DNA of 64,000 bases from positions 1-64,000 of the forward strand of contig CASFGU010000025.1 of assembly GCA_949294395.1 (NCBI GenBank), in the 5' to 3' direction. Shown in pieces: positions 1 through 64,000 of the stretch (within the stretch, counting starts at the first letter, position 1; each line of letters begins with the position of its first letter). The notes under the pieces are model-generated. The model ran no database searches and was not told where the DNA came from. It saw nothing but the letters and a program-made list of their open reading frames with translations. The DNA comes from an uncultured bacterium (lineage in GTDB: Bacteria; Cyanobacteriota; Vampirovibrionia; Gastranaerophilales; Gastranaerophilaceae). Both the position numbers and the translations under genes were made by a program.

Positions 1-135
1 GAAGCGAAAGACAAACAGTATGATATAGACCTGAAGAACCTTGATACCGAGCACAGTGCTTTGCAGACCGAATACGATTCCATAAAGAGCACAATAGATA
101 AGAATGTTGAGAGAAGCTTCAAGGCGTTTTCGTAA
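1..135 (+). CDS. C-terminal end of a coiled-coil protein (partial, paralogue of 41198-42289)
   Basis: Frame 1 is open from the window edge to a TAA at 133-135. The 44 visible residues are charged and helical and end in the motif 'KNVERSFKAFS'. The protein at 41198-42289 ends 'KNVESSFKTFG' with matching spacing of Asp, Leu and Glu residues upstream, so the two are clear paralogues. The start lies outside the window. The function is unknown. The C-terminus looks like a long helical hairpin, as in the full-length copy. Confidence 0.8.
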   Translation, partial: EAKDKQYDIDLKNLDTEHSALQTEYDSIKSTIDKNVERSFKAFS

Positions 136-529
136 GGTAAGGCGATAAGCGGGCCTGATTAACTTTTTGTTCCTTAGCCCCTTGATGGAGAGGGTTAGGG
201 TGAGGGGTTAGTAAAGTCTGTCGGATTTACTAATCCGACAGATAAGACATTACGCACGCAAAAACTGAATGAGTGAAGGGTGAATGGTTATGGCACATTA
301 GTATTAATTTTCTCAACACGCTCACGCCATGCTCCCGCTATCGTTTCGAAAACTAATACTAATGTTCTGAAAGAGATTGTGAACAGTCATATCTCTGCGA
401 GCCTCAACGATAAATGTTTCAGAATGACATATCAAATGATAAAACCGTCAACCATTCAACTTTTCACCTGTTCAACTTTGTCGGGCAGGTATACACGCGA
501 CTTCAACTTTTTCTGCACTTACGCCTTTC
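136..529. other. Gene-free gap filled with intergenic repeats
   Basis: This gap lies between two convergent genes. It holds a purine-rich GAGAGGGTTAGGGTGAGGGG stretch at about 188-207, a palindromic repeat unit (219-436, listed separately) and a pyrimidine-rich 'ttcaacttttcacc' tract at about 453-475. Similar tracts occur at about 30.7, 37.4 and 38.8-39.1 kb. Reading frames that cross this gap have no ribosome binding site and no recognisable protein family, so I do not call genes here. Confidence 0.6.
219..436. repeat. Palindromic intergenic repeat, family A copy 1
   Basis: This copy shares a long core with 37154-37340. Both carry a small GTCGGATT/AATCCGAC hairpin, then a larger hairpin whose loop contains TTTTCTCAACACGCTC and GCTCCCGCTATCGTTTCGAA, then a shared segment ending TTTCAGAATGACATATC. 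The arms of the larger hairpin here are ACATTAGTATTA (295-306) and TAATACTAATGT (354-365), a perfect 12-bp match. In the other copy the arms extend into different sequence but still pair. Confidence 0.75.
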
Positions 530-934
530 TTATTTTTTTACAACAACATTTTTATACATATTGTTGTCCGGTGCATTGTTTCCGAGTTTTATTATTTTTT
601 CAAGTGCAAATTTTAAAACATTTTGCTTTTTGTTTGAAGTAAATAAAGTTATTTTATCCTGTTTTAAGTCCTCAAGCGAATTCACAATAATAGTACCGGC
701 TTTAGGTTTGAATCTTGTGAACGAAACAAAAGGAAAACCTTCTTTTTCTCCAATATCAACCCTAAGACGTGTCAGGAGATAAGCATTGTCTATATTTTTT
801 CGCGCAGTATTTAATTTTTCAAACTTACCGTGTTCAACAGCATAATCCGCAACCAGCTTTAGACTCTCACTGTGGAGGAATTTTGCTTTAAAATTCGGGG
901 TAAAGTTTCTGGAATTAGTGTTATTTATCAGCAT
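530..934 (-). CDS. Small lineage-specific protein with N-terminal FKAK motif
   Basis: This is a 134-residue protein of unknown function. The start has an upstream AGGAAA ribosome site. The N-terminus carries 'NFTPNFKAKF', the short F-x-A-K signature shared with several other proteins in this window. The rest is soluble and charged with no signal peptide or membrane segment. It lies just downstream of another small protein (950-1369) on the same strand, with a 15-base gap, so the two are probably cotranscribed. I do not recognise a characterised family. Confidence 0.75.
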   Translation of the reverse strand: MLINNTNSRNFTPNFKAKFLHSESLKLVADYAVEHGKFEKLNTARKNIDNAYLLTRLRVDIGEKEGFPFVSFTRFKPKAGTIIVNSLEDLKQDKITLFTSNKKQNVLKFALEKIIKLGNNAPDNNMYKNVVVKK

Positions 935-949
935 ATATTTTCCTGTTTA

Positions 950-1369
950 TTAAAATGATGCGTCAAGCTTTCTACCGTATGTATAATCAGGCTCTGACTT
1001 TACAAGATATTTAGAAGCAATTATGTCAGCCATTCGTTTTGCTTTTGACGGTGATGGCAGTGCATCCTGATTGAATAACTTTTTGTATTCTCTTGAGCCT
1101 GTATTATTTAATGCTTTAATTGAATCAGTATTAAATTTTGAAAAAGTTATGGTTTTGTTGTTGTAAAGGTTCGTAACATCAGTTTTGAAGCCGTCGCTGT
1201 TTACTTGAAGAACTACGTTTTTATGATGTTTGGCAAGATCGTTAAGTGCTCCTTCAATCTCGTCATGCCTGCCATTACCAATTTCCTTCACAATAACATC
1301 TTTAATGTCAGCATTTTCTTTGAATTTTGCCTGAAAACTGCTCTGACCGTCTATTTTGTTTACCTGCAT
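950..1369 (-). CDS. Small lineage-specific protein with N-terminal FQAK motif
   Basis: This is a 139-residue protein preceded by a good AAGGAG site. Residues 11-16 are 'SFQAKF', the same type of N-terminal signature as its downstream neighbour at 530-934. The remainder is mixed alpha/beta and charged, with no membrane segment. The pair is probably an operon. The function is unknown. The repeated appearance of this signature in otherwise different proteins suggests a sorting tag or an interaction motif rather than a shared enzymatic role, but that is inference. Confidence 0.75.
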   Translation of the reverse strand: MQVNKIDGQSSFQAKFKENADIKDVIVKEIGNGRHDEIEGALNDLAKHHKNVVLQVNSDGFKTDVTNLYNNKTITFSKFNTDSIKALNNTGSREYKKLFNQDALPSPSKAKRMADIIASKYLVKSEPDYTYGRKLDASF

Positions 1370-1383
1370 TTTTTCTCCTTATT

Positions 1384-1425
1384 AAAATCTTTACCTGCAT
1401 ATAATACCGGTAAAGATTTTTTTTT
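1384..1425. terminator. Hairpin between thiC and the downstream small genes
   Basis: Perfect 12-bp arms, AAAATCTTTACC (1384-1395) and GGTAAAGATTTT (1409-1420), are followed on the + strand by a T run. On the minus strand, where thiC is transcribed, the hairpin lies just after the thiC stop and ends in TTTT. It could end thiC transcripts or act in both directions. It sits directly before the ribosome site of the 950-1369 gene. Confidence 0.5.
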
Positions 1426-1431
1426 GCTATT

Positions 1432-2706
1432 TTATTTACACTCGTTAAAATATTCTTTAAAGATTTTTACACTGCAATACTTGCCGCACATAGTGCAAGG
1501 TTCTCCGTTATCAATATCTTCAAGCTTGCATTTGTCAATAGCAGCAGCTCTTTGAGCATTCCAGTCAAGCTTTTTGCGTGCAACCGCCATATCAAGATCC
1601 ATCTGGTAAGCTTTTTTATTTCCTCTTGCAAGATCTGCCGAGTGGGCTGCAATTCTGCTTGCAATAATACCTTCCCTAACCTGTCCGGCGTCCGGAAGCC
1701 CTATATGCTCAGCAGGAGTAACATAACATAAGAAATCAGCCCCGTGCATAGCAGCAAGCGTTCCACCGATTGCGGAAGTTATATGGTCATACCCCGGTGC
1801 AATATCAGTTACGAGCGGCCCGAGAACATACAGCGGAGCATAGTCTGTAAGAACTTTTATGGTCTCAATCATTGCCGGAATTTTATCAAGCGGAACATGC
1901 CCCGGCCCTTCAACCATTGTTTGAACGCCTGCTTCTCTTGCCCGTTTTACAAGTTCTCCGAGAACAAGTGTTTCCGCAACCTGACCTCTGTCTCCTGCGT
2001 CAGCAATGCACCCCGGTCTTAAACCGTCGCCAAGAGATAAGGTGCAATCGTATTCGCGTGCAATTTCAAGAAGTTCATCGTAATATTCATAAAGCGGGTT
2101 TTCTCTGCCGGTTGCCTTAATCCAGGAGGCAAGCATTGAGCCGCCGCGGGATACTATATCCATTACTCTGCCCTGTTTTTCAAGCTGGTCAACTACAAAT
2201 TTTGTAACCCCGCAGTGTACTGTAATAAAGTCAATCCCGTCTTTGCATTGTTTTTCTATGTCAGAAAATAATTTGTCTTTAGAAAGTTTTGAAATATCTT
2301 TATATTCATCAAGAGCTTCTTTTCCGGCCTGATACATAGGAACCGTACCTATCGGAAGTTTAGTTGCGGCGATAATTTGCTTTCTTGTTCCGTCAATATC
2401 GGAACCTGTAGATAAATCCATTAAAACATCAGCGCCGGTAGCTTCTATAATTCGGACTTTCTCCAGTTCCTGCTGAACATTAGAGCGCTCCATTGATGTC
2501 CCAATATTTGCGTTAATTTTAACGGTCATACCTTCGCCTACAGCTGTTGGAATAACGTCATCCCGCCTGTTATTTTTAAGAATAGCAATACGCCCCGAGG
2601 CAACATTTTCACGCACAAATTCTGGTGTTACCCCTTCTTTTTTTGCGATATATTCCATCTGCTCCGTAATTCTGCCGTTCTTTGCTTCAATAATTTGTGT
2701 AGTCAT
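1432..2706 (-). CDS. thiC: Phosphomethylpyrimidine synthase ThiC
   Basis: ThiC converts aminoimidazole ribotide to the hydroxymethylpyrimidine phosphate of thiamine, using a [4Fe-4S] cluster and S-adenosylmethionine. The protein is 424 residues, the short bacterial/archaeal form. The C-terminus has the cluster motif 'CTMCGKYC' with cysteines at about 404, 407 and 411. Typical ThiC internal motifs such as 'MYQAGKEA', 'TVHCGVT' and 'EGPGHVPLD' are present. A GGGAG ribosome site precedes the ATG. No other thiamine gene is adjacent. I looked for a TPP riboswitch in the roughly 130 bases upstream and found none. Confidence 0.95.
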   Translation of the reverse strand: MTTQIIEAKNGRITEQMEYIAKKEGVTPEFVRENVASGRIAILKNNRRDDVIPTAVGEGMTVKINANIGTSMERSNVQQELEKVRIIEATGADVLMDLSTGSDIDGTRKQIIAATKLPIGTVPMYQAGKEALDEYKDISKLSKDKLFSDIEKQCKDGIDFITVHCGVTKFVVDQLEKQGRVMDIVSRGGSMLASWIKATGRENPLYEYYDELLEIAREYDCTLSLGDGLRPGCIADAGDRGQVAETLVLGELVKRAREAGVQTMVEGPGHVPLDKIPAMIETIKVLTDYAPLYVLGPLVTDIAPGYDHITSAIGGTLAAMHGADFLCYVTPAEHIGLPDAGQVREGIIASRIAAHSADLARGNKKAYQMDLDMAVARKKLDWNAQRAAAIDKCKLEDIDNGEPCTMCGKYCSVKIFKEYFNECK

Positions 2707-2838
2707 TTTTCTCTCCCTAATTCTAATAAAATTATTATATCAGAAACATTAATCTTTGTAACAATGATGTTTCAAATGTTAAAGTTAATATCCATGCCTG
2801 CCGTCCTAGAGAATATAAGGTATTGGAGTGTGTGTATC

Positions 2839-2979
2839 ATGTACGAAGAATTGAAAAGAGAAAGAATAATTGTTGAATTAAAAGAACTGATAAATAAGGC
2901 AGATGATGTCAAAGATGATGTTGACAGCTACTGCGAATTTATGAAAGAAACTTTTCTAGCCGTGTCCGGCCTGAATTAG
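2839..2979 (+). CDS. Possible 46-residue acidic helical protein
   Basis: A short frame starts at an ATG preceded by TTGGAG about 14 bases upstream and encodes a charged, probably helical peptide 'MYEELKRERIIVELKELI...'. The composition looks like a real protein rather than random sequence. It lies between the divergent thiC and the + strand CoA-disulfide-reductase-like gene. No family is recognised. A longer in-frame start at 2695 would overlap thiC and is less likely. Confidence 0.45.
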   Translation: MYEELKRERIIVELKELINKADDVKDDVDSYCEFMKETFLAVSGLN

Positions 2980-3017
2980 CCGGAAGGACAATGCAAAACT
3001 TTCGAAATAGCGGTTAA

Positions 3018-3023
3018 TATGAT
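3018..3023 (+). promoter_or_regulatory. Putative -10 box for a leaderless start
   Basis: TATGAT lies 6 bases before the ATG at 3030, and no Shine-Dalgarno sequence is seen. The -35 region is not obvious. The spacing would place transcription start on or next to the start codon, as for several other genes in this window. Confidence 0.4.
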
Positions 3024-3029
3024 ACTGCT

Positions 3030-4385
3030 ATGAAAATTGTAATTATAGGAGGAGTTGCAGCGGGCGCAAAAGCTGCAGCAAAAGCAAGACGGCTTTTGCC
3101 GGATGCTGAAATAAACATCTATACCGATGATACTCATGTCTCATACTCCGCATGCGGTATCCCTTATTATATTGAGGGAAATTTCGAGGACTACAGAATG
3201 CTTCTGGTGAGGAGTCCGGAAGATTTTGCTAAGAATAATATTTTTGTACATCTTGAACACAAAGTTACAAGAATTATTACTTTTTCAAAGCAGGTTCTTG
3301 TAGAAGCCAAAAAAGAAGGTCACGCCTTTCTTGTTGATTATGACAAACTTATAATTGCAACCGGAGCAAGCCCATTTATCCCTAAAATTAAAAATGTCGA
3401 ATTGAATAACGTTTTTACTGTAAGAACTATTGAGGACGCTATTACTATCAGGAAAAAAGTCGAAACCTCTTCAAATGCGGTTGTAATCGGCGGCGGATAC
3501 ATTGGAATTGAAATGCTTGAAGCTTTTGTGCGGCAGGAAGTTTATACAACACTGATTGAAAGAAGTCCTTACATAATGAGCCTTTTTGACAGCGAAATGT
3601 CAGAACTTATTAAAACACAGCTTCTGTCAATTAGTGACAGAAAGTTCGATATACTTACATCAGAGATGGTGAGTGAATTTTCAGGAGATAACAACGGAGT
3701 AAATCTTGTTAAAACTGATAAAGGAAGAACCATTGACGCTGATATTGTCTGTATTTGCGCCGGAGTAAGACCGAATACAGAACTGGCAGAAGATGCAGGA
3801 ATTGAAACCGGCATTACAGGCGCTATTAAAGTCAATAAAAAAATGGAAACAAATATTCCGGATATTTATGCCTGTGGAGATTGTGTAGAGGAGAATCTTC
3901 TCATAAATAATACTCCAGTCTGGATACCTCTGGGTTCAACTGCAAACAAAGAAGGCCGTTGTGCCGCTATGAATGCCTGCGGGGTGGAAGATATTTTTGA
4001 AGGGGTTCTGGGGTCAGCAGTGACAAGGTGCCTCGGGCTCACAATGTCTATGACCGGCATTACCGAAGAAAAAGCCCGTGAATTCGGTTATGATGCAATA
4101 AGTGCAACGGTTACCAAAAATGACAAAGTAGGTTATATGCCTGATGCAAATAATATTACGCTGAAAGTGGTTGCGGATAAACAGTCTGGAAGACTCCTCG
4201 GCGCTCAGGGGATAGGCTCCGGCGATGTTGATAAGCGTATTAATACAATTGCCTCGGCGCTCCTCGGAAAGCTTACTGTTCAAGATTTTGATAAAAACGA
4301 TATTACATACGCTCCGCCGTTTTCAACAACAATTGATCCCCTCCTGAATGCAACGCAGATACTTATTTCAAAATTAAAGTCCTGA
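3030..4385 (+). CDS. CoA-disulfide reductase / NADH oxidase family flavoprotein
   Basis: This 451-residue pyridine nucleotide-disulfide oxidoreductase has an N-terminal FAD-binding 'IIGGVAAG' (residues 5-12). The single redox cysteine C42 lies in 'SYSACGIPYY', the signature of CoA-disulfide reductases and NADH oxidases. A second dinucleotide fold 'VVIGGGYIGIE' follows at about 152-162, then 'IYACGDC' at about 276 and a C-terminal dimerisation domain. It should use NAD(P)H to reduce CoA disulfide, a persulfide or O2; the sequence alone does not say which. Its 3' end overlaps the convergent gene 4363-5664 by 23 bases. Confidence 0.85.
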   Translation: MKIVIIGGVAAGAKAAAKARRLLPDAEINIYTDDTHVSYSACGIPYYIEGNFEDYRMLLVRSPEDFAKNNIFVHLEHKVTRIITFSKQVLVEAKKEGHAFLVDYDKLIIATGASPFIPKIKNVELNNVFTVRTIEDAITIRKKVETSSNAVVIGGGYIGIEMLEAFVRQEVYTTLIERSPYIMSLFDSEMSELIKTQLLSISDRKFDILTSEMVSEFSGDNNGVNLVKTDKGRTIDADIVCICAGVRPNTELAEDAGIETGITGAIKVNKKMETNIPDIYACGDCVEENLLINNTPVWIPLGSTANKEGRCAAMNACGVEDIFEGVLGSAVTRCLGLTMSMTGITEEKAREFGYDAISATVTKNDKVGYMPDANNITLKVVADKQSGRLLGAQGIGSGDVDKRINTIASALLGKLTVQDFDKNDITYAPPFSTTIDPLLNATQILISKLKS

Positions 4386-5664
4386 TATATTTGGCAACGC
4401 CTTCTCCCATAGAAAAGCAGCTAGCCTGAACTCTTAGCGCTCCCTGAGCCATAAAGTCGGCTGACAAACATCTTCCTGCAACAAACAAATTATCAATGTC
4501 TGCTGACATTAATGCTTCAACAGGAAGTTGATAATCGTTGTATTTTTTAAGGGTAGAGCCGTTCTTTTTGTTTGAGTGAACGTCTACGGGATAGTTTGAT
4601 ATTACAACAGGATGGTCAAATTTCTTACCGCTTCTTAAATCGTCAATTGTGTAAATATATTTGCCTCTAATACGTCTGGAAACCCTTACGCCAAGCATAT
4701 CCGCGATATTTGAGATATAAGCGTTTTCAAATCCGGGGAAGTATTTGCGGCAGAATATTAAGTACCTGTATATATTCTGACGTGCAAGCTGCAAGGCTTT
4801 AGAGATACTTTTTACCTCCAGAGAATTGTTATAGTCAATGACACGAGGACAGTTAAACGCTACTGTATCAGGCATTCCCGGCACTGTAAATATCTGAAAA
4901 TAGTTTGTATCATAGCGTTTGAGTATCTTGTTTTTAACAGCGTCATCAAATAAGGGTTTAAGCGCCCAATTTTTATCCTTATCCCACGTGTATGCCGTAG
5001 AAAGATGAATTATGCCATCATAATCCTCACAGGTTGTAACATTTCTGTCCTTATCAAACTCAACAAGCCATTTTGAAAACTTTTTTAAGTCTACACCGCC
5101 CATCATAAAACGCAGAGTTACAGGCTGAAATTCCTTATCTTTTTCAAGAAATCTGCAGTTTGCAATTTTTCCGATTTCACAATTTCCTGTTGCATCAATA
5201 AAGTATCTCGCTCCGATAGATACTGATAAATGCTTTTTCTCCATATCTAACTCGTCGGTAGATACTGATAAAATTTCTTTAGAAATTTTTATACGCTTAA
5301 TTTCTCTGTCCTCAAGCTTTACACTTATAATATGGGTATCAAAAAAGACTTCCACATTGGCTTTTCGCATAAGGTTATCCAGCGCAATCTTAGCTAGCTC
5401 CGGATTAAACCATCCGGAATTGTCCTGAAATGTTGTCTGCCCGCCGAGCGACTTGAGTTCAGCGGTTAGAGCGTCTCTAAATTCTGTGTTAATCTGGTTG
5501 TTTCCTGATTTCATTACAGGAATTACAAGGCCGGAGGTTATGGTTCCGCCGAGATGAATTTTTCGTTCTATTAAAAGAGTTTTCAGTCCGAGTTTTCCGG
5601 CTGTATAGGCTGCCGCACAGCCTGCGGTACCCCCGCCAATTACGACTACATCATAGTTATTCAT
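4363..5664 (-). CDS. FAD-dependent oxidoreductase (FAD_oxidored type)
   Basis: This 433-residue protein starts with a Rossmann FAD motif 'VVIGGGTAGCAAAYTAGKLG', followed by 'LLIERKIHLGGT'. The middle has 'GARYFIDATGNCEIG', and the C-terminus has 'LFVAGRCLSADFMAQGALR'. These are typical of the FAD-dependent dehydrogenase family whose substrates are mostly unknown. The N-terminus fits a cytoplasmic flavoprotein. The gene is convergent with and overlaps the CoA-disulfide-reductase-like gene. The ATG is preceded not by a ribosome site but by TATAAT 7 bases upstream. Confidence 0.8.
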   Translation of the reverse strand: MNNYDVVVIGGGTAGCAAAYTAGKLGLKTLLIERKIHLGGTITSGLVIPVMKSGNNQINTEFRDALTAELKSLGGQTTFQDNSGWFNPELAKIALDNLMRKANVEVFFDTHIISVKLEDREIKRIKISKEILSVSTDELDMEKKHLSVSIGARYFIDATGNCEIGKIANCRFLEKDKEFQPVTLRFMMGGVDLKKFSKWLVEFDKDRNVTTCEDYDGIIHLSTAYTWDKDKNWALKPLFDDAVKNKILKRYDTNYFQIFTVPGMPDTVAFNCPRVIDYNNSLEVKSISKALQLARQNIYRYLIFCRKYFPGFENAYISNIADMLGVRVSRRIRGKYIYTIDDLRSGKKFDHPVVISNYPVDVHSNKKNGSTLKKYNDYQLPVEALMSADIDNLFVAGRCLSADFMAQGALRVQASCFSMGEGVAKYIRTLILK

Positions 5665-5671
5665 GTTTTTA

Positions 5672-5677
5672 ATTATA
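5672..5677 (-). promoter_or_regulatory. -10 box 7 bases before the start of the FAD oxidoreductase
   Basis: On the minus strand TATAAT is followed by 7 bases and then the ATG at 5664. No Shine-Dalgarno sequence is present. A TTGCTT lies 16 bases further upstream. This suggests a leaderless mRNA. Confidence 0.5.
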
Positions 5678-5713
5678 TTCTTAACCTGAGATAAAGCAAA
5701 AAGGTTAAATAAT

Positions 5714-5975
5714 ATTAAAACCTAAACGGATAATCAACCGGAATTTTCCACCGGACGAAGTCCGGCTTTTTACCTGCCGTAGATTTTCGTGCAAAAACTC
5801 GGGTTATTGTGCAGGATGAACGGCTAGAAAATTGTATGTTAAGTATTAAAACCTAAACGGATAATCAACCGGAATTTTCCACCGGACGAAGTCCGGCTTT
5901 TTACCTGCCGTAGATTTTCGTGCAAAAACTCGGGTTATTGTGCAGGATGAACGGCTGGAAAATTGTATGTTAAGT
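5714..5975. repeat. Two 131-bp tandem copies derived from the 3' end of the prepilin gene
   Basis: Units begin at 5714 and 5845, and the same opening sequence recurs at 5976, where it is the stop and last codons of the prepilin gene. The two units differ at one clear site (CGGCTAG versus CGGCTGG). Read on the minus strand each unit ends in codons for 'WKIPVDYPFRF' plus stop, against 'WKIPDDYPFKF' in the gene. Each also carries the hairpin CCGGAC-GAA-GTCCGG-CTTTTT (5751-5771 and 5882-5902), which looks like a terminator on the + strand. Together they fill the gap between 5664 and 5977. Confidence 0.85.
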
Positions 5976-5976
5976 A

Positions 5977-6723
5977 TTAAAACTTAAATGGATAATCATC
6001 CGGAATTTTCCAGCCGTTTTCTTGAATTAAAGCTGTACAATAACCTTTATAAGGTGATGTTTTATTACATCCGTAACTTGAGTTATTAAGCAGATCGTCC
6101 CGTGTCAAACCGTTGCATACAGTTTTTTTTGTCCCATCCTCAGCCGTTTCTGTCTTGCAGATAAGCCCTCTGTATGGCTCAATTCCTTTTCCTTCATGAG
6201 CTGTCGAGATAATATTATTCCTGTTTGGTCTGAAACTGAAAGCAAAAAACTTTGTGCCGGCGCCGGGGCGTGAAATTGCCCCTTCACCACTAACTCTAAA
6301 GAATTCTTCTTTGTCAAAATTCTTTCCGAACGGGTAAAAAAAGATGTCATAGCCGGATTTAATTACCATAACACTTCCGTCTGCAAAATAGGCGGCTGTG
6401 TTATGATACATGTCATCAAAATGTTCTACCCGCACAGTTTTTAAATAATCTTTTAAATATGTATTATACCATGTTTCACAGTCAATTGTTGGGCTGTCAT
6501 CTGCCGGTGCACCGCCTGTGCAGAAAGACCAGTATTCTTTTGGCCCGTTTTTAAGTTCCGATAATTTTATTGCCTGATTGGCGACAGAATAAAATTTTTC
6601 TAAACGGGTTTCAACCGTTTTTTGCCTGTATTTTCCGACAAGCGACGGCATTGTCATCGCAGCAACTATCCCTATAATCCCAAGCGTAATCAATACCTCT
6701 GCCAGAGTGAAAGCTTTGTTCAT
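5977..6723 (-). CDS. Prepilin-like protein with N-terminal methylation motif
   Basis: This 248-residue protein has a class III prepilin signal, 'MNKAFTLAEVLITLGIIG', with the key Glu at +5 of the predicted mature protein and Ala rather than Gly before the cleavage site. A single hydrophobic helix follows, then a globular domain with paired cysteines (about 68, 80, 187, 196, 217, 227) that probably form disulfides. It is likely a minor pilin or pseudopilin exported by a type IV pilus or type II secretion machine, whose core genes are not in this window. An AAGGAGG ribosome site supports the start. Two copies of its 3' end lie directly downstream. Confidence 0.85.
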   Translation of the reverse strand: MNKAFTLAEVLITLGIIGIVAAMTMPSLVGKYRQKTVETRLEKFYSVANQAIKLSELKNGPKEYWSFCTGGAPADDSPTIDCETWYNTYLKDYLKTVRVEHFDDMYHNTAAYFADGSVMVIKSGYDIFFYPFGKNFDKEEFFRVSGEGAISRPGAGTKFFAFSFRPNRNNIISTAHEGKGIEPYRGLICKTETAEDGTKKTVCNGLTRDDLLNNSSYGCNKTSPYKGYCTALIQENGWKIPDDYPFKF

Positions 6724-6863
6724 TATTCCTCCTTATGTTAAGAAATTATACAATATTAGTGATTTATAAATCTTATTTAAGATACATATATCATTTATTA
6801 TAACTCATCATCATAAAATTGTCTATATGCTCAATAATTTGTAAAATAACTCTTGGAGAAGAT

Positions 6864-7088
6864 ATGACAGCACGTGAATTTGTAAAAATATTACTTGCAA
6901 AAGAGGGGATAACCTTGAAGGAACTTGCGCAGATAGCAACTCAAAAGGGTTCAAAGAAGTTTACACCGGACGGTCTGTCGCACAAAATGCGCCTCGGAAC
7001 TCTCCGATTTGATGATGCAGAGTTTTTTGCAAAAATTTTTGGCTACGAAATAGAATTACGAAAAATTCCCCAAAATAATCCGGATTAA
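6864..7088 (+). CDS. Small DUF6471/HTH-like protein
   Basis: This 74-residue protein starts at an ATG with a GGAG site 8 bases upstream, so I use this start rather than the longer frame from 6819. It contains 'FVKILLAKEGITLKELAQIA' and 'LSHKMRLGTLRFDDAEFFAKIFGYEIEL', which look like a compact helix-turn-helix of the type in DUF6471 or Xre-related proteins. It is probably a small DNA-binding regulator. A perfect inverted repeat lies just after its stop (7092-7112). The family assignment is from pattern memory. Confidence 0.65.
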   Translation: MTAREFVKILLAKEGITLKELAQIATQKGSKKFTPDGLSHKMRLGTLRFDDAEFFAKIFGYEIELRKIPQNNPD

Positions 7089-7091
7089 AAT

Positions 7092-7112
7092 TATATAACG
7101 CATAGTTATATA
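7092..7112. promoter_or_regulatory. Perfect 8-bp inverted repeat
   Basis: TATATAAC and GTTATATA are separated by GCATA. There is no T run, so it is a poor terminator. It could be a binding site for the small HTH protein encoded immediately upstream, or a transcript 3'-end structure. The rest of the gap to 7252 shows nothing else clear. Confidence 0.35.
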
Positions 7113-7252
7113 CCGATAACATGATTGAGGAATTATTTAATATATAAATAACAAAACCTTAAGTATTATTTTATTTTCTCCTGAACAGGCTAATCCATTA
7201 AGACTTTAGCTTAACTTTTTGTACTCACCGCTGTTTCGCTGCCACTATTTTT

Positions 7253-8497
7253 TTAATTATGTTTTTTCCATTCTTTTATAAATTGTGAACTTGATATGAG
7301 ATTTGAATTTTGAACCTCAATTTTGTGGCGCTCGATAATCGCCTCATTAAGCCCGCTTAAATTTTCGTCACGGTAAAATATACCGGCTTTTGTTTTCAGG
7401 AGGCTTAAATCGTATTCTGAGAGTTCATATTTTATAAGCGATTTATTTTTAACCGCAACTGTACCTGTGAATTTGCCGGAGGATTCCGTATAAATTTTCC
7501 CGACATAAAAGCCCGCGTGCAAAAATGCGTTCCTGACAGACGCTGAATTTGAGTAAGTCAAAATCATTCCGTCAGGATTTAGGAGTTCAAAAAGCAGTTT
7601 GAAAAAATCTACTGTCCAGAGGCACGGACACTTTGCAGGCGTAAAAGCATCAAGAAAAACAAAATCATACGTGTTGTCATCAGAAAGCAAAATTTTTCGC
7701 GCGTCCTCAATTTTTAAGTCAAAAATAAAATCGTTCACTTTAAGCCATTTAGAAGCCTTTTTATAGCTTGTTGATACATACCGATAATATATATTATGTA
7801 AGAAGGCGTTTAAACGGCATACAGGGGTATATAACCCTTCTCCTGATTTATAAAAATCCGGTAAAAGGGCGTATAATTTATTAAAATACTGCCGGTATTT
7901 TTTTGAGGTCAATATATCAAAAATTTCTGGATTTTCAAAAATTTCAGGGTTATTTCGGGCAATTTTTTCCAGCAGAATAAAATTTATTTCTTCATAAAAT
8001 TTAATTTTGTTTTTTGATGGTTTATTCAGAAGTTTTTCTATCTTTTCATTTTTAAACGGCAGTTTGTAATTTAGAGGTAATTTTTTATTGCAGATTACAA
8101 ACGGAGAAAGTCCGGCAAGAATTTTATCAGTGTCGATAGCCTTAATGTAAATTTTTAAATTTTTATAATTAGAAGTTATCCATGCAGATCTTTTACTTAA
8201 AATGTTATCGGTATGTATCGCAGCGTTACTAATTTTAATACTAGTGTTATCAGTACCTATCTGCGCGCTATATAAAAAATTTAAAAAACTTTTTGTGTTG
8301 TATCCGATTCCAAAACAGATGTCCAGAATTTTTATTTCAGAATTTTTTTGAAAAAATTTTTCAAATTCCGCGGGCAGAATAAATTTTTCGTAAGCTTCAG
8401 TCAGCGCGCCGTATGTTGAATGGTATATGTCATCGTCTGCTGGAGAAAACAAACCTACAGAGCCGTCGTTTGTAAAGTAAGGGTATAATTTATACAT
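7253..8497 (-). CDS. MnmD-like tRNA (mnm5s2U34) methyltransferase
   Basis: This 414-residue protein resembles the COG4121/MnmC methyltransferase domain that finishes the 5-methylaminomethyl-2-thiouridine modification at the tRNA wobble position. It begins 'LYPYFTNDGSVGLFS', has 'DDDIYHSTYGALTEA', the SAM loop 'ILDICFGIGYNTKSFLN' (about 55-71), and near the end the catalytic-site motif 'VFLDAFTPAKCPCLW' and 'GMILTYSNSASVRNAF'. A roughly 130-residue insertion separates the SAM loop from the C-terminal half, making it longer than a typical MnmD. No MnmC oxidase domain is fused to it. The start has no ribosome site but a good promoter just upstream. Confidence 0.8.
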   Translation of the reverse strand: MYKLYPYFTNDGSVGLFSPADDDIYHSTYGALTEAYEKFILPAEFEKFFQKNSEIKILDICFGIGYNTKSFLNFLYSAQIGTDNTSIKISNAAIHTDNILSKRSAWITSNYKNLKIYIKAIDTDKILAGLSPFVICNKKLPLNYKLPFKNEKIEKLLNKPSKNKIKFYEEINFILLEKIARNNPEIFENPEIFDILTSKKYRQYFNKLYALLPDFYKSGEGLYTPVCRLNAFLHNIYYRYVSTSYKKASKWLKVNDFIFDLKIEDARKILLSDDNTYDFVFLDAFTPAKCPCLWTVDFFKLLFELLNPDGMILTYSNSASVRNAFLHAGFYVGKIYTESSGKFTGTVAVKNKSLIKYELSEYDLSLLKTKAGIFYRDENLSGLNEAIIERHKIEVQNSNLISSSQFIKEWKKHN

Positions 8498-8504
8498 ATT
8501 ATCA

Positions 8505-8533
8505 ATTATAGCGGGCCTTTTGGCGTGCTACAA
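8505..8533 (-). promoter_or_regulatory. Sigma-70 promoter with leaderless start for the MnmD-like gene
   Basis: On the minus strand TTGTAG (8528-8533), a 17-base spacer and TATAAT (8505-8510) are followed by 7 bases and the ATG at 8497. The predicted start of transcription falls on the start codon. Confidence 0.6.
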
Positions 8534-8654
8534 ATTTGTTATATATTGCAATATTAGCAGCATTTTTATGTTTGTGTTATACTATTGTAGTAATCAGGTG
8601 AACTGTGTAAAGCCGCTTGAGCTCTGCATAGACGCCGTATTTGATGAGGAAGAT

Positions 8655-9602
8655 ATGAAAGTTAGTGTAAAAGTACCGGCAACTACTGCCAATTTAGGCC
8701 CTGGATTTGACTGCATGGGGCTTGCTCTGCCGATTTATAATACTATAACAATTGAAGAAACAGTGCTTCCGGGCACAGGAATTGAAATTAACGTTATCGC
8801 TGACGAGAATGCAGCCGATGAATTTTCTCTGGAGCATGTTCCGATGGATGAAAACAGCATTATTTATAAGGCTGTAGAACTTCTTTATAACTCTATAGGC
8901 CAGACACCGAGTGAATTAAAGATAAATATTCATTCTCAGATACCCGTTGCAAGGGGGTTAGGGAGCAGTGCATCGGTAATTGTAGGAGGTCTGCTTGCTG
9001 CAAACGAACTTCTCGGACGCCCTGCGGATGAAGCGGCACTTCTTTCAATTGCGACAGAAGTTGAAGGGCATCCTGATAACGTTACTCCTGCAATTGTCGG
9101 CGGGTTGACACTAACTTCAAGCGAAGATGACGGCAGCATAGTTTACAGAAAAATTGACTGGCCGGAAGAGTGGTCTTTAACTGTTTGTATTCCCGAGTAT
9201 GAACTTGCTACTGATATTTCCCGCTCTGTCCTGCCTAAAGAAGTTCCTATGCAGGATGCAGTTTATAATGCGCAGAGGATGGGCATGTTTATTCAGGCTG
9301 TGCATACAAAAGATTCTGCGCTGATGAGGCTTGCTTTGAAAGATAAATTACATCAGCCTTACAGAATGAAGCTTGTGCCCGGGCTTGAGAAGATTATTGA
9401 AAACCTTAAGCATGAAGAGAATGTTCTTGGGTGTGTGTTAAGCGGTGCTGGGCCTTCCATTTTGATTGTTTCTGAGAAGAATAATCTCGACAGGATTAAG
9501 TCTATTGTCCGTGAAACCTGGAACGACTTGAATGTAAAGGCGGAAATATTGACGCTTCCTGTTGAAAAGCAGGGTGCTCAGATTATTTCACACGATGAGT
9601 AG
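8655..9602 (+). CDS. thrB: Homoserine kinase
   Basis: This GHMP-family kinase phosphorylates homoserine on the way to threonine. I start at the ATG at 8655, preceded by GAGGAAG, because the family begins exactly with 'MKVSVKVPATTANLGPGFD'. The longer frame from 8520 adds unrelated sequence. The product is 315 residues. The ATP loop 'PVARGLGSSASVIVGGLLAA' is at about 97-116, and 'VLGCVLSGAGPSILI' near the C-terminus is the third GHMP motif. No other threonine gene is adjacent. A ferredoxin gene follows. Confidence 0.93.
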   Translation: MKVSVKVPATTANLGPGFDCMGLALPIYNTITIEETVLPGTGIEINVIADENAADEFSLEHVPMDENSIIYKAVELLYNSIGQTPSELKINIHSQIPVARGLGSSASVIVGGLLAANELLGRPADEAALLSIATEVEGHPDNVTPAIVGGLTLTSSEDDGSIVYRKIDWPEEWSLTVCIPEYELATDISRSVLPKEVPMQDAVYNAQRMGMFIQAVHTKDSALMRLALKDKLHQPYRMKLVPGLEKIIENLKHEENVLGCVLSGAGPSILIVSEKNNLDRIKSIVRETWNDLNVKAEILTLPVEKQGAQIISHDE

Positions 9603-9658
9603 GCTGTATTAAATAAAAAGCAGGATGTTTTATTGTAATAGTAGTAAATACTTATAAT

Positions 9659-9847
9659 ATGTTTGTAAGTATTTCTACAAGATGCAAAGGCTGCGGCGCC
9701 TGCGCCAAGATAAGCCCCGAAGTTTTTGACTTATACGGCAAATTTGCGATTGCAGACCAGAATAAGGTTTGCGGAAACGAAACTTCCTGCATTGATGCAG
9801 CGTTAAATTGCCCTGCAGGCGCAATAGTTATTGATGATTGGAATTAG
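9659..9847 (+). CDS. Small ferredoxin
   Basis: This 62-residue protein has 'CKGCGAC' (Cys 9, 12, 15) and a later 'CPAGAI' cysteine, the ligands for a single [4Fe-4S] cluster, plus extra cysteines between that may form a disulfide. It is the short monocluster ferredoxin type used as an electron carrier in anaerobes. It is followed by a strong terminator. The ATG lies right after a TATAAT, which is too close to act as its own -10 box. Confidence 0.9.
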   Translation: MFVSISTRCKGCGACAKISPEVFDLYGKFAIADQNKVCGNETSCIDAALNCPAGAIVIDDWN

Positions 9848-9852
9848 ACAAA

Positions 9853-9889
9853 TAAAAAAGGTTCGGCGGTGACCGAACCTTTTTTAAAT
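9853..9889. terminator. Strong bidirectional terminator
   Basis: AAAAAAGGTTCGG and CCGAACCTTTTTT arms around a short loop form a stable stem with A and T runs on either side. It ends the ferredoxin gene on the + strand and the convergent 9902-10417 gene on the minus strand. Confidence 0.9.
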
Positions 9890-9901
9890 CTGTATTGAGG
9901 A

Positions 9902-10417
9902 TTAACCTCCGCCTCCGGTGTATTCCGGAACGAAATCTTTCTGGCTTGATTTTTCCATTTCTCTGGCAGCCTGTTCCTGACCCTCGATAAGCTTGATTCT
10001 GGATTCGAGGTTTGCTTTCTCCATAGCCAGCTGCTCTTCCATGTTTTTCAACGGTTCAAGCTGCTGCTCGCTCATCATATCGAAATACTGCTCCGCCTGA
10101 GTTTTCAACAACTGTGCATTCATCTGAGCCATAGCTGCGACTTGCTGATATTGAATATTAGCATTAGTCATAGCATTTGTATCATTCTTATCAACACCTT
10201 GGAAGATACTAGTCATTTTCTTTGCAATCTCCATCTGTGTGCTGGCGCCAATACCGCTGGTGGCAGCCTGCTTCCACTGGGTAAGTTTCTTCTCCATATC
10301 ACCTATTTGTTTGGTGATACGGTTTTGACGCATCGTAACGCGGGTCAGCTGGTGTTGGAGCTGAATCCGCATTCGTGTAGTATACATTTTTAGAAATGCG
10401 CCGGTTAAGAAACCCAT
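9902..10417 (-). CDS. Coiled-coil protein of unknown function
   Basis: This 171-residue protein is rich in Gln, Met and Lys, with long heptad-like helices ('QNRITKQIGDMEKKLTQW', 'EEQLAMEKANLESRIKLIEG') and a Gly-rich tail 'YTGGGG'. It has no signal peptide. It shares a 15-bp upstream motif with the coiled-coil protein gene at 41198. A cell-surface, appendage or structural role is possible, but I do not recognise a characterised family. Confidence 0.75.
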   Translation of the reverse strand: MGFLTGAFLKMYTTRMRIQLQHQLTRVTMRQNRITKQIGDMEKKLTQWKQAATSGIGASTQMEIAKKMTSIFQGVDKNDTNAMTNANIQYQQVAAMAQMNAQLLKTQAEQYFDMMSEQQLEPLKNMEEQLAMEKANLESRIKLIEGQEQAAREMEKSSQKDFVPEYTGGGG

Positions 10418-10494
10418 GTCTCGTCCTTCGTGTTTTTTACTCTTAAATATATAAAGTATATATCATCTTAATAATTGCTTAATTTTAAAATTTG

Positions 10495-10509
10495 TGTAAT
10501 ATTTCTTAA
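10495..10509 (-). promoter_or_regulatory. 15-bp motif TTAAGAAATATTACA upstream of a coiled-coil gene
   Basis: On the minus strand the motif lies about 80 bases before the ATG at 10417. The identical 15 bases occur at 41097-41111, about 87 bases before the likely start of the coiled-coil gene at 41198, in the same orientation. A related TTAAGAAATGTAAC lies at 21905, about 85 bases before the gene at 22002. Confidence 0.45.
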
Positions 10510-10607
10510 TAATTATCTGAAACAGCAGGATAATTGCATGTTTTGTATTTTTTGTTTAATATAAAACGGGGTATATAAAAAAGCTCAACAGGCTAAGGAG
10601 AGTAAAG

Positions 10608-11657
10608 ATGCTTAAAGAATATTTTACAGGGAAAAAAATTATATTTCTAATTCTTGTTATATTTCTTTTATTCATGATGCCAAAGATTACGGGTATAATA
10701 CTTCTTTTCTTTGCTGCATACGTAATAGCCTGTGCGCTTAACCCTTATGTTATAAAGCTTCAGAACAAGAAGTTTACACGAAATGCAGCAGCCGGAATTG
10801 CAGTAACAGTGGCGGTTGCCGTAATTTTTGCCCTGCTTCTTCCTATACTGTTGATTGCATATAAAGAAATAAGCACATTTATCATGTTTTTGCCGCAAAA
10901 ACTTACGGCTGCAGCTAATTACTTTATGTCTTTAAGCATTTTCGGGTATAAACTGTCTGATCTTGTCACTTTCAATAATATATTCGATTCCAGCCAGAAT
11001 GTTGCACAGAACATAGTAAGCCAGTCGTGGACTATTACAATGGGAATTTTTCAGGTTGCAATAATTGTAGTGGCACTTACGATGATTATATACTATCTTC
11101 TTGTAGATAAGGATTACCTGAAGAAGAAATTCCTTGAATTTTTCCCGCCGGATATGAAAGATAAGGCATCATCAATTGTTTCAACTATAAGTACAAAAGT
11201 CGGAGGATATGTCAGAGCGCAAATCATTTCAATGGCGTCGGTCGGCATTATGATGATGGTAGTTTTAATGGTTTTGGGCGTGGATTACGCGCTTTTGCTG
11301 GGGCTTATCACCGGTATTCTTGATATTATACCTATACTCGGGCCTACGATTGCCGTCGGCATAATTCTTCTTGTTGCATATCCTTTAGGTCTTGTTAAAA
11401 TAATTCTTATTATCGCTGGATTTTTGCTTGTTCAACAGCTTTCAAACTATATTGTCCGCCCGATTTTGTTCGGAAAATTCATGCAGCTTCATCCGCTTAT
11501 GATTTTCTTAGCTTTATTTCTGGCTGAACAGTTTTTAGGCTTCTGGGGCGTAATACTTTCTCCGGCTATTGCCGCAACTATCTGTGTTTTAGTTGACGAG
11601 CTTTATCTTGCGCCGATTAATGAAAAAGCAGCAGGGCAGATTGATGAACAGCAATGA
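10608..11657 (+). CDS. AI-2E family transporter
   Basis: This 349-residue membrane protein of the AI-2E/YdiK/PerM family has about seven to eight hydrophobic segments. The C-terminal half has the family pattern 'DYALLLGLITGILDIIPILGPT' in two parts, then 'NYIVRPILFGKFMQLHPLMIFLALF'. Members export or exchange small solutes or autoinducer-2; the substrate here is not known. A GGAGAG site precedes the ATG. Its last 14 bases overlap the start of the radical SAM gene, so the two are probably cotranslated. Confidence 0.88.
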   Translation: MLKEYFTGKKIIFLILVIFLLFMMPKITGIILLFFAAYVIACALNPYVIKLQNKKFTRNAAAGIAVTVAVAVIFALLLPILLIAYKEISTFIMFLPQKLTAAANYFMSLSIFGYKLSDLVTFNNIFDSSQNVAQNIVSQSWTITMGIFQVAIIVVALTMIIYYLLVDKDYLKKKFLEFFPPDMKDKASSIVSTISTKVGGYVRAQIISMASVGIMMMVVLMVLGVDYALLLGLITGILDIIPILGPTIAVGIILLVAYPLGLVKIILIIAGFLLVQQLSNYIVRPILFGKFMQLHPLMIFLALFLAEQFLGFWGVILSPAIAATICVLVDELYLAPINEKAAGQIDEQQ

Positions 11658-13182
11658 GATATTTTTATATACTCCAAATAAAAATAAAAATTCCGGATTT
11701 AACATGTGGATGGCTTTTCCGGGATGTGAAGCCTTTTCTTTATCCTCTCTAGGCTACCTGTGGATGTTTAAGTCTATTGATGAGCGCGAAGATATTAACA
11801 TTGAGCGTATTTGTTCGGACACACAAAAAACAGAGTTGAGAGCCGATGAGATTGAGTTAATCGGGTTTTCGTTTTCATTTGATATGGATTTCCTGACAAT
11901 ATTTTCAATGCTTGAAAAATACTCTATTCCGTTAAAATCATCCGAGCGAACTTCAAATCATCCGCTTATTTTTGCAGGCGGGCCTGTTGTTTCGGCAAAT
12001 CCTGAACCTTACAGGGAATTTTTCGATTTTATTATAATAGGCGATGGTGAAGATGTTAATTTGAGTGTGGTTGATATTTGTAAATCCAATAAAAATAGAG
12101 GTAAAGCATATATTTTAGAGGAACTTTCAAAACTTGACGGAATTTATGTTCCGTCATTAAAACAGACACTGGTGAAAAAACTTACCAAAAGACTTGAAGA
12201 ATGTATTTATACTCCGATATTGAGTGCTAATGCGTTTTTCCCGCATACCTTTATTATAGAAGTTACAAGAGGCTGCGCAAACCGTTGCGGCTTTTGCCTT
12301 GCGTCGTATCTTAACCTTCCGCTCAGGTTTATGCCCTATCAGGATGTTATTGATGCGATTGATGAAGGTTTAAAACATACAAATAAAATTGCGCTTCTCG
12401 GAGCACAGCTCAGTGCGCACCCGCAGTTTGAGCAAATTTGCAATTACATATATAAAAAAATTCAAAGCGGTCAAAAAATCGAAATGAGTGTATCGTCTTT
12501 GAGAACCGATTCTATCAAGCCGGAAATCTTAAGGACGCTTATTGCGGCAGGTCAGAAGAATATTACGCTGGCAATTGAGGCAGGAAGCGAGCGGTTGAGA
12601 AAAGTTATTAACAAAAACCTGACAGAAGAGCAGATTATGCAGGCTGTTGAAACTGCGGCAAATGAAGGACTAAAAGGCTTCAAATTCTACGGTATGCTGG
12701 GGCTTCCGACTGAAACTCAGAATGATATTGATGAAATGATTATACTTGCTAAAAAAATTAAAAATAAATACAAGCACTTTGATATATCTTTCGGGTTTTC
12801 GACATTTGTGCCCAAAGCAAACACCCCTTTTCAGTGGATTGGCAGAGAAAGCACAAAAGCACTCGAAGAAAAAGAGCGTTATTTAAAAAAGGAACTTCAC
12901 AAAATCGGAGTTAAAGCTTCGTTTTCCAGCGCAAAGTGGGATTACTGGCAGGCTGTTCTTTCACGCGGGGATAGTTCGCTCACTGATTTCCTCATAGAGA
13001 CTTACAGGCTGGGAGGAAAACTCGGTGCGTTCCGCTCAGCAGCTAAAAAATACAAAATAAACACAGACACTTATGCTCTTGAAACTTATGGCTACGAAAA
13101 GGAACTTCCATGGGATTTTATCGAAATAAAACCCGGAAAGGCGTTTTTAATTGAAGAGTGCAAAAAACTGATTTCAGCTTAA
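11644..13182 (+). CDS. B12-binding-type radical SAM protein
   Basis: This 512-residue protein carries the radical SAM motif 'GCANRCGFC' at about residues 209-217, followed by the fold's later motifs 'ITLAIEAGSERLRKVINK' and 'FYGMLGLPTETQNDID'. The N-terminal 190 residues resemble the cobalamin-binding domain found in this class ('ELIGFSFSFDMDF', 'LIFAGGPVVSANPEPYREF', 'FIIIGDGEDVN'). Relatives include TIGR03960-type proteins of unknown substrate. I chose the ATG at 11644, overlapping the transporter by 14 bases. The product it modifies is not evident from context. Confidence 0.85.
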   Translation: MNSNEIFLYTPNKNKNSGFNMWMAFPGCEAFSLSSLGYLWMFKSIDEREDINIERICSDTQKTELRADEIELIGFSFSFDMDFLTIFSMLEKYSIPLKSSERTSNHPLIFAGGPVVSANPEPYREFFDFIIIGDGEDVNLSVVDICKSNKNRGKAYILEELSKLDGIYVPSLKQTLVKKLTKRLEECIYTPILSANAFFPHTFIIEVTRGCANRCGFCLASYLNLPLRFMPYQDVIDAIDEGLKHTNKIALLGAQLSAHPQFEQICNYIYKKIQSGQKIEMSVSSLRTDSIKPEILRTLIAAGQKNITLAIEAGSERLRKVINKNLTEEQIMQAVETAANEGLKGFKFYGMLGLPTETQNDIDEMIILAKKIKNKYKHFDISFGFSTFVPKANTPFQWIGRESTKALEEKERYLKKELHKIGVKASFSSAKWDYWQAVLSRGDSSLTDFLIETYRLGGKLGAFRSAAKKYKINTDTYALETYGYEKELPWDFIEIKPGKAFLIEECKKLISA

Positions 13183-13219
13183 TAATGGCAAATTACAGGT
13201 AATTCAGCTTAAACTAAAA

Positions 13220-13394
13220 ATTATCCAGAGTAAAAAAAATGCGACCTCAACGGAATAAGCAGCCGCTGTTCGGTGAAACAACTTCAAAAGCAAGTGCTGT
13301 CTGAGCGTTAGCGAGTTCACTTGCTACTGGTTGAACCGATTACAGCGGCTAGCGAATGCAGTTACAGGTCAAATTTTCTTTTACTCTGGATAAT
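13220..13394. repeat. Large palindromic repeat, family B copy 1
   Basis: The unit is bounded by inverted repeats ATTATCCAGAGTAAAA and TTTTACTCTGGATAAT. Inside are nested complementary pairs: GCCGCTGT with ACAGCGGC, and AGCAAGTG with CACTTGCT. The internal roughly 120-130 bases match, in reverse orientation, the repeat at 26589-26758. The outer arms do not match between the copies. It lies between two convergent genes and carries no reading frame. Confidence 0.8.
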
Positions 13395-13424
13395 ATAATC
13401 TAATTATTGTCTGCGATAACTAAA

Positions 13425-14051
13425 CTACAGCGGAGTATAATCGCAATACACAAGGCTTTTCCAGCTTTCGTAATAGCTAATCTGGGTTGCGCTGCCTGTT
13501 TTAATATAGATGTGCTGGAGTTCCGAATGCGGAATATTTAAAGCATCACAGATTGCTGCTTTTATTACATCAGGATGGGTCACTATTATAATCCTGTTGC
13601 CGATATTGGCATCTACAACACTATCCAGAGTTTTTCCTACTCTTGTTATAAATTCACTAATAGATTCTGCATCCTCAGGGGTACGCTTGTCCGGTTCATT
13701 GATAAGCTGATTTAGTAAATCCGGATACTTAATTTCAACCTGTTCAAATGTAAGCCCGTTAAAGCTCCCGCACTTTCTCGGCTTCAAATCTTCAAGAATT
13801 TCAAAATCTTTTTTTCCGTAAACTTTCGAAACCATTTTTGCCGACTGCAAAGCCCTTGTTGCAGGTGAAGAATAAATTTTGTCATTTTTTACAGCACGCT
13901 GCTTTAAATAATCACAAATTTTAGTCATTTCTTCATAGCCGGCTTCTGTTATCGGCGGATAATTGTCTACATCCGAAAATCTGAATTCATCAGAATATAT
14001 TGTTGCCCCGTGGCATATAAACGTTACTTTACATTTTCTGCTAAAATACAT
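13425..14051 (-). CDS. Histidine phosphatase superfamily protein with altered RHG motif
   Basis: This 208-residue protein matches phosphoglycerate-mutase-like phosphatases: 'IYSSPATRALQSAKMV', 'FNGLTFEQVEIKYPD' and the second catalytic histidine in 'RIIIVTHPDVIKAA'. The usual N-terminal RHG is 'CHG' (residues 13-15), so the catalytic His is kept but the first active-site Arg is replaced by Cys. Family members dephosphorylate small molecules such as alpha-ribazole phosphate or sugar phosphates. The substrate here is unknown and activity may be altered. An AAGAGG site supports the start. Confidence 0.8.
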   Translation of the reverse strand: MYFSRKCKVTFICHGATIYSDEFRFSDVDNYPPITEAGYEEMTKICDYLKQRAVKNDKIYSSPATRALQSAKMVSKVYGKKDFEILEDLKPRKCGSFNGLTFEQVEIKYPDLLNQLINEPDKRTPEDAESISEFITRVGKTLDSVVDANIGNRIIIVTHPDVIKAAICDALNIPHSELQHIYIKTGSATQISYYESWKSLVYCDYTPL

Positions 14052-14137
14052 ATTTACCTCTTTTTTACTTTATTGTATCATGAATTTCTTATTTGTTGTA
14101 TTATAAGAATAGAAAATAGATAGAAAAGAGGATTTTT

Positions 14138-14632
14138 ATGAAAGGAAAAGCATTCAAATTCGGAGATAATATTTCAACAGATCACATTGCACCGGGCAGA
14201 TTGTTCCACCTGCGCTCAAACCTGCCGGAGTTTGCAAAACATGTGCTTGAGGATGCGGATCCTGAATTTGCCTCAAAAATGGAAAAGGGTGACTTTGTTG
14301 TAGCCGGAAATAACTTCGGACTTGGCTCTTCAAGAGAACATGCACCTCAGATTATAAAAATTGCCGGCGTCGGGGCGGTTATAGCCAAATCTTTTGCCAG
14401 AATTTTTTACAGAAATGCAATCAACATAGGACTTCTCGCTATTGAATGCGATACAGACGGAATTAACGCAGGAGATGAACTTGAACTTGATGTTGAAAAA
14501 GGTGTGCTTACTGACTTAACTAACGGTGCAATAATCCCTATAGAGCCGCTTCCGCCTGTTATGATTAAGCTTCTTGAGGACGGCGGGCTTGTCGAGCATA
14601 TTAAAAAGAACGGCGGATTTAAGCTTTGTTAG
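14138..14632 (+). CDS. leuD: Aconitase-family dehydratase small subunit (LeuD-like)
   Basis: This 164-residue swivel-domain protein is the partner of a LeuC/HacA-type large subunit (57722-58963). It has 'FGDNISTDHIAPGR' near the start and 'NNFGLGSSREHAPQIIK'. The substrate-recognition loop, 'YLRT'-like in homoaconitases and 'YLVY/YLNT'-like in isopropylmalate isomerases, reads 'FHLRS' here, with an Arg. It therefore could serve isopropylmalate, homoaconitate or citrate isomerisation. The gene stands alone, 43 kb from the large subunit. An AAGAGGA site precedes the ATG. Confidence 0.85.
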   Translation: MKGKAFKFGDNISTDHIAPGRLFHLRSNLPEFAKHVLEDADPEFASKMEKGDFVVAGNNFGLGSSREHAPQIIKIAGVGAVIAKSFARIFYRNAINIGLLAIECDTDGINAGDELELDVEKGVLTDLTNGAIIPIEPLPPVMIKLLEDGGLVEHIKKNGGFKLC

Positions 14633-14643
14633 GTTCGTTATGA

Positions 14644-14784
14644 AACTATTCCGGCAGAAATGATATGATAAATAATTCAACATTCGGATGCGGAAGAAGC
14701 CAGAATTCGAATCGCCGATACTGCCCAGCATTGATAATATATGACGGCTGGAAAATTAGCAATGATTATCCGGTAAAATTTTGA
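14644..14784 (+). pseudogene. 3'-terminal remnant of a prepilin gene
   Basis: After an in-frame stop at 14641-14643, 46 sense codons followed by TGA encode a segment matching the C-terminus of the prepilin at 5977-6723. 'NNSTFGC' aligns with 'NNSSYGC', 'RRYCPALI' with 'KGYCTALI', and 'DGWKISNDYPVKF' with 'NGWKIPDDYPFKF'. The N-terminal signal and most of the protein are missing and there is no start or ribosome site. It is a truncated prepilin gene or transplanted 3' cassette lying between leuD and the rpsL promoter. Confidence 0.75.
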
Positions 14785-14805
14785 TACAATAACAGATACA
14801 GGAGG

Positions 14806-14834
14806 TTGACATTGCTCTTTGCCGGTAGTTTAAT
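14806..14834 (+). promoter_or_regulatory. Promoter of the rpsL-rpsG operon
   Basis: A consensus TTGACA (14806-14811), a 17-base spacer and TTTAAT (14829-14834, or the overlapping TAATAT) form a good sigma-70 promoter. It leaves a leader of roughly 165 bases before the rpsL ATG. The leader contains GC-rich self-complementary stretches that could hold a ribosomal-protein regulatory structure, but I cannot fold it here. Confidence 0.65.
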
Positions 14835-15007
14835 AATATTACGCTATGCCGTAACTTATCGTGCTGAAATTACGGCGGGCCAGTGAAGCAGAGCCGGATC
14901 AGATTGCGGTAGAACGCTTTCTTGAATGATTGGCTCGTTGAACCGGAATGCGTAAGGGTTTCAGGTTCAATCTTCATGAAAGATGTTACTTAATAAAGGA
15001 GAAAAAA

Positions 15008-15394
15008 ATGCCTACAATTAATCAGCTTGTTCGTCAGGAACGTAAAAAGCTTATTGACAAAACAAAATCTCCTGCTTTGATGGAATGCCCTCAAAGACGC
15101 GGAGTTTGCACAAGGGTTTACACAACAACCCCGAAAAAACCTAATTCAGCTTTGAGAAAAGTTGCAAGGGTTCGTTTAACTAACGGATTTGAAGTTACTT
15201 CATATATTCCGGGTATCGGTCACAACCTTCAGGAACACAGCGTTGTTCTCATAAGAGGCGGCAGGGTTAAAGACCTTCCGGGTGTTCGTTACCACATCGT
15301 AAGAGGCACTCTTGATACTGCAGGCGTTGCTAACAGAGCTCAGAGCAGATCAAAATACGGTGCTAAGAAAAATGCTAAAGGAGGTAAGAAATAA
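15008..15394 (+). CDS. rpsL: 30S ribosomal protein S12
   Basis: This 128-residue protein begins '[15 protein letters not shown]' and has the decoding-site loop '[16 protein letters not shown]', with Lys at position 43, the streptomycin-sensitive state. The C-terminal tail is Lys and Gly rich, as usual. AAAGGAG lies 8 bases before the ATG. The longer frame from 14948 is not used. Its stop overlaps the rpsG start (TAATG), so the two are translationally coupled. Confidence 0.98.
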
Positions 15395-15864
15395 TGTCCA
15401 GACGTTCAAAACCAGCAAAAAGAGTACCTTTAGCAGATCCGGTATACAACAGTGTTGATATATCAAAATTTATTAACCGTATTATGAGACGCGGTAAAAA
15501 ATCATTGGCTGAAAAAATCTTCTACGCAACAATGCAGAGAATAGAAGAAAGAACTAATGAAAAGGCGATGGAAATCTTCCAGAAAGCTTTAACTAACGCA
15601 ACTCCATTACTTGAAGTTAAAGCAAGACGTATCGGCGGCTCAACTTATCAGGTGCCGATTGAAGTTAAAGCTGACAGAGGCTTTGCTCTTGCTTCTTCAT
15701 GGATTATTGAAGCTGCGAAAAAACGCGGCGGCAAATCGTTCATTGACAAATTAACAAATGAATTGATTGACGCTTCTAACGGTTCGGGTTCAGCTTGCAA
15801 AAAACGCGAGGATACCCACAAAATGGCTGAAGCTAACAAAGCTTTTGCTCATTACAGATATTAA
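15394..15864 (+). CDS. rpsG: 30S ribosomal protein S7
   Basis: This 156-residue primary 16S rRNA-binding protein has '[10 protein letters not shown]', 'VDISKFINRIMRRGKKSLAEKI' split over its first helix, and 'RRIGGSTYQVPIEV'. It begins inside the rpsL stop codon. In most bacteria fusA and tuf follow. Here a strong terminator comes directly after the stop and the next gene is on the other strand, so the str operon is only two genes long. Confidence 0.98.
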   Translation: MSRRSKPAKRVPLADPVYNSVDISKFINRIMRRGKKSLAEKIFYATMQRIEERTNEKAMEIFQKALTNATPLLEVKARRIGGSTYQVPIEVKADRGFALASSWIIEAAKKRGGKSFIDKLTNELIDASNGSGSACKKREDTHKMAEANKAFAHYRY

Positions 15865-15884
15865 TTTCAAAATTAATAATATTA

Positions 15885-15922
15885 GAAACACCCGTTTTTT
15901 ATTCAGGCGGGTGTTTCTTTTT
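15885..15922. terminator. Terminator of the rpsL-rpsG operon
   Basis: GAAACACCCG and CGGGTGTTTC arms with a T-rich loop are followed by CTTTTTAG on the + strand. It also overlaps the 3' end of the convergent gene at 15921 and can end both transcripts. Confidence 0.85.
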
Positions 15923-17531
15923 AGTTTTTGATAATTCTTTTCAAATCGCTTGCTGCATCGGTTGTTAATATTATTGAATAATCTTCTTCAAGCGTTTTCA
16001 ACACAGAAGGATTCATAGAATTTGGCGGGCATTTTGTAAGGAAAATATTTTTTGCGCCGCCCAGCTTTAGACCTATCATATTTGAAATAGAGCTAACCTC
16101 GCATCTTGTCAGAAAGAATGCAATTCTGTCCGAATTTAGTGGAATCTTTTCAAACAATTTTTCTGAAACACTGTAAATAAGCGGCAGATTGTTCACAAGA
16201 TTTAAATGCAGCATATCCGGAATATCTGTCGTGTAGGAAAAACTAATTACATAAGAATTTTTCGGCAGTGATTTTAAAAGTGTCTTAAAGTATTCCTGAT
16301 TAACATAACTAAACGTGGCAACTCCTATTATAAATAAATACTGAATGTCGCCGTTGTTAAATCTTTCCGCTATGTTATCAAGTTTTTTCTCAAGAAACTC
16401 AGGATTAAACCCTACGATTTCCGGTTGTTTTGACTGTCCTTTAGCAAATCCTTTTGCAGATTTTGCAGACTCAATAACAGGTGCAAAGTTGTCATTTTCT
16501 ATCCTGACAACCCCGCGGGGCTGAATTTGTGCAGTTGTAAAAAGCCGTCCTCTATACAGGAATTCAAGATTTTGAGAGAAATTTTTTGTTAATAAAATAG
16601 CACCCGGAAACGTCGCAAAATCAAGTATGCAATTTTCCATACAGTCGCCAAAGTGTCCTTTTAGATGTTCAAATTTCTTAAAAGATGAAAAAGCGTGTGC
16701 GATAAGCAAATCTCCGTGAGTATAGACATCAATATTTTCATTTCTGGCTTTTTCAAGCAAATCATACAGATTGTCCAGACTCCCGCCTGATACGAGAATT
16801 GCCTTGCCTGCAGAGGTAGAATGCGAAACTTCGGCTTCAGTGAGCGCGCCGTATACATTTATCTGAGCCCTATTAATTTCGCCAAGCAGACGGTTATCAG
16901 CCTCAGCAAGCTTTTCTATTTCTTCTCTTATTGTTTGCATCTGAACTTTTTTATTGTTGAGTGTATTCAGTCCCGATAAAACATTATTAACTGATTTTTC
17001 AGTGTCTACCCCTAAATCTTTTAACATAAGGATATTAAGGCACATACTTTTTAAAACAAATAACAATATTTCCGAAAGATTTTTCTGAGCGGCAGACATT
17101 TTTTTATATTTTTCAAGAAAGACTTTTTCACCCTGAGAAATTATACCCGAAAGATTTGTAGAGCTGTCTATTTTTAGTTCAAATGCAAGATCTTCACAGG
17201 AAATATTTTTTTCAGCACATATATTGTGATAAAGAGTTTTTGCATCATTTAGAGTATCAAAAAGTCTCCTTACAATATTCATCAGCAACCTGTCGCTGTA
17301 ATCTGTAGTGGTAACAAGCGTTGACAATCCTGTGATTACGGCATATTCAATATCGGACGTGTCACTCTCGTTAAACTCTCGAAGTTTTATGGCGTAAAAG
17401 GCAAGCTGCTTTATAAATATAAGCAAAACTTCCTGCAGGGAAGAAATATTCGGTGAGATAGAACACGCCCCTCTTGCGGTACATTCATTATATTCGGCAT
17501 CATTCGATTTGCTGTAGTAGTTATAAAACAT
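15921..17531 (-). CDS. Hybrid-cluster-protein (Hcp) paralogue lacking its metal ligands
   Basis: The 536 residues follow the fold of hybrid cluster protein (hydroxylamine/NO reductase) along their whole length: 'CTARGAC' then 'LQEVLLIFIKQLAFYAIKL', 'GKAILVSGGSLDNLYDLLEKA' in two parts, 'VYTHGDLLIAHAF', 'FATFPGAILLTKN', 'GRLFTTAQIQPRGV'. Compared with Desulfovibrio Hcp from memory, the N-terminal C3 and C6 are Tyr. H244 (in SGHD) is Gly, E268 (in THGE) is Asp, C312 is Phe, the C405 region reads 'GVATF', and the C434, C459 and E494 segments are gone. It therefore probably does not build the hybrid cluster. It sits 10 bases after a glutaredoxin gene on the same strand. Confidence 0.8.
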   Translation of the reverse strand: MFYNYYSKSNDAEYNECTARGACSISPNISSLQEVLLIFIKQLAFYAIKLREFNESDTSDIEYAVITGLSTLVTTTDYSDRLLMNIVRRLFDTLNDAKTLYHNICAEKNISCEDLAFELKIDSSTNLSGIISQGEKVFLEKYKKMSAAQKNLSEILLFVLKSMCLNILMLKDLGVDTEKSVNNVLSGLNTLNNKKVQMQTIREEIEKLAEADNRLLGEINRAQINVYGALTEAEVSHSTSAGKAILVSGGSLDNLYDLLEKARNENIDVYTHGDLLIAHAFSSFKKFEHLKGHFGDCMENCILDFATFPGAILLTKNFSQNLEFLYRGRLFTTAQIQPRGVVRIENDNFAPVIESAKSAKGFAKGQSKQPEIVGFNPEFLEKKLDNIAERFNNGDIQYLFIIGVATFSYVNQEYFKTLLKSLPKNSYVISFSYTTDIPDMLHLNLVNNLPLIYSVSEKLFEKIPLNSDRIAFFLTRCEVSSISNMIGLKLGGAKNIFLTKCPPNSMNPSVLKTLEEDYSIILTTDAASDLKRIIKN

Positions 17532-17541
17532 AATTCCTCTT

Positions 17542-17772
17542 TTATTTTAGATTTTTTGCGTAATCTATTATTACATCGGATTCATACATGTGCATGTTCC
17601 TGTCAGTATCTACAAGAAACGGCACCTGCGCCATTCCGCCAAGTTTCATAAGAGCATCATAATTACTAGCGTCCGTAACATCCTTCGGTGTGAATTCAAT
17701 ATTGTTTGATTCAAAAAATGAAAGCACTTTCCTGCAGTAAGGACAGGTTGGCGAGTAGAAAAGTTCAAGCAT
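17542..17772 (-). CDS. Glutaredoxin-like protein
   Basis: This 76-residue thioredoxin-fold protein has the dithiol active site 'CPYC' at residues 10-13, the cis-proline motif 'QVPFLV' and a C-terminal 'YESDVIIDYA'. It reduces disulfides or glutathione-type adducts. A GGAG site precedes the ATG. It is the first gene of a two-gene operon with the Hcp paralogue, so a shared role in thiol or nitrosothiol stress is plausible, though inferred only from position. Confidence 0.88.
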   Translation of the reverse strand: MLELFYSPTCPYCRKVLSFFESNNIEFTPKDVTDASNYDALMKLGGMAQVPFLVDTDRNMHMYESDVIIDYAKNLK

Positions 17773-17891
17773 AATTTTCTCCTTTACCGATAATTATAAA
17801 ATATTATTAACAAATTTTATCCCCCGGTACGCCATAATATAATAAGCAATTTTAATTGCACCATAAAAGTTTTTATATTAAAATTCAGGTT

Positions 17892-19019
17892 ATGGAAAGA
17901 AAAAATATATTATTTGTGTTCGGCACAAGACCTGAGGTTATAAAACTAGCACCGGTTATTCTGGAACTAAAAAAGCATCCGGATAAATTCAATGTTATTA
18001 TTTGCAATACAGAGCAGCAAAAAGAACTTTCAAACCAGACGCTTTCATATTTTGGCTTAAGTGCAGACATAAACCTTGACGTAATGAAGCCGAATCAGTC
18101 GCTTCTTGGGGTTCAGACAAGAATTTTAAGTGCTCTGGACGGGGTATTTTCAGAACTCAAAATAGATGCAACCATAGTGCAGGGCGATACAATGACAGTT
18201 CTTTGCGGAGCGTTAGCAAGTTTTTACAATAAAATTCCGGTATTTCATGTGGAAGCGGGGCTTCGCTCGTATGACATTTACGAACCTTTTCCGGAAGAAG
18301 TCATGCGCCAGATGACCTCGCGTGTCGCAGAACTACATTTTGCACCTACGGAGAAAAACAGGCAGGCCCTTTTAAAAGAAAATATTTTAGATAACAAAAT
18401 TCATGTTGTCGGAAACACAGTAATCGATGCACTTTTCTGCTTATCTGAAGCTACAATGAAAGAGGCTGCAGAATTTTATCAAAATCAAGGTATAAAAATA
18501 AATGACAGAGTAGTCTTGATAACAGCACACCGCAGGGAAAACCACGGAGAAAGAATTGACAGAATTATTGACGCAATAAAGTATCTTGCCGAAAAGTATT
18601 CTGACCACACATTTATAATTCCTGTTCATCCGAACCCGAATGTTAAAAACAAAATTCATGAGCGCCTCGGCTCTTATGAAAATATAAAGCTTTTACAGCC
18701 GCTGGATTATCCTTATCTGGTATATTTAATGAAAAATGCTAAATTAATCCTGACTGATTCAGGCGGAATACAGGAGGAAGCACCGTCTTTCGGCTGTCCG
18801 ACACTTGTTATGAGATACGAAACCGAGCGGCAGGAAGGAATTGATGCAGGGGTTTCAGTGCTGGTTGGCGCGGATTACGATAAAATTGTTTCTTTGAGCG
18901 AAAAAACTCTTTCAGACACCCGTGAAAACACAAGGCTTAAAGCTTCAAACCCATACGGCGACGGAACATCAGCAAAACAGATTTCATTAATTATTGATAA
19001 ATATTTCGCTCAAATATAA
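17892..19019 (+). CDS. wecB: UDP-N-acetylglucosamine 2-epimerase (non-hydrolysing)
   Basis: This 375-residue enzyme interconverts UDP-GlcNAc and UDP-ManNAc for cell-surface polysaccharides. Motifs: 'FGTRPEVIKLAPV' at the N-terminus, 'VQGDTMTVLCGAL', 'FHVEAGLRSYDIYEPFPEE', 'AHRRENHGERID' and 'LTDSGGIQEEAPSFGCPTL'. I start at the ATG at 17892, because the family begins 'xKILFVFGTRPE'. The longer frame from 17856 is non-conserved. No other polysaccharide gene is adjacent. A weak ATCCGC/GCGGAT hairpin follows the stop at about 19030. Confidence 0.92.
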   Translation: MERKNILFVFGTRPEVIKLAPVILELKKHPDKFNVIICNTEQQKELSNQTLSYFGLSADINLDVMKPNQSLLGVQTRILSALDGVFSELKIDATIVQGDTMTVLCGALASFYNKIPVFHVEAGLRSYDIYEPFPEEVMRQMTSRVAELHFAPTEKNRQALLKENILDNKIHVVGNTVIDALFCLSEATMKEAAEFYQNQGIKINDRVVLITAHRRENHGERIDRIIDAIKYLAEKYSDHTFIIPVHPNPNVKNKIHERLGSYENIKLLQPLDYPYLVYLMKNAKLILTDSGGIQEEAPSFGCPTLVMRYETERQEGIDAGVSVLVGADYDKIVSLSEKTLSDTRENTRLKASNPYGDGTSAKQISLIIDKYFAQI

Positions 19020-19084
19020 CTGCCTAAAAAAATCCGCCTCAAAATGAAGCGGATGATTAAGGATTATTTAAGGTTAAATATATT

Positions 19085-20080
19085 TTATTTTCTTCTTGAT
19101 GCCGGTGTCATGTTTATGAAAGGAATGGAATTTCCCATCATATACTGTGGAAGTTTTCCGTCCCATTTCTGAACTGCTTCATATTCCACAAGAGCTTTGT
19201 TCTGGCTTAATGCGTTGGCTCTAATTGCCATGGATTTTGCTTCAGCTTCTGCCGAAATAATTTTTTGTTTTGCTTCTTCTTGAATTTGAACAGTTCTGTT
19301 TTTGGCTTTCAGAGCTTCCTGCTCTGCAGTTACTTTGCTTTCAATAGCGCGTTCAAATCCTCCTGAATAATTAATATCGGTAATCTGGAAGCCAGTAACA
19401 TTTATATAGCGCGGTTCAAGCTGTGTTTGAAGCTTTTTCAAAATATCAATAGTTGCAGTTTCCCTGTTTGCAACAAGATCCTGAGCATTCCACTTACCGA
19501 TTACATCTTTAATAGTACCTTCAACAACCGGCATTAAAATATTATCAACGTAGTTTGTACCTACTTCGCGATACATTTTATGTGCGTTTTGCGGCTGAAG
19601 GTTATAGTTAATAACGTAGGAAATTTTTGCCTGCTGAATGTCTTTTGTGTACAAATCAGTTTCTATATAAGATTTCTGGGTTTTTACATCCATATTTTTA
19701 ATCTTTGAAATAAAAGGTGTAATAAGATGAACCCCTTCTGTGTAACTCTTTGGAGAAACCTGCCCGAGCGTAACTTTTACCCCGCGTTCACCGACTCCCA
19801 CAATCGCTATAGGATTGCAAATTACGATAAACACAATTACAAGAAGCGTTAGCGTAACAGGTGTTGCAAGATTACTTTTGTTCATAGATTTTATCCTTTC
19901 TCTTAATTCTTTTTCCAGCAATGATTCTTTTTCTGATGTTTCAGGTAATTCAGCAGGTTTATTTCTTCTCCGTGGCTGCCTTTTGCGTAAAAAGATTTTC
20001 TTAAATGGCATCCTTAACTTGAAAACGATAAGTGAAAATATTAATAAACCATATAAAATTAAAATTAAATAACCATCCAC
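19085..20080 (-). CDS. SPFH/band 7 (prohibitin-type) membrane protein
   Basis: I use the GTG at 20080, which sits in TAAGGTGG right after the upstream stop, giving 331 residues; a longer start at 20122 would overlap the upstream gene by about 40 bases. There are two hydrophobic segments: an N-terminal one ('YLILILYGLLIFSLIVF') and one before the SPFH domain ('VTLTLLVIVFIVICN'). The SPFH domain has 'VGVGERGVKVTLG', 'EGVHLITPF' and a long Glu/Ala coiled coil 'EQEALKAKNRTVQIQEEAKQ'. Such proteins scaffold membrane complexes or proteases. It is the last gene of a three-gene operon. Confidence 0.85.
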   Translation of the reverse strand: MDGYLILILYGLLIFSLIVFKLRMPFKKIFLRKRQPRRRNKPAELPETSEKESLLEKELRERIKSMNKSNLATPVTLTLLVIVFIVICNPIAIVGVGERGVKVTLGQVSPKSYTEGVHLITPFISKIKNMDVKTQKSYIETDLYTKDIQQAKISYVINYNLQPQNAHKMYREVGTNYVDNILMPVVEGTIKDVIGKWNAQDLVANRETATIDILKKLQTQLEPRYINVTGFQITDINYSGGFERAIESKVTAEQEALKAKNRTVQIQEEAKQKIISAEAEAKSMAIRANALSQNKALVEYEAVQKWDGKLPQYMMGNSIPFINMTPASRRK

Positions 20081-20081
20081 C

Positions 20082-20273
20082 TTATGCCATCCCCAGAATT
20101 GCCAGCACCACATAAACTGCAACTATCAAAATAGCAAGTATTCCGTAACCGCTCAGAATTGCTTTCCTGTGCTTTTCATACAAATTTACGTTAAACAGGT
20201 AACTGCAAATTATTATTATAATATTTGTGATAATAACAAGTGCCAGCAGTAACAAAAGAACCCTTATCGCCAT
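20082..20273 (-). CDS. Small membrane protein with two transmembrane helices
   Basis: This 63-residue protein consists of two hydrophobic helices ('VLLLLLALVIITNIIIIICS' and 'LAILIVAVYVVLAILGM') joined by a short basic loop 'YEKHRKAI'. It is packed between the AMIN-like gene (stop at 20276) and the SPFH gene (start 20080) with almost no spacing, so it is very likely translated with them. The function is unknown. A small partner of the SPFH complex is a reasonable guess. Confidence 0.75.
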   Translation of the reverse strand: MAIRVLLLLLALVIITNIIIIICSYLFNVNLYEKHRKAILSGYGILAILIVAVYVVLAILGMA

Positions 20274-20275
20274 AA

Positions 20276-20920
20276 CTATTTACCTGCCCTCTGCAGATGT
20301 CTTATTGTATCTGCGCGTCTTATTGTAACCTGCATGCGCGGATCTTTTATTTTGTAGTCAATATCAGGAATTGTAAGCAGTTCTTTCTTATAATTTTTAT
20401 ACATTGCAATCTCTCTGTCACGCATGTTCTTGCGGATAGCTTCCTCAATTTCTTCTTCAGGATTATCTGCAATGTTTTTGCTCTTTGCAAAAATAAAACA
20501 AAGAACCACGAAAGCTAATGCACTCCAGCCTATTACATCTTTTGAAACACTGTCAGACACAACAACAGGGGCAGAGGCCGGTGTATCAAAAATAATATTA
20601 GCTTTTACAATATCTTTTGCCTGAATATGTATCTTTACTTCGCTGTTGCCTGCATTTTCAACAATAACACTGTTTGCGGCCGACGTGTTTTTGTAAATTG
20701 TGCTCAGCTTGTCCGAGGAAGTTAATCCCTTTATATCAAGTGTTAATTTATCATCAGATGAAATAACCCTTTTTACCGCAGCAATACTGTCAGAACGCAA
20801 AACAATATTATAACCGTTTTCTGTTCCTTCAAGTATTACAGTATTCAGCAGGTTGTCAGAAGCAAAAACTGCTGCTGCATTTAATATCAGTATTGAAAAT
20901 AAAATCAGTAACTTTTTCAT
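20276..20920 (-). CDS. AMIN-domain-like membrane protein
   Basis: This 214-residue protein has a signal peptide ('MKKLLILFSILILNAAAVFA'), then a beta-rich region ('YNIVLRSDSIAAVKRVISSDDKLTLDI' in short strands) that resembles AMIN domains, known for binding cell wall or secretin-type complexes. A transmembrane helix 'VIGWSALAFVVLCFIFA' follows at about 128-144, then a basic cytoplasmic tail. A GGGG ribosome site precedes the ATG. It is the first gene of the operon with the small membrane protein and the SPFH protein. The AMIN assignment is tentative. Confidence 0.65.
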   Translation of the reverse strand: MKKLLILFSILILNAAAVFASDNLLNTVILEGTENGYNIVLRSDSIAAVKRVISSDDKLTLDIKGLTSSDKLSTIYKNTSAANSVIVENAGNSEVKIHIQAKDIVKANIIFDTPASAPVVVSDSVSKDVIGWSALAFVVLCFIFAKSKNIADNPEEEIEEAIRKNMRDREIAMYKNYKKELLTIPDIDYKIKDPRMQVTIRRADTIRHLQRAGK

Positions 20921-20996
20921 GATCCCCTAATCCTTCTTACATTTCAAGAATACACGTACTGGAGTAAAAGGACATCAATCAAAAGTTCATAATTTA

Positions 20997-21842
20997 TCAA
21001 TCTAAAGATGTAATATCAGGCGAATATGACCATAAGCGGAAACTGCTCATTAAATCAAGCGCGTTTGTCTGACCGTTTTCATCATAGTTTTCTTTTACAA
21101 CACAGTGATCTTTATTTGAGTATTGATCAGTAATAACAGATTCGCAATACACCGCTTTTTTAGCATTTGAATCGCTGTCATAGCAAGCTATTTCATTTCC
21201 TTCAAGTTTAAATGTATAATTTTTTGTCTGACCGTTTTCATCAATACTTGCATTTATTTCATTTCCGTTATCTGAAATAGTGAACTTACCGGTATTTTGC
21301 AAGCCGCCTTCAGTATATTCACTTGCGTCGTAAACGTATTTGCCCTCAGCAGAGTTTGCATCGTTAAGCTTCAGTCTTATTAAACTTTTATCACCGTTTT
21401 CCTTCTGCTTTAACCATGACATACTTACAGGAAGCGCGCCTTCTGTAAATCTCGGAATATTTAATGCGTCAAGCATTGTGTTCAAATTATTATTTAAGTT
21501 TTTGTTAACTTTAAAGTTGTGCTTTACATTAACCGTATCTGCAGGCATTTTAATACCGCTTTCTTCTCTTGGCGGAAGTATATACATATAATCTTTGTAG
21601 CTTTCAGGATCAGGATTTACCCATACATCAACATCAGACCATTTATCACATGATGTATTCATAACAGCAGGAGTTGCAATCATAGCGCTGATAAGCAAAG
21701 TTCTGAGAGCCTTTTTCGCATTGTCAGAAAGCTGCTCAGGTTTAATTACCAGAACTTTCTTATTTTTATCTTCTACATTTTTTTTGTTTCTTCCGGAAAA
21801 CTGCGGAACTGAATAATTATACCCGATACTATTAACTTTCAT
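20997..21842 (-). CDS. Lineage-specific protein with N-terminal FSGR motif
   Basis: I start at the second ATG ('MKVNSIGYNYSVPQFSGR'), which fits the AAGGA site better and matches the start of related proteins here. The 281 residues include the F-S-G-R signature at 15-18, a hydrophobic stretch 'LLISAMIATPAVMNTSC' at about 52-67 that resembles a displaced lipoprotein signal ending in Cys, and a beta-rich C-terminal half with repeated 'DENGQTKNY/DENGQTNAL' elements. The function is unknown. It may be an envelope lipoprotein with an N-terminal extension. Confidence 0.7.
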   Translation of the reverse strand: MKVNSIGYNYSVPQFSGRNKKNVEDKNKKVLVIKPEQLSDNAKKALRTLLISAMIATPAVMNTSCDKWSDVDVWVNPDPESYKDYMYILPPREESGIKMPADTVNVKHNFKVNKNLNNNLNTMLDALNIPRFTEGALPVSMSWLKQKENGDKSLIRLKLNDANSAEGKYVYDASEYTEGGLQNTGKFTISDNGNEINASIDENGQTKNYTFKLEGNEIACYDSDSNAKKAVYCESVITDQYSNKDHCVVKENYDENGQTNALDLMSSFRLWSYSPDITSLD

Positions 21843-22001
21843 ACACATTTATCCTTTCTTTTGTATATTAGAATACATGTAAATAATTTTTTTTGATACT
21901 TTTGTTAAGAAATGTAACTGAAAAATAAGCATGCTGAAATAAGAGATTTTTATTTTTTTTTATATATGTGTAAAGAGGATAGAATAGATTAAGGAGCAGT
22001 T

Positions 22002-22367
22002 ATGAATATTGATACTAAATCTACAAACAATCTTAACAGCACAGCAAATGCAAAGCCTGTTGAAACAGCAGAAACTGCAGGTTCATTAGCTTATCAGCCG
22101 CAGTATAGCTGGTTCGCCAAAAGCGACAATTATGATACATTCAGCTCCTCAAACCCTTTTGCACAGACAATAGATTTTTCAAATTATACACCTTATGCAG
22201 ACGGAGAAACCGTTGCAACTTCAAACTTTATGGCAGGTTTTGCAACAGCTGTTGCGACAGTAGGTACTGACTGCTCGGGCGTTTCTGCAGGCGGCTGCGG
22301 AAGCTTTTCCGGTGCAAGTACAGGCGCATCCTGCTCATCCGGCGGCGGCTTCTCATCATTTGTATAA
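22002..22367 (+). CDS. Small Ser/Gly/Cys-rich protein
   Basis: This 121-residue protein has a good AAGGAG site. The N-terminal 90 residues are polar, rich in Thr, Asn and Ala, and include 'YQPQYSWFAKSDNYDTF'. The last 30 residues are almost entirely Ser, Gly, Ala and Cys ('CSGVSAGGCGSFSGASTGAS' followed by 'CSSGGGFSSFV'). No signal peptide is visible. The tail resembles secreted adhesive or modified-peptide precursors, but there is no modification enzyme next to it. A terminator follows. The function is unknown. Confidence 0.7.
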   Translation: MNIDTKSTNNLNSTANAKPVETAETAGSLAYQPQYSWFAKSDNYDTFSSSNPFAQTIDFSNYTPYADGETVATSNFMAGFATAVATVGTDCSGVSAGGCGSFSGASTGASCSSGGGFSSFV

Positions 22368-22412
22368 TTAATAAAAGATGTGAAATAAGAAATAAATGAA
22401 AATGGATAAATC

Positions 22413-22438
22413 AGCGGCTTTTATAATGCCGCTTTTTT
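22413..22438 (+). terminator. Rho-independent terminator after the Ser/Gly/Cys-rich gene
   Basis: AGCGGC and GCCGCT arms around a 9-base loop are followed by TTTTTT. It lies 45 bases after the stop and directly before the next promoter. Confidence 0.75.
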
Positions 22439-22442
22439 ATTG

Positions 22443-22448
22443 TAAAAT
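22443..22448 (+). promoter_or_regulatory. -10 box 6 bases before the GIY-YIG gene
   Basis: TAAAAT is followed by 6 bases and the ATG at 22455. There is no Shine-Dalgarno sequence, and the preceding terminator separates it from the upstream gene. This suggests a leaderless transcript. Confidence 0.45.
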
Positions 22449-22454
22449 TTCTGT

Positions 22455-22712
22455 ATGGAAAAGAAGTATTATACCTATATTCTTTTGATAGAAGGCGGTG
22501 CACTGTATTGCGGTTATACAGATGATGTTGAAAAACGATTTCAGGCACATATAGAAGGCAGAGGCGCCAAATATACACGCGCTCATAAACCTTTGAAAAT
22601 TGTTTACAAAAAAGAATTTGACACAAAATCAGAAGCCATGAAGGAAGAATACAGAATAAAGCAGCTTTCGCACAGCGAGAAGTTAAAACTTATAAACTCT
22701 CAGGCATCTTAG
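22455..22712 (+). CDS. GIY-YIG nuclease family protein (UPF0213 type)
   Basis: This 85-residue single-domain protein has 'YYTYILLIEGGALYCGYTDD' (the GIY-YIG motif, here T-Y-I and C-G-Y), the conserved Arg in 'VEKRFQAH', and 'AHKPLKIVYKKEF' with the later Glu in 'EEYRIKQLS'. It belongs to the YhbQ/UPF0213 group of small nucleases whose role is thought to be in DNA maintenance. Its last 4 bases overlap the convergent gene at 22709. Confidence 0.9.
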   Translation: MEKKYYTYILLIEGGALYCGYTDDVEKRFQAHIEGRGAKYTRAHKPLKIVYKKEFDTKSEAMKEEYRIKQLSHSEKLKLINSQAS

Positions 22713-24256
22713 CTTTCCTGATTTTTCTGCTGCTTTTCAAGTTCTTTTTGCTGTTTCTGTTTTAATTTTTCCTGACGTCTAACCTCGCGTGCAAGTTCTT
22801 TCTGTTTTTTGCGCGCTTCCGAAGCCTGTTTTTTAGCCGCTTTTGCAGCAGCTTTCTGTTCCTGTTTTGCTTTTAATTCATCATATTTTTCAACGGTATC
22901 ATTCTGTGAGGTTGACCCCTGAAGCTTATCCTGCATTTTGTAATCTTTTTGCTGCTTTTTAAACGCCTCATCCATCTCTTTAATTTTTTGCTTATACTCG
23001 GCGTCCATCTGCTTAAGTTCGGCCTTTTCTTCAGCCTTTTTGCGTTTTGCTTCGGATTTTTCGTATTTTTTAACTGCTTTTTCTTCGTTTTTCAGTAAAT
23101 CCGGCGGAATAACTCCGTCCTGCACAATCTTAAAACCGTTCATGCTGACCTGAACATCTTTATTTGTGAAGGAAATCAGCCTTGCCTGCTCTCCGTGACT
23201 ATCTATACTCCAGCTTCCCAGAAAAACAGGCGAATCTCCTGTATAGGCGTAAGCATAAGAAATAACCCTGTCAGGCTCATTTATATCAAACCCGAGAGGA
23301 TACAAGTCCCAGCGTTTATCGTCAAGATTAACATTTCTGTATTCTTTCCAGTAATACACAACCGCATCCCTCAGTTCAACAAGATTGTAGGAAGTTTTAG
23401 TATTAAAATCATACACGATAGCATTTGTCTGCCAGATACCTTCTCTGTCAGAATATCCGACTTTTTCTTTTACCAAAAGCTTTGTACCATCGGCAGAAAA
23501 GTCCACCGGCGTAAGCGTTCTGAATGAATAGGAATCTCTTATCGACTTATCTGTAGATAAAATCGGTTCCACCCAGCGGTGCATAACGTTTGCCTTCATA
23601 ATTTTATTCAAATTTGTTTCACGCTGCTCAAGCGGTATTACAAACAGGTCGCATGCAACTGCAGCACTGCTCGGGTAGTAATAAACTGACGGGTAAACAA
23701 GTATTTGAAAATCCGGAGAGGCAATCCCTTGAGCGTTTTGCTGGCGCATGTTATGGAAGGTGCCGCGTTTAAGAGAAATTTCAGGACTTCCCGGAGGATT
23801 GTTATAGCGTACAATTTTATAAGTAGGCTGAGGTATATACTTCATATCCGATGGGGTTTCAAGTTTCGGAATTTCAATTTCAGCCTGCGTCTTATCTTTC
23901 GGTGCGGAAAGCATTTCGTATTCCTCAACAGTCATAAACCCTGACGGGTTCCGGTTCATCTTACGACGCTCATGTTCTTCTTTTACTTCTTGTTTTTGAA
24001 CATTATGGATATATTCTGCCTCTCGCTCTTTTGCATCTTTTTTCAGAGAAGGCATTGTAATATCAGGCATCTCAAGCGCCTGAACCGGTACAATGCTTAA
24101 AAGAAACACCAGAAGCAAAATACACAGATGTCCTGCCTTAAAACAGCCACCAATCCTGCAACCTTTATCAGGAAAAATTACCGGAACCCAACGTCCTGTC
24201 CGGCTTAACTTCTGCAAAAACTGCCGGCTTTGCCCCTCATTTCTAAACCGCCCCAC
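22709..24256 (-). CDS. Secreted protein with beta-rich core and charged C-terminal coiled coil
   Basis: This 515-residue protein has a GTG start directly abutting the stop of the response regulator gene. The N-terminus has about 40 basic residues before a hydrophobic signal 'LCILLLVFLLSIVPVQA', so it is probably exported. The middle (about 170-390) has strand-like repeats such as 'DFSADGTKLLVKEKVGYSD' that suggest a propeller fold. The last 120 residues are a Lys/Glu/Gln coiled coil. The function is unknown. It may be an output of the two-component system encoded just upstream in the same operon. Confidence 0.7.
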   Translation of the reverse strand: MGRFRNEGQSRQFLQKLSRTGRWVPVIFPDKGCRIGGCFKAGHLCILLLVFLLSIVPVQALEMPDITMPSLKKDAKEREAEYIHNVQKQEVKEEHERRKMNRNPSGFMTVEEYEMLSAPKDKTQAEIEIPKLETPSDMKYIPQPTYKIVRYNNPPGSPEISLKRGTFHNMRQQNAQGIASPDFQILVYPSVYYYPSSAAVACDLFVIPLEQRETNLNKIMKANVMHRWVEPILSTDKSIRDSYSFRTLTPVDFSADGTKLLVKEKVGYSDREGIWQTNAIVYDFNTKTSYNLVELRDAVVYYWKEYRNVNLDDKRWDLYPLGFDINEPDRVISYAYAYTGDSPVFLGSWSIDSHGEQARLISFTNKDVQVSMNGFKIVQDGVIPPDLLKNEEKAVKKYEKSEAKRKKAEEKAELKQMDAEYKQKIKEMDEAFKKQQKDYKMQDKLQGSTSQNDTVEKYDELKAKQEQKAAAKAAKKQASEARKKQKELAREVRRQEKLKQKQQKELEKQQKNQES

Positions 24257-24922
24257 CTAGACAAGCCCTTCCTTCATTGCCATAGCTGTAGCTTTTGCTC
24301 TTGTTTTAACATAAAGTTTTTGCAAAATGCTGTGGACATGAGTTTTGGTTGTTGAAATTGTAATATAAAGCCGCTCTGCAATCTGCGGGTTTGTAAGCCC
24401 GTCAACAATAAGCGCAAGAACATCCATTTCCCGTTCGGTAAGTCCGTATAAGTTTTTGCCGAGTTTGTAGTTTATTTCTCCGCGCCTGCCTTCAACAGGA
24501 GTTGAACGTCTGATGTTTGTTAAAACTACTTTTGCAATAGCTGGATCAAGCCAGCCTGTACCTTCGCTTACCGCAAGAACAGCCGAAAGGGTCTGCTCAA
24601 CAGTAGCCCCTTTGGTAATATACCCGTCTGCACCGGCCTGAAACGCATCAAAAATATCATCCTCACACTCTCTTGAGGTGTACATCAAAACCTTAATCTC
24701 CGGATTAACCTCTTTTATCTGCCTTGTAGCTTCAATACCGTCAATTGTAGGGAGTCCAATATCCATAATCACAAGATCAGGTTTAAGTGCAAGCGCCTTG
24801 TCAACACCCTCCTGACCGTCAACTGCCATGTCCAGAATTTCAATATTAGGGTTCTTGCTCAAAACGACCGAAAGCGCAACCCTTGCCATATCCTGATCCT
24901 CTATAATAAGAACCTTAACCAT
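24257..24922 (-). CDS. NarL/LuxR-type response regulator
   Basis: This 221-residue protein has a receiver domain with phospho-acceptor Asp in 'LVIMDIGLPTIDG' (about residue 55), Thr in 'VLMYTSRE' and Lys in 'GYITKGAT', followed by a C-terminal LuxR helix-turn-helix 'LTEREMDVLALIVDGLTNPQ'. It begins inside the 3' end of the sensor kinase gene (8-base overlap), so the two form a cognate pair. The target genes are unknown. The secreted protein next in the operon is a candidate. Confidence 0.92.
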   Translation of the reverse strand: MVKVLIIEDQDMARVALSVVLSKNPNIEILDMAVDGQEGVDKALALKPDLVIMDIGLPTIDGIEATRQIKEVNPEIKVLMYTSRECEDDIFDAFQAGADGYITKGATVEQTLSAVLAVSEGTGWLDPAIAKVVLTNIRRSTPVEGRRGEINYKLGKNLYGLTEREMDVLALIVDGLTNPQIAERLYITISTTKTHVHSILQKLYVKTRAKATAMAMKEGLV

Positions 24923-26507
24923 TTACTACCCGTCTTTCCGTATTTACTACTACATCAGTTAACAAAAATGTGAATTCGCTGCCCTTATTAAGTTTGCTGT
25001 CAAGCCAGATTTTTCCGCCGTGAGCTTCGATTATCTGTCTTGAAAGATAAAGTCCTAAACCTGTGCCTGTTGAACGCTTTCGGCTTGTCCCTTGTGAAAA
25101 TCTGTTAAAAAGATTCGGAATATCTTCTTTTGGAATCCCGTTTCCGTTATCGGTCACAGAAAAAATAAAATCTCCGGACTGAACTTTGGCAAGCACCTCA
25201 ATAGTTCCGTTTTTGTTGGTATAATTCACAGCGTTTCCGCAGAGGTTTATGATTACGCGTTTAAGTTCCGACTTGTCTGCAGTAATTTCAGTCCTGTCAT
25301 CGCACTCACAGACAAGTTTAAAATCAATATTTTTTCTATCTGCAAGAGGCTTAAGTTCATCATAACACTGTGTTACAAGCTCTTTTACAGAGAAAACTGT
25401 CTTGCAGAGAGTAAGCTTTCCGCTCTCAAACCTGTACACTTCCAGAAGAGCATTAACAAGCCCGAGCAAATCCTCGTTACTTTGAAGCATTGTAGACAAT
25501 AAAACAGCCTGTTTCTCCTCAACAGGGCCTAAAGAACCGTCAAGGAAAAACTTTAATGTCTGGATTGCTGCCAGAAGCGGAGTTCTCAAATCATGTGTCA
25601 ATGTTGCTATAAAATCATCACGCAAACGCTCAGTTTCTTTATGTTTGCTGACATCTCTAATTACACCTACGTACTTTTCTTCACTTTCGTCATCTGTTGA
25701 TATTGCAGCAAAATTAATCTCAACAGGGAGCGTTCCATCACCAAGGAAATTTCGGATACAGCAGTCTTTTACAAGAACATCTTTAGAATCTTTATTTAAT
25801 CCAAAAATAACACCGTCAGGGTTGTTTGCTGCAGAATTTTCACCTTTTGATGTTAAAAAGGCAATTTCCTGAAATTTCTTTTTACAAAGTGCACTCTCGC
25901 TTAATCCTGTCATATTTTCACAGGCAGGGTTTGCCTGTTCAATATTACCCTTTTTATCTATAATAATAATTCCGTCCGCACAGTAGTTTATAATACCCGA
26001 AAGTTTGCTGTTTGCAATCAGCAAATCTCTGGTGCGCTCTGCAACGAGTTCTTCAAGCTTTGTAGAATAAACTTCAAGCTGGGATTTTGCTTCCTCGAGC
26101 TGTTTAATTTTATCCCTTAAATCGCCCAGAAGATGACTTCTTTCAATACCGTTTCTGATATTCATTAAAAGGTCATCGTTATCCCACGGCTTTTCAATAT
26201 ATTTATAAAGCCCGATTTCATTAATCGCCTTAATAGCGTTTTCTTTATCAGCATAACCGGTAAGGAGTATCATACTAACTTCCGGATAAAGCTCTTTTGC
26301 TTTAGTAAGAAATTCAAGCCCGTTCATCTGCGGCATTAAAAAGTCGGAAATAATAATATCCGGGGTATTAGTTTTCAAAAACTCAACAGCTTCTTCGGGG
26401 TTATTAAAACAATTTACATCAGAAAATCCCTCTACTCTAAGCAAAGTTTTAAAAGCAGAGGTGACAATCTTTTCATCATCAACAATTACTATTTTTCCGC
26501 TAATCAT
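24915..26507 (-). CDS. Hybrid sensor histidine kinase (REC-PAS-HisKA-HATPase)
   Basis: I start at 'MISGKIVIVDDEKI', giving 530 residues, because a receiver domain begins there. Domains: receiver (1-125; Asp in 'IIISDFLMPQMNG', Lys in 'YIEKPW'), a coiled linker, PAS (about 180-290, 'GIINYCADGIIIID'), HisKA with phospho-His in 'LTHDLRTPL', and HATPase with 'NLCGNAVNYTNKNG', 'DNGNGIPKED' and 'GTGLGLYLS'. There is no membrane segment, so it is a cytoplasmic kinase controlled by its own receiver. No ribosome site is seen; TATTAT lies 6 bases before the ATG. Confidence 0.9.
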   Translation of the reverse strand: MISGKIVIVDDEKIVTSAFKTLLRVEGFSDVNCFNNPEEAVEFLKTNTPDIIISDFLMPQMNGLEFLTKAKELYPEVSMILLTGYADKENAIKAINEIGLYKYIEKPWDNDDLLMNIRNGIERSHLLGDLRDKIKQLEEAKSQLEVYSTKLEELVAERTRDLLIANSKLSGIINYCADGIIIIDKKGNIEQANPACENMTGLSESALCKKKFQEIAFLTSKGENSAANNPDGVIFGLNKDSKDVLVKDCCIRNFLGDGTLPVEINFAAISTDDESEEKYVGVIRDVSKHKETERLRDDFIATLTHDLRTPLLAAIQTLKFFLDGSLGPVEEKQAVLLSTMLQSNEDLLGLVNALLEVYRFESGKLTLCKTVFSVKELVTQCYDELKPLADRKNIDFKLVCECDDRTEITADKSELKRVIINLCGNAVNYTNKNGTIEVLAKVQSGDFIFSVTDNGNGIPKEDIPNLFNRFSQGTSRKRSTGTGLGLYLSRQIIEAHGGKIWLDSKLNKGSEFTFLLTDVVVNTERRVVNG

Positions 26508-26588
26508 AATAATATAATAATACGCTGTTTTTGGATTCCGGACAAATTCTTTACAAAATTGCAATAATAATTAAGCAGTATGACGAGC

Positions 26589-26758
26589 AGGATATATAAT
26601 ATAAAAAGTGAACAATAACTCCATTCACTAGCCGCTTGTAATCAGCTCAACCAAAAGCAAGTGAACTCGCTGCGCTCAGACAGCACTTGCTTTTGAAATT
26701 GTTTCGCTGAACAGCGGCTGTTCACTACGTTGATGTCACTTTTTATAATATATATCCT
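26589..26758. repeat. Large palindromic repeat, family B copy 2
   Basis: The unit is bounded by 23-bp inverted repeats that match except at one base (AGGATATATAATATAAAAAGTGA at the left, its complement at the right). The internal sequence is the reverse complement of the core in 13220-13394, including the AGCAAGTG/CACTTGCT and CCGCT/AGCGG pairs. The terminal arms are unrelated to those of the other copy. It lies between the sensor kinase start and the ferritin terminator. Confidence 0.8.
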
Positions 26759-26780
26759 GTTAACTTTTATTAATAATACA

Positions 26781-26815
26781 AAAACCGGCAGAAGTGTCCT
26801 GCCGGCTCTTTTTGA
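26781..26815. terminator. Terminator downstream of ferritin
   Basis: CCGGCAG and CTGCCGG arms around GAAGTGTC, with TTTTT on the + side and GGTTTTTG when read on the minus strand. It lies directly after the ferritin stop on the minus strand and can act in both directions. Confidence 0.8.
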
Positions 26816-26818
26816 AAT

Positions 26819-27328
26819 TTATGAATATTTATGCTGCGAGTATTCACGTTTTCCGAGTTCTATATCTATGTGATAAAGAATGGATTTATCCTGCCCGAAC
26901 ATTTTCATTTTTTTGATAATATCATCTACGCTTGCCTCTTCTTCAACCTGTTCCTGAATATACCAGTTGATAAAATGACGGGTTGCTATATCGCATTCTT
27001 CCTCGCTCATTGATGCAACACATTCAATGCTTTCGGTTACCGAGCGTTCGTGTCGGGAAATTTGTTCAAAAATTTCAAGCGGTTCGCCAAAATTGTACTG
27101 CGGAGCCTCTATTTGTTTTAAATCAACTTTTCCGTCGCGTTCTATAATATAATCAAAAAGTATCATACCATGGTCGACTTCTTCGCGCGCCTGTACTTTT
27201 GTCCAATGAGAAAACCCTTTAAGACCAATTTCATCAAAATGAGCAGACATAGCAAGATATAAATAAGCGGAATAGAATTCTTTATTAATCTGTGCATTTA
27301 AAATTTCCTCTACCTTTTTATTTATCAT
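26819..27328 (-). CDS. ftnA: Ferritin
   Basis: This 169-residue four-helix iron-storage protein starts at 'MINKKVEEILNAQINKEFYS' with a GGGAGGG site. Ferroxidase residues are visible: Glu in 'KEFYSAYLY', 'AREEVDHGM' (Glu-x-x-His pair) and later Glu in 'YIQEQVEEE'. It belongs to the non-haem prokaryotic ferritin group. It overlaps the 3' end of the superoxide reductase gene by 11 bases, so they form an oxidative stress operon that lowers superoxide and stores free iron. The gene symbol is assigned by family. Confidence 0.93.
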   Translation of the reverse strand: MINKKVEEILNAQINKEFYSAYLYLAMSAHFDEIGLKGFSHWTKVQAREEVDHGMILFDYIIERDGKVDLKQIEAPQYNFGEPLEIFEQISRHERSVTESIECVASMSEEECDIATRHFINWYIQEQVEEEASVDDIIKKMKMFGQDKSILYHIDIELGKREYSQHKYS

Positions 27329-27719
27329 TTTTACCCTCCCATAAACCGTGAATATTACAATAAGCAAGTGCCTTTTCGCTGCCGGTTTGATTTTCTTCCA
27401 ATGCTATTTCAGGCTTCATCTCAGGATAAAGATATTTAAGTTTAACCCTGTTGCCGTCTGCTGAAATAGTTTCAATAAACATTATGTAATGCTTATCCTC
27501 CATCGGGTGAGGGGTAGAACCAACCTGAATTATAGATTTTCCGTTTTCATCTTTAGTAAAAACCGGTATATGTTTTTCAATAGCAGCATCTTCTGTGGTG
27601 TTTGGAGTTATAAGCTTCATCGGCTGCCCGCAGCAGACAAGTTCGCCGGCTCCTGACAGAAACACCTGAACAAAATTGCCGCAGACTTCACAGCGGTACA
27701 TCTGTAATTTTTTTGTCAT
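27318..27719 (-). CDS. Desulfoferrodoxin-type superoxide reductase
   Basis: The 133-residue protein starts at 'MTKKLQMYRCEVCGN' behind AAAGGAGA. The N-terminal desulforedoxin domain has Cys 10, 13, 29 and 30 for the Fe(Cys)4 centre. The catalytic neelaredoxin domain has the His ligands in 'EKHIPVF', 'STPHPMEDKHYIMFIE' and the final 'YCNIHGLW' Cys/His pair. It reduces superoxide to peroxide without releasing oxygen, typical of anaerobes. It is the first gene of an operon with ferritin. A candidate operator lies upstream (27789-27809). Confidence 0.93.
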   Translation of the reverse strand: MTKKLQMYRCEVCGNFVQVFLSGAGELVCCGQPMKLITPNTTEDAAIEKHIPVFTKDENGKSIIQVGSTPHPMEDKHYIMFIETISADGNRVKLKYLYPEMKPEIALEENQTGSEKALAYCNIHGLWEGKNDK

Positions 27720-27788
27720 ATATTCTCCTTTCCTGAAATGAGAATATCCCTGATTAACAATAAACACATTACCGTATACGGTTAATTA

Positions 27789-27809
27789 TTAAGAAGCAAT
27801 AATTCTTAA
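27789..27809. promoter_or_regulatory. Inverted repeat TTAAGAA-N7-TTCTTAA between divergent genes
   Basis: The perfect 7-bp arms with a 7-base centre lie about 70 bases upstream of the superoxide reductase start and about 42 bases upstream of the gene at 27852. The size and symmetry fit an operator for a dimeric regulator such as a Fur/PerR-type protein, but no regulator gene is adjacent and the sequence is not a textbook Fur box. Confidence 0.4.
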
Positions 27810-27839
27810 CAAATACGCAAAATTAATTTTTTTTAAACT

Positions 27840-27845
27840 TAAAAT
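27840..27845 (+). promoter_or_regulatory. -10 box 6 bases before the gene at 27852
   Basis: TAAAAT is followed by 6 bases and the ATG. There is no Shine-Dalgarno sequence. This is consistent with a leaderless transcript. Confidence 0.4.
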
Positions 27846-27851
27846 ACAGAT

Positions 27852-28622
27852 ATGAAAGTTCAACGCATTTCTTTTGGTGATAATCTTTCAAAAACGCAGA
27901 TAAATCCTGCAGCGGAGCGGCCGGCTGTTTTAAGTGAATTTGCCTGTATCCCTAAAAATCAGCCGGAGGAATTTAACCGTCATAAATTCAGAAAATTTTT
28001 AATAGGCTGCGCAGCCGCCGCTGTTGTCGTGACACTGTTCAGAATTAAAGGCAGAAAGAAGCTTCCTGAGAGCATTGTTGAACTCGGGGATAAAAACCTC
28101 GGACTAAATAAAATATCATTCAAGCGCACAGCAAAAGAGTTAAAAACAAGTATTCTTTACCCGTTGAAAGCCTATCTTGCAGGTGATAAAGCAATTATTA
28201 AATCAAAAAAAATTTTTAAATCCGGCGTAATCATTGCTGACAACGATGTAGCCTCAACAAAAGATGTGTTTGATGCGTTTTACGAACACGCTCAGAATTT
28301 AGGAATAAGATGCAGAAGAATTTCAGAGTGTGAATCCAGAAAAAAAGAAAATAAAATGAAATGGGTTAAGGATGCAATTAAAGAAGCACAGGAAATATTT
28401 AAAAAAGAAGGAAAACTCACACTCATTGATATTGGCAACATGGATAACCTGATTAACCTTAAAATATTCAAGAAGAATAATTCAAATCTTGAAAACCAGC
28501 TTATTGAAATAAGTAAAAATTCATACTCCGGAGTTGTCTGGACAGCTTACACAAACAGGACAAAACAGATTCCAATGTATTACAACGACCTTCCCGTAAT
28601 TGTCACTAAACTCATGGATTAA
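27852..28622 (+). CDS. Lineage-specific membrane protein with N-terminal SFGD motif
   Basis: This 256-residue protein begins 'MKVQRISFGDNLSK', close to the N-terminal signature of other proteins in this window. One transmembrane segment, 'FLIGCAAAAVVVTLF', lies at about 49-63, and the remaining residues form a Lys-rich soluble domain with alternating strands and helices ('GVIIADNDVASTKDVFDAFYE', 'LTLIDIGNMDNL') that looks Rossmann-like, possibly a receiver- or phosphatase-type alpha/beta fold. No catalytic motif is recognised. Confidence 0.7.
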   Translation: MKVQRISFGDNLSKTQINPAAERPAVLSEFACIPKNQPEEFNRHKFRKFLIGCAAAAVVVTLFRIKGRKKLPESIVELGDKNLGLNKISFKRTAKELKTSILYPLKAYLAGDKAIIKSKKIFKSGVIIADNDVASTKDVFDAFYEHAQNLGIRCRRISECESRKKENKMKWVKDAIKEAQEIFKKEGKLTLIDIGNMDNLINLKIFKKNNSNLENQLIEISKNSYSGVVWTAYTNRTKQIPMYYNDLPVIVTKLMD

Positions 28623-28709
28623 GTATTCTTAAAATTTCTTAAATTCTTTGTTTAAAATTTGTATTTCGATTAAAATAATAATATCTTAGGGGATTGTGCT
28701 GAGGATTTA

Positions 28710-29837
28710 ATGGAAACTTATTCAAAAATAATTAACGGTAACTGTATAGATGAACTAAAAAAACTGCCTGAAAATTCAGTTGATTTAATATTTGCAGATC
28801 CGCCGTACTGGATGAGGACATCAGGAGTTCTGCACAGGGTTGAAGGCTCTGAATTCAACGGCTGCTCTGACGAATGGGATAACCAGTTTGAAAATCTTGA
28901 GGATTATATTAATTTTACGAGAAAGTGGCTGGAAGGCTGCCGCAGAGTATTAAAACCGGACGGTTCAATCTGGGTAATCGGGAGCATGCAATGTATTTAT
29001 ACCATAGGAAATATGATGCAGGAACTCGGGTTCTGGATTATAAACGATGTTATCTGGCATAAAAAAAATCCGACCCCTAATTTTAAAGGCACAAGACTTA
29101 ACAACAGCCATGAAACTTTAATATGGGCTGCTAAAACCAGCAAGTCTAAATATACATTTAATTATAAGACAGCCAAAGAACTTAATAAAGACAACGTTAC
29201 TGAAGAAGAATTTCAAAAGGGTATAAGGAAACAGCTGGGTTCTGTGTGGAGGATTGCAGTCTGTCAGGGCAATGAACGTTTGAAAGATAAAGACGGCAAC
29301 AAACTTCATTCAACCCAGAAGCCGCAGGAGCTTCTTTACAGGATAATTAATATTTCATCAAAATTAGGAGATATTGTCCTTGACCCGTTTGGCGGAACAA
29401 TGACAACAGGAGCTGTTGCAAAACAATGCGGCAGAAACTTCACCGGAATCGAAGCCAGCCCTGTTTACTGTCAGTTTGGAGAAAAAAGAATCGCCGATAC
29501 AGTAGAATGTATAGGCGACATTGAAAAAGCAGTTTATGATATAAAGCCGCCGAAAGTTTCACTGCAGGATATGATTGCAAATAACTATTTTCATGAAAAT
29601 GAAAAAATGTTTCTTAAAAATTCAGACAAGTACGTTACACTGCTCGGCAGCGGCAGAGTAGTGCTTCCGGACGGAGAACAAACTGATATTCACACTGCAG
29701 CAGCACTTTTATCCAGAAGAAAGGCTGCAAGATTAAACGGATTTGATTACTGGTACGTGCAAAGAGATAACAAAAACGTGCTTATTGATGAAATAAGAAA
29801 TAACTACAGAAAAGATTTTTTTGCAGTTTTAAAATAG
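28710..29837 (+). CDS. HinfI-like type II DNA adenine methyltransferase
   Basis: This 375-residue beta-class methyltransferase has 'ILNG.C' type entry 'IINGNCIDELKKLP', catalytic 'ADPPYW' (DPPY at 30-33), and the SAM site 'DPFGGTMTTGAVAKQCGRNF' at about 224. The order and the motifs 'GSIWVIGSMQ', 'NDVIWHKKNP' and 'HSTQKP' closely follow M.HinfI as I remember it, so GANTC is the likely target. The C-terminal 90 residues correspond to the extra recognition-associated domain of that group. It is followed 7 bases later by a probable cognate restriction enzyme. Confidence 0.88.
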   Translation: METYSKIINGNCIDELKKLPENSVDLIFADPPYWMRTSGVLHRVEGSEFNGCSDEWDNQFENLEDYINFTRKWLEGCRRVLKPDGSIWVIGSMQCIYTIGNMMQELGFWIINDVIWHKKNPTPNFKGTRLNNSHETLIWAAKTSKSKYTFNYKTAKELNKDNVTEEEFQKGIRKQLGSVWRIAVCQGNERLKDKDGNKLHSTQKPQELLYRIINISSKLGDIVLDPFGGTMTTGAVAKQCGRNFTGIEASPVYCQFGEKRIADTVECIGDIEKAVYDIKPPKVSLQDMIANNYFHENEKMFLKNSDKYVTLLGSGRVVLPDGEQTDIHTAAALLSRRKAARLNGFDYWYVQRDNKNVLIDEIRNNYRKDFFAVLK

Positions 29838-29844
29838 GAGTTTT

Positions 29845-30672
29845 ATGGACGATAAAATCACACTGAGCATTTCTGATGCGGTAGACAAATTAATTGCCCA
29901 TTCTACCGAGGAGGTCAAATTAAATACTCTCTCAAAAAAACATGCAAAGAAAGTGCATTTTATTCCGGTAAAATACCGGATTCTCGGCGGGATTTTACAA
30001 TCTATGAACATTCAGTTCGGCAACTTTCTTGAAAATACTATTGCAAATATTGTCGCTATGCACCCGAATAATAAGATTACAGAGCAATATTCCGGCAAAA
30101 GATCCAATAATTTCAGACTTTCAAAAAAGAGCGCAGAACTGATTGATGAATATATACTTTCCTGTCAGACTGAAAATTACACTGAGGAAATTTTAACAGA
30201 AAAATATATTTCGCTCCTGCAACAGCTGATAAAAACAGAAAATGAAGAAACTGAAACAGTAAAATTTAATCAGGACATTGACTTGCTTTTCAGGCAAACC
30301 GCAGAAAACAGATACGTATATGTTGAAATTAAATACAACGACGACCACGATTCAGACAAATTTGTCGGTATAAACAGAAAATTTTTGAAAACATTTGCCC
30401 TGCTTGTGCGGGAACTCGGGATTAAAGATCTTTCCGAAATAAAACCTGTTTTAATGTATTTTAACAGCAAAAAAATGAAAGGGAATATCTATCTTCCTGA
30501 AAATCTCGCAATTTACAGAGGGAAAAAATTTTTTGATATATTTACTCAGGTAAACTATGATGATATAGACAGCTGCTTTAAAAGCATCAGTGAAAGCCGG
30601 CTTTTAAATGAAAAATTTGACAGGCTCTGCAGCCGAATATTGGGAGAGACCGTGCACACGGGCAGAAACTAA
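29845..30672 (+). CDS. Probable HinfI-like type II restriction endonuclease
   Basis: This 275-residue protein is encoded directly after the methyltransferase with an AGGAG site. It contains a PD-(D/E)xK-like core: Asp in 'FNQDIDLLFRQ' (about residue 145), then 'YVYVEIKYNDDHD', with Glu and Lys of the ExK motif. The remainder is helical and Lys rich. Its placement and this core make it the cognate enzyme of the HinfI-like system, cleaving at GANTC if the methyltransferase assignment is right. It is AT-rich like its partner, as expected of mobile restriction systems. Confidence 0.78.
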   Translation: MDDKITLSISDAVDKLIAHSTEEVKLNTLSKKHAKKVHFIPVKYRILGGILQSMNIQFGNFLENTIANIVAMHPNNKITEQYSGKRSNNFRLSKKSAELIDEYILSCQTENYTEEILTEKYISLLQQLIKTENEETETVKFNQDIDLLFRQTAENRYVYVEIKYNDDHDSDKFVGINRKFLKTFALLVRELGIKDLSEIKPVLMYFNSKKMKGNIYLPENLAIYRGKKFFDIFTQVNYDDIDSCFKSISESRLLNEKFDRLCSRILGETVHTGRN

Positions 30673-30759
30673 TCATTAAAATGACACGTCTAATGTTAAC
30701 CTTTCACCCCTTCAAACTTTCAACTTTTCAACAAGCCGCAACGGACATATTCCCACAAA

Positions 30760-30789
30760 TTGCATTTATAAATATTTTTATGCTATAAT
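30760..30789 (+). promoter_or_regulatory. Promoter of the SRP RNA gene
   Basis: TTGCAT (30760-30765), an 18-base spacer and a consensus TATAAT (30784-30789) lie 8 bases before the first paired base of the RNA. Confidence 0.65.
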
Positions 30790-30797
30790 AAAATTAA

Positions 30798-31058
30798 GCC
30801 GTGCTCCACGGGGAATTGCAATCCCTCGACCCGAAGCTTACGCGGGGTGCAGAGCCTGTTGTGAGGGGCTTGTTGATACTGTTAATAAATATGTTATTGT
30901 TGACGTTTAAGGGTATAGCGGCGTAAAACTCCGAACCGTGTCAGGATGGAAACATAGCAGCACTAAGGTGACCTTTGCGGGTGTTATATTTTTAAAAAGA
31001 GGTAGTGTATTTAAAGATTTTATCTGCAGGTTTCGATAGACAGTGGCACGGCTTTTTT
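30798..31058 (+). ncRNA. ffs: Signal recognition particle RNA, large form
   Basis: The ends pair (GCCGTGC at 30798-30804 with GCACGGC at 31046-31052) and are followed by a T run, giving an RNA of about 260 nt with its own terminator. The apical Ffh-binding domain is clear: GTGTCAGGATGGAAACATAG followed by CAGCA, with a GAAA tetraloop closed by ATG/CAT and the asymmetric AGCAGCA internal loop. The length implies an Alu domain, as in Bacillus-type SRP RNA, rather than the short 4.5S form. It guides ribosomes making membrane and secreted proteins to the translocon. Confidence 0.88.
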
Positions 31059-31166
31059 ATTTCAGTTAGGCTTGGGCAATATAAGACACAGAAACAAAGC
31101 TTTAATTTTATAACATAGGTATACAAAACTTATCTAATTTTCGATACTCCTGTTCAGCAGTCCGGC

Positions 31167-32120
31167 TTATTTCAATTCAGTTTCTTTAATATATCTCGGG
31201 CGCGCCTTTACTTCCCTGAAAACCTGTCCTACGTATTCTCCGATAATTCCGGAGCAGAAAAGCTGTATTCCGCCGAAAACACAGAGCAGTATAATCGTTG
31301 TTGTCATACCATTCGGAGAATTGTTATAAAATATTTTTTCTATAACCGCCTCAACCCCGACTACAAATCCGAATAGCGCCATCAAAAACCCGAGTGCAGT
31401 AATTATTCGCAACGGAACAATGCTGAAAGAGGTAATTCCGCTAAGTGAAAGCTCCAGAAGTTTTACAAAATTAAATTTAGAATGCCCTGCCATCCTCTGT
31501 TTTACATCAAAGTGGACATAAGCTGTTTTTAGCCCTAGTTCATGGAAAAAACCGCGCAGAAACAGCGAAGTTTCATGATACTGTGACATTAAGTTTAGTG
31601 CACGCCGGCTAATAAGCCTGTAATCCGAATGATTAACAGGAATTTTCACCCCGAGCAAATTCATTAACTTATAAAACAAAACAGCAGTTGTCTTTTTAAA
31701 AAACGAATCTGTTTTGCGGTCGTTTCTGATACCTGACACAATGTCATAACCTTTCATATATTCATCAATAAATTTTTCAATTGCCCTTTCATCCTGCTGG
31801 AGATCTGCGTCGATAGATACGGCACAGTCGCAGCCTAAATCTCTTACCCCTTCAAGTCCAGCAATAAGAGCCTTCTGGTTGCCGTAGTTTCTGATGAATT
31901 TCTGTCCTTTAACAAGAGGGTTCTGGTTATGCAGCTCTGCTATAATATCCCAGGTTTTGTCGGTCGACCCGTCATCAACAAGATAAAGATAGCTGTCCGG
32001 CTTAATCTTATCTTTTTTAATTAAGTCATCAATTACGGCAAACAGCTTTTCCACTGTTGTTTTGACACATAATTCTTCATTGTAACACGGAATAATTATT
32101 GCTAATGTAGGCTTTTCCAT
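31167..32120 (-). CDS. GtrB/DPM1-type family 2 glycosyltransferase
   Basis: This 317-residue enzyme starts at 'MEKPTLAIIIPCYNEE'; the longer frame upstream would run into the divergent gene. The GT2 domain has 'VDDGSTDKTWDII', 'VSIDADLQQDERAIEKF' (metal-binding DAD) and 'HSDYRLISRRAL'. Two C-terminal transmembrane helices ('ITALGFLMALFGFVVG' and 'TTIILLCVFGGIQLF') follow. This architecture matches polyprenyl-phosphate glycosyltransferases that charge undecaprenyl phosphate with a sugar for surface glycan modification. It is divergent from the YdjC deacetylase gene. Confidence 0.9.
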   Translation of the reverse strand: MEKPTLAIIIPCYNEELCVKTTVEKLFAVIDDLIKKDKIKPDSYLYLVDDGSTDKTWDIIAELHNQNPLVKGQKFIRNYGNQKALIAGLEGVRDLGCDCAVSIDADLQQDERAIEKFIDEYMKGYDIVSGIRNDRKTDSFFKKTTAVLFYKLMNLLGVKIPVNHSDYRLISRRALNLMSQYHETSLFLRGFFHELGLKTAYVHFDVKQRMAGHSKFNFVKLLELSLSGITSFSIVPLRIITALGFLMALFGFVVGVEAVIEKIFYNNSPNGMTTTIILLCVFGGIQLFCSGIIGEYVGQVFREVKARPRYIKETELK

Positions 32121-32211
32121 AAAAACACTCTTTCTTAATATTACAAAATTGCCAGAGCAAGTAACTTTATAATATAATAATTTAAGTTGGAGTGCAATAA
32201 AAAAATACAAA

Positions 32212-33054
32212 ATGACTAAAAAATTTATATTAAATGCAGATGATTTTGGAATGTCGCAGGATTTTAACAGAGCGGTACTCTTTGGCTGTAACGACGGGTT
32301 TTTAAAGAGTGCCAGCATCTGTGCGAACGGGCCGGCTTTTGAAAGTGCAATTAATGAAATACTTCCTGAGTGCCAGAATTTAGGACTGGGAATTCATCTG
32401 AATATCATGGAAGGCAGAGCGCTGAGTAATTTCCCTGATATAACAGACAACCTCGGAAATTTCAACTGCGGATATTCCGGACTAATCAGAAAATCAAAGG
32501 ATAAAGAGTTTCTTAATAGACTTGAAAAGGAATTCAGAGCCCAGATTGAAAAGGTTGTTAATATTGCACAGGTAGACCACATTGATTCTCATGTCCATAC
32601 ACATGCAATACCTCCGATATTTAAACTAACATGTAAACTTGCAAAAGAATACGGGATTCCATATATAAGAACCCAGCATGAAGAATTTTATACAGTGCCG
32701 GAATTAAAAAAACATCTTAACTTTAAGTATCCGTTGAATATCGTAAAAATTCTTCTTCTAAACCATTTTACAAAACAAAACAAAAAAATTGCTCTGGAAT
32801 ATGGGATTAAGACAAACGACTATCTGCTCGGAGTCGGCTACACGGGCATGATGGATTCACAGACTGTTGAATACGGGCTTAATGCGCTTGATGGACGTGA
32901 TTTTATTGCGGAAGCCCTTATTCATCCGTGTAAATACCTATCTAACAAAAAAGACAGTCATTCAGTTGAATTTGGAATTACACAGGATAAAATCCTTCAA
33001 AACAACATCTACAAAGCAGGGTTTGAAATAACAAATTATAAGAATATTAAATAA
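32212..33054 (+). CDS. YdjC/ChbG-family carbohydrate deacetylase
   Basis: This 280-residue protein has the family metal site 'LNADDFGMSQDFN' (Asp 11, 12) and 'VDHIDSHVHTHAIPPIF' with its histidines, and the late 'EALIHPCKY'. These enzymes remove acetyl groups from N-acetylated oligosaccharides such as chitobiose or from lipid-linked sugars. Its position opposite a GtrB-type glycosyltransferase suggests surface glycan or glycolipid editing. The stop overlaps the next start (TAATG), so it is coupled to the phospholipase D gene. Confidence 0.88.
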   Translation: MTKKFILNADDFGMSQDFNRAVLFGCNDGFLKSASICANGPAFESAINEILPECQNLGLGIHLNIMEGRALSNFPDITDNLGNFNCGYSGLIRKSKDKEFLNRLEKEFRAQIEKVVNIAQVDHIDSHVHTHAIPPIFKLTCKLAKEYGIPYIRTQHEEFYTVPELKKHLNFKYPLNIVKILLLNHFTKQNKKIALEYGIKTNDYLLGVGYTGMMDSQTVEYGLNALDGRDFIAEALIHPCKYLSNKKDSHSVEFGITQDKILQNNIYKAGFEITNYKNIK

Positions 33055-34838
33055 TGAAAGATAAAGTTTCTGCAGTATTTATAATATTTATATTTCTGGC
33101 GTTTCTGGTTTTTCAGATGTGTATTTCAAAAAACACACCTGTAATCGGAATAATCAGACCAGATTTAATACAGGTTGACCTCAACGGAAACAGGATTGCG
33201 GATGACGATGAAATAATTTGCGTTGCAGGAGCGCAGACTTTTACCTCAAACCTTATGCAGATTGATGAAAAACAGGCGTCAGATGCCGGTTTAACCTTTG
33301 AACAGGCTGTAAAAACAGGATATTTGACAGATGAGTTTGCTTCAAAAACTCTTTCCGGAAAAAACGTTAAACTGAAATTTTTAGAAAATTCCACGCGCAC
33401 AGACTGCAGGACTGCAGAAGTTTATATAGATGAGGAAAATTACGCAGACCTGTTAATGTTGAACGGGTTCAACATTAATTCAAAAAATTTCAATAAGGTA
33501 AAAGAGGAGGCGGAAAAACTTAATCTTGTAATATACAACCACAAAAGCAAAAAGTACCATTCTCTGAGCTGTAAATATGGCAGGATTGCACATGATGCTG
33601 TTATTCTGCTGAAAGGGGAGCTTCCTTCCGGAGCAAAACCATGTAAATTCTGCCACATAGACAAGCATTCAGGTTCGAAAGCACAAAAATTTATTAAGGA
33701 TAAAAATATAGAAAAAGCACCCTCAATAATCACCGACGGCAGCACAAAGCTTATTCTTACCGATTTTACAACAATCCTTAAACCTGACAGAAATTGCAGC
33801 CATGCGGTATGCAAAGAGTTTGTAAAACTTATAAATTCAGCAGATTCAAGTATAGACATTGCATTGTACGGATGGGCTGAAATTCCGCAGATTGCATTAG
33901 CGCTCAAAAATGCAGAAAATAGAGGAGTAAACATAAGAATAGTTTATGATACCCGTACCGGCAGCAAAAATTACTATCCGGAAACTGATAACTTTGTAAA
34001 ACAATTTTCAAATGCAAGAGCGGATATAGTTGTAGGAAGCTCCGCACAGACAAATATGCTTATGCACAATAAGTTTGCAATATTCGACGGAAAGACAGTT
34101 TACACAGGTTCAATGAACTTTTCGACAACAGGATTTTCAGGATTTAACCAAAATAATGTGCTGATTATAAATTCAGAGAGGATTGCAGAACTTTACACAA
34201 AGGAATTTGAGCAGATGTTCGGAGGCAAATTTCACAGGATTAAAGCCAAAACAGCAGACAATATTAATATTGCGCTGGATAGTAATAAATACTCTGTGTT
34301 TTTCTCCCCGCAGGATAGACAAATAACAGCGCATGTTGTTCCCATTGTAAAAAATGCAAAGCAATACATTTACGTACCGGCATTCCTTGTAACCCACAGG
34401 GCACTTACTGAGGCGCTAATCGGTGCACATAACCGAGGAGTTGATGTTAAAATTATTGTTGATTCAACAAATACAGGTACAAGAAATTCCAAATTCAAAC
34501 TACTGCGTTCGAACGGGGTTCCGGTAAAAGTTGAAAATTATGCAGGAAAAATGCACACAAAGGCAATGATTATTGATGATAAGTACATTATAACAGGCTC
34601 TGCAAACTTTTCCAGCAGCGGGGAAAACAAAAATGACGAAAATACTCTGATAATAGAAAGCCCGCGTCTTGCAAAATTTTACAGGGAATTTTTTCTGTAT
34701 ATCTGGCAGGAAATTCCTGACAGATACTTAAAATCAACAGTAAGAGCCGAAAGCAAATACTCAATAGGCTCCTGCTATGACGGAATCGACAACAACTTTG
34801 ACGGTAAAATTGACAACGCTGATGCTGGGTGCAGGTAG
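33054..34838 (+). CDS. Exported phospholipase D-family protein with Ada-like and metal-binding segments
   Basis: This 594-residue protein has an N-terminal signal anchor ('VFIIFIFLAFLVFQMC'), a roughly 150-residue region, then an Ada-like cysteine motif ('HSLSCKYGRIAHDA' and 'AKPCKFC') at about 165-200. Two PLD active sites follow: 'MHNKFAIFDGKTVYTGSMNF' and 'MHTKAMIIDDKYIITGSANF'. The C-terminus has a Cys-flanked, Asp/Asn-rich 'CYDGIDNNFDGKIDNADAGC' calcium-type loop. It is likely an extracytoplasmic phosphodiesterase acting on phospholipid or nucleic acid. It is translationally coupled to the deacetylase gene. Confidence 0.85.
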   Translation: MKDKVSAVFIIFIFLAFLVFQMCISKNTPVIGIIRPDLIQVDLNGNRIADDDEIICVAGAQTFTSNLMQIDEKQASDAGLTFEQAVKTGYLTDEFASKTLSGKNVKLKFLENSTRTDCRTAEVYIDEENYADLLMLNGFNINSKNFNKVKEEAEKLNLVIYNHKSKKYHSLSCKYGRIAHDAVILLKGELPSGAKPCKFCHIDKHSGSKAQKFIKDKNIEKAPSIITDGSTKLILTDFTTILKPDRNCSHAVCKEFVKLINSADSSIDIALYGWAEIPQIALALKNAENRGVNIRIVYDTRTGSKNYYPETDNFVKQFSNARADIVVGSSAQTNMLMHNKFAIFDGKTVYTGSMNFSTTGFSGFNQNNVLIINSERIAELYTKEFEQMFGGKFHRIKAKTADNINIALDSNKYSVFFSPQDRQITAHVVPIVKNAKQYIYVPAFLVTHRALTEALIGAHNRGVDVKIIVDSTNTGTRNSKFKLLRSNGVPVKVENYAGKMHTKAMIIDDKYIITGSANFSSSGENKNDENTLIIESPRLAKFYREFFLYIWQEIPDRYLKSTVRAESKYSIGSCYDGIDNNFDGKIDNADAGCR

Positions 34839-34839
34839 A

Positions 34840-36015
34840 CTAATTCAGGCTTGCAAGTAAATCAAGCAGCTGCTGTGCCGTTTTATCGTACTGGCGTATA
34901 TATTCACCGCTTCCGTCCGGTTTTTTAACACTCTGTATCGGGAAAAATTTATTTGTTTCGTTTATAAATTCCGTGAAAACACTTTTATCGGTAGTTAAGC
35001 CGGCTTTTTTCGCTCCCTCAAAACATTTTTCATCGAGAACTTTGAGTGCTTTCAAAAATTTCTTTTGCTGCTGCGGTTTCATCAGGTCGTAAAATTCAGG
35101 CATAAGCGTAAAGTCAGAGATTACGGCCACCATATCCATATAAGAATTTTTATGATCCAATTTATCTTTTCCGAAATAATCTATAATATTTAACCTGTTA
35201 TTCTTAAAATCAACAAGCAGATTATTAGGGTTGATGCAATCCGTTTTAAAGCCGACGTTTACAGTTTCTCCCGGGAATTTCGGCGTTGTGTCGAGCACCT
35301 GAATCTGTCTTGCAAGATCATCAAAGGTGCTCTGCGGCATTGCTGAAATTTGAATAAAGTTTTTATAATACTCCTGAGCCTGCTCTGCAGTAACACTTCG
35401 CGGTATTTTAGTTGTTTTATCATAAATTACGTCAGACCAGTCTTTCACGGAATTAGGGCTTCCCGTAACCTTTTTGAGAAGAATTATTTTATAGTTGTCC
35501 GGATGAATCCAGACAGGCTGCCCTAGATTTACATCCTGAGGGAATATTCCTAAAGGAATTCTATTCGGTTCAACATTTTTATCCGGATTAAGGATTTTTA
35601 AAACGTATTCCGGCAAAAAAGGAATATCATAAACTCTTGAATTTGCACCCGAACCTATTTCTAATTTTCTGTCAGGCGATGAAATCAGACTTTTAAATTT
35701 ATCAAAATTGTGATTTACCGAAAGTTTTTTCCTCAGAACCTCCGGAAGCGAATTTGCCAGCGGCTCATCCGGAAGCGGAGTTTCTATAATATTATTAATC
35801 CCTGATTTTCCGGTATTTTTAGGGATGCTTTTGTGCTTCCATATATATAATCCGGTACCGGCTGCTGCAAGTGCTGCCGCTCCCCAGATATAGGCTTTAA
35901 CGGCTCTGTCATTTTTACCACCGCCTCCAGGATTGGCGGCAGGTGAGTTATCCTTTGATTTAAAATAAATATTTTTTCTGTAAACACTATAATTTTGACA
36001 CGCAGAAACTTTCAT
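34840..36015 (-). CDS. Membrane protein with a kinase-like domain
   Basis: This 391-residue protein starts 'MKVSACQNYSVYRKNIYFKSK', with the F-K-S-K signature, and has one transmembrane helix 'YIWGAAALAAAGTGLYIW' at about 42-59. The soluble part looks like a protein or small-molecule kinase fold: Gly-rich loop 'GSGANSRVYDI', Lys in 'YVLKILN', catalytic-loop-like 'DCINPNNLLVDF' with Asp and Asn, and a DFG-like 'IIDYFG'. Phosphotransfer activity is inferred from these motifs only. The 3' end is convergent with the phospholipase D gene with a single base between stops. Confidence 0.65.
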   Translation of the reverse strand: MKVSACQNYSVYRKNIYFKSKDNSPAANPGGGGKNDRAVKAYIWGAAALAAAGTGLYIWKHKSIPKNTGKSGINNIIETPLPDEPLANSLPEVLRKKLSVNHNFDKFKSLISSPDRKLEIGSGANSRVYDIPFLPEYVLKILNPDKNVEPNRIPLGIFPQDVNLGQPVWIHPDNYKIILLKKVTGSPNSVKDWSDVIYDKTTKIPRSVTAEQAQEYYKNFIQISAMPQSTFDDLARQIQVLDTTPKFPGETVNVGFKTDCINPNNLLVDFKNNRLNIIDYFGKDKLDHKNSYMDMVAVISDFTLMPEFYDLMKPQQQKKFLKALKVLDEKCFEGAKKAGLTTDKSVFTEFINETNKFFPIQSVKKPDGSGEYIRQYDKTAQQLLDLLASLN

Positions 36016-36090
36016 ATCTTTCTTTATCCCTTTAATGCAAAAAACTACATAACAATTATTATATAAAGAAAATTTTTATACAAGATGTTA

Positions 36091-36801
36091 TTAAGGCGCT
36101 GGAATAATTTTTGCCTCAACTTCTTTATGCGCATTTATAGAGTTGTTTAAACTTTTAACAAGTTCTGCAGCAGTATTTGCGCTGTAGAATTTGCCGCTTG
36201 TAACAAGTGCTGTGCACTCCAACTGTGCAAGATCATCTGCGTCATTGATGTTAAAAGCAATAACATCAATCACAACATCTTTTCTTATTTTAATAAGCTC
36301 CATAACATATTTGCACGGGCTTTCGTCACAGTTTTCTCCTCCGTCAGTGAGCAAAATTATATGTTTCTTGCCGCGAAAGCCAATAAAATCATACTTTACT
36401 GCCTGCTTCAGAGAATAAGTTATCGGTGTCATTCCCCGCGGGTGCGTCTGCATTAGTGCCCCTTCGATATTTGCGCTGTTTGAGGGTGCAATCGGAACAA
36501 GAAGGCTTGAGGCTCTGCACGCATCAATCGGTGTAAAGCCCATCTTATGCCCGTAAACCCTGAGCCCTATTGAACTGTTTTTACTTATGGAAGGCAATAT
36601 TCTCCGCATAGTATCAAGCATTAATTCAACTTTACTCTGCCCGTCAAGGTACTCGGACATACTGTTTGAAAAATCAAGTATAAAAAGAGTTTTTTCAGCA
36701 GGTTCCGGTCTGTAACGGTAAGTTTCAGGCGCGAAAACCCCGTATTCTCCTGCAAATACCGGCAGCGAAACTAATAATAAAAATAAGATTAAGCACCTCA
36801 T
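36091..36801 (-). CDS. Exported von Willebrand factor A domain protein
   Basis: This 236-residue protein has a signal peptide ('MRCLILFLLLVSLPVFA') and a VWA domain with a complete MIDAS: 'FILDFSNSMS' (DxSxS), Thr in 'PRGMTPITYSL' and Asp in 'IILLTDGGENCD'. Conserved cysteines suggest disulfides outside the cytoplasm. VWA proteins of this kind bind protein partners through a metal ion, often in surface or secretion complexes. It lies between the kinase-like gene and a small protein gene on the same strand. Confidence 0.85.
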   Translation of the reverse strand: MRCLILFLLLVSLPVFAGEYGVFAPETYRYRPEPAEKTLFILDFSNSMSEYLDGQSKVELMLDTMRRILPSISKNSSIGLRVYGHKMGFTPIDACRASSLLVPIAPSNSANIEGALMQTHPRGMTPITYSLKQAVKYDFIGFRGKKHIILLTDGGENCDESPCKYVMELIKIRKDVVIDVIAFNINDADDLAQLECTALVTSGKFYSANTAAELVKSLNNSINAHKEVEAKIIPAP

Positions 36802-36849
36802 ACCTAATCTTATTTCTAAAATATTAAATTTTTCTATCAGCCGGAGGGC

Positions 36850-37053
36850 TTAATCACTTTCCTCAATTACAGTTGTGATTAAGTCGCCGTAATTGTTGAC
36901 ATGACCGTCTGTTTCAATAATAAGATAATTATAATCCTCTTTACCCGCAATAGATTTTTGGGCGCACTCTCTTGCCTCATCAAGATCAGTAAATTCTCCC
37001 ATCAAAGCTCTTGAGAATTCTGAATGGTTTCTTTCCCTGTAAACGTGATACAT
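36850..37053 (-). CDS. Small soluble protein of unknown function
   Basis: The start at 'MYHVYRERNHSEF' follows AAAGGAG directly and gives 67 residues; the longer frame from 37077 includes the ribosome site itself. The sequence is acidic, with pattern 'EFTDLDEARECAQKSIAGKE', and resembles small single-domain proteins with an alternating strand/helix fold. No membrane segment or known motif is seen. The function is unknown. Confidence 0.7.
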   Translation of the reverse strand: MYHVYRERNHSEFSRALMGEFTDLDEARECAQKSIAGKEDYNYLIIETDGHVNNYGDLITTVIEESD

Positions 37054-37520
37054 ATTTTTACTCCTTTCATCTGACAAGATTATATATTTTCACTGCGGCT
37101 TTGTAAAGGGATAGAAAAAAAGGAGATATGACAACAGGATTATAAAAAAAGTAGGTCGGATTTACTAATCCGACTAAGCATTGCTCTTCTTTCAGTAACA
37201 GTAGTATTATTTTTCTCAACACGCTCCAGCGCAGCTCCCGCTATCGTTTCGAAAACTAATACTACTGTTACTGAAAGAGATTCTGAACAGTCACAACTCT
37301 TGTGAGCCTCAACGATTATCGTTTCAGAATGACATATCTAAATATGAACCTTCCAAGCCTTCAACTTTTCACCCGTTCAACATTTCAACTTTGTCGAACC
37401 CTTCACTCCTCACCCTTCACTCTTCACTTTTTGTCGCACTTAGCGTCCTAACGTCTTAGCGTCTTAGCGTTATAGTATTAAATTTATTTTCATGCTACAC
37501 TACCTCCAGAGGGATATGGT
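37054..37520. other. Gene-free gap with repeats
   Basis: This lies between two divergent genes. It contains family A copy 2 (37154-37340) and then a pyrimidine-rich series of 'ttcaacttttcacc' and 'cccttcactcctcac' units (about 37360-37435), followed by a short 'gcgtcctaacgtcttagcgtcttagcgtt' direct repeat (about 37443-37470). The ribosome site GAGGGA of the next gene lies at the end. No coding frame is supported. Confidence 0.6.
37154..37340. repeat. Palindromic intergenic repeat, family A copy 2
   Basis: This matches 219-436 in the small GTCGGATT hairpin, in the loop of the large hairpin (CTCAACACGCTC, GCTCCCGCTATCGTTTCGAA) and in the trailing TTTCAGAATGACATATC. The large hairpin here has perfect 22-bp arms, TCTTTCAGTAACAGTAGTATTA (37188-37209) and its complement (37257-37278). 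Only the inner bases of these arms agree with copy 1. Confidence 0.8.
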
Positions 37521-38750
37521 ATGAATAGCAAAGAAATTATTAAACAGGCCGAAAAAGACCTTGAAGAACAATTTGAAATTATTGATGAAATAAGAGATTT
37601 TAATCAGGAAAAAGTTCTAAATGCCTTTATAGAAAATAAAGTTGCACCGGAGCACTTCTACACAGTATCAGGCTACGGGCATGATGATATGGGAAGGGAA
37701 GTGCTTGATAGAGTTTTTGCGGGGGTTTTTAAGGCGGAAAAAGCTATTGCAAGAATACATTTTGCCTCCGGCACCCACACTCTTGCGTGCGTACTTTTCG
37801 GAAACCTCAGACCGGGAGATAAGCTTATTTCTGTTGCCGGTGCACCGTATGACACCATGCAGGAGGTCATCGGAACCCTCGGAGAAGATGAAATCAGAGA
37901 GGATTCACTTATTGCACACGGGGTTTTGTATGATGAAGTTCCGCTGAAAAATAATGACGTTGATATGGAAGCAATAGAAAAAGCTATTGATGAAACTGTT
38001 AAAATGGTTCTAATCCAGCGCTCAAAAGGTTATTCAACAAGGAAATCCCTGACTGTAGATGAAATCGGTGAGATTTGTAAAATTGTAAAAAAGAAAAACC
38101 CTGAATGTATTTGCTTCGTAGATAACTGTTACGGGGAATTTGTCGAGAATAAGGAGCCTTTAGAAGTAGGTGCGGATATAATTGCAGGCTCTCTAATTAA
38201 AAATCCCGGCGGCGGAATTGTAGAGGCCGGAGGCTATATCGCAGGGAAAGCCAGGCTTGTTGACAGAGCAGCAAACAGACTTACCGCACCGGGGATTGGC
38301 GCAGAAGGCGGTGCAATGTTTAATCAGCACAGACTAATTTTTCAGGGATTATTTATGGCTCCTTCAGTTGTATCTGATGCCGTAAAAGGTGCAGTCCTTG
38401 CTGCAAAAATCTTTGATGAAATCGGTTACAATTCATCACCGAAATATAATGAAAAACGTACTGATATTATACAAAATATAACTTTTAGTTCACCTGAGCC
38501 ACTTGAACAGTTTTGCAGAACAATTCAGTCACTGTCGCCGGTTAACGGATATGTGACACCTATTCCTGAATATATTCCGGGCTATGAGGATCAGGTCATT
38601 ATGGCCGGAGGAACCTTTATAGAAGGCTCAACTATAGAACTTTCGGCAGACGGCCCTATGAGAGCACCTTACGTTGCCTATATGCAGGGCGGATTAAACT
38701 ATGCCCACGTTAAAATAGCGCTCACAAAAATTCTTGACAAGGTTATATAG
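37521..38750 (+). CDS. Methionine gamma-lyase family (aluminium-resistance type) PLP enzyme
   Basis: This 409-residue protein matches the YnbB/'aluminium resistance protein' group: 'VSGYGHDDMGREVLDRVFA', 'FASGTHTLACVLFGNLRPGD' and the PLP-lysine motif 'GSLIKNPGGGIVEAGGYIAG'. These are fold-type I PLP enzymes related to cystathionine and methionine lyases, with uncertain natural substrates. The start is supported by GAGGGA. It stands alone, between two repeat-rich gaps. Confidence 0.9.
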   Translation: MNSKEIIKQAEKDLEEQFEIIDEIRDFNQEKVLNAFIENKVAPEHFYTVSGYGHDDMGREVLDRVFAGVFKAEKAIARIHFASGTHTLACVLFGNLRPGDKLISVAGAPYDTMQEVIGTLGEDEIREDSLIAHGVLYDEVPLKNNDVDMEAIEKAIDETVKMVLIQRSKGYSTRKSLTVDEIGEICKIVKKKNPECICFVDNCYGEFVENKEPLEVGADIIAGSLIKNPGGGIVEAGGYIAGKARLVDRAANRLTAPGIGAEGGAMFNQHRLIFQGLFMAPSVVSDAVKGAVLAAKIFDEIGYNSSPKYNEKRTDIIQNITFSSPEPLEQFCRTIQSLSPVNGYVTPIPEYIPGYEDQVIMAGGTFIEGSTIELSADGPMRAPYVAYMQGGLNYAHVKIALTKILDKVI

Positions 38751-39297
38751 ATATATAGTTTTTAAATCAGCGGAATGACGCCAATATTCTCAACACCGCC
38801 CCACAAACACCACTCACCCTTACCCCTCTCCCACAATGGGCGAGGGAAGAAAAAACATTCAACTTTACATCTTTTTTACTAAAGTTTCCCTTTACACCTC
38901 ACCCTTCACTCTTCACTTTCCAAAAGGCTGGATTGCTTCGCTGTCGCTCGCAATGACACTCTCACACTCGCCCCTTGTGGGAGAAGGGACTAAAGAAACT
39001 CTTCAACTTTTCACCATCTCATCCTTTCGTCCACTTTATATTGCCCTCTTCACTCCTCACGCTTAACCCTTCACTTTTATATTTCTTAAATACCTAGCTT
39101 ATTAACGTTTTGTTATCTGAAATCACTGTTATATTAAGTTTTGTTAATCTCAAATAGCACTATACAACTAATTCTCAAGGATTAGTTATAAAAATTAATA
39201 TAATTACAATTGACTAGAGATTTTTTGTGGTATGCTGTTATTACCCCAGCTAAGGGTGATGAAATTACGTATTTAGTATAAGAGGAAAGGGTTAAAT
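38751..39297. other. Gene-free gap: degenerate repeats, then the phosphorylase upstream region
   Basis: The first 320 bases hold two hairpin-like units (CCCTCTCCCACAATGGGCGAGG at about 38824 and CCCCTTGTGGGAGAAGGG at about 38971) and runs of 'cacccttcactcttcact'. A frame at 38836-39066 consists of this repeat and is not coding. The last 200 bases are AT-rich, with an inverted repeat AACTAAT/ATTAGTT (39166-39187) and a possible promoter TTGACT (39210) and TATGCT (39231), before GAGGAAAGGG and the ATG at 39298. Confidence 0.55.
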
Positions 39298-40989
39298 ATG
39301 TCATTACCAAATGTAGCATACTTTTCAATGGAAATCGCTCTTGACCAGTCTTTAAAGACATATTCAGGCGGTTTAGGATTCCTCGCAGGTTCACACATGT
39401 TATCTGCAGGATACTTACAGATGCCAATGGTCGGCGTAACAATGTTGTGGTCATACGGCTACTATGACCAGAGAATTGCACACGATGGTCAGGTTGAAGT
39501 TGCGTACATCAGAAAATATTATGACTTCTTAAAAGACATCAATGTTCAGACAGAAGTTGATATTTTCGGTGAAAAAGTTAAAGTTAAAGCTTACCTTGTT
39601 GAGCCTGAATTATTCGGCGCTTGCCCTGTATATCTTTTAACAACTGATATTGAAGGCAACAGCGACTGGGCTAAGAGTATTTCTCACAAACTTTACGACG
39701 GAAACGAAAAAATCAGAATTGCTCAGGAAACAGTTCTTGGTATTGCAGGTGTTAGAATTCTGCAGGCAGTCGGCTATAAATTTGATGTTGTTCACATGAA
39801 CGAAGGCCACGCGCTTCCTGCTGCTTTTGAATTATTAAGACAGCACAACGGCAACCTTGAAGAAGTTAAAAAACACACTGTATTTACAACTCACACTCCT
39901 GTTGCAGCAGGCAACGAAGTTCACTGGGTTGATACACTTATGGAAGGCGGCTTCTTTGCAGGCGCTTCACGTGAAACCGCAGTCAACCTCGGCGGCGAAA
40001 ACTTCTCACTTACAGTTGCAGCTTTGAGAATGTCAAGAATTGCAAACGCAGTATCTCAGCTTCACGGGCTTGTAGCAAACAAAATGTGGGAATGGGTTGA
40101 CGGAAGATGCCCGATTAGAGCTATCACCAATGCTGTAAACCTCCATTACTGGCAGGATGACCGTATTAAAAACGCTCACACTCCTGAACAATTGCTTGCT
40201 GTTAAACGTGAAATGAAAGAAGAACTCTTTAAACACGTTGCAAACGTTGCTGGTAAGAGATTTGACCCTGATGTATTAACAATTACATGGGCAAGAAGAT
40301 TTGCCGACTACAAACGTGCCTGGTTAATCTTGATGGATAAAGACAGAATTAACAAGCTTCTTGATGAAAACAAAGTTCAGATTATCTTTGCCGGCAAATT
40401 CCATCCGGACGATGTTATGGGTAAAGAAATGTTCAACAAGCTCTTGAACAGATCTCATTCAATGAAAAACGTTGTTGTTCTTCCTGGATATGAACTTCAG
40501 CTGTCAGGCTTACTCAAACGCGGCTCTGACATCTGGTTAAATACACCGCTCAGACCGTTTGAAGCTTCCGGTACTTCAGGTATGTCAGCTAACGCTAACG
40601 GCGCATTACACTTATCAATCTACGACGGATGGACTGTTGAAGGGACATTCGACGGAATCAACGGATACACTGTTGAATATCCGGGACTTGATGATGAAAT
40701 GCCTTGGGAAGAACGTCACTGGAAAGATCATGAATGTATCATGAATATCATCGAAAACAGAATTATTCCTACATACTACGAAAACAAACAGGAATGGGCA
40801 AGATTGATGAGACAGGCTATCAGAACATCCGAAGCTTACTTCAATTCTGACAGAATGGTAATCGAATACTACAACAGATTGTATAAACCGATTGCACACG
40901 ATGATTCATCAACAGGGACAGACAAAAAAGAAATGAAAATTTCTGAAACTCCAACCTTTGATGCGTGGACTTTCTCAAATATTAAATAA
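39298..40989 (+). CDS. glgP: Alpha-glucan (glycogen) phosphorylase, short form
   Basis: This 563-residue protein belongs to the short alpha-glucan phosphorylase type: 'VAYFSMEIALD', 'YSGGLGFLAGSHM', 'HMNEGHALPAAFELL', 'FTTHTPVAAGNEVHWV' and, at the PLP and phosphate site, 'LNTPLRPFEASGTSGMSANA'. It releases glucose-1-phosphate from glycogen or maltodextrins. The PLP lysine region appears as 'EASGTSGMSANANGALH', where the canonical KxSGTxNMK motif is replaced, as is usual in this subfamily. With glgC (61668-62903) it indicates glycogen storage. Codon use (many GAA/AAC/GGC) looks well expressed. Confidence 0.93.
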   Translation: MSLPNVAYFSMEIALDQSLKTYSGGLGFLAGSHMLSAGYLQMPMVGVTMLWSYGYYDQRIAHDGQVEVAYIRKYYDFLKDINVQTEVDIFGEKVKVKAYLVEPELFGACPVYLLTTDIEGNSDWAKSISHKLYDGNEKIRIAQETVLGIAGVRILQAVGYKFDVVHMNEGHALPAAFELLRQHNGNLEEVKKHTVFTTHTPVAAGNEVHWVDTLMEGGFFAGASRETAVNLGGENFSLTVAALRMSRIANAVSQLHGLVANKMWEWVDGRCPIRAITNAVNLHYWQDDRIKNAHTPEQLLAVKREMKEELFKHVANVAGKRFDPDVLTITWARRFADYKRAWLILMDKDRINKLLDENKVQIIFAGKFHPDDVMGKEMFNKLLNRSHSMKNVVVLPGYELQLSGLLKRGSDIWLNTPLRPFEASGTSGMSANANGALHLSIYDGWTVEGTFDGINGYTVEYPGLDDEMPWEERHWKDHECIMNIIENRIIPTYYENKQEWARLMRQAIRTSEAYFNSDRMVIEYYNRLYKPIAHDDSSTGTDKKEMKISETPTFDAWTFSNIK

Positions 40990-41013
40990 TTTATATATAT
41001 AATATTTGCAAAA

Positions 41014-41046
41014 AGGAACTGATTATTAAATCAGTTCCTTTTTTGT
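41014..41046 (+). terminator. Terminator after glgP
   Basis: AAGGAACTGATT and AATCAGTTCCTT arms are followed by TTTTTG on the + strand. It lies 25 bases after the phosphorylase stop. Confidence 0.9.
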
Positions 41047-41096
41047 TGGCACAAGGGTTTTAGAGACAATTACAACCTCTGTTTAGATGATATTTG

Positions 41097-41111
41097 TTAA
41101 GAAATATTACA
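41097..41111 (+). promoter_or_regulatory. 15-bp motif TTAAGAAATATTACA upstream of a coiled-coil gene
   Basis: It is identical to the motif upstream of the coiled-coil gene 9902-10417 (10495-10509, minus strand) and placed at a similar distance from the start codon. A shared regulator or a special promoter element could explain this. Confidence 0.45.
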
Positions 41112-41197
41112 AAAATAAAGCCAAAAATTAAAGTTTTCAACTCAGCATGCCGATACAAATAACACAAGGAAATAAAACAAACGAAAGGGATTATGCT

Positions 41198-42289
41198 ATG
41201 GGAATGGCAGCATCACAGGCCAGGTTTTTAGGTCTGACAGCAAGAAAGACAAACGTAGAATATGAAGGACAACAGATTAACCAGCAGAGAACAACATTAT
41301 CTAACCAGTCTGCTAACTACTACAATCAGTTGTTAGGTATGGAAGTTCCTGTTCCGCCTTCAGTAGATGATTACACAAAGACAGTTTACTCATTCACTGA
41401 CGGTGCACTTGAAAACGTTGTAACTTCATTGATTGCACAGGGCGCTGGGGAGTTTCTGGTAAGCTATACAAGAAGCTATACAGATGATACAGCCGTTGTT
41501 TCAACAACATCATCTATCATAACCAGAAGCGGTACTGAAGGAGCTTATGTTTACAACGTAGGTGCAAAACAGTTGAGAGCACTCGGTCAAGGACTTCAAG
41601 GTACAGATGGCAACTATAGCCTGACAGCAGAGTTCAAAGAATTTGCCGCAAAAGATGAATACCTTTCTACATTGACTGAAGATCAGCAAATTAAGTTATT
41701 GCTTGAAGAACAGGCATATAAAGAAAAACTTGATGAAAAATACAATAAAGATGTTGATAGTGCAGATGATTTCTGGCAGGTATACTATAAACATGACACA
41801 ACCTCCGGCACATACAATCCGGTATTCTACAAGACCAGTGACCTTACAAAGGATACCACAATCTACAGCGACAAAACAGGAGCATCACAGTCATTCATCC
41901 CTGCTTATGCAACCGGTTCCGAAAGAGTTACCGATGAAATTAAAGGTACTACTGCAAAACTTGAACAGGACACTTCAGGCAGATACATCAACATTACATT
42001 GAATCCTGATACCGATGATGAAGTAACTTACTCATTAACCACCCAGACAACAACTGATCAGGATGCGTATAATGATGCTATGAACCAGTACGAATACGAT
42101 AAAGCTACTTATGACAAAGCTATCGAAGATATTAACAACAAAATCGAAATCATCCAGATTGAAGATAAAAACCTTGAATTAAGATTGAAACAGTTAGATA
42201 CTGAACAGGATGCAATTTCAACAGAAATTGATGCAGTATCAAAAGTAATTGAAAAGAACGTAGAATCTTCATTCAAAACATTCGGTTAA
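41198..42289 (+). CDS. Coiled-coil protein with N-terminal ASQARFLGLTARK motif
   Basis: I start at 'MGMAASQARFLGLTARK', 363 residues, because AAAGGG lies 8 bases upstream; the longer start at 41147 has no ribosome site. The N-terminal 45 residues are helical ('EGQQINQQRTTLSNQSANYY'), the middle is Thr/Tyr/Asp rich and probably beta, and the last 70 residues form a helical pair ending 'KNVESSFKTFG'. This tail matches the partial gene at 1-135. No signal peptide is seen. The helical ends and variable middle recall appendage or axial proteins, but the function is unknown. Confidence 0.78.
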   Translation: MGMAASQARFLGLTARKTNVEYEGQQINQQRTTLSNQSANYYNQLLGMEVPVPPSVDDYTKTVYSFTDGALENVVTSLIAQGAGEFLVSYTRSYTDDTAVVSTTSSIITRSGTEGAYVYNVGAKQLRALGQGLQGTDGNYSLTAEFKEFAAKDEYLSTLTEDQQIKLLLEEQAYKEKLDEKYNKDVDSADDFWQVYYKHDTTSGTYNPVFYKTSDLTKDTTIYSDKTGASQSFIPAYATGSERVTDEIKGTTAKLEQDTSGRYINITLNPDTDDEVTYSLTTQTTTDQDAYNDAMNQYEYDKATYDKAIEDINNKIEIIQIEDKNLELRLKQLDTEQDAISTEIDAVSKVIEKNVESSFKTFG

Positions 42290-42453
42290 TCGGAAATTGG
42301 CGGCAGGGCTATATATCCGCCAATTATCCGAGAACGAATTCTTTAAAAAGTTCACCGAATGTTAGAGTTGACATCAGGACTTTTTGTGAATTTCTTAAAA
42401 AATTCGTTTAACGATAATTAAAATTCCAAAAATTCCCTATAAAAAATTTCCCG

Positions 42454-42483
42454 ACGACTTCCTCAAAAAGTCGTTTTTTTTTG
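42454..42483 (+). terminator. Terminator upstream of smc
   Basis: ACGACTT and AAGTCGT arms are followed by a run of nine T. It lies about 165 bases after the coiled-coil gene and before the smc promoter. A second similar AAGAATTC/GAATTCTT-like pairing precedes it at about 42330-42410. Confidence 0.65.
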
Positions 42484-42528
42484 CGCAAATATTAACAAAG
42501 GCGTAACATTTTTGACATGTCCGGCAAG

Positions 42529-42557
42529 TTGTTGTCTAATGAATATAAGACTATAAT
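42529..42557 (+). promoter_or_regulatory. Promoter of the smc-scpA-scpB operon
   Basis: TTGTTG (42529-42534), a 17-base spacer and TATAAT (42552-42557) lie 11 bases before the smc ATG. A GTAGGA sequence between them could serve as a weak ribosome site. Confidence 0.6.
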
Positions 42558-42568
42558 CGGGTAGGATA

Positions 42569-45500
42569 ATGTATATAAAACAACTTGAGATTGATAATTT
42601 TAAATCATTTGCCAACAAATCAGAAATCCCGTTTTTAAAAGGGTTCACAACTGTATCAGGGCCGAACGGCTCAGGCAAAAGTAATATCATAGACAGTGTT
42701 CTGTTTGCACTCGGGCTTGCAAAAGCAAGCGATCTGCGTGCAGAAAACCTTTCCCACTTTATCTCTACCTACACAAAAAGAAACGAAGCCGCCGTTAAAG
42801 TCACTTTTGGTGATATGGATGACGGTCAGGACTTAAGCATTACAAGAAGAATAAGAAAATCCTCGCAGGGCTATGCAAGTACATATTACCTCAACGATTC
42901 GGTAACTACATTATCCAATATACACGCAGTACTTGAAAAATATAATGTTACCCCGAACAGCTATAATGTTATGATGCAGGGGGATGTACAATGGATTACA
43001 AACTGCACCCCGCGCAACAGGCGTACGATTATTGATGAAATTGCAGGTATTGCGGATTTTGACAGAAGGATAGAACAGGCGACAAATGAACTTTCTGACG
43101 TTGAGCAGAGGGTTGAGCGCTCTACGGTTATTCTGACAGAAATTGACGCAATGCTTGAACAGCTCAAAGAAGAACGCGAAGTCGCCATAAAATATCAAAA
43201 ACTCCGCGAAGAAAAAACAGGTCTGGAAAGCCAGATTAATAAAGTAAGATTTTTTGATCTCAAAAAAAAGCTGGAAGAGGCGCACGCTAATATACTTGAA
43301 TTTACTAAAAAGAAAAAGGAAGAAGAAGTCAAAAATAAAGACCTTGACGAGAGGTTAAAACTAATAAATACAAAATATCAGGAGGTTTCAGCTTCCATAA
43401 AAGAAAAAGGAGAAGCAAAGCTTCTTGAACTTAAATCGCGTCAGGAGGAGTACAAAGGTGCTGTTGACCGGAAGCAGAATGCACTTAATTTTTCAGACAA
43501 ACAAATTCTCGACGGACTTAAAACCATTGAAAACGCCAAAAACGGAATCGAAACTTTTAAGAAAAAAATTGAGGATACAAAGCTTAATATAAAACTTAAA
43601 GAAGAAACCATTAAACGTATTGAAGAAAATATCGCTGCAAAAAAGACTGAACTTAAAAAGATTATGGAGGATATGACAGGGCTCAGCAGCACTGCTGAAC
43701 AACATATAGAAAACAGAAACAGGCTCAGAAAAGAACTGGAGGAACTTCAAGACAAATCAACCTCGATTCTCCAGCAAAAACTTCCGCTAGAAAATGAACT
43801 TAAAAATATTAAATCAGAACTTGAGGCTGCAAAGGCAAAACTCGCAGAACTGGAAGAATTAAAAGCCAATTTCACCTCAAACTATGACTTAAAAAAACAG
43901 CTTGTCGAGCAGCTTGCCAAAGAAATTCAGGACTTCAAATCAATCCAGCTTAATTCAATGAACGAACTGGACAAAACAAACAATGAAATTAATGACCTGA
44001 ATTATAATATCAGAATGGCTTACAATAAGCTTTCTAAAATGGAGGCAATGAAAAGTGCGGCTCAGGCAAGCATGGGTAACGCCATTGATACTGTTATGAA
44101 TGCAAAACTCAAAGGCGTTCACGCACCTCTTGTTAAACTGGGTACGGTTGATAAAGAGTACTCAACCGCAATGGAAGTAGCATTCGGCGGAAGAATGGCG
44201 CACATAGTCGTTGATGATGAACATGTGGCATCAGTCGCGATTGAACTTTTAAAGTCTTCCGGCGGCGGCAGAACGACTTTTATTCCTCTAAACAAGGTTC
44301 AAAAGGCACCTTCCCGCCTTTCGCTTCCAAAAGAGCGCGGAGTAATTGATTTTGCAATAAATCTTGTCGATTTTGACGATGAATATATAAACGCATTTTA
44401 CTATGCAGTCGGCGACACAATTGTTGTGGAAGATATGGAGTGTGCAAAAAAATTAATCGGAAGATACAGAATGGTTACGCTTGCCGGAGAACTTTTTGAA
44501 AAATCAGGAGCGATTACAGGCGGTTCTATGAGAAAAAACAGCCTGAGCTTTTCGCAGAATGATGATGCGCAGCTTGAGGAATTTAAAAATAAAGTCAAAG
44601 ATATGGAAAAGCACTTAGGAGAACTTGAAGCTAAGAAAAATTCTCTTGAAAACAAACTCAACTCAATAAGACAGAATTACTCAGATGCGGTGAGCGAACA
44701 CTCAAAAGCAAAGTTAGAGCTTGACAATATGAACCGCAGCTACGAAAACAGCGAAAACCTTTTAAAAGAAAAGTCAGAGTTTATTAAAATTTCAGAACCG
44801 AAAGTTGAAGAGTTGAACAAAAAGCTTGATAAACTTGAAGAAAATGACATAAGTATCAATGACAAAATTCTGGATATTAAAGACAAAATTGCGGAAATTG
44901 AAAAACTAATAAACGATAAAGACCTGAAAGAACTTAAAGACAAAACCGAAGGCGTTGAAAATGAGATTAAGCGGCTTCAAGCAAACCTTATGTCAGCCGG
45001 CAACGACAAAAACGAACTGCAAAGAGAAATAATCTTTAACGAAGGGTTAATTAAAACCCGAGAAGAGGAAATCGTTGAACGCGAAAACAACAACAAAAAA
45101 CTTGAGCAGGACAAAATTCAATTTAAAACTGAAATTGAAGAAATTAACCAAAAGAGCGAAAGCTTAAGAGATGAAATTGCTCAGATTGAAGAAAAAATGG
45201 GCGAATTACTCAAGCAGCGCGACGAGATTCAAACAGATTTAAACAATCTTGAAAAAGAAAAACACGTCAGAAATGCTGACATTGAAAGGATTGCCGAGCA
45301 GATTGAATCGTTTAAATCCCGCAGACGCGAACTTGAACCGCAGCTTGAAACTTCAAGAAAAGAACTTGAAGAAAGCGGTGTGGAGGTGAATAAACTTGAG
45401 CCGACCGAAATTTCAGTAGAAGAAATCACCGCAAAAATCCAGCGTCTTGATAAGAAAATGACTGAACTCGGAGACGTTAACATGCGCGCTATCACAACCT

Positions 45501-46060
45501 ATGATGAGAAACTCGCCAGACAAACCGAGATTAAAGAGCAGATTGAAGTATTATCAAAAGAACGCAAAGAAATTTTAGAAAGAATGAACGGATACGAACA
45601 GCTGAAAAAAGAAACTTTCATGAAAACCTTCAACAATATAAATGAAAACTTTAAAGAGGTATTCCACCAGCTCTCTGAAGGGGAGGGCGAACTAAAACTT
45701 GAGCTTCCTGATGATCCTCTGAAGGGAGGACTTACCATTGAAGCACAGCCGCGTGATAAAAAACTGCAGCGGTTAGAAAGTATGTCCGGAGGGGAAAAAG
45801 CGCTTACGGCTTTAGCCTTTGTATTCGCAATCCAGCGCTATATGCCGTCACCTTTCTATGCGTTTGATGAGGTAGACGCAAGCCTTGATACAATGAATGT
45901 TGAGCGTATCGCCCACATGGTGCAGAATCAGTCAAAAGATACGCAATTTATAGTAGTTAGTCACAGGAAACCTATGATAGAATCAGCTAACAGAACAATC
46001 GGTGTAACTCAAAAAGAAAAAGGTATCACAAGAGTAACGGGAGTTAAATTAAGAGATTAA
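42569..46060 (+). CDS. smc: Chromosome segregation protein SMC
   Basis: This 1163-residue condensin ATPase has Walker A 'GPNGSGKSNIID' at about 32-43. Two long coiled coils flank a hinge at about 510-660 ('GVHAPLVKLGTVDKEYSTAM'). The C-terminal signature is 'SMSGGEKALTALAFVF' and Walker B is 'YAFDEVDASLD'. It compacts and segregates the chromosome with ScpA and ScpB, whose genes follow. Its stop overlaps the scpA start (TAATGA), so all three are coupled. Confidence 0.98.
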   Translation: MYIKQLEIDNFKSFANKSEIPFLKGFTTVSGPNGSGKSNIIDSVLFALGLAKASDLRAENLSHFISTYTKRNEAAVKVTFGDMDDGQDLSITRRIRKSSQGYASTYYLNDSVTTLSNIHAVLEKYNVTPNSYNVMMQGDVQWITNCTPRNRRTIIDEIAGIADFDRRIEQATNELSDVEQRVERSTVILTEIDAMLEQLKEEREVAIKYQKLREEKTGLESQINKVRFFDLKKKLEEAHANILEFTKKKKEEEVKNKDLDERLKLINTKYQEVSASIKEKGEAKLLELKSRQEEYKGAVDRKQNALNFSDKQILDGLKTIENAKNGIETFKKKIEDTKLNIKLKEETIKRIEENIAAKKTELKKIMEDMTGLSSTAEQHIENRNRLRKELEELQDKSTSILQQKLPLENELKNIKSELEAAKAKLAELEELKANFTSNYDLKKQLVEQLAKEIQDFKSIQLNSMNELDKTNNEINDLNYNIRMAYNKLSKMEAMKSAAQASMGNAIDTVMNAKLKGVHAPLVKLGTVDKEYSTAMEVAFGGRMAHIVVDDEHVASVAIELLKSSGGGRTTFIPLNKVQKAPSRLSLPKERGVIDFAINLVDFDDEYINAFYYAVGDTIVVEDMECAKKLIGRYRMVTLAGELFEKSGAITGGSMRKNSLSFSQNDDAQLEEFKNKVKDMEKHLGELEAKKNSLENKLNSIRQNYSDAVSEHSKAKLELDNMNRSYENSENLLKEKSEFIKISEPKVEELNKKLDKLEENDISINDKILDIKDKIAEIEKLINDKDLKELKDKTEGVENEIKRLQANLMSAGNDKNELQREIIFNEGLIKTREEEIVERENNNKKLEQDKIQFKTEIEEINQKSESLRDEIAQIEEKMGELLKQRDEIQTDLNNLEKEKHVRNADIERIAEQIESFKSRRRELEPQLETSRKELEESGVEVNKLEPTEISVEEITAKIQRLDKKMTELGDVNMRAITTYDEKLARQTEIKEQIEVLSKERKEILERMNGYEQLKKETFMKTFNNINENFKEVFHQLSEGEGELKLELPDDPLKGGLTIEAQPRDKKLQRLESMSGGEKALTALAFVFAIQRYMPSPFYAFDEVDASLDTMNVERIAHMVQNQSKDTQFIVVSHRKPMIESANRTIGVTQKEKGITRVTGVKLRD

Positions 46061-46872
46061 TGATAAACAGTACTGAAACATTAGCATTAAATTACGATTG
46101 GCCCGAGATTGAGAAACATACCGAAAACGAGGGCATAGGTTTTCTTGTTAACATGGCAAAAGCAGGAAAAATTGACCCGTGGAACATCAATATTGTTGAT
46201 GTTACGGATAAATACCTTGCGCACCTTTGCGAGATGAAGTCACAGAACCTCAGATTAACAGGCAGAGCATTTCTTTTTGCGTCAGTGCTGCTGAATATGA
46301 AGTCGAAAGTTCTTGACGGGGTTGACATTATGCAGTTTCAGCCGGAGGAGGACAATCATCTTGAATACGATGACGACGGATTTATTGTGGAATATCCAGA
46401 AGAAGATTATGTTCCGACGGCAAATGTTCAAAGCATAGATGATGTTCTACAGAGAAGAACGAGTGTACGACTTAACCGTAACAGAGTTGTAACCCTGCGT
46501 GATTTGATACGCCAGTTAGAGTTTTATGAAAAATTAGAAAAGAAACAGTCTTTAAAACAGGCTCACGAACGCGCTAAAAACAGGGTGCGTTCGTATGCAA
46601 GATTTACACCGGAAGATATTATTAACCTTGCACACGAAGAATATATTGAAGATTGTGTATTGAAACTAAAAGAAAATCTTTCGCAGATTTTTGAACGTGA
46701 AGATAAAATAGAACTGAATGAACTTACGCTTCTCGGGATGGATAAGATAAGCGCATATATAGCACTGTTGTTTTTATCCGCAGAGAGTGACTATGAGCTT
46801 GTTCAGGATGAATTTTATTCGGATTTGTATGTAGTCAGAGGTGAACATGGAACAGTTGAAAGCGCGGATTGA
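46060..46872 (+). CDS. scpA: Segregation and condensation protein A
   Basis: This 270-residue kleisin bridges the SMC heads. N-terminal 'GIGFLVNMAKAGKIDPWNINIVDVT' (in parts) and 'RAFLFASVLLNMKSKVL' are typical, and the C-terminal winged helix includes 'LTLLGMDKISAYIALLFLSA'. A linker from about 85 to 130 is acidic. It starts within the smc stop and its end overlaps the start of scpB by 26 bases. Confidence 0.95.
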   Translation: MINSTETLALNYDWPEIEKHTENEGIGFLVNMAKAGKIDPWNINIVDVTDKYLAHLCEMKSQNLRLTGRAFLFASVLLNMKSKVLDGVDIMQFQPEEDNHLEYDDDGFIVEYPEEDYVPTANVQSIDDVLQRRTSVRLNRNRVVTLRDLIRQLEFYEKLEKKQSLKQAHERAKNRVRSYARFTPEDIINLAHEEYIEDCVLKLKENLSQIFEREDKIELNELTLLGMDKISAYIALLFLSAESDYELVQDEFYSDLYVVRGEHGTVESAD

Positions 46873-47362
46873 GGCTGTTTTATTCACAACGGCGCAGGCT
46901 CTTTCCATAAAAGAAATAGCTGAAATACTTGGAGAAGAAGATGTTGATAAAGTAGAAGAAGCAATGCTTGATCTTATTATGGACTATTCATCAAGAGAAG
47001 GCGCGCTTGAAATAGATGATGAAAACGGCTACATTTTACAGGTAAAAGAAGAACACATGGATATAGTGGAAAAATTGTGTCCTGTGGAACTTAAACCGGC
47101 TGTACTGCGAACACTTTCCGTTATTGCATTGAAAGAACCAATTAGACAGACCGATTTAAAAGAACTCAGAGGCTCAACCGCTTATGAACACGTTCAGGAA
47201 CTTCTTGATAAGGGTTTGATAAGCCGGACAAAAGACAAAAACGGCAGAAGCTACAATCTTAAAACAACTCCGAAGTTTTCGGAATACTTTAAACTCAAAG
47301 GGGATACCCGATCTTTAGCAAAACTTCTTGAAGTTGACAAGGGAATAAAAGATAATGATTAG
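46847..47362 (+). CDS. scpB: Segregation and condensation protein B
   Basis: This 171-residue protein, made of two winged-helix domains, binds ScpA. It has 'IEAVLFTTAQALSIKEIAEIL' in parts near the N-terminus and 'LKPAVLRTLSVIALKEPIRQTDLKELRG' in parts. I use the ATG at 46847 with AGAGGTG upstream; a GTG at 46841 is also possible. It overlaps scpA at one end and the metalloprotease gene by 8 bases at the other. Confidence 0.95.
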   Translation: MEQLKARIEAVLFTTAQALSIKEIAEILGEEDVDKVEEAMLDLIMDYSSREGALEIDDENGYILQVKEEHMDIVEKLCPVELKPAVLRTLSVIALKEPIRQTDLKELRGSTAYEHVQELLDKGLISRTKDKNGRSYNLKTTPKFSEYFKLKGDTRSLAKLLEVDKGIKDND

Positions 47363-48698
47363 AAAAAGTTTTTTTATTACATCAATTATAATTGTGATAG
47401 CTGCTTTAGTCTTTGTTAAGTTTTTACCGGCTTATTTTTACAGTGCAGGAGAGCGCTCCTACAAAGAGCGTAATTATGTTGAGGCATACAAAAACTTTGC
47501 GGCAGCAAGGCGGCTTGCACCTTCTAATAAGGATTACCGCTACAACTATGTTCTTGCCCTTGCGCACCTGAAGCCGACGTTAAAAGTCCAGAAGGAAATG
47601 TTTGCAATATCTCAGGACAACAGACATGACGACAGCGCAAGAAGGCTTGCGCAAAATCAGATTGAAACATGGCAGATGAAAGTTCTGTCTGCTTATGGAA
47701 GTAATTACATCGAACAGGTGCCGCTTGATAGTCATATTTTGAGATGGAATTTAAAGTCAATGCCGCTTGATGTAAGTATTGAGACGCCGGAAGGAGATAC
47801 GCTTCCGCAGTATTACAATGAAGAGATAACAAAAGCCTTCATGCAGTGGCAAAATTCTACAGGCTTCATAAAATTTAATTTTACGGATAAACCTACCAAA
47901 GCAGATATTGTAGTAAAATTTATGGCACTGCCCGAAAGCAATTGTTCCGCCTCTGGTTGTAAATACGTAGTTGCTTTCACAAACCCTACTTTTAAAGGGA
48001 ATATTCTAAAAAAAATGACTATTACTCTCTATGATAAGGACGCTTACGGAAACTATTTTTCCGATAAAGAATTATACAACACAATTCTCCATGAAATCGG
48101 ACACGCACTCGGAATAATGGGGCACAGCTACAGCACTGACGACTTAATGTATATGTCCTCAAGAGAAACTCAGGATAAAATTTTTACCAGATTTAGAAGC
48201 AGCTTCCAGTACCTTTCAGCAAAAGACTTAAACACATTAAGACTGCTTTACAACATGACACCGACAATTACCGACACTCCGCTTAAAGAAATCGATAGTG
48301 AGGGTTTGATTTATTCACCGGTGGTTCTGGGAAGTGCTGAGGAAATGGGCAACCAGAAGTTAAAAGAGGCAGAAAATTACATTAAAAATGCTCCTGACCT
48401 TCCGGGAGGGTATATTGATCTTGCCGTAGCCTACGCGCAGCTTGGCAAACTCCGCAAAGCTTCAGAAAATCTTGATAAAGCGCTGCAGCTTGCAAAAACT
48501 GATCAGGATAAGTATGTGATTTATTACAACTATGCTGTTGTTTACCTAAATAATAACAAGCCTGACAGCGCGCTTAAATATGCACAGACAGCCCAGCGCA
48601 TTAACAACAGCGAGGAAGTTCGAGACTTAATCAGCAACATTGAACACGCAATTTCTACAAAACAAAAGCCGTTCAAAGATAATTTCTTAACTGAGTAG
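47355..48698 (+). CDS. Matrixin-type zinc metalloprotease with TPR repeats
   Basis: This 447-residue exported protein has an N-terminal hydrophobic anchor ('FFITSIIIVIAALVFV'), a first TPR unit ('ERNYVEAYKNFAAARRLAP'), a metzincin protease domain with zinc site 'HEIGHALGIMGH' at about 245 followed by 'LMYMSS' (Met-turn), and C-terminal TPR units ('PGGYIDLAVAYAQLGKLRKA'). It likely cleaves envelope proteins. Its start overlaps scpB by 8 bases, so it is expressed with the condensin genes, an unexpected partner for them. Confidence 0.88.
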   Translation: MIRKSFFITSIIIVIAALVFVKFLPAYFYSAGERSYKERNYVEAYKNFAAARRLAPSNKDYRYNYVLALAHLKPTLKVQKEMFAISQDNRHDDSARRLAQNQIETWQMKVLSAYGSNYIEQVPLDSHILRWNLKSMPLDVSIETPEGDTLPQYYNEEITKAFMQWQNSTGFIKFNFTDKPTKADIVVKFMALPESNCSASGCKYVVAFTNPTFKGNILKKMTITLYDKDAYGNYFSDKELYNTILHEIGHALGIMGHSYSTDDLMYMSSRETQDKIFTRFRSSFQYLSAKDLNTLRLLYNMTPTITDTPLKEIDSEGLIYSPVVLGSAEEMGNQKLKEAENYIKNAPDLPGGYIDLAVAYAQLGKLRKASENLDKALQLAKTDQDKYVIYYNYAVVYLNNNKPDSALKYAQTAQRINNSEEVRDLISNIEHAISTKQKPFKDNFLTE

Positions 48699-48908
48699 CA
48701 GAGGAAATTGCCGGAATGCCTATCGCAGTTAACACCACATCTCAAAATGCTGTACTGCTGAACATTGTTACAAAGCGAACCAAACTTGTTGTCATCCTGA
48801 ATTTATTTTATTACAACAGCTTAATTAAAAACTCTTCACAAAGGCTTTAAAAAAAAGTTTGTTTTGGTTATGTTTAATAAGTTGGCAGTAAATAGATGAG
48901 GAAAAGAA

Positions 48909-50282
48909 ATGTATAATGTTGCGATAATCGGAGCAGGCCCTGCCGGAATTTTTGCGGCTCTTGAAATCACAAAACTCAAACCGGACTGGAAAGTCGTTTT
49001 AATAGAAAAAGGCGAAAAAATAGAAAAAAGAAAATGCCTTTTAAGAGAAGGTTATGAAAAATGTCCTACCTGTAAAAAATGCGGGCTTCTTTGCGGCTGG
49101 GGCGGAGCCGGCGCTTTTTCTGACGGAAAATTAACACTCACTCCGGATGTTGGCGGACACCTTGTAGACTATATGTCAAGAGATAAAGTGGAAGATTTAA
49201 TCAGCTATTCAGACCAATTGTATCTTGATTTTGGCGCAACTGAAGAAGTTTTCGGAACAGATTTGAAAACATACAGAGAACTCGAAAGACAGGCTGTACT
49301 TGCCGAACTGAAACTCGTTTACTCTCCCGTAAGACATCTTGGTACAGAAAGAAGTCTTAACGTATTAAAAAATATGCAGGATTATCTTGCAGAAAGAATT
49401 ACTATATTAAATAACGTTTCTGCAAAAAGCCTTATAGTAGAATGCGAACAGGTTAAAGGTATCGTTCTTGATAACGGAGAAACTATTTCGGCTGAATACA
49501 CAATTATCGCACCGGGCAGAGAAGGCGCTGACTGGCTTACTCAAGAATTTGCAATGAATAAAATAGGGATGGTAAATAATGCCGTTGACATAGGTGTCAG
49601 GGTTGAACTTCCGGCACCTGTGTTTGAACCGTTAACTGATAAATTGTACGAATCAAAACTTATTTATCATTCTCCGACATTCGGCGATGAAGTCAGAACT
49701 TTCTGCATGAATCCGAACGGGGAGGTTGTTCAGGAAAATTACAACGGAATTTCAACCGTAAACGGACACAGTTACGCTGAAAAGACCACAAATAATACAA
49801 ATTTTGCACTTCTTGTGAGCGAAAAATTCACAGAACCATTCAAAGAACCTATTCAGTACGGGCAGCATATTGCAAGGCTTGCAAATATGTTAGGCGGAGG
49901 GATTTTAGTACAGCGCTTCGGTGATTTACTGGACGGCCGCCGCTCGACCCCTGAGAGAATTAAATCAAGCGTGCTCACCCCTACCTTAACCTGTGCAACT
50001 CCGGGTGATTTAAGCTTAGTTATTCCTTACAGACAGATGACAAGCATTATTGAAATGCTCTATGCTCTTGATAAAATTTGTCCTGGAACGGCTTCGAGAT
50101 ATACTCTACTTTATGGTATCGAGGTTAAATTCTACTCGGCAAGAGTAAAATTGACCAAAGAACTGGAAACAGAGGGCGTAAAAAATCTCTTTGCAATCGG
50201 GGACGGCGCCGGGGTAACAAGAGGTCTAATTCAGGCTTCCGCCTCCGGAGTTCACGTTGCAAGAACTATTTGTGCAAGATAA
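48909..50282 (+). CDS. Uncharacterised FAD-dependent dehydrogenase (COG2509 type)
   Basis: This 457-residue flavoprotein begins with 'VAIIGAGPAGIFAALEITKL' and 'VLIEKGEKIEKRKC', then a Cys-rich insert 'KCPTCKKCGLLCGWGGAGAF' (about 52-71), and ends 'LFAIGDGAGVTRGLIQASAS'. This is the pattern of the widespread COG2509 proteins, whose reaction is unknown. The cysteines could bind a metal or take part in redox chemistry. A GAGGAAAAG site precedes the ATG. A strong terminator follows the stop. Confidence 0.87.
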   Translation: MYNVAIIGAGPAGIFAALEITKLKPDWKVVLIEKGEKIEKRKCLLREGYEKCPTCKKCGLLCGWGGAGAFSDGKLTLTPDVGGHLVDYMSRDKVEDLISYSDQLYLDFGATEEVFGTDLKTYRELERQAVLAELKLVYSPVRHLGTERSLNVLKNMQDYLAERITILNNVSAKSLIVECEQVKGIVLDNGETISAEYTIIAPGREGADWLTQEFAMNKIGMVNNAVDIGVRVELPAPVFEPLTDKLYESKLIYHSPTFGDEVRTFCMNPNGEVVQENYNGISTVNGHSYAEKTTNNTNFALLVSEKFTEPFKEPIQYGQHIARLANMLGGGILVQRFGDLLDGRRSTPERIKSSVLTPTLTCATPGDLSLVIPYRQMTSIIEMLYALDKICPGTASRYTLLYGIEVKFYSARVKLTKELETEGVKNLFAIGDGAGVTRGLIQASASGVHVARTICAR

Positions 50283-50290
50283 TTGAATTC

Positions 50291-50333
50291 AAAAAAATAA
50301 GGTGTTTTTATGGAAAAACGCCTTATTTTTTTT
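50291..50333 (+). terminator. Terminator between the FAD protein and the sensor kinase
   Basis: AAAAAATAAGGTGTTTTT and AAAAACGCCTTATTTTTT arms form a stem of about 17 bp with a T tail. It lies just after the FAD gene stop, and the sensor kinase promoter begins directly after it. Confidence 0.85.
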
Positions 50334-50334
50334 A

Positions 50335-50363
50335 TTGATTGCGCCGGCTGGAAGTGCTATAAT
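50335..50363 (+). promoter_or_regulatory. Sigma-70 promoter with leaderless start for the sensor kinase
   Basis: TTGATT (50335-50340), a 17-base spacer and TATAAT (50358-50363) are followed by 6 bases and the ATG at 50370. Transcription should start at the start codon. No Shine-Dalgarno sequence is present. Confidence 0.7.
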
Positions 50364-50369
50364 TTAATC

Positions 50370-52157
50370 ATGGAAAATAAGGTTAGTTTAACAACACAAA
50401 ATCGTCTTATTATATCCGGTCTGCTTTTGAGCACAATTTTAATTGTTGCTATTGCAATTTTTGCGATTTTTAATATCCAGAAAAAATTAAACGAAGGTTA
50501 CCAGAATTTCGGTCAGGTAATTTCTAAAACCCTTGCCATAGAGAGTGTTCAGCTTACCAAAAACCTTCCGGGGGACAGAGTTAGAGAAACACTTAAGGAA
50601 CACTCTGAAAGTATTCTTAAGAGTCATAACGACATTGTATTTATTGAATTCCGTGATAAAGACGGGAAACTTATATTTTCAGGCAGACATGAAAATCCGT
50701 CAAATACAGGTAAACCTAATATAACAGTCACATCCCCGCTTCTTGCACAAAACGAAAAAACTTCAATCGGCTCCGTAACCGTTGGACTTTCAGGTAACAT
50801 TATAAGCCAGATTTCGTCCACAACAAGAGCATCGCTTTTATTTGTATTCTCGATTGCATGGCTGGTTTTTGCCTTTGTAATTCTTATTAATACCTACCTC
50901 ATAACAAGAGAACTCAGAATATTGCAGGAAGGGGTAAAAAAAATCTCTACAGGCGAATTTGGATATAAAATTTCCGGCAAAGACGTAAGCAGTGAAGTAA
51001 AAGAATTGTTTAACGCCTTCAATGACATGTCAAACAGGCTTCACATATATGAGGAGCAGAATATTGACCGCATAATGCTTGAGAGAAACAAGTTTGAATC
51101 AGTTTTAATGAGTATTGCAAACGGCGTTGTGGTATGTGATGACAACGACAATGTTGTACTCGTAAATAATCATGCACAAACACTCCTTGAGGTTACGGAA
51201 GAACAACTTTTAAATAAAAAAATACAGAACTACATCGACACCTCGGGCTGCGAATGTTTTAAAGAAAAAATCGAGCAGTTCAAAGATACCCCGCTTGAAA
51301 TCATTGAGAAAAAACCGATTGAATTTAATATAAATGTCGACAAAAGAGTAATTAAATCAATAATTTCGCCGATGTTTACACGGAATAAGGATTATGTCGG
51401 CTACATTATTGTTCTTATAGATATGACAAAAGAAGCGGAAATGGATCAGATGAGGGCGCACTTTATCTCAAACGTTTCCCATGAACTAAGAACTCCGGTA
51501 ACTGTTTTGAGGAGCTATATTGATACGCTCTACAATTACGGAAATGAATTTGACTACGAAACCCAGAAAGAATTTATCGGCACCATTAATCAGGAAATTA
51601 TAAGGCTTAACCGCATGGTTAATGATATTCTTGATTTTTCAAGACTCGAATCCAATGTAGAAATCGAAAAAACTATTAACAACATCTCATATCTTGTTGA
51701 CGAGTGCGTAAATCAGGTTTCGGTACTGACAAAAGAACACAATATTCAGATAAAAATTACAAAGGATGAGAACATTCCTGAATTTTTATTCAACTATGAC
51801 AGCATAGAAAGAGCCTTAACAAACCTACTTTCCAATGCCATAAAATATTCACCTGAAAATTCACGGATTGACGTACGTGCGGCGTTCAATAAAGAAAGTA
51901 ACGAAGTTGAAATTTCGGTAACAGATCAGGGCTGCGGCATTGCTCAGGAACATTTGAAAAAAATCTTTGACCGCTTTTATAGGGTGGAAAATAATACTCA
52001 CACAATTAAAGGAACAGGATTGGGGCTTAATCTTGTTAAAACAACAATTGAAAAACACCACGGCGGAAAAGTCTTTGTTACATCAGAGGTAGGCAAAGGT
52101 TCAACCTTCGGCTTCAGACTGCCTGTCGTAACTATTGATGAATGTGCAAAAGTATAG
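50370..52157 (+). CDS. Membrane sensor histidine kinase (PhoR/VicK type)
   Basis: The 595-residue protein starts at 'MENKVSLTTQNRLIISGLLL'. The frame from 50310 begins inside a terminator and is rejected. Domains: TM1 (about 13-36), an extracytoplasmic sensor region, TM2 ('SLLFVFSIAWLVFAFVILIN'), HAMP, PAS ('ESVLMSIANGVVVCDD'), HisKA with 'VSHELRTPVTVL', and HATPase with 'NLLSNAIKYSPENS', 'DQGCGIAQEH' and 'GTGLGLNLVK'. No response regulator is adjacent, so it is an orphan kinase in this window. Confidence 0.92.
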   Translation: MENKVSLTTQNRLIISGLLLSTILIVAIAIFAIFNIQKKLNEGYQNFGQVISKTLAIESVQLTKNLPGDRVRETLKEHSESILKSHNDIVFIEFRDKDGKLIFSGRHENPSNTGKPNITVTSPLLAQNEKTSIGSVTVGLSGNIISQISSTTRASLLFVFSIAWLVFAFVILINTYLITRELRILQEGVKKISTGEFGYKISGKDVSSEVKELFNAFNDMSNRLHIYEEQNIDRIMLERNKFESVLMSIANGVVVCDDNDNVVLVNNHAQTLLEVTEEQLLNKKIQNYIDTSGCECFKEKIEQFKDTPLEIIEKKPIEFNINVDKRVIKSIISPMFTRNKDYVGYIIVLIDMTKEAEMDQMRAHFISNVSHELRTPVTVLRSYIDTLYNYGNEFDYETQKEFIGTINQEIIRLNRMVNDILDFSRLESNVEIEKTINNISYLVDECVNQVSVLTKEHNIQIKITKDENIPEFLFNYDSIERALTNLLSNAIKYSPENSRIDVRAAFNKESNEVEISVTDQGCGIAQEHLKKIFDRFYRVENNTHTIKGTGLGLNLVKTTIEKHHGGKVFVTSEVGKGSTFGFRLPVVTIDECAKV

Positions 52158-52190
52158 CAAAAAATCATATTTACGGGTTTTAACTTTGCT

Positions 52191-52997
52191 ATGAAAATTT
52201 CAGTCGAGAATTCTCAGGACAGAAGATATAATACGATAAAAGATGTAGGCGCAACCCTCACCGGTCTCGGAGCAGGATATGAAATCAGAAAACTCGCGCC
52301 TAAATATCTTATAAGACCTGTATTCGAAAACAGATTTAAAGCTTACACAGGCACAACCGACGAACAGAATACGATTATCCGTGAAAAGCTTCAGGAGGTT
52401 TTAAATAAAATTAATTTAAAACTGACTGATGATAAAAAAATAAAAATTCAATTTATAGACAGTAATTATAAAGCAGAAAAAAAACACATCGAGGCTGTAA
52501 AACGCGGGCTTAATGCCTGTTTTGACACAAATACACGAACAGTGTGGCTGAACAAAAAAATGCCGGTACCAGGTTTCCATGAACTGGCACATGCAAAAGA
52601 TCTATTAAGCGGATTTTTACCCGCCTGTAAAGATGCCACAAGATTTACCGGCAGACTATTCGGATTTGTCCTGCCTGTATTTGCAGTTTGCACAAATAAA
52701 ATTGAGGAAAACCCTGAAAAACCTCTTAATAAAGTAGAAAAAACCTCAAACTTCATCAGAAATAATATAGGGAAGCTATCACTGATTGCTGCTGCTCCCA
52801 AAATAATTCTGGAAGCAAGTGCTAACTATAAAGGAAATAAATTTGCAAAAGAGGCAAAACTTCCGCCGGAAATTTTTAAACTAATAAGAAAAACCCACAG
52901 ATTAAGCAACATAAGCTATCTTACCGGAGCAGCTCTCCTTGCATTCAGCTCTTACGCAGCAGTAAAAATTAAAGACTTCATATCCTCTAAAGCATAA
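52191..52997 (+). CDS. Membrane protein with HExxH motif
   Basis: This 268-residue protein has 'PGFHELAHAKDLL' at about 124-136, a zincin-type HELAH, followed by three hydrophobic segments ('LFGFVLPVFAVC', 'LSLIAAAPKIILEA', 'SYLTGAALLAFSSYAAV'). The N-terminus begins 'MKISVENSQDRRYN', similar in style to the other lineage-specific MKV/MKI proteins. It may be a membrane-associated peptidase, but only the motif supports this. It lies 33 bases after the sensor kinase gene. Confidence 0.65.
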   Translation: MKISVENSQDRRYNTIKDVGATLTGLGAGYEIRKLAPKYLIRPVFENRFKAYTGTTDEQNTIIREKLQEVLNKINLKLTDDKKIKIQFIDSNYKAEKKHIEAVKRGLNACFDTNTRTVWLNKKMPVPGFHELAHAKDLLSGFLPACKDATRFTGRLFGFVLPVFAVCTNKIEENPEKPLNKVEKTSNFIRNNIGKLSLIAAAPKIILEASANYKGNKFAKEAKLPPEIFKLIRKTHRLSNISYLTGAALLAFSSYAAVKIKDFISSKA

Positions 52998-53001
52998 ACA
53001 T

Positions 53002-54594
53002 CTAACTAAAAAGCCCGTTAATCTTATCAATAATTTCCTGCGGGTCAACTTCATTTGTTACTTTATTTATATCCTGTGCAATTTGATAGAGTTTCGCAGC
53101 CTCAATCTTGTCTCCGGTAATAGTTATTGCTCTTGCCAGATTAAAATGAGCAAGCGCATAATTCGGGTTGCATTCAATTGATTTTTTAAACAGTTCGATT
53201 GATTTTTGAACTCTGCCTAAATCGTCAAGATAAATTACACCGAGGTTATTGTATGCAATATCGTAATTGTTGTCATATTCAATTGCAAGTTCATATTCCT
53301 TTATAGCTTCGTCAAGATCTCCGTTGCCCCAGTACAAAAAGCCAAGATTACAGTGAATTTTTGCGTTCTTCGGATCTAAATCAAGCGCATTTCTGTAAAC
53401 AGTCAGAGCATTCTCGTAATCTTCTTTATCGTAGAAAGCGCTGCCGAGATTCACATAAATATCAATATCTTCAGGTGTCTGCAGGTATGCACTCTGATAT
53501 GAGGTAATCGCAGCATCAATATCGCGCTTTGCCTCCTGATATACAAAACCGAGCGTCTGGTTAATTACACTTGTCCACTGCTTTTTAGGGTTAAGTGTGA
53601 CAGCAGTTTGAAAATGAGAAATAGCTCCATCTATATCGCCTTTTACATAGAGAATATTTGCAAGATTTGAATGTACATCCGGCATATTCGGCATAATTTG
53701 TATTAGCCTGTGATAAATTTCTACAGCACTGTCATAATCGCCAATTTCTTCGTAAGCCTGACAGAGGTGCCGGTAAGCTTCAATATTCAAAGAATCAAGC
53801 CATATAGCCATTTTGTATTCTGTAATAGCGTCCTCGTACCTTCCGATTGAACAATAAATATCACCAAGCAGACAATAGAGCGGAATAAATCCCGGAGCCT
53901 TTTCAATTGCATCCACGTAAATTTCGATTGCTCTTTCTATTCCCCTTGTCTGAACAAGATAAAAACCTTTCGCAAGAATCGGAAAAAACTTAAAGTATGA
54001 AATAAATCTTGCTACATTTTTAATTGCCTGCACATCAAACGGCAGTGTAGTCAGGGATAAAAGATATTCCCACTTCGATTTCCACCACATTTTGAAAGAT
54101 TTTACAGAAGAAACCCTGTAGAGATTTGAAAGTAAAAAATGCGCGCAGGAATTTCTAAACGGCATATATTTTATGGACTTTCTGGCATTAATAGCAGCTT
54201 CCAGAAAACGGGCTTTCTTTGTGTAAGTTTCTGCAAGCATATAGTAAGCTCTTGCATATTTAGGCTTTTTAGAAACAGCCATGTCAAGATAGTTAATTGC
54301 TTTATCAAGTTCGCCTTTATAAAAATGAGCCTGTCCTATCTTAAAATATATTTCCGCAGAATCAATATAAGATTCAAGAGCTCTCTGATACTCTGTAATT
54401 GCTTCATCTATATACTGGCACGAATTATAAATATCAAGATGCCATGCTAAATATAAATCACCTAGTCTTATATGCAAATCAGCATTTGTCGGATCTTCCT
54501 GCAGACCAATCTGGCATAACTCAATAGCTGATTTTACATTGCCTGTTTTATATTCTTTACGTATCTTTTTCTCTAACTGTTTAGTATTATTCAT
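53002..54594 (-). CDS. Tetratricopeptide repeat protein
   Basis: This 530-residue protein is built almost entirely of TPR units of 34 residues, with typical Gly/Ala/Pro positions ('ADLHIRLGDLYLAW', 'AKIHCNLGFLYWGNGDLDEA', 'YALAHFNLARAITITGD'). A hydrophobic or basic patch interrupts them at about 160-215 ('FKMWWKSKWEYLL'). There is no signal peptide. It probably scaffolds a protein complex. The partners are unknown. The gene is convergent with the HExxH gene, with 4 bases between stops. Confidence 0.88.
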   Translation of the reverse strand: MNNTKQLEKKIRKEYKTGNVKSAIELCQIGLQEDPTNADLHIRLGDLYLAWHLDIYNSCQYIDEAITEYQRALESYIDSAEIYFKIGQAHFYKGELDKAINYLDMAVSKKPKYARAYYMLAETYTKKARFLEAAINARKSIKYMPFRNSCAHFLLSNLYRVSSVKSFKMWWKSKWEYLLSLTTLPFDVQAIKNVARFISYFKFFPILAKGFYLVQTRGIERAIEIYVDAIEKAPGFIPLYCLLGDIYCSIGRYEDAITEYKMAIWLDSLNIEAYRHLCQAYEEIGDYDSAVEIYHRLIQIMPNMPDVHSNLANILYVKGDIDGAISHFQTAVTLNPKKQWTSVINQTLGFVYQEAKRDIDAAITSYQSAYLQTPEDIDIYVNLGSAFYDKEDYENALTVYRNALDLDPKNAKIHCNLGFLYWGNGDLDEAIKEYELAIEYDNNYDIAYNNLGVIYLDDLGRVQKSIELFKKSIECNPNYALAHFNLARAITITGDKIEAAKLYQIAQDINKVTNEVDPQEIIDKINGLFS

Positions 54595-54719
54595 AATTAA
54601 ATCTTAAATTCTTGACATTCAGCCGGAATGTGTTCCATACTAATCATTATAATGAAGTCTGTATAAAATAGCAAGTTGTTAAGTTTTATACAGAGAGGGG
54701 ACATGCTAAAGGAGCGAAC

Positions 54720-56030
54720 ATGAAAGAGAACAAAATTTACTTTGTAGATGTTACCAACCGTGACGGAGTTCAAACTTCAAGATTAGGGCTGGCTAAACTT
54801 CAAAAAACCATTATTAACATTATGCTTGATGATATGGGGATAACCCAGTCAGAGTTTGGTTTTCCTACTACCCAGCACGAGATAAATTACCTGAACGGGA
54901 ATCTAGAGCTTGTTGAGAGAAATGTTATATCAAAAACAAAACTCTCAGGCTGGATGAGAGCTATCGCAAGCGATGTTGAACTTTCTTTCAACAATGTGCC
55001 TAAACTCAAAAATGTAAACCTTTCGCAGTCTACTTCCGAACAAATGATACACGGCAAATATCAGGGCAAGAAAACTCCTGAAGACTTAATACACCTGACA
55101 GAAGAGGCTGTAAGATGCGCTGTTTCAAAAGGAGCAGAAATAATAGGAGTTAACGCTGAAGATGCTTCAAGAAGCGATATTGATTATCTTATCAAATATG
55201 CAAAAGCAGCCCAGAAAGCCGGAGCGCAGAGGTTTAGATACTGCGACACCCTCGGGTTTGAAGATCCCAGAACTGCCTACGACAGGATTTATAAAATTGC
55301 CAGAGCAACAGGAATGGCTATAGAACTTCACTACCATAACGATTTAGGTATGGCGGTCGGGTGTTCTGTTATGGGTGCGAAAGCAGCTATCGACGCAGGA
55401 GTTGATGCCTATATTAATACTGCGATAAATGGTATGGGAGAGCGCGCCGGAAATGCGGATTTAGTATCATGTCTGCTTGCAGTTTTAAAATCTGCAGGTT
55501 TTAGAGGGGAATACCACATCGACCCTAATATTGACCTTAGTAAAGCATGGCAGCTTGCAAAATATACAGCCTACGCATTCGGAGTTCCTATTCCTATGAA
55601 TCAGCCGGCAGTAGGTGATAACGCGTTCGCACATGAATCAGGAATTCACGCTGACGGCGCACTGAAAGATCGCAGAAACTACGAACTTTATGATTTTGAA
55701 GAACTTGGCAGGGGAGAGCCTGAAATCATTGAAACAGGAAGAATGATTACAACCGGAGAATACGGAGGCATCAAAGGGTTCCGAAACGTTTACGATAATC
55801 TTGAACTTGAATTTAAGGATGAACATGAAGCGCGCAACATTCTCGAACTCGTAAGGTACGCCAACGTTCATACCCAGAAACCGCTTACGTCAAGCGAACT
55901 CAGGTTTATCTACTACTATCCTGATATTGCTGCAAAAATCATGACAGTATCACCGTATTATAAACCGCAGGGAGCAATAAAAGAACGTATTGACGCTCAT
56001 ATCTTAACAAAACCTCACAGGATTATATAA
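54720..56030 (+). CDS. Homocitrate/isopropylmalate/Re-citrate synthase family enzyme
   Basis: This 436-residue DRE-TIM metallolyase has the N-terminal 'VDVTNRDGVQTSRLGLAKLQ', where typical LeuA has DTTLRDGEQ. It also has 'RFRYCDTLGFEDPRTAY', the metal-binding 'ELHYHNDLGMAVG' (HxH), and 'AFAHESGIHADGALKD'. There is no LeuA C-terminal regulatory domain. The DVTNRDGVQT start is one I associate with Re-citrate synthases and homocitrate synthases of anaerobes. It condenses acetyl-CoA with a 2-oxo acid, probably oxaloacetate or 2-oxoisovalerate. AAAGGAG precedes the ATG. It is coupled to ybaK by a TAATG overlap. Confidence 0.88.
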   Translation: MKENKIYFVDVTNRDGVQTSRLGLAKLQKTIINIMLDDMGITQSEFGFPTTQHEINYLNGNLELVERNVISKTKLSGWMRAIASDVELSFNNVPKLKNVNLSQSTSEQMIHGKYQGKKTPEDLIHLTEEAVRCAVSKGAEIIGVNAEDASRSDIDYLIKYAKAAQKAGAQRFRYCDTLGFEDPRTAYDRIYKIARATGMAIELHYHNDLGMAVGCSVMGAKAAIDAGVDAYINTAINGMGERAGNADLVSCLLAVLKSAGFRGEYHIDPNIDLSKAWQLAKYTAYAFGVPIPMNQPAVGDNAFAHESGIHADGALKDRRNYELYDFEELGRGEPEIIETGRMITTGEYGGIKGFRNVYDNLELEFKDEHEARNILELVRYANVHTQKPLTSSELRFIYYYPDIAAKIMTVSPYYKPQGAIKERIDAHILTKPHRII

Positions 56031-56491
56031 TGTCATTAGAAAAAGTAAGAGAGTATTTGAAAAAATACAACAGGGATAAAGATATTATAGAGCTTTCACA
56101 ATCAAGCGCTACAGTAGCCCTTGCAGCTGAAGCACTCGGGGTTGATGCGGCAAGAATTGCCAAAACCCTTTCGTTTAAAACACCCGACGGTGCAATTCTT
56201 GTGGTGACGGCTGGAGATGCAAGAATTAACAATAAAAAATTTAAAGAAGTATTTGGTCTTAAAGCAAAAATGCTCTCACCCGATGAAGTCATTGAGTTTA
56301 CCGGACATGTAATCGGCGGAGTATGCCCGTTTGCGGTTGAAAATAAAAACGTAAAAATTTATCTTGATATTTCTCTGAAAAGATTTGATACGGTGTATCC
56401 TGCCTGCGGCAGCGGGAATTCTGCAATAGAGCTTACCTGTGAGGAACTTCAGGAGCTTTCATGCGCAGCTGACTGGGTTGATGTCTGCTAA
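56030..56491 (+). CDS. ybaK: YbaK/EbsC-type aminoacyl-tRNA deacylase
   Basis: This 153-residue protein has the editing-domain pattern 'SSATVALAAEALGVDAARIAKTL', the catalytic Lys region 'NNKKFKEVFGLKAKMLS' and 'IGGVCPFAVENKNVKIYLD'. It hydrolyses mischarged tRNA, such as Cys-tRNA(Pro). The start codon overlaps the synthase stop, so the two are cotranscribed. Confidence 0.9.
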   Translation: MSLEKVREYLKKYNRDKDIIELSQSSATVALAAEALGVDAARIAKTLSFKTPDGAILVVTAGDARINNKKFKEVFGLKAKMLSPDEVIEFTGHVIGGVCPFAVENKNVKIYLDISLKRFDTVYPACGSGNSAIELTCEELQELSCAADWVDVC

Positions 56492-56532
56492 ATCTCAAAA
56501 TTTGTAACGACAATTTTATGGACAGTGTGTAG

Positions 56533-57588
56533 TTATAAGGTTCCGGCATTTTTTGCAGCTTCAAACTTATCCTTTAAAAATACTCTATTTTTTCCTGAAG
56601 ATTTCACAATAAATTGATTTATAACATTTCTGTAGTCATCCGGAAAACGGTCTTTGCAGTAAAGAACAGCATCCAGCAGCTCAAAATCCACGTGCTGCGT
56701 TTTGTTTCGGCGTGTAAGAATTGAAAGTTTGGCAATATCTGCAAGTTCGGTGTAGCTATAACCTTCTTCGTATTTTAACGGACTGAGTTCGTCATAAAGA
56801 GCCTGAACAAAGACTGTTTGACCGCTATGCGGCAGTTCAATAACACAGGCAGATTTCAAAACATCAGGTTTATCAAATTTGTCGTATTCCTTGTTAATAG
56901 CATTTATAAAAAAAGCATACCCGTCAATATCCGAATGCTTTACTTTATCAAAGACATCCTTTAAAAATAATTGATTATTATTTACATCCTTAACGACAAG
57001 AGATTTTACAACTTTTTTATAATCCTGCGGGAATTTTTCTTTACAGAACACAACAGCATCAAGCAAATCCAGATCTGCATATTGACTCTTGTCATTCCGT
57101 CTGAGTTTTGAGGCGTCTGCTATTTCTGCAAGTTCTCCATAAGAGTATCCGGATTTTTTCTTTAAATTCATTAGCCTATCATAAAGCGGATGTGAAAAAA
57201 CTGTTTTTTTTGTTTCGCCCTTCTTGTAAGGCTTTTTAAGCCTGCAAGCTTCGAATAACACATCAGGCTTTTCATTTAAAATTTGATAGTCTGATTTTTT
57301 TATAACTGATACGCCGCAGATGTTTGAGGTGTCCATATTATTAAAATATGTTAAACAATCTGGAACTTTTCCCTGATTAGGACAGAAAACAGGCAAATCA
57401 TCATAATCGTAAATCTGATAACCTGCATCAATAACATCTTCTTCTTCATCAAAAAGTTCTTCATCTCTGAAAACATTAGGTTTTCCTAGTTCTTCATCGT
57501 AAACCTGACGCTCCGGCACGGCAGGCTTGTCAAAAGAATAATCAAATCCTTTAAATGGGATAAAGTTATTTATTTTTCCAATCAGCAT
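56533..57588 (-). CDS. Two-repeat lineage-specific protein with FKGF motif
   Basis: I use the second ATG ('MLIGKINNFIPFKGF'), 10 bases after AAGGAG, giving 351 residues; the first ATG lies upstream of that site. Residues of about 120-225 and 240-345 are homologous repeats: 'GYSYGELAEIADASKLRRNDKS' aligns with 'GYSYTELADIAKLSILTRRNKT', and 'LLDAVVFCKEKFPQDYKKVV' with 'LLDAVLYCKDRFPDDYRNVI'. The protein has no membrane segment. The N-terminal F-K-G resembles the tag-like motif in other proteins here. The function is unknown. Confidence 0.75.
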   Translation of the reverse strand: MLIGKINNFIPFKGFDYSFDKPAVPERQVYDEELGKPNVFRDEELFDEEEDVIDAGYQIYDYDDLPVFCPNQGKVPDCLTYFNNMDTSNICGVSVIKKSDYQILNEKPDVLFEACRLKKPYKKGETKKTVFSHPLYDRLMNLKKKSGYSYGELAEIADASKLRRNDKSQYADLDLLDAVVFCKEKFPQDYKKVVKSLVVKDVNNNQLFLKDVFDKVKHSDIDGYAFFINAINKEYDKFDKPDVLKSACVIELPHSGQTVFVQALYDELSPLKYEEGYSYTELADIAKLSILTRRNKTQHVDFELLDAVLYCKDRFPDDYRNVINQFIVKSSGKNRVFLKDKFEAAKNAGTL

Positions 57589-57721
57589 TCTGAATTTTCT
57601 CCTTGTAGAAAACATAAAAACAGAAAAAAAATTTTTTTGCGCACAAATTGATTAAAAATAACCTGAACAATAATATATTTTTTATGCTAATATTAGGGAA
57701 AACAAATAAGGAGAAAAACTT

Positions 57722-58963
57722 ATGGGAATGACTTTAGCTGAAAAAATTATATCCGGACATGCCGGACACACTGTAAAAGCAGGGGAACTTGTTATTGCTG
57801 ATGTTGACGTTACTGCAGTGCAGGACGGGACAGGCCCTTTAATGGTTCAGGAATTTAAAAAGCTTGGCATTCCGCGTCTTAAAAATCCTGAAAGAAGTAT
57901 TCTCTTTATTGATCACGCTGCACCGAGTCCGAGGAAAGAACTTTCAAATACGCACACAGTTCTCAGAGAATTTTCAAAAGAATACGGTGCGGTATTATCA
58001 GATGTCGGAGCCGGAGTTTGCCACCAGAGATTGGTGGAAACTTTTGTAAATCCCGGAGAAATCCTTGTCGGGGCGGATTCTCACACATGTACATCAGGTG
58101 CTCTCGGAGCCTTTGCAACAGGCATGGGTTCAACTGATATTGCTGTTGCTATGGCGCTCGGAAAAACATGGCTAAAGGTTCCTGCAACTTTTAAAATTGA
58201 AGTCACAGGCAAATTTAAACCAGGAATTTGCTCAAAAGACTTAATGCTTCATTTGATTGGAATGATAGGGGCAGACGGGGCAACTTATAAAGCACTGGAA
58301 TTTTGTGGTGATACAATTGAAAATATGACAATGTCCGAACGCTTCACCCTTGCCAATATGGCAGTTGAAGCCGGCGCAAAAGCCGGACTTTTCTGCTCTG
58401 ACGATAAAACAAGAGCATATTTAAAATCAAGAGGCAGAGAAGATAAATTCAGAGCAATGTCGCCGGACAGCGATGCAGTTTATGAACGCATTATAAAAAT
58501 TAATGCAGAAGATATAGAACATACTGTTTCTTGCCCTCATACCGTTGACAACACAAAACCGGTCAGAGAATTGAAAGATGTTAAAGTTGATCAGGTATTT
58601 GTCGGAACCTGCACAAACGGACGTATTGAAGATTTACGGATTGTGGCTGAAATTCTGAAAGGCAGAAAAATTCATGAAGGGGTCAGAATGCTTATCTGTC
58701 CGGCTTCAAAAGACGTTTACCTGCAGGCTCTGGATGAAGGTTTAATAAAAATATTTGTCGAAGCAAATGCAACAGTTCTGCCTCCGGGCTGCGGGCCGTG
58801 CGTCGGGGTTCATGCCGGAACCCTCGCTGACGGAGAAGTATGCCTTGCAACTCAAAATCGAAATTTTCAGGGCAGAATGGGCAACGTAAACGGATTCATT
58901 TACCTTGCATCCCCTTACATTGCGGCTTACACAGCACTCAGAGGTTGCATTAGCGCTGAATAA
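57722..58963 (+). CDS. leuC: Aconitase-family dehydratase large subunit (LeuC/HacA type)
   Basis: This 413-residue [4Fe-4S] hydro-lyase carries 'VGADSHTCTSGALGAFATG' and the cluster ligands 'VGTCTNGR' and 'PPGCGPCVGVHAG'. The short archaeal-type form pairs with a separate small subunit, here encoded at 14138-14632. The class includes isopropylmalate isomerase and homoaconitase, and sequence alone does not separate them. AAGGAG lies 11 bases before the ATG. It stands alone, 1.7 kb after the synthase-ybaK pair. Confidence 0.9.
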   Translation: MGMTLAEKIISGHAGHTVKAGELVIADVDVTAVQDGTGPLMVQEFKKLGIPRLKNPERSILFIDHAAPSPRKELSNTHTVLREFSKEYGAVLSDVGAGVCHQRLVETFVNPGEILVGADSHTCTSGALGAFATGMGSTDIAVAMALGKTWLKVPATFKIEVTGKFKPGICSKDLMLHLIGMIGADGATYKALEFCGDTIENMTMSERFTLANMAVEAGAKAGLFCSDDKTRAYLKSRGREDKFRAMSPDSDAVYERIIKINAEDIEHTVSCPHTVDNTKPVRELKDVKVDQVFVGTCTNGRIEDLRIVAEILKGRKIHEGVRMLICPASKDVYLQALDEGLIKIFVEANATVLPPGCGPCVGVHAGTLADGEVCLATQNRNFQGRMGNVNGFIYLASPYIAAYTALRGCISAE

Positions 58964-59063
58964 TTTATAATTTTTCTAAACATAATATAGCCCGATTAAG
59001 GTATAGTTTAGAATAAACAATTAACTGCAAAAATTCCTTACTATTTAAGTAAGGAGATTTGTG

Positions 59064-59663
59064 ATGTCCTCTAATAAGCTGCAATACCGCAAGATGAATT
59101 TGGAAGAACTTGTTGTGCTCTCTCAGCAGAACGATTTTAAAGCGCTGGAAGAACTTATAAAAAGAGAACAAAAAAATATTTTTGCTACATTTTCCTATCT
59201 AACAAATAAACGGGAAAATGTTGCAGACCTGACGCAAGAAGCACTTTTGAGGCTCGCAAAAAATATTCATAGTCTGAAAAATCCGAAACACTTTAAAGGC
59301 TGGCTTAATCAGATAGTCACAAACCTCTTTTATGACGAACTTCGTCGCAATTCAAGAAAACCAGATACAATCTCAATGGATGAAGATCAGAACGAAGAAA
59401 CTCAATTCTCAATAAAATCAATTCTGCAGGATCCAAAATGTAAACCTCCTGAAAAATGTATTTCCAACGAAATGGAACGCTTTATTAAACAGGCGATAAG
59501 AGAGCTTCCGGAACAATTCAGGATTGCGATCGTTCTAAGAGAACTTCAGGGGCTAAGTTATGAAGAAATTGCAGAAGCTACAAACGCAAGCGTCGGAACT
59601 GTTAAATCCCGTATTTCAAGAGCCCGCCTGAAGCTTCAGGACGGTTTAAAAGCATATATTTAA
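59064..59663 (+). CDS. ECF-type RNA polymerase sigma factor
   Basis: This 199-residue sigma factor starts at the ATG behind AAGGAG; a GTG at 59061 is less likely. Region 2 is 'NVADLTQEALLRLAKNI' and 'KGWLNQIVTNLFYDELRR', and region 4 is 'RELPEQFRIAIVLRELQGLS' followed by 'YEEIAEATNASVGTVKSRI'. It directs transcription in response to a signal relayed by the anti-sigma factor encoded 12 bases downstream. Confidence 0.93.
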   Translation: MSSNKLQYRKMNLEELVVLSQQNDFKALEELIKREQKNIFATFSYLTNKRENVADLTQEALLRLAKNIHSLKNPKHFKGWLNQIVTNLFYDELRRNSRKPDTISMDEDQNEETQFSIKSILQDPKCKPPEKCISNEMERFIKQAIRELPEQFRIAIVLRELQGLSYEEIAEATNASVGTVKSRISRARLKLQDGLKAYI

Positions 59664-59674
59664 GGAGGTTATCA

Positions 59675-60226
59675 ATGCACGAACTTACCTGCAATCAGGT
59701 TGTAACCCTTTTAACATTTTACATAGAAAACAAACTGAATCCTAAACTCAGCAGGCAGATTCAGGAACATCTTGCACTTTGCCCGAAATGTATGGAGAAG
59801 TACAAAAAGCTGCAAAAAATCCTGGAAAATTTCAGTGCCATAAAATCAAGAATATCATCCGACGAGATTGAGCCTGATGAAACAATTTATGAAACGCCGC
59901 AGTATGAAACATTCAAGGCGAACCTTTCTGCGTATATTGATAACGAATTAAGCGATATGGAAAATATTAAAATAAAAAAAATAGCAATTTCAAACCCGCT
60001 TGCAAGACGTGATTTAGAAAACATATACGCATTCAAACAGCTTTTACAGAGTTCTTTCAATAAAACTAAAAACGCATTGAAAGAGGATTATTCAAGAAAG
60101 ACACTCGAAAAGCTTTATCTGAGTAAAGAGCCGGAAAGAATCCCTCAATTTTATAAACTTATTGGAATATTTGCCTGCCTTATGCTTATAATGCTTATCG
60201 GGCTTTTGAATATGTTAAACTTTTAA
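59675..60226 (+). CDS. Anti-sigma factor with zinc-finger (ZAS) domain
   Basis: This 183-residue protein has an N-terminal zf-HC2/ZAS motif, 'RQIQEHLALCPKC' (HxxxCxxC), with the earlier Cys 5, and a second related segment at about 70-110 ('TFKANLSAYIDNELSDMENI'). A C-terminal transmembrane helix 'LIGIFACLMLIMLIGLLNML' follows. It would hold the ECF sigma factor at the membrane. AAGGAGG precedes the start. Its 3' end overlaps the convergent gene by 12 bases. Confidence 0.88.
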   Translation: MHELTCNQVVTLLTFYIENKLNPKLSRQIQEHLALCPKCMEKYKKLQKILENFSAIKSRISSDEIEPDETIYETPQYETFKANLSAYIDNELSDMENIKIKKIAISNPLARRDLENIYAFKQLLQSSFNKTKNALKEDYSRKTLEKLYLSKEPERIPQFYKLIGIFACLMLIMLIGLLNMLNF

Positions 60227-60874
60227 CCCGTCACCGCTGCCGAACCTTGCTGCAACCCTGTTCTGATACTGTTCAATAGAAATTCCGCGCGGAGCGGCAA
60301 GCTGCTTAATTTGCTTCGTTTTCATTTTTGCAAGCGCATTTTTTTGCTGCTTTGCAGCATACTCGTTTCTTATTACCGGCGTAATTATATTTGAAGAAAT
60401 TATAGACCCGACAAGACTTGCACCGACATCCACCCCGTTTTTAAACGGTTTAAAATGGTCTGCAATTTCGTCAAAATTAGCGAGTTTCGTAATATCAAAA
60501 TCCCATTTGCCCACAGGACTTTTAATTCCTTTTTTAGATTTCACCGGAATACCTGTTTTTTCAAGATAGGCAAGTATTTTCGGGGTAGAAAGCTTTCCGG
60601 TTTTAACGAGCTTTGACCCGACCGCTTTTACAGAATTAGTGACAACATAAAAAGAAATAATGTTAGCTGCAGCATCTGCAGCCTCCTGAGGAATAAGAAA
60701 TAGTTTCTGTTCTCTGGAAATTTTGTCATTAAAAACAACAGCAGCAACCTGTGCAAGAGATGAAAGAATCCATCCGAGCACACCGGTGTGTACGAGCATT
60801 TTCCCTGGATTTTCGCCGTACTTTTTATAAATTACGTTTTTAAATTCATCAAACATTGCTGCCGGAGATTTCAT
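60215..60874 (-). CDS. Lineage-specific membrane protein
   Basis: This 219-residue protein has hydrophobic segments 'HTGVLGWILSSLAQVAAVVF' and 'AANIISFYVVTNSV', a third at 'VGASLVGSIISSNII', and a basic C-terminal helix. GGAGGG precedes the ATG. It overlaps the stop of the upstream gene 60871-61470 by 4 bases, so the two are coupled, and both look like membrane proteins of similar size. The function is unknown. Confidence 0.72.
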   Translation of the reverse strand: MKSPAAMFDEFKNVIYKKYGENPGKMLVHTGVLGWILSSLAQVAAVVFNDKISREQKLFLIPQEAADAAANIISFYVVTNSVKAVGSKLVKTGKLSTPKILAYLEKTGIPVKSKKGIKSPVGKWDFDITKLANFDEIADHFKPFKNGVDVGASLVGSIISSNIITPVIRNEYAAKQQKNALAKMKTKQIKQLAAPRGISIEQYQNRVAARFGSGDGLKV

Positions 60875-61470
60875 GATTTCTTCCCTCCGTCAGGCTTCTT
60901 GCCGTCATCTATAAGAAAGTTAGTAATAAATTTTGTGAGCGGTGCATCAATTAAGAAGTTTGTAAACATCATCACTACGAGGGCAACAATTGTACCCAGA
61001 GCGTTTTTGTACTGCTCAAACGCGTCAGGATTGTTTGCGAATTTACCTTTCGGGGTAAAGAAAGTATTCAATTTATTAAGTTTTATAAGATTTCCTGCTT
61101 TATCAACATCGCCGGATTTTTTCGACCATGCGCCGATTGCTTTTATGCAACCCTTTCTAATTGCAAAACCTGTAAGTGTCCCTGCAATAATTTTTCCTAT
61201 AGTACGGGCAACAGATACTTTGCGGGTTTCTTCATCAACACTTTTATTATGCGCATCAATAAACGGCTGGGTAGCAAGGGCCGTAACACCCAGAATTAAT
61301 CGTTGTTCCGCTGATGAACATTTTTTACCCATCAAAGCAACTTTATCAATCCAGTAATCCTTCTTAAAAACGGTATTAGGGATAGAATTATACACGCGCC
61401 TGCCAAAGGTACCTATTTTTTCAGATACCGAACCGTGCACACATGAATTAATAGAGCTAACTGATACCAT
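60871..61470 (-). CDS. Lineage-specific membrane protein with FGRR motif
   Basis: I use the start 'MVSVSSINSCVHGSVSE', 199 residues, and not the longer frame from 61500. Residues 21-25 'TFGRR' resemble the tag-like motif of other proteins in the window. The protein has hydrophobic stretches 'LILGVTALATQPFI', 'IGKIIAGTLTGFAI' and 'ALGTIVALVVMMFTNFLI'. It is coupled to the next gene by a 4-base overlap. The function is unknown. Confidence 0.7.
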   Translation of the reverse strand: MVSVSSINSCVHGSVSEKIGTFGRRVYNSIPNTVFKKDYWIDKVALMGKKCSSAEQRLILGVTALATQPFIDAHNKSVDEETRKVSVARTIGKIIAGTLTGFAIRKGCIKAIGAWSKKSGDVDKAGNLIKLNKLNTFFTPKGKFANNPDAFEQYKNALGTIVALVVMMFTNFLIDAPLTKFITNFLIDDGKKPDGGKKS

Positions 61471-61667
61471 ATTTCTACCCGATACTATAAAGATTATCAA
61501 GCTTGAAAATTGCCCTGATACCGGAATTTTTTAAGAAATATTAACAAATCCGGAATACATACAAAGCATCGCCACATTTACTGTACATATTCTAAAATAT
61601 GGCAGGACAATAATTATTTCGGCGTAAAAAATCTTACACCAAAATATCGGATAATTCAATAAATATT

Positions 61668-62903
61668 TTATAAAATAGCTCCCTTAGGCACAACAGTAAC
61701 CCCGTTCGGTGATACGTGGAAACCGCGTTTTATATCTTCTTCGCGGTTGTAGCCTATTCTTGTATTCGGCGGGATATACACATTTTTGTCAATTATAGCT
61801 TTTTTAATACGCGAATATCTGCCGACCTCTACATTTTCCATAAGAATACTTTCGTAAATCTGTGAATAGCTGTTAACTTTAACTTTCGGCGATAATACAC
61901 ACTTTGAAAGACTTCCGCCTGACACAATACAACCTTCAGATACCATTGAATTCGTAGCCATGCCGACTCTGTCTCCTTCCTGCCAGATAAACTTTGCCGG
62001 CGGGTAGTTATAGTTAAAACTTCTCAACGGCCAGTCTTTGGAATACAAATTCAATTCAGGGTTAGACTGAAGCAAATCCATATTTGCCTGCCAGTAAGCA
62101 TCAATACTTCCGACATCACGCCAGTAGCCTCGTTCGGCATCAGTAATCCCCGGAAACTCGTTTGTGGCAAAATTGTATATATAAATTTTTTTGCCCTCTT
62201 TTAAAAGCATTGGAATAACATTTTTACCGAAGTCATGGCTGGATGCTTCTATCCCCTCATCTTCTTCAAGAGCTTTAAGTAGAGTATCTTTGTTGAAAAT
62301 ATAATTTCCCATAGAAGCAAGACACATATCAGGATTTCCGGGAATTGATTTTGGTTTTTCTTTTGGCTTTTCAACGAAATTCACAAGACGCCAGTCATCG
62401 TCAACTTCTATAATTCCAAACTCCGAGGCTTCCTCTATCGGGATAGGAATTGCAGAAATTGACAAATCCGCTGCTTTCTCTTTATGAAAATCCAACATTT
62501 GTGACACATCCATTTTGTAAATATGGTCTCCGCCAAAAATACAAACATAATCAGGATCTTCATCCGTAATGTGAAAAACATTCTGATAAATAGCATCGGC
62601 AGTACCTCTGTACCAGTCGGAGCCTGTTCTCATCTGTGCCGGCGCAAGGTCAACATACTGATTTAAAAACGGCGACAGTGCCCAGCCTCTTGTAATGTGT
62701 TTATTCAAAGAATCCGATTTATACTGCGTTAAAACTTTAATCTTAAAAAAGCCGGAGTTTATAAAATTATTCAGCACAAAATCAATAATTCTATAACGCC
62801 CGCCAAACGGAACCGCAGGCTTAGCACGGTCTTTAGTCAAAGGAAGCAGCCTTCTGCCTTCACCGCCTGCTAAAATCATAACAAGAGCATCATCAATCGA
62901 CAT
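61668..62903 (-). CDS. glgC: Glucose-1-phosphate adenylyltransferase
   Basis: This 411-residue enzyme makes ADP-glucose for glycogen. It has '[20 protein letters not shown]' near the N-terminus, '[11 protein letters not shown]', '[14 protein letters not shown]', and a C-terminal left-handed beta-helix ('[19 protein letters not shown]'). The ribosome site is AGAGGGGG. The neighbouring genes are unrelated. Together with glgP it completes the two committed steps of glycogen storage and use visible here. Confidence 0.96.
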
Positions 62904-62966
62904 GTCTTAACCCCCTCTTCAAATCTATATTAAAATTATACAACATACTTGAATAAATGGCACGGA

Positions 62967-64000
62967 TTAATTTATATCAATATCTTTTCTGTAATATTTG
63001 TGCTCCATCACTATTTTTTCAGCGTATTCTTTCAGTACAGGGAATGGATTTTCAGCATTAACACAAAGAGAAAGAACCCGTCCTCCGTTTGAAAATAATT
63101 TACCGTTTTCTTCTCTTACGCCTGCTTTATAAACGGTTACAGCATCATTTTCAGGAAGGATAATCTCATCCCCCTTAACAGGTTCATCAGGATAACCCTC
63201 TGCCGCAACTGTCAGACAGGCGCCTGTTCCTGATTTATACTCCGGCTCTGTTCCATTTAGAAGAATATCCAGAAAATCATTCTTGAGATTTGTAAGAATT
63301 GCCTGACATTCAGGATCGCCTAAGCGTACGTTGTATTCAAGAACATACCAATCATCGCGTGCCCAGATAAGCCCTGAATATATAAACCCCTTAAAATCCG
63401 CCCCTTCTTTTATTAGAGCAGTTTCAAGTTTTTTAAGGTAAATATTTAATTTTTCCTGCTGAATTTGAGAGAGTGTTACCGGACAATAAGCACCCATTCC
63501 GCCTGTATTTGGAGAATCTTTTTCCGCAGAAAGACGCTTAAAATCTCTTGCCGGTTTAAAGTTTATCAGTCTGCCGTTATAAAAATAAGACATAACTGAA
63601 AGTTCTTCTCCCTCCAGATATTCCTCAATAAAATACCTGTTTGGAGAAATTTTTCTTGTGAATAAATCTTTTTCCTTCTGGTTATACACAACTTTTACAC
63701 CCTTGCCTTTACAAAGCCCGTCCATTTTGACAACCTGAGGAAATTCCGGATATTCAACAGGTAAAAGTTTTGCGCACTTAATACCGTTGTTTGCCATAAA
63801 CATTTTTGCAGTAAGTTTTGAACTCTCAAGCTGCGAAAACTTCTTACTTACCCCGATACAGTCAATACCTTTAGTTCTGTAAAAATCTGCTAACCCGTCA
63901 CAAATTGGCTGCTCCGGCCCTAAGATTACCAGATCAGGGTTTTCAGCATCAGAAAACACAACTTTTGAGCACAGCGGGGATTTAGAAACGGCTGCCCTGA
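62967..64000 (-). CDS. purD: Phosphoribosylamine-glycine ligase (partial, shortened N-domain)
   Basis: The frame is open to the window edge and the start lies outside. It makes glycinamide ribonucleotide in purine synthesis. ATP-grasp motifs: 'QVVKMDGLCKGKGVKVV', 'SPNTGGMGAYCPV' and 'VLEYNVRLGDPECQAIL'. 'VILGPEQPICDGLADFY' and 'QLESSKLTAKMFM' are also typical. At the window edge 'SKSPLCSKVVFSDAENPDLV' runs straight into 'ILGPEQP'. Most PurD proteins have about 50 residues there, including the PGNxG loop. This may be a genuine variant or a deletion. Confidence 0.85.
   Translation of the reverse strand, partial: RAAVSKSPLCSKVVFSDAENPDLVILGPEQPICDGLADFYRTKGIDCIGVSKKFSQLESSKLTAKMFMANNGIKCAKLLPVEYPEFPQVVKMDGLCKGKGVKVVYNQKEKDLFTRKISPNRYFIEEYLEGEELSVMSYFYNGRLINFKPARDFKRLSAEKDSPNTGGMGAYCPVTLSQIQQEKLNIYLKKLETALIKEGADFKGFIYSGLIWARDDWYVLEYNVRLGDPECQAILTNLKNDFLDILLNGTEPEYKSGTGACLTVAAEGYPDEPVKGDEIILPENDAVTVYKAGVREENGKLFSNGGRVLSLCVNAENPFPVLKEYAEKIVMEHKYYRKDIDIN

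Follow-up and report, generated by a model that had tools for sequence, protein, structure and literature searches.

Hcp and CODH are standard textbook examples of enzymes with metal clusters and are regarded as very old. The window analysed here, the whole stretch of 64,000 nucleotides from a member of the Gastranaerophilaceae, encodes an Hcp relative in which most residues expected to hold the hybrid cluster are replaced. This raises the questions of which ligands have been lost, whether the protein is still maintained by selection, and what kind of chemistry could have taken the place of the old one.

A full-length Hcp fold

The gene and its immediate neighbour are as follows.

15921..17531, (-) strand: divergent Hcp-fold protein of 536 aa without hybrid-cluster ligands except the E494 equivalent (open reading frame, Pfam, NCBIfam, PDB and model)
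17542..17772, (-) strand: glutaredoxin of about 76 aa with a CPYC motif and a GST_N_3/Glutaredoxin fold, 10 bp upstream of the divergent Hcp

An earlier sequence-only reading described an intact reading frame and a recognisable whole Hcp fold, and both descriptions hold. The frame is open over all 536 aa at 15921-17531 on the (-) strand, the protein matches Pfam Prismane (1e-30), and it aligns end to end with the Hcps of E. coli, a methanogen and Desulfovibrio in the PDB (2.5e-37). The NCBIfam Hcp equivalogs also match (2.4e-67), with scores of 224 and 228 bits that fall below both curated cut-offs (TIGR01703, 360.8 bits; NF003658, 367 bits). An AlphaFold2 model built from five sequences has a mean pLDDT of 78.9 and a pTM of 0.82, its N-terminus being unreliable as residues 1-25 are below a pLDDT of 50, and a Foldseek search with this model ranks Hcp crystal structures first (8cnr, 7de4 and 1e1d; TM 0.82). 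The full-length Prismane/Hcp fold is therefore retained.

A contig scan with the window protein alone returned one locus, a 90%-identical relative in a Candidatus Gastranaerophilales MAG. The divergent gene is convergent with rpsG (window 15394-15864), an arrangement found in 46 loci, mostly glutaredoxin-linked ones.

Fate of the cluster ligands

Ligand numbering of the Hcp clusters follows published work (PMC9311411; PMC10502027). The positions in the window protein were checked against the sequences of D. vulgaris 1e1d and E. coli 7de4, and 114 family members of the divergent form were aligned with canonical Hcp, with 112 of them entering the N-terminal counts. The retained ligands are encoded at two sites.

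17463..17483, (-) strand: codons C17 to C23, C15/C21 kept from the cluster-1 motif, with C-x5-C spacing (alignment)
16098..16100, (-) strand: codon of E478, the kept equivalent of hybrid-cluster ligand E494 (alignment)

Of the seven hybrid-cluster ligands (H244, E268, C312, C405, C434, C459 and E494), the window protein retains only E494. H244 is replaced by G250, E268 by D274 and C312 by F318, the equivalents of C405, C434 and C459 are lost, and C3 and C6 of cluster 1 are Tyr by position and gone across the aligned family. All of these changes in the window protein had been read correctly from the letters. The claim that E494 is missing too was mistaken, as its equivalent is E478 (in 'TRCEVSS'), a column that holds Asp in 76 and Glu in 5 of the 114 members (81/114). 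The four-cysteine cluster-1 motif is incomplete rather than absent: C15 and C21 survive as C17 and C23, which are kept in 100/112 relatives, and 111/112 have at least one N-terminal cysteine. The statement that essentially all ligands had been lost thus stands for most of the hybrid cluster and fails for C15/C21 and E494, because C17, C23 and E478 are kept; the same three residues rule out a complete loss of every ligand.

These losses are shared by the 114 family relatives, orthologues of the kind the earlier reading had proposed to look for. H244 is retained in only 4/114, C434 in 6/114 and C459 in 8/114, the C405 and C312 columns are hardly ever Cys, and the E268 column is mostly D, N or E. 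Among 531 columns ranked by conservation, E494 stands at 102 and the other six hybrid-cluster columns at 143-512. These six former ligand columns drift like average columns and are unconstrained.

New conserved cysteines

Three further cysteines have become fixed in the divergent form.

17217..17219, (-) strand: codon of C105, a conserved cysteine gained in the helical domain (Cys in 101/114)
16101..16103, (-) strand: codon of C477, new cysteine directly before the E494 equivalent (Cys in 107/114)
16029..16031, (-) strand: codon of C501, a cysteine gained in the loop that matches 'GPTLPAF' of Hcp (Cys in 107/114)

Together with C17 and C23, these residues rank 19-34 of the 531 columns. C477 and C501 behave as a unit, with both present in 107 members, neither in seven and a single one in none. 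Each changes six times on the tree, in six losses, and in a sign test on five independent pairs taken on supported branches all five were concordant (p 0.0625, the minimum that five pairs permit). D304, R327 and G328 are also newly invariant. In the AlphaFold2 model from five sequences, C477 and C501 are each predicted to lie in a loop after successive strands. When cluster 1 is lost in the C67Y variant of MmHCP, the loops carrying Glu434 and Trp461 move by 5.3-5.8 Å (PMC10502027). Matched by sequence, C477 and C501 fall in these two loops, which should therefore abut the N-terminal segment and probably lie at its interface.

This expected geometry bears on the main rival to a thiol-based function, a rewired metal site. 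In it the N-terminal site of cluster 1 would have been rebuilt, retained C17/C23 and new C477/C501, perhaps with C105, would hold a [4Fe-4S], [2Fe-2S] or zinc centre, and the glutaredoxin would supply or reduce the cluster. The four or five near-invariant cysteines, all five of which occur together in 83/114 members, are consistent with such a site, as would be the expected contact between the MmHCP-like loops and the N-terminal segment (PMC10502027). However, N-terminal cysteine losses are mostly found in lineages other than those that lost C477/C501. A clade of 10 has lost C23 and retains C477/C501, and 6/7 members without C477/C501 retain C17/C23. Losses in different lineages are unexpected for a single four-cysteine site and weaken this explanation, which is considered rather unlikely.

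Some members of the family vary in length and copy number. A shortened clade of 474-501 aa (L108, L113, L114, L116, L120, L122, L134, L135 and L140) is poorly matched in the C-terminal third, and the C477/C501 pair is still present in most of it. Two or three divergent genes can also stand in tandem (L067:2995-7860 and L056:429-3688, in genomes G011 and G015; G051 is similar), and the tandem copies at L067 and L056 are unlike in the N-terminal cysteines that they retain.

Distribution and selection

The divergent query matches 182/191 genomes of the family and 157/160 near-complete ones. The divergent form itself is present in about 181/191 rather than 182, because G055 is matched only by its canonical copy. 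One genus of the family, with the two genomes G030 and G091, gave no match to either form. Canonical Hcp occurs in 74/191, so that a dependence of the divergent form on it is ruled out. The genome of the window (2.1 Mb, 99.9% complete) is one of those that also encode a canonical Hcp, here on another contig (G000 contig 3, L001), in which all twelve ligand and active-site residues examined are kept.

The tree unites the family's divergent proteins in one clade (support 100) and gives the canonical proteins their own (support 99), and degenerate Hcps from two other families of the order adjoin the divergent clade, the order of the deep splits being uncertain owing to long branches. The canonical copies of the family (L001 and L127-L133) group with Roseburia/Lachnospiraceae Hcp and are patchy in occurrence, which suggests that they were acquired laterally. 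The six Hcps fetched from the class's other families are all canonical, five with all twelve residues and one truncated at its N-terminus. Scans of viral contigs likewise returned only canonical Hcps, on three IMG/VR contigs (L104, L105 and L106) that are labelled viral and could be host sequence.

The divergent Hcp is under purifying selection. Comparison with the 90%-identical relative yields a dN/dS of 0.09 (YN00) or 0.13 (NG86), and for other pairs whose dS is usable the ratio is 0.02-0.12, some dS values being saturated. The earlier proposal that selection has kept the protein without its cofactor is borne out for the hybrid cluster by the retention in about 181/191 genomes and the dN/dS of 0.09-0.13, and also by the drift of the hybrid-cluster columns while the new cysteines are fixed. 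Fast divergence, with identity often only 27-50% within the family, could bring to mind a decaying pseudogene or a sequence error. Such an origin is hardly credible, as nearly all members have full-length open frames and dN/dS is about 0.1; it is ruled out by this low ratio together with near-universal retention and the co-conserved cysteines.

The glutaredoxin neighbour

The sequence-only reading placed a dithiol glutaredoxin in the same operon, and the gene of a CPYC protein does precede the divergent Hcp on its strand, with a gap of 10 bp. It is the only Pfam glutaredoxin found in the window genome, which also has a glutathione synthetase gene. The proposed search for linked orthologues yielded a same-strand glutaredoxin directly upstream of 64/119 divergent Hcps, usually with a gap of 2-16 bp, compared to 0/21 canonical ones. 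Among these 64, the motif is CPYC in 53, CPYS in seven, CPFC in three and CSYC in one, and the CPYS form would fit a monothiol, glutathione-type chemistry.

A tree of linked and unlinked glutaredoxins resolves two families, split at 99% support, which are linked to the divergent Hcp in separate clades. With two families at the same upstream position, the association therefore appears to have arisen more than once; the two types rule out a one-off linkage. The remaining 55/119 divergent members have no linked glutaredoxin, and most of their genomes encode one elsewhere. At one locus (L059) the glutaredoxin is linked although C477/C501 are absent. Operon linkage by itself is no proof of an interaction between the glutaredoxin and the Hcp.

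A possible function

Taken together, an old metalloenzyme seems to have turned into a thiol-based protein. C477 and C501 would occupy adjacent loops on the margin of the third domain, in the former cluster-binding place of E494, where they could form a redox-active dithiol/disulfide or be joined to glutathione or a substrate in a mixed disulfide. The linked glutaredoxin may serve as the reductant of this pair, and the divergent Hcp could then work as a thiol oxidoreductase, a transferase or a redox switch that depends on glutaredoxin. A thiol-based function with C477/C501 as its redox pair and the glutaredoxin as reductant is suggested. That this is a neofunctionalised, clusterless Hcp lineage, specific to the Gastranaerophilales and re-purposed as a cysteine-thiol protein serviced by a glutaredoxin, is the likeliest explanation and is given about an even prospect of being correct.

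The earlier suggestion was instead a regulatory or scaffold pseudoenzyme without catalysis of its own, for example a partner in nitrosothiol or redox signalling. The lost catalytic cluster and the adjoining glutaredoxin are compatible with this, as is the annotation of canonical E. coli Hcp as a protein S-nitrosylase. However, no finding of the analysis pointed specifically to nitrosothiols, and the newly invariant D304, R327 and G328, like the C477/C501 pair, speak for a new site of catalysis or binding. In addition, the divergent form is retained in many genomes without canonical Hcp and is therefore more than just a partner of that enzyme. A purely regulatory role is regarded as improbable. 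With a new, coupled cysteine pair next to the former active site, a thiol-redox function or a rebuilt metal centre is at least as likely as a regulatory or binding role.

More tentatively, the thiol-based reading could be extended to an Hcp scaffold with exchanged chemistry, in which the hybrid cluster was given up, two retained N-terminal and two gained C-terminal cysteines came to form a cofactor site or a thiol active site at the former domain interface, a dedicated glutaredoxin was taken on, and the result is a new enzyme class throughout the family. This is possible, if doubtful.

Relation to known cluster proteins

In the open-access literature, subscription papers being outside the scope of the search, no earlier description of a ligand-less Hcp and no work on Hcp in Gastranaerophilales were found. 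The most apt description of the divergent form is a new variant within the Hcp fold family rather than an Hcp enzyme. Its interest lies in a family-wide lineage that has retained the fold, dropped the cluster, gained a coupled cysteine pair and recruited a glutaredoxin, with C477/C501 as a concrete candidate redox pair. Alongside the partly decayed relatives in sister families, it provides a stepwise natural series of a metalloenzyme becoming something else.

The closest reference is class I Hcp, the hydroxylamine/NO reductase of D. vulgaris (1e1d) and M. thermolithotrophicus (8cnr), with which the divergent form shares full-length homology, the fold (TM 0.82) and a C-x5-C spacing between the third and fourth cluster-1 cysteines. 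In contrast to class I, the divergent form has only the E494 equivalent among hybrid-cluster ligands and two of the four cluster-1 cysteines, carries three new conserved cysteines, and is neighboured by a glutaredoxin rather than Hcr or rubredoxin. The canonical Hcp of the same genome, L001, shares the Pfam Prismane domain at 26% identity and retains all ligands.

The degenerate Hcps of the order's other families (L107, L118/L119 and L123/L124) likewise lack several hybrid-cluster ligands, but unlike the divergent form they have neither the C477/C501 pair nor a linked glutaredoxin. L107 (800-2446) has lost H244, C434, C459 and K496, and looks like an intermediate form because the four cluster-1 cysteines, E268, C312 and C405 are kept. 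CooS-V of Carboxydothermus hydrogenoformans is likewise a deviant member of the Prismane/CODH superfamily with an atypical ligand set (PMC9311411). However, CooS-V still holds a hybrid-type Fe/S/O cluster (PMC9311411), whereas the window protein is without nearly all such ligands.
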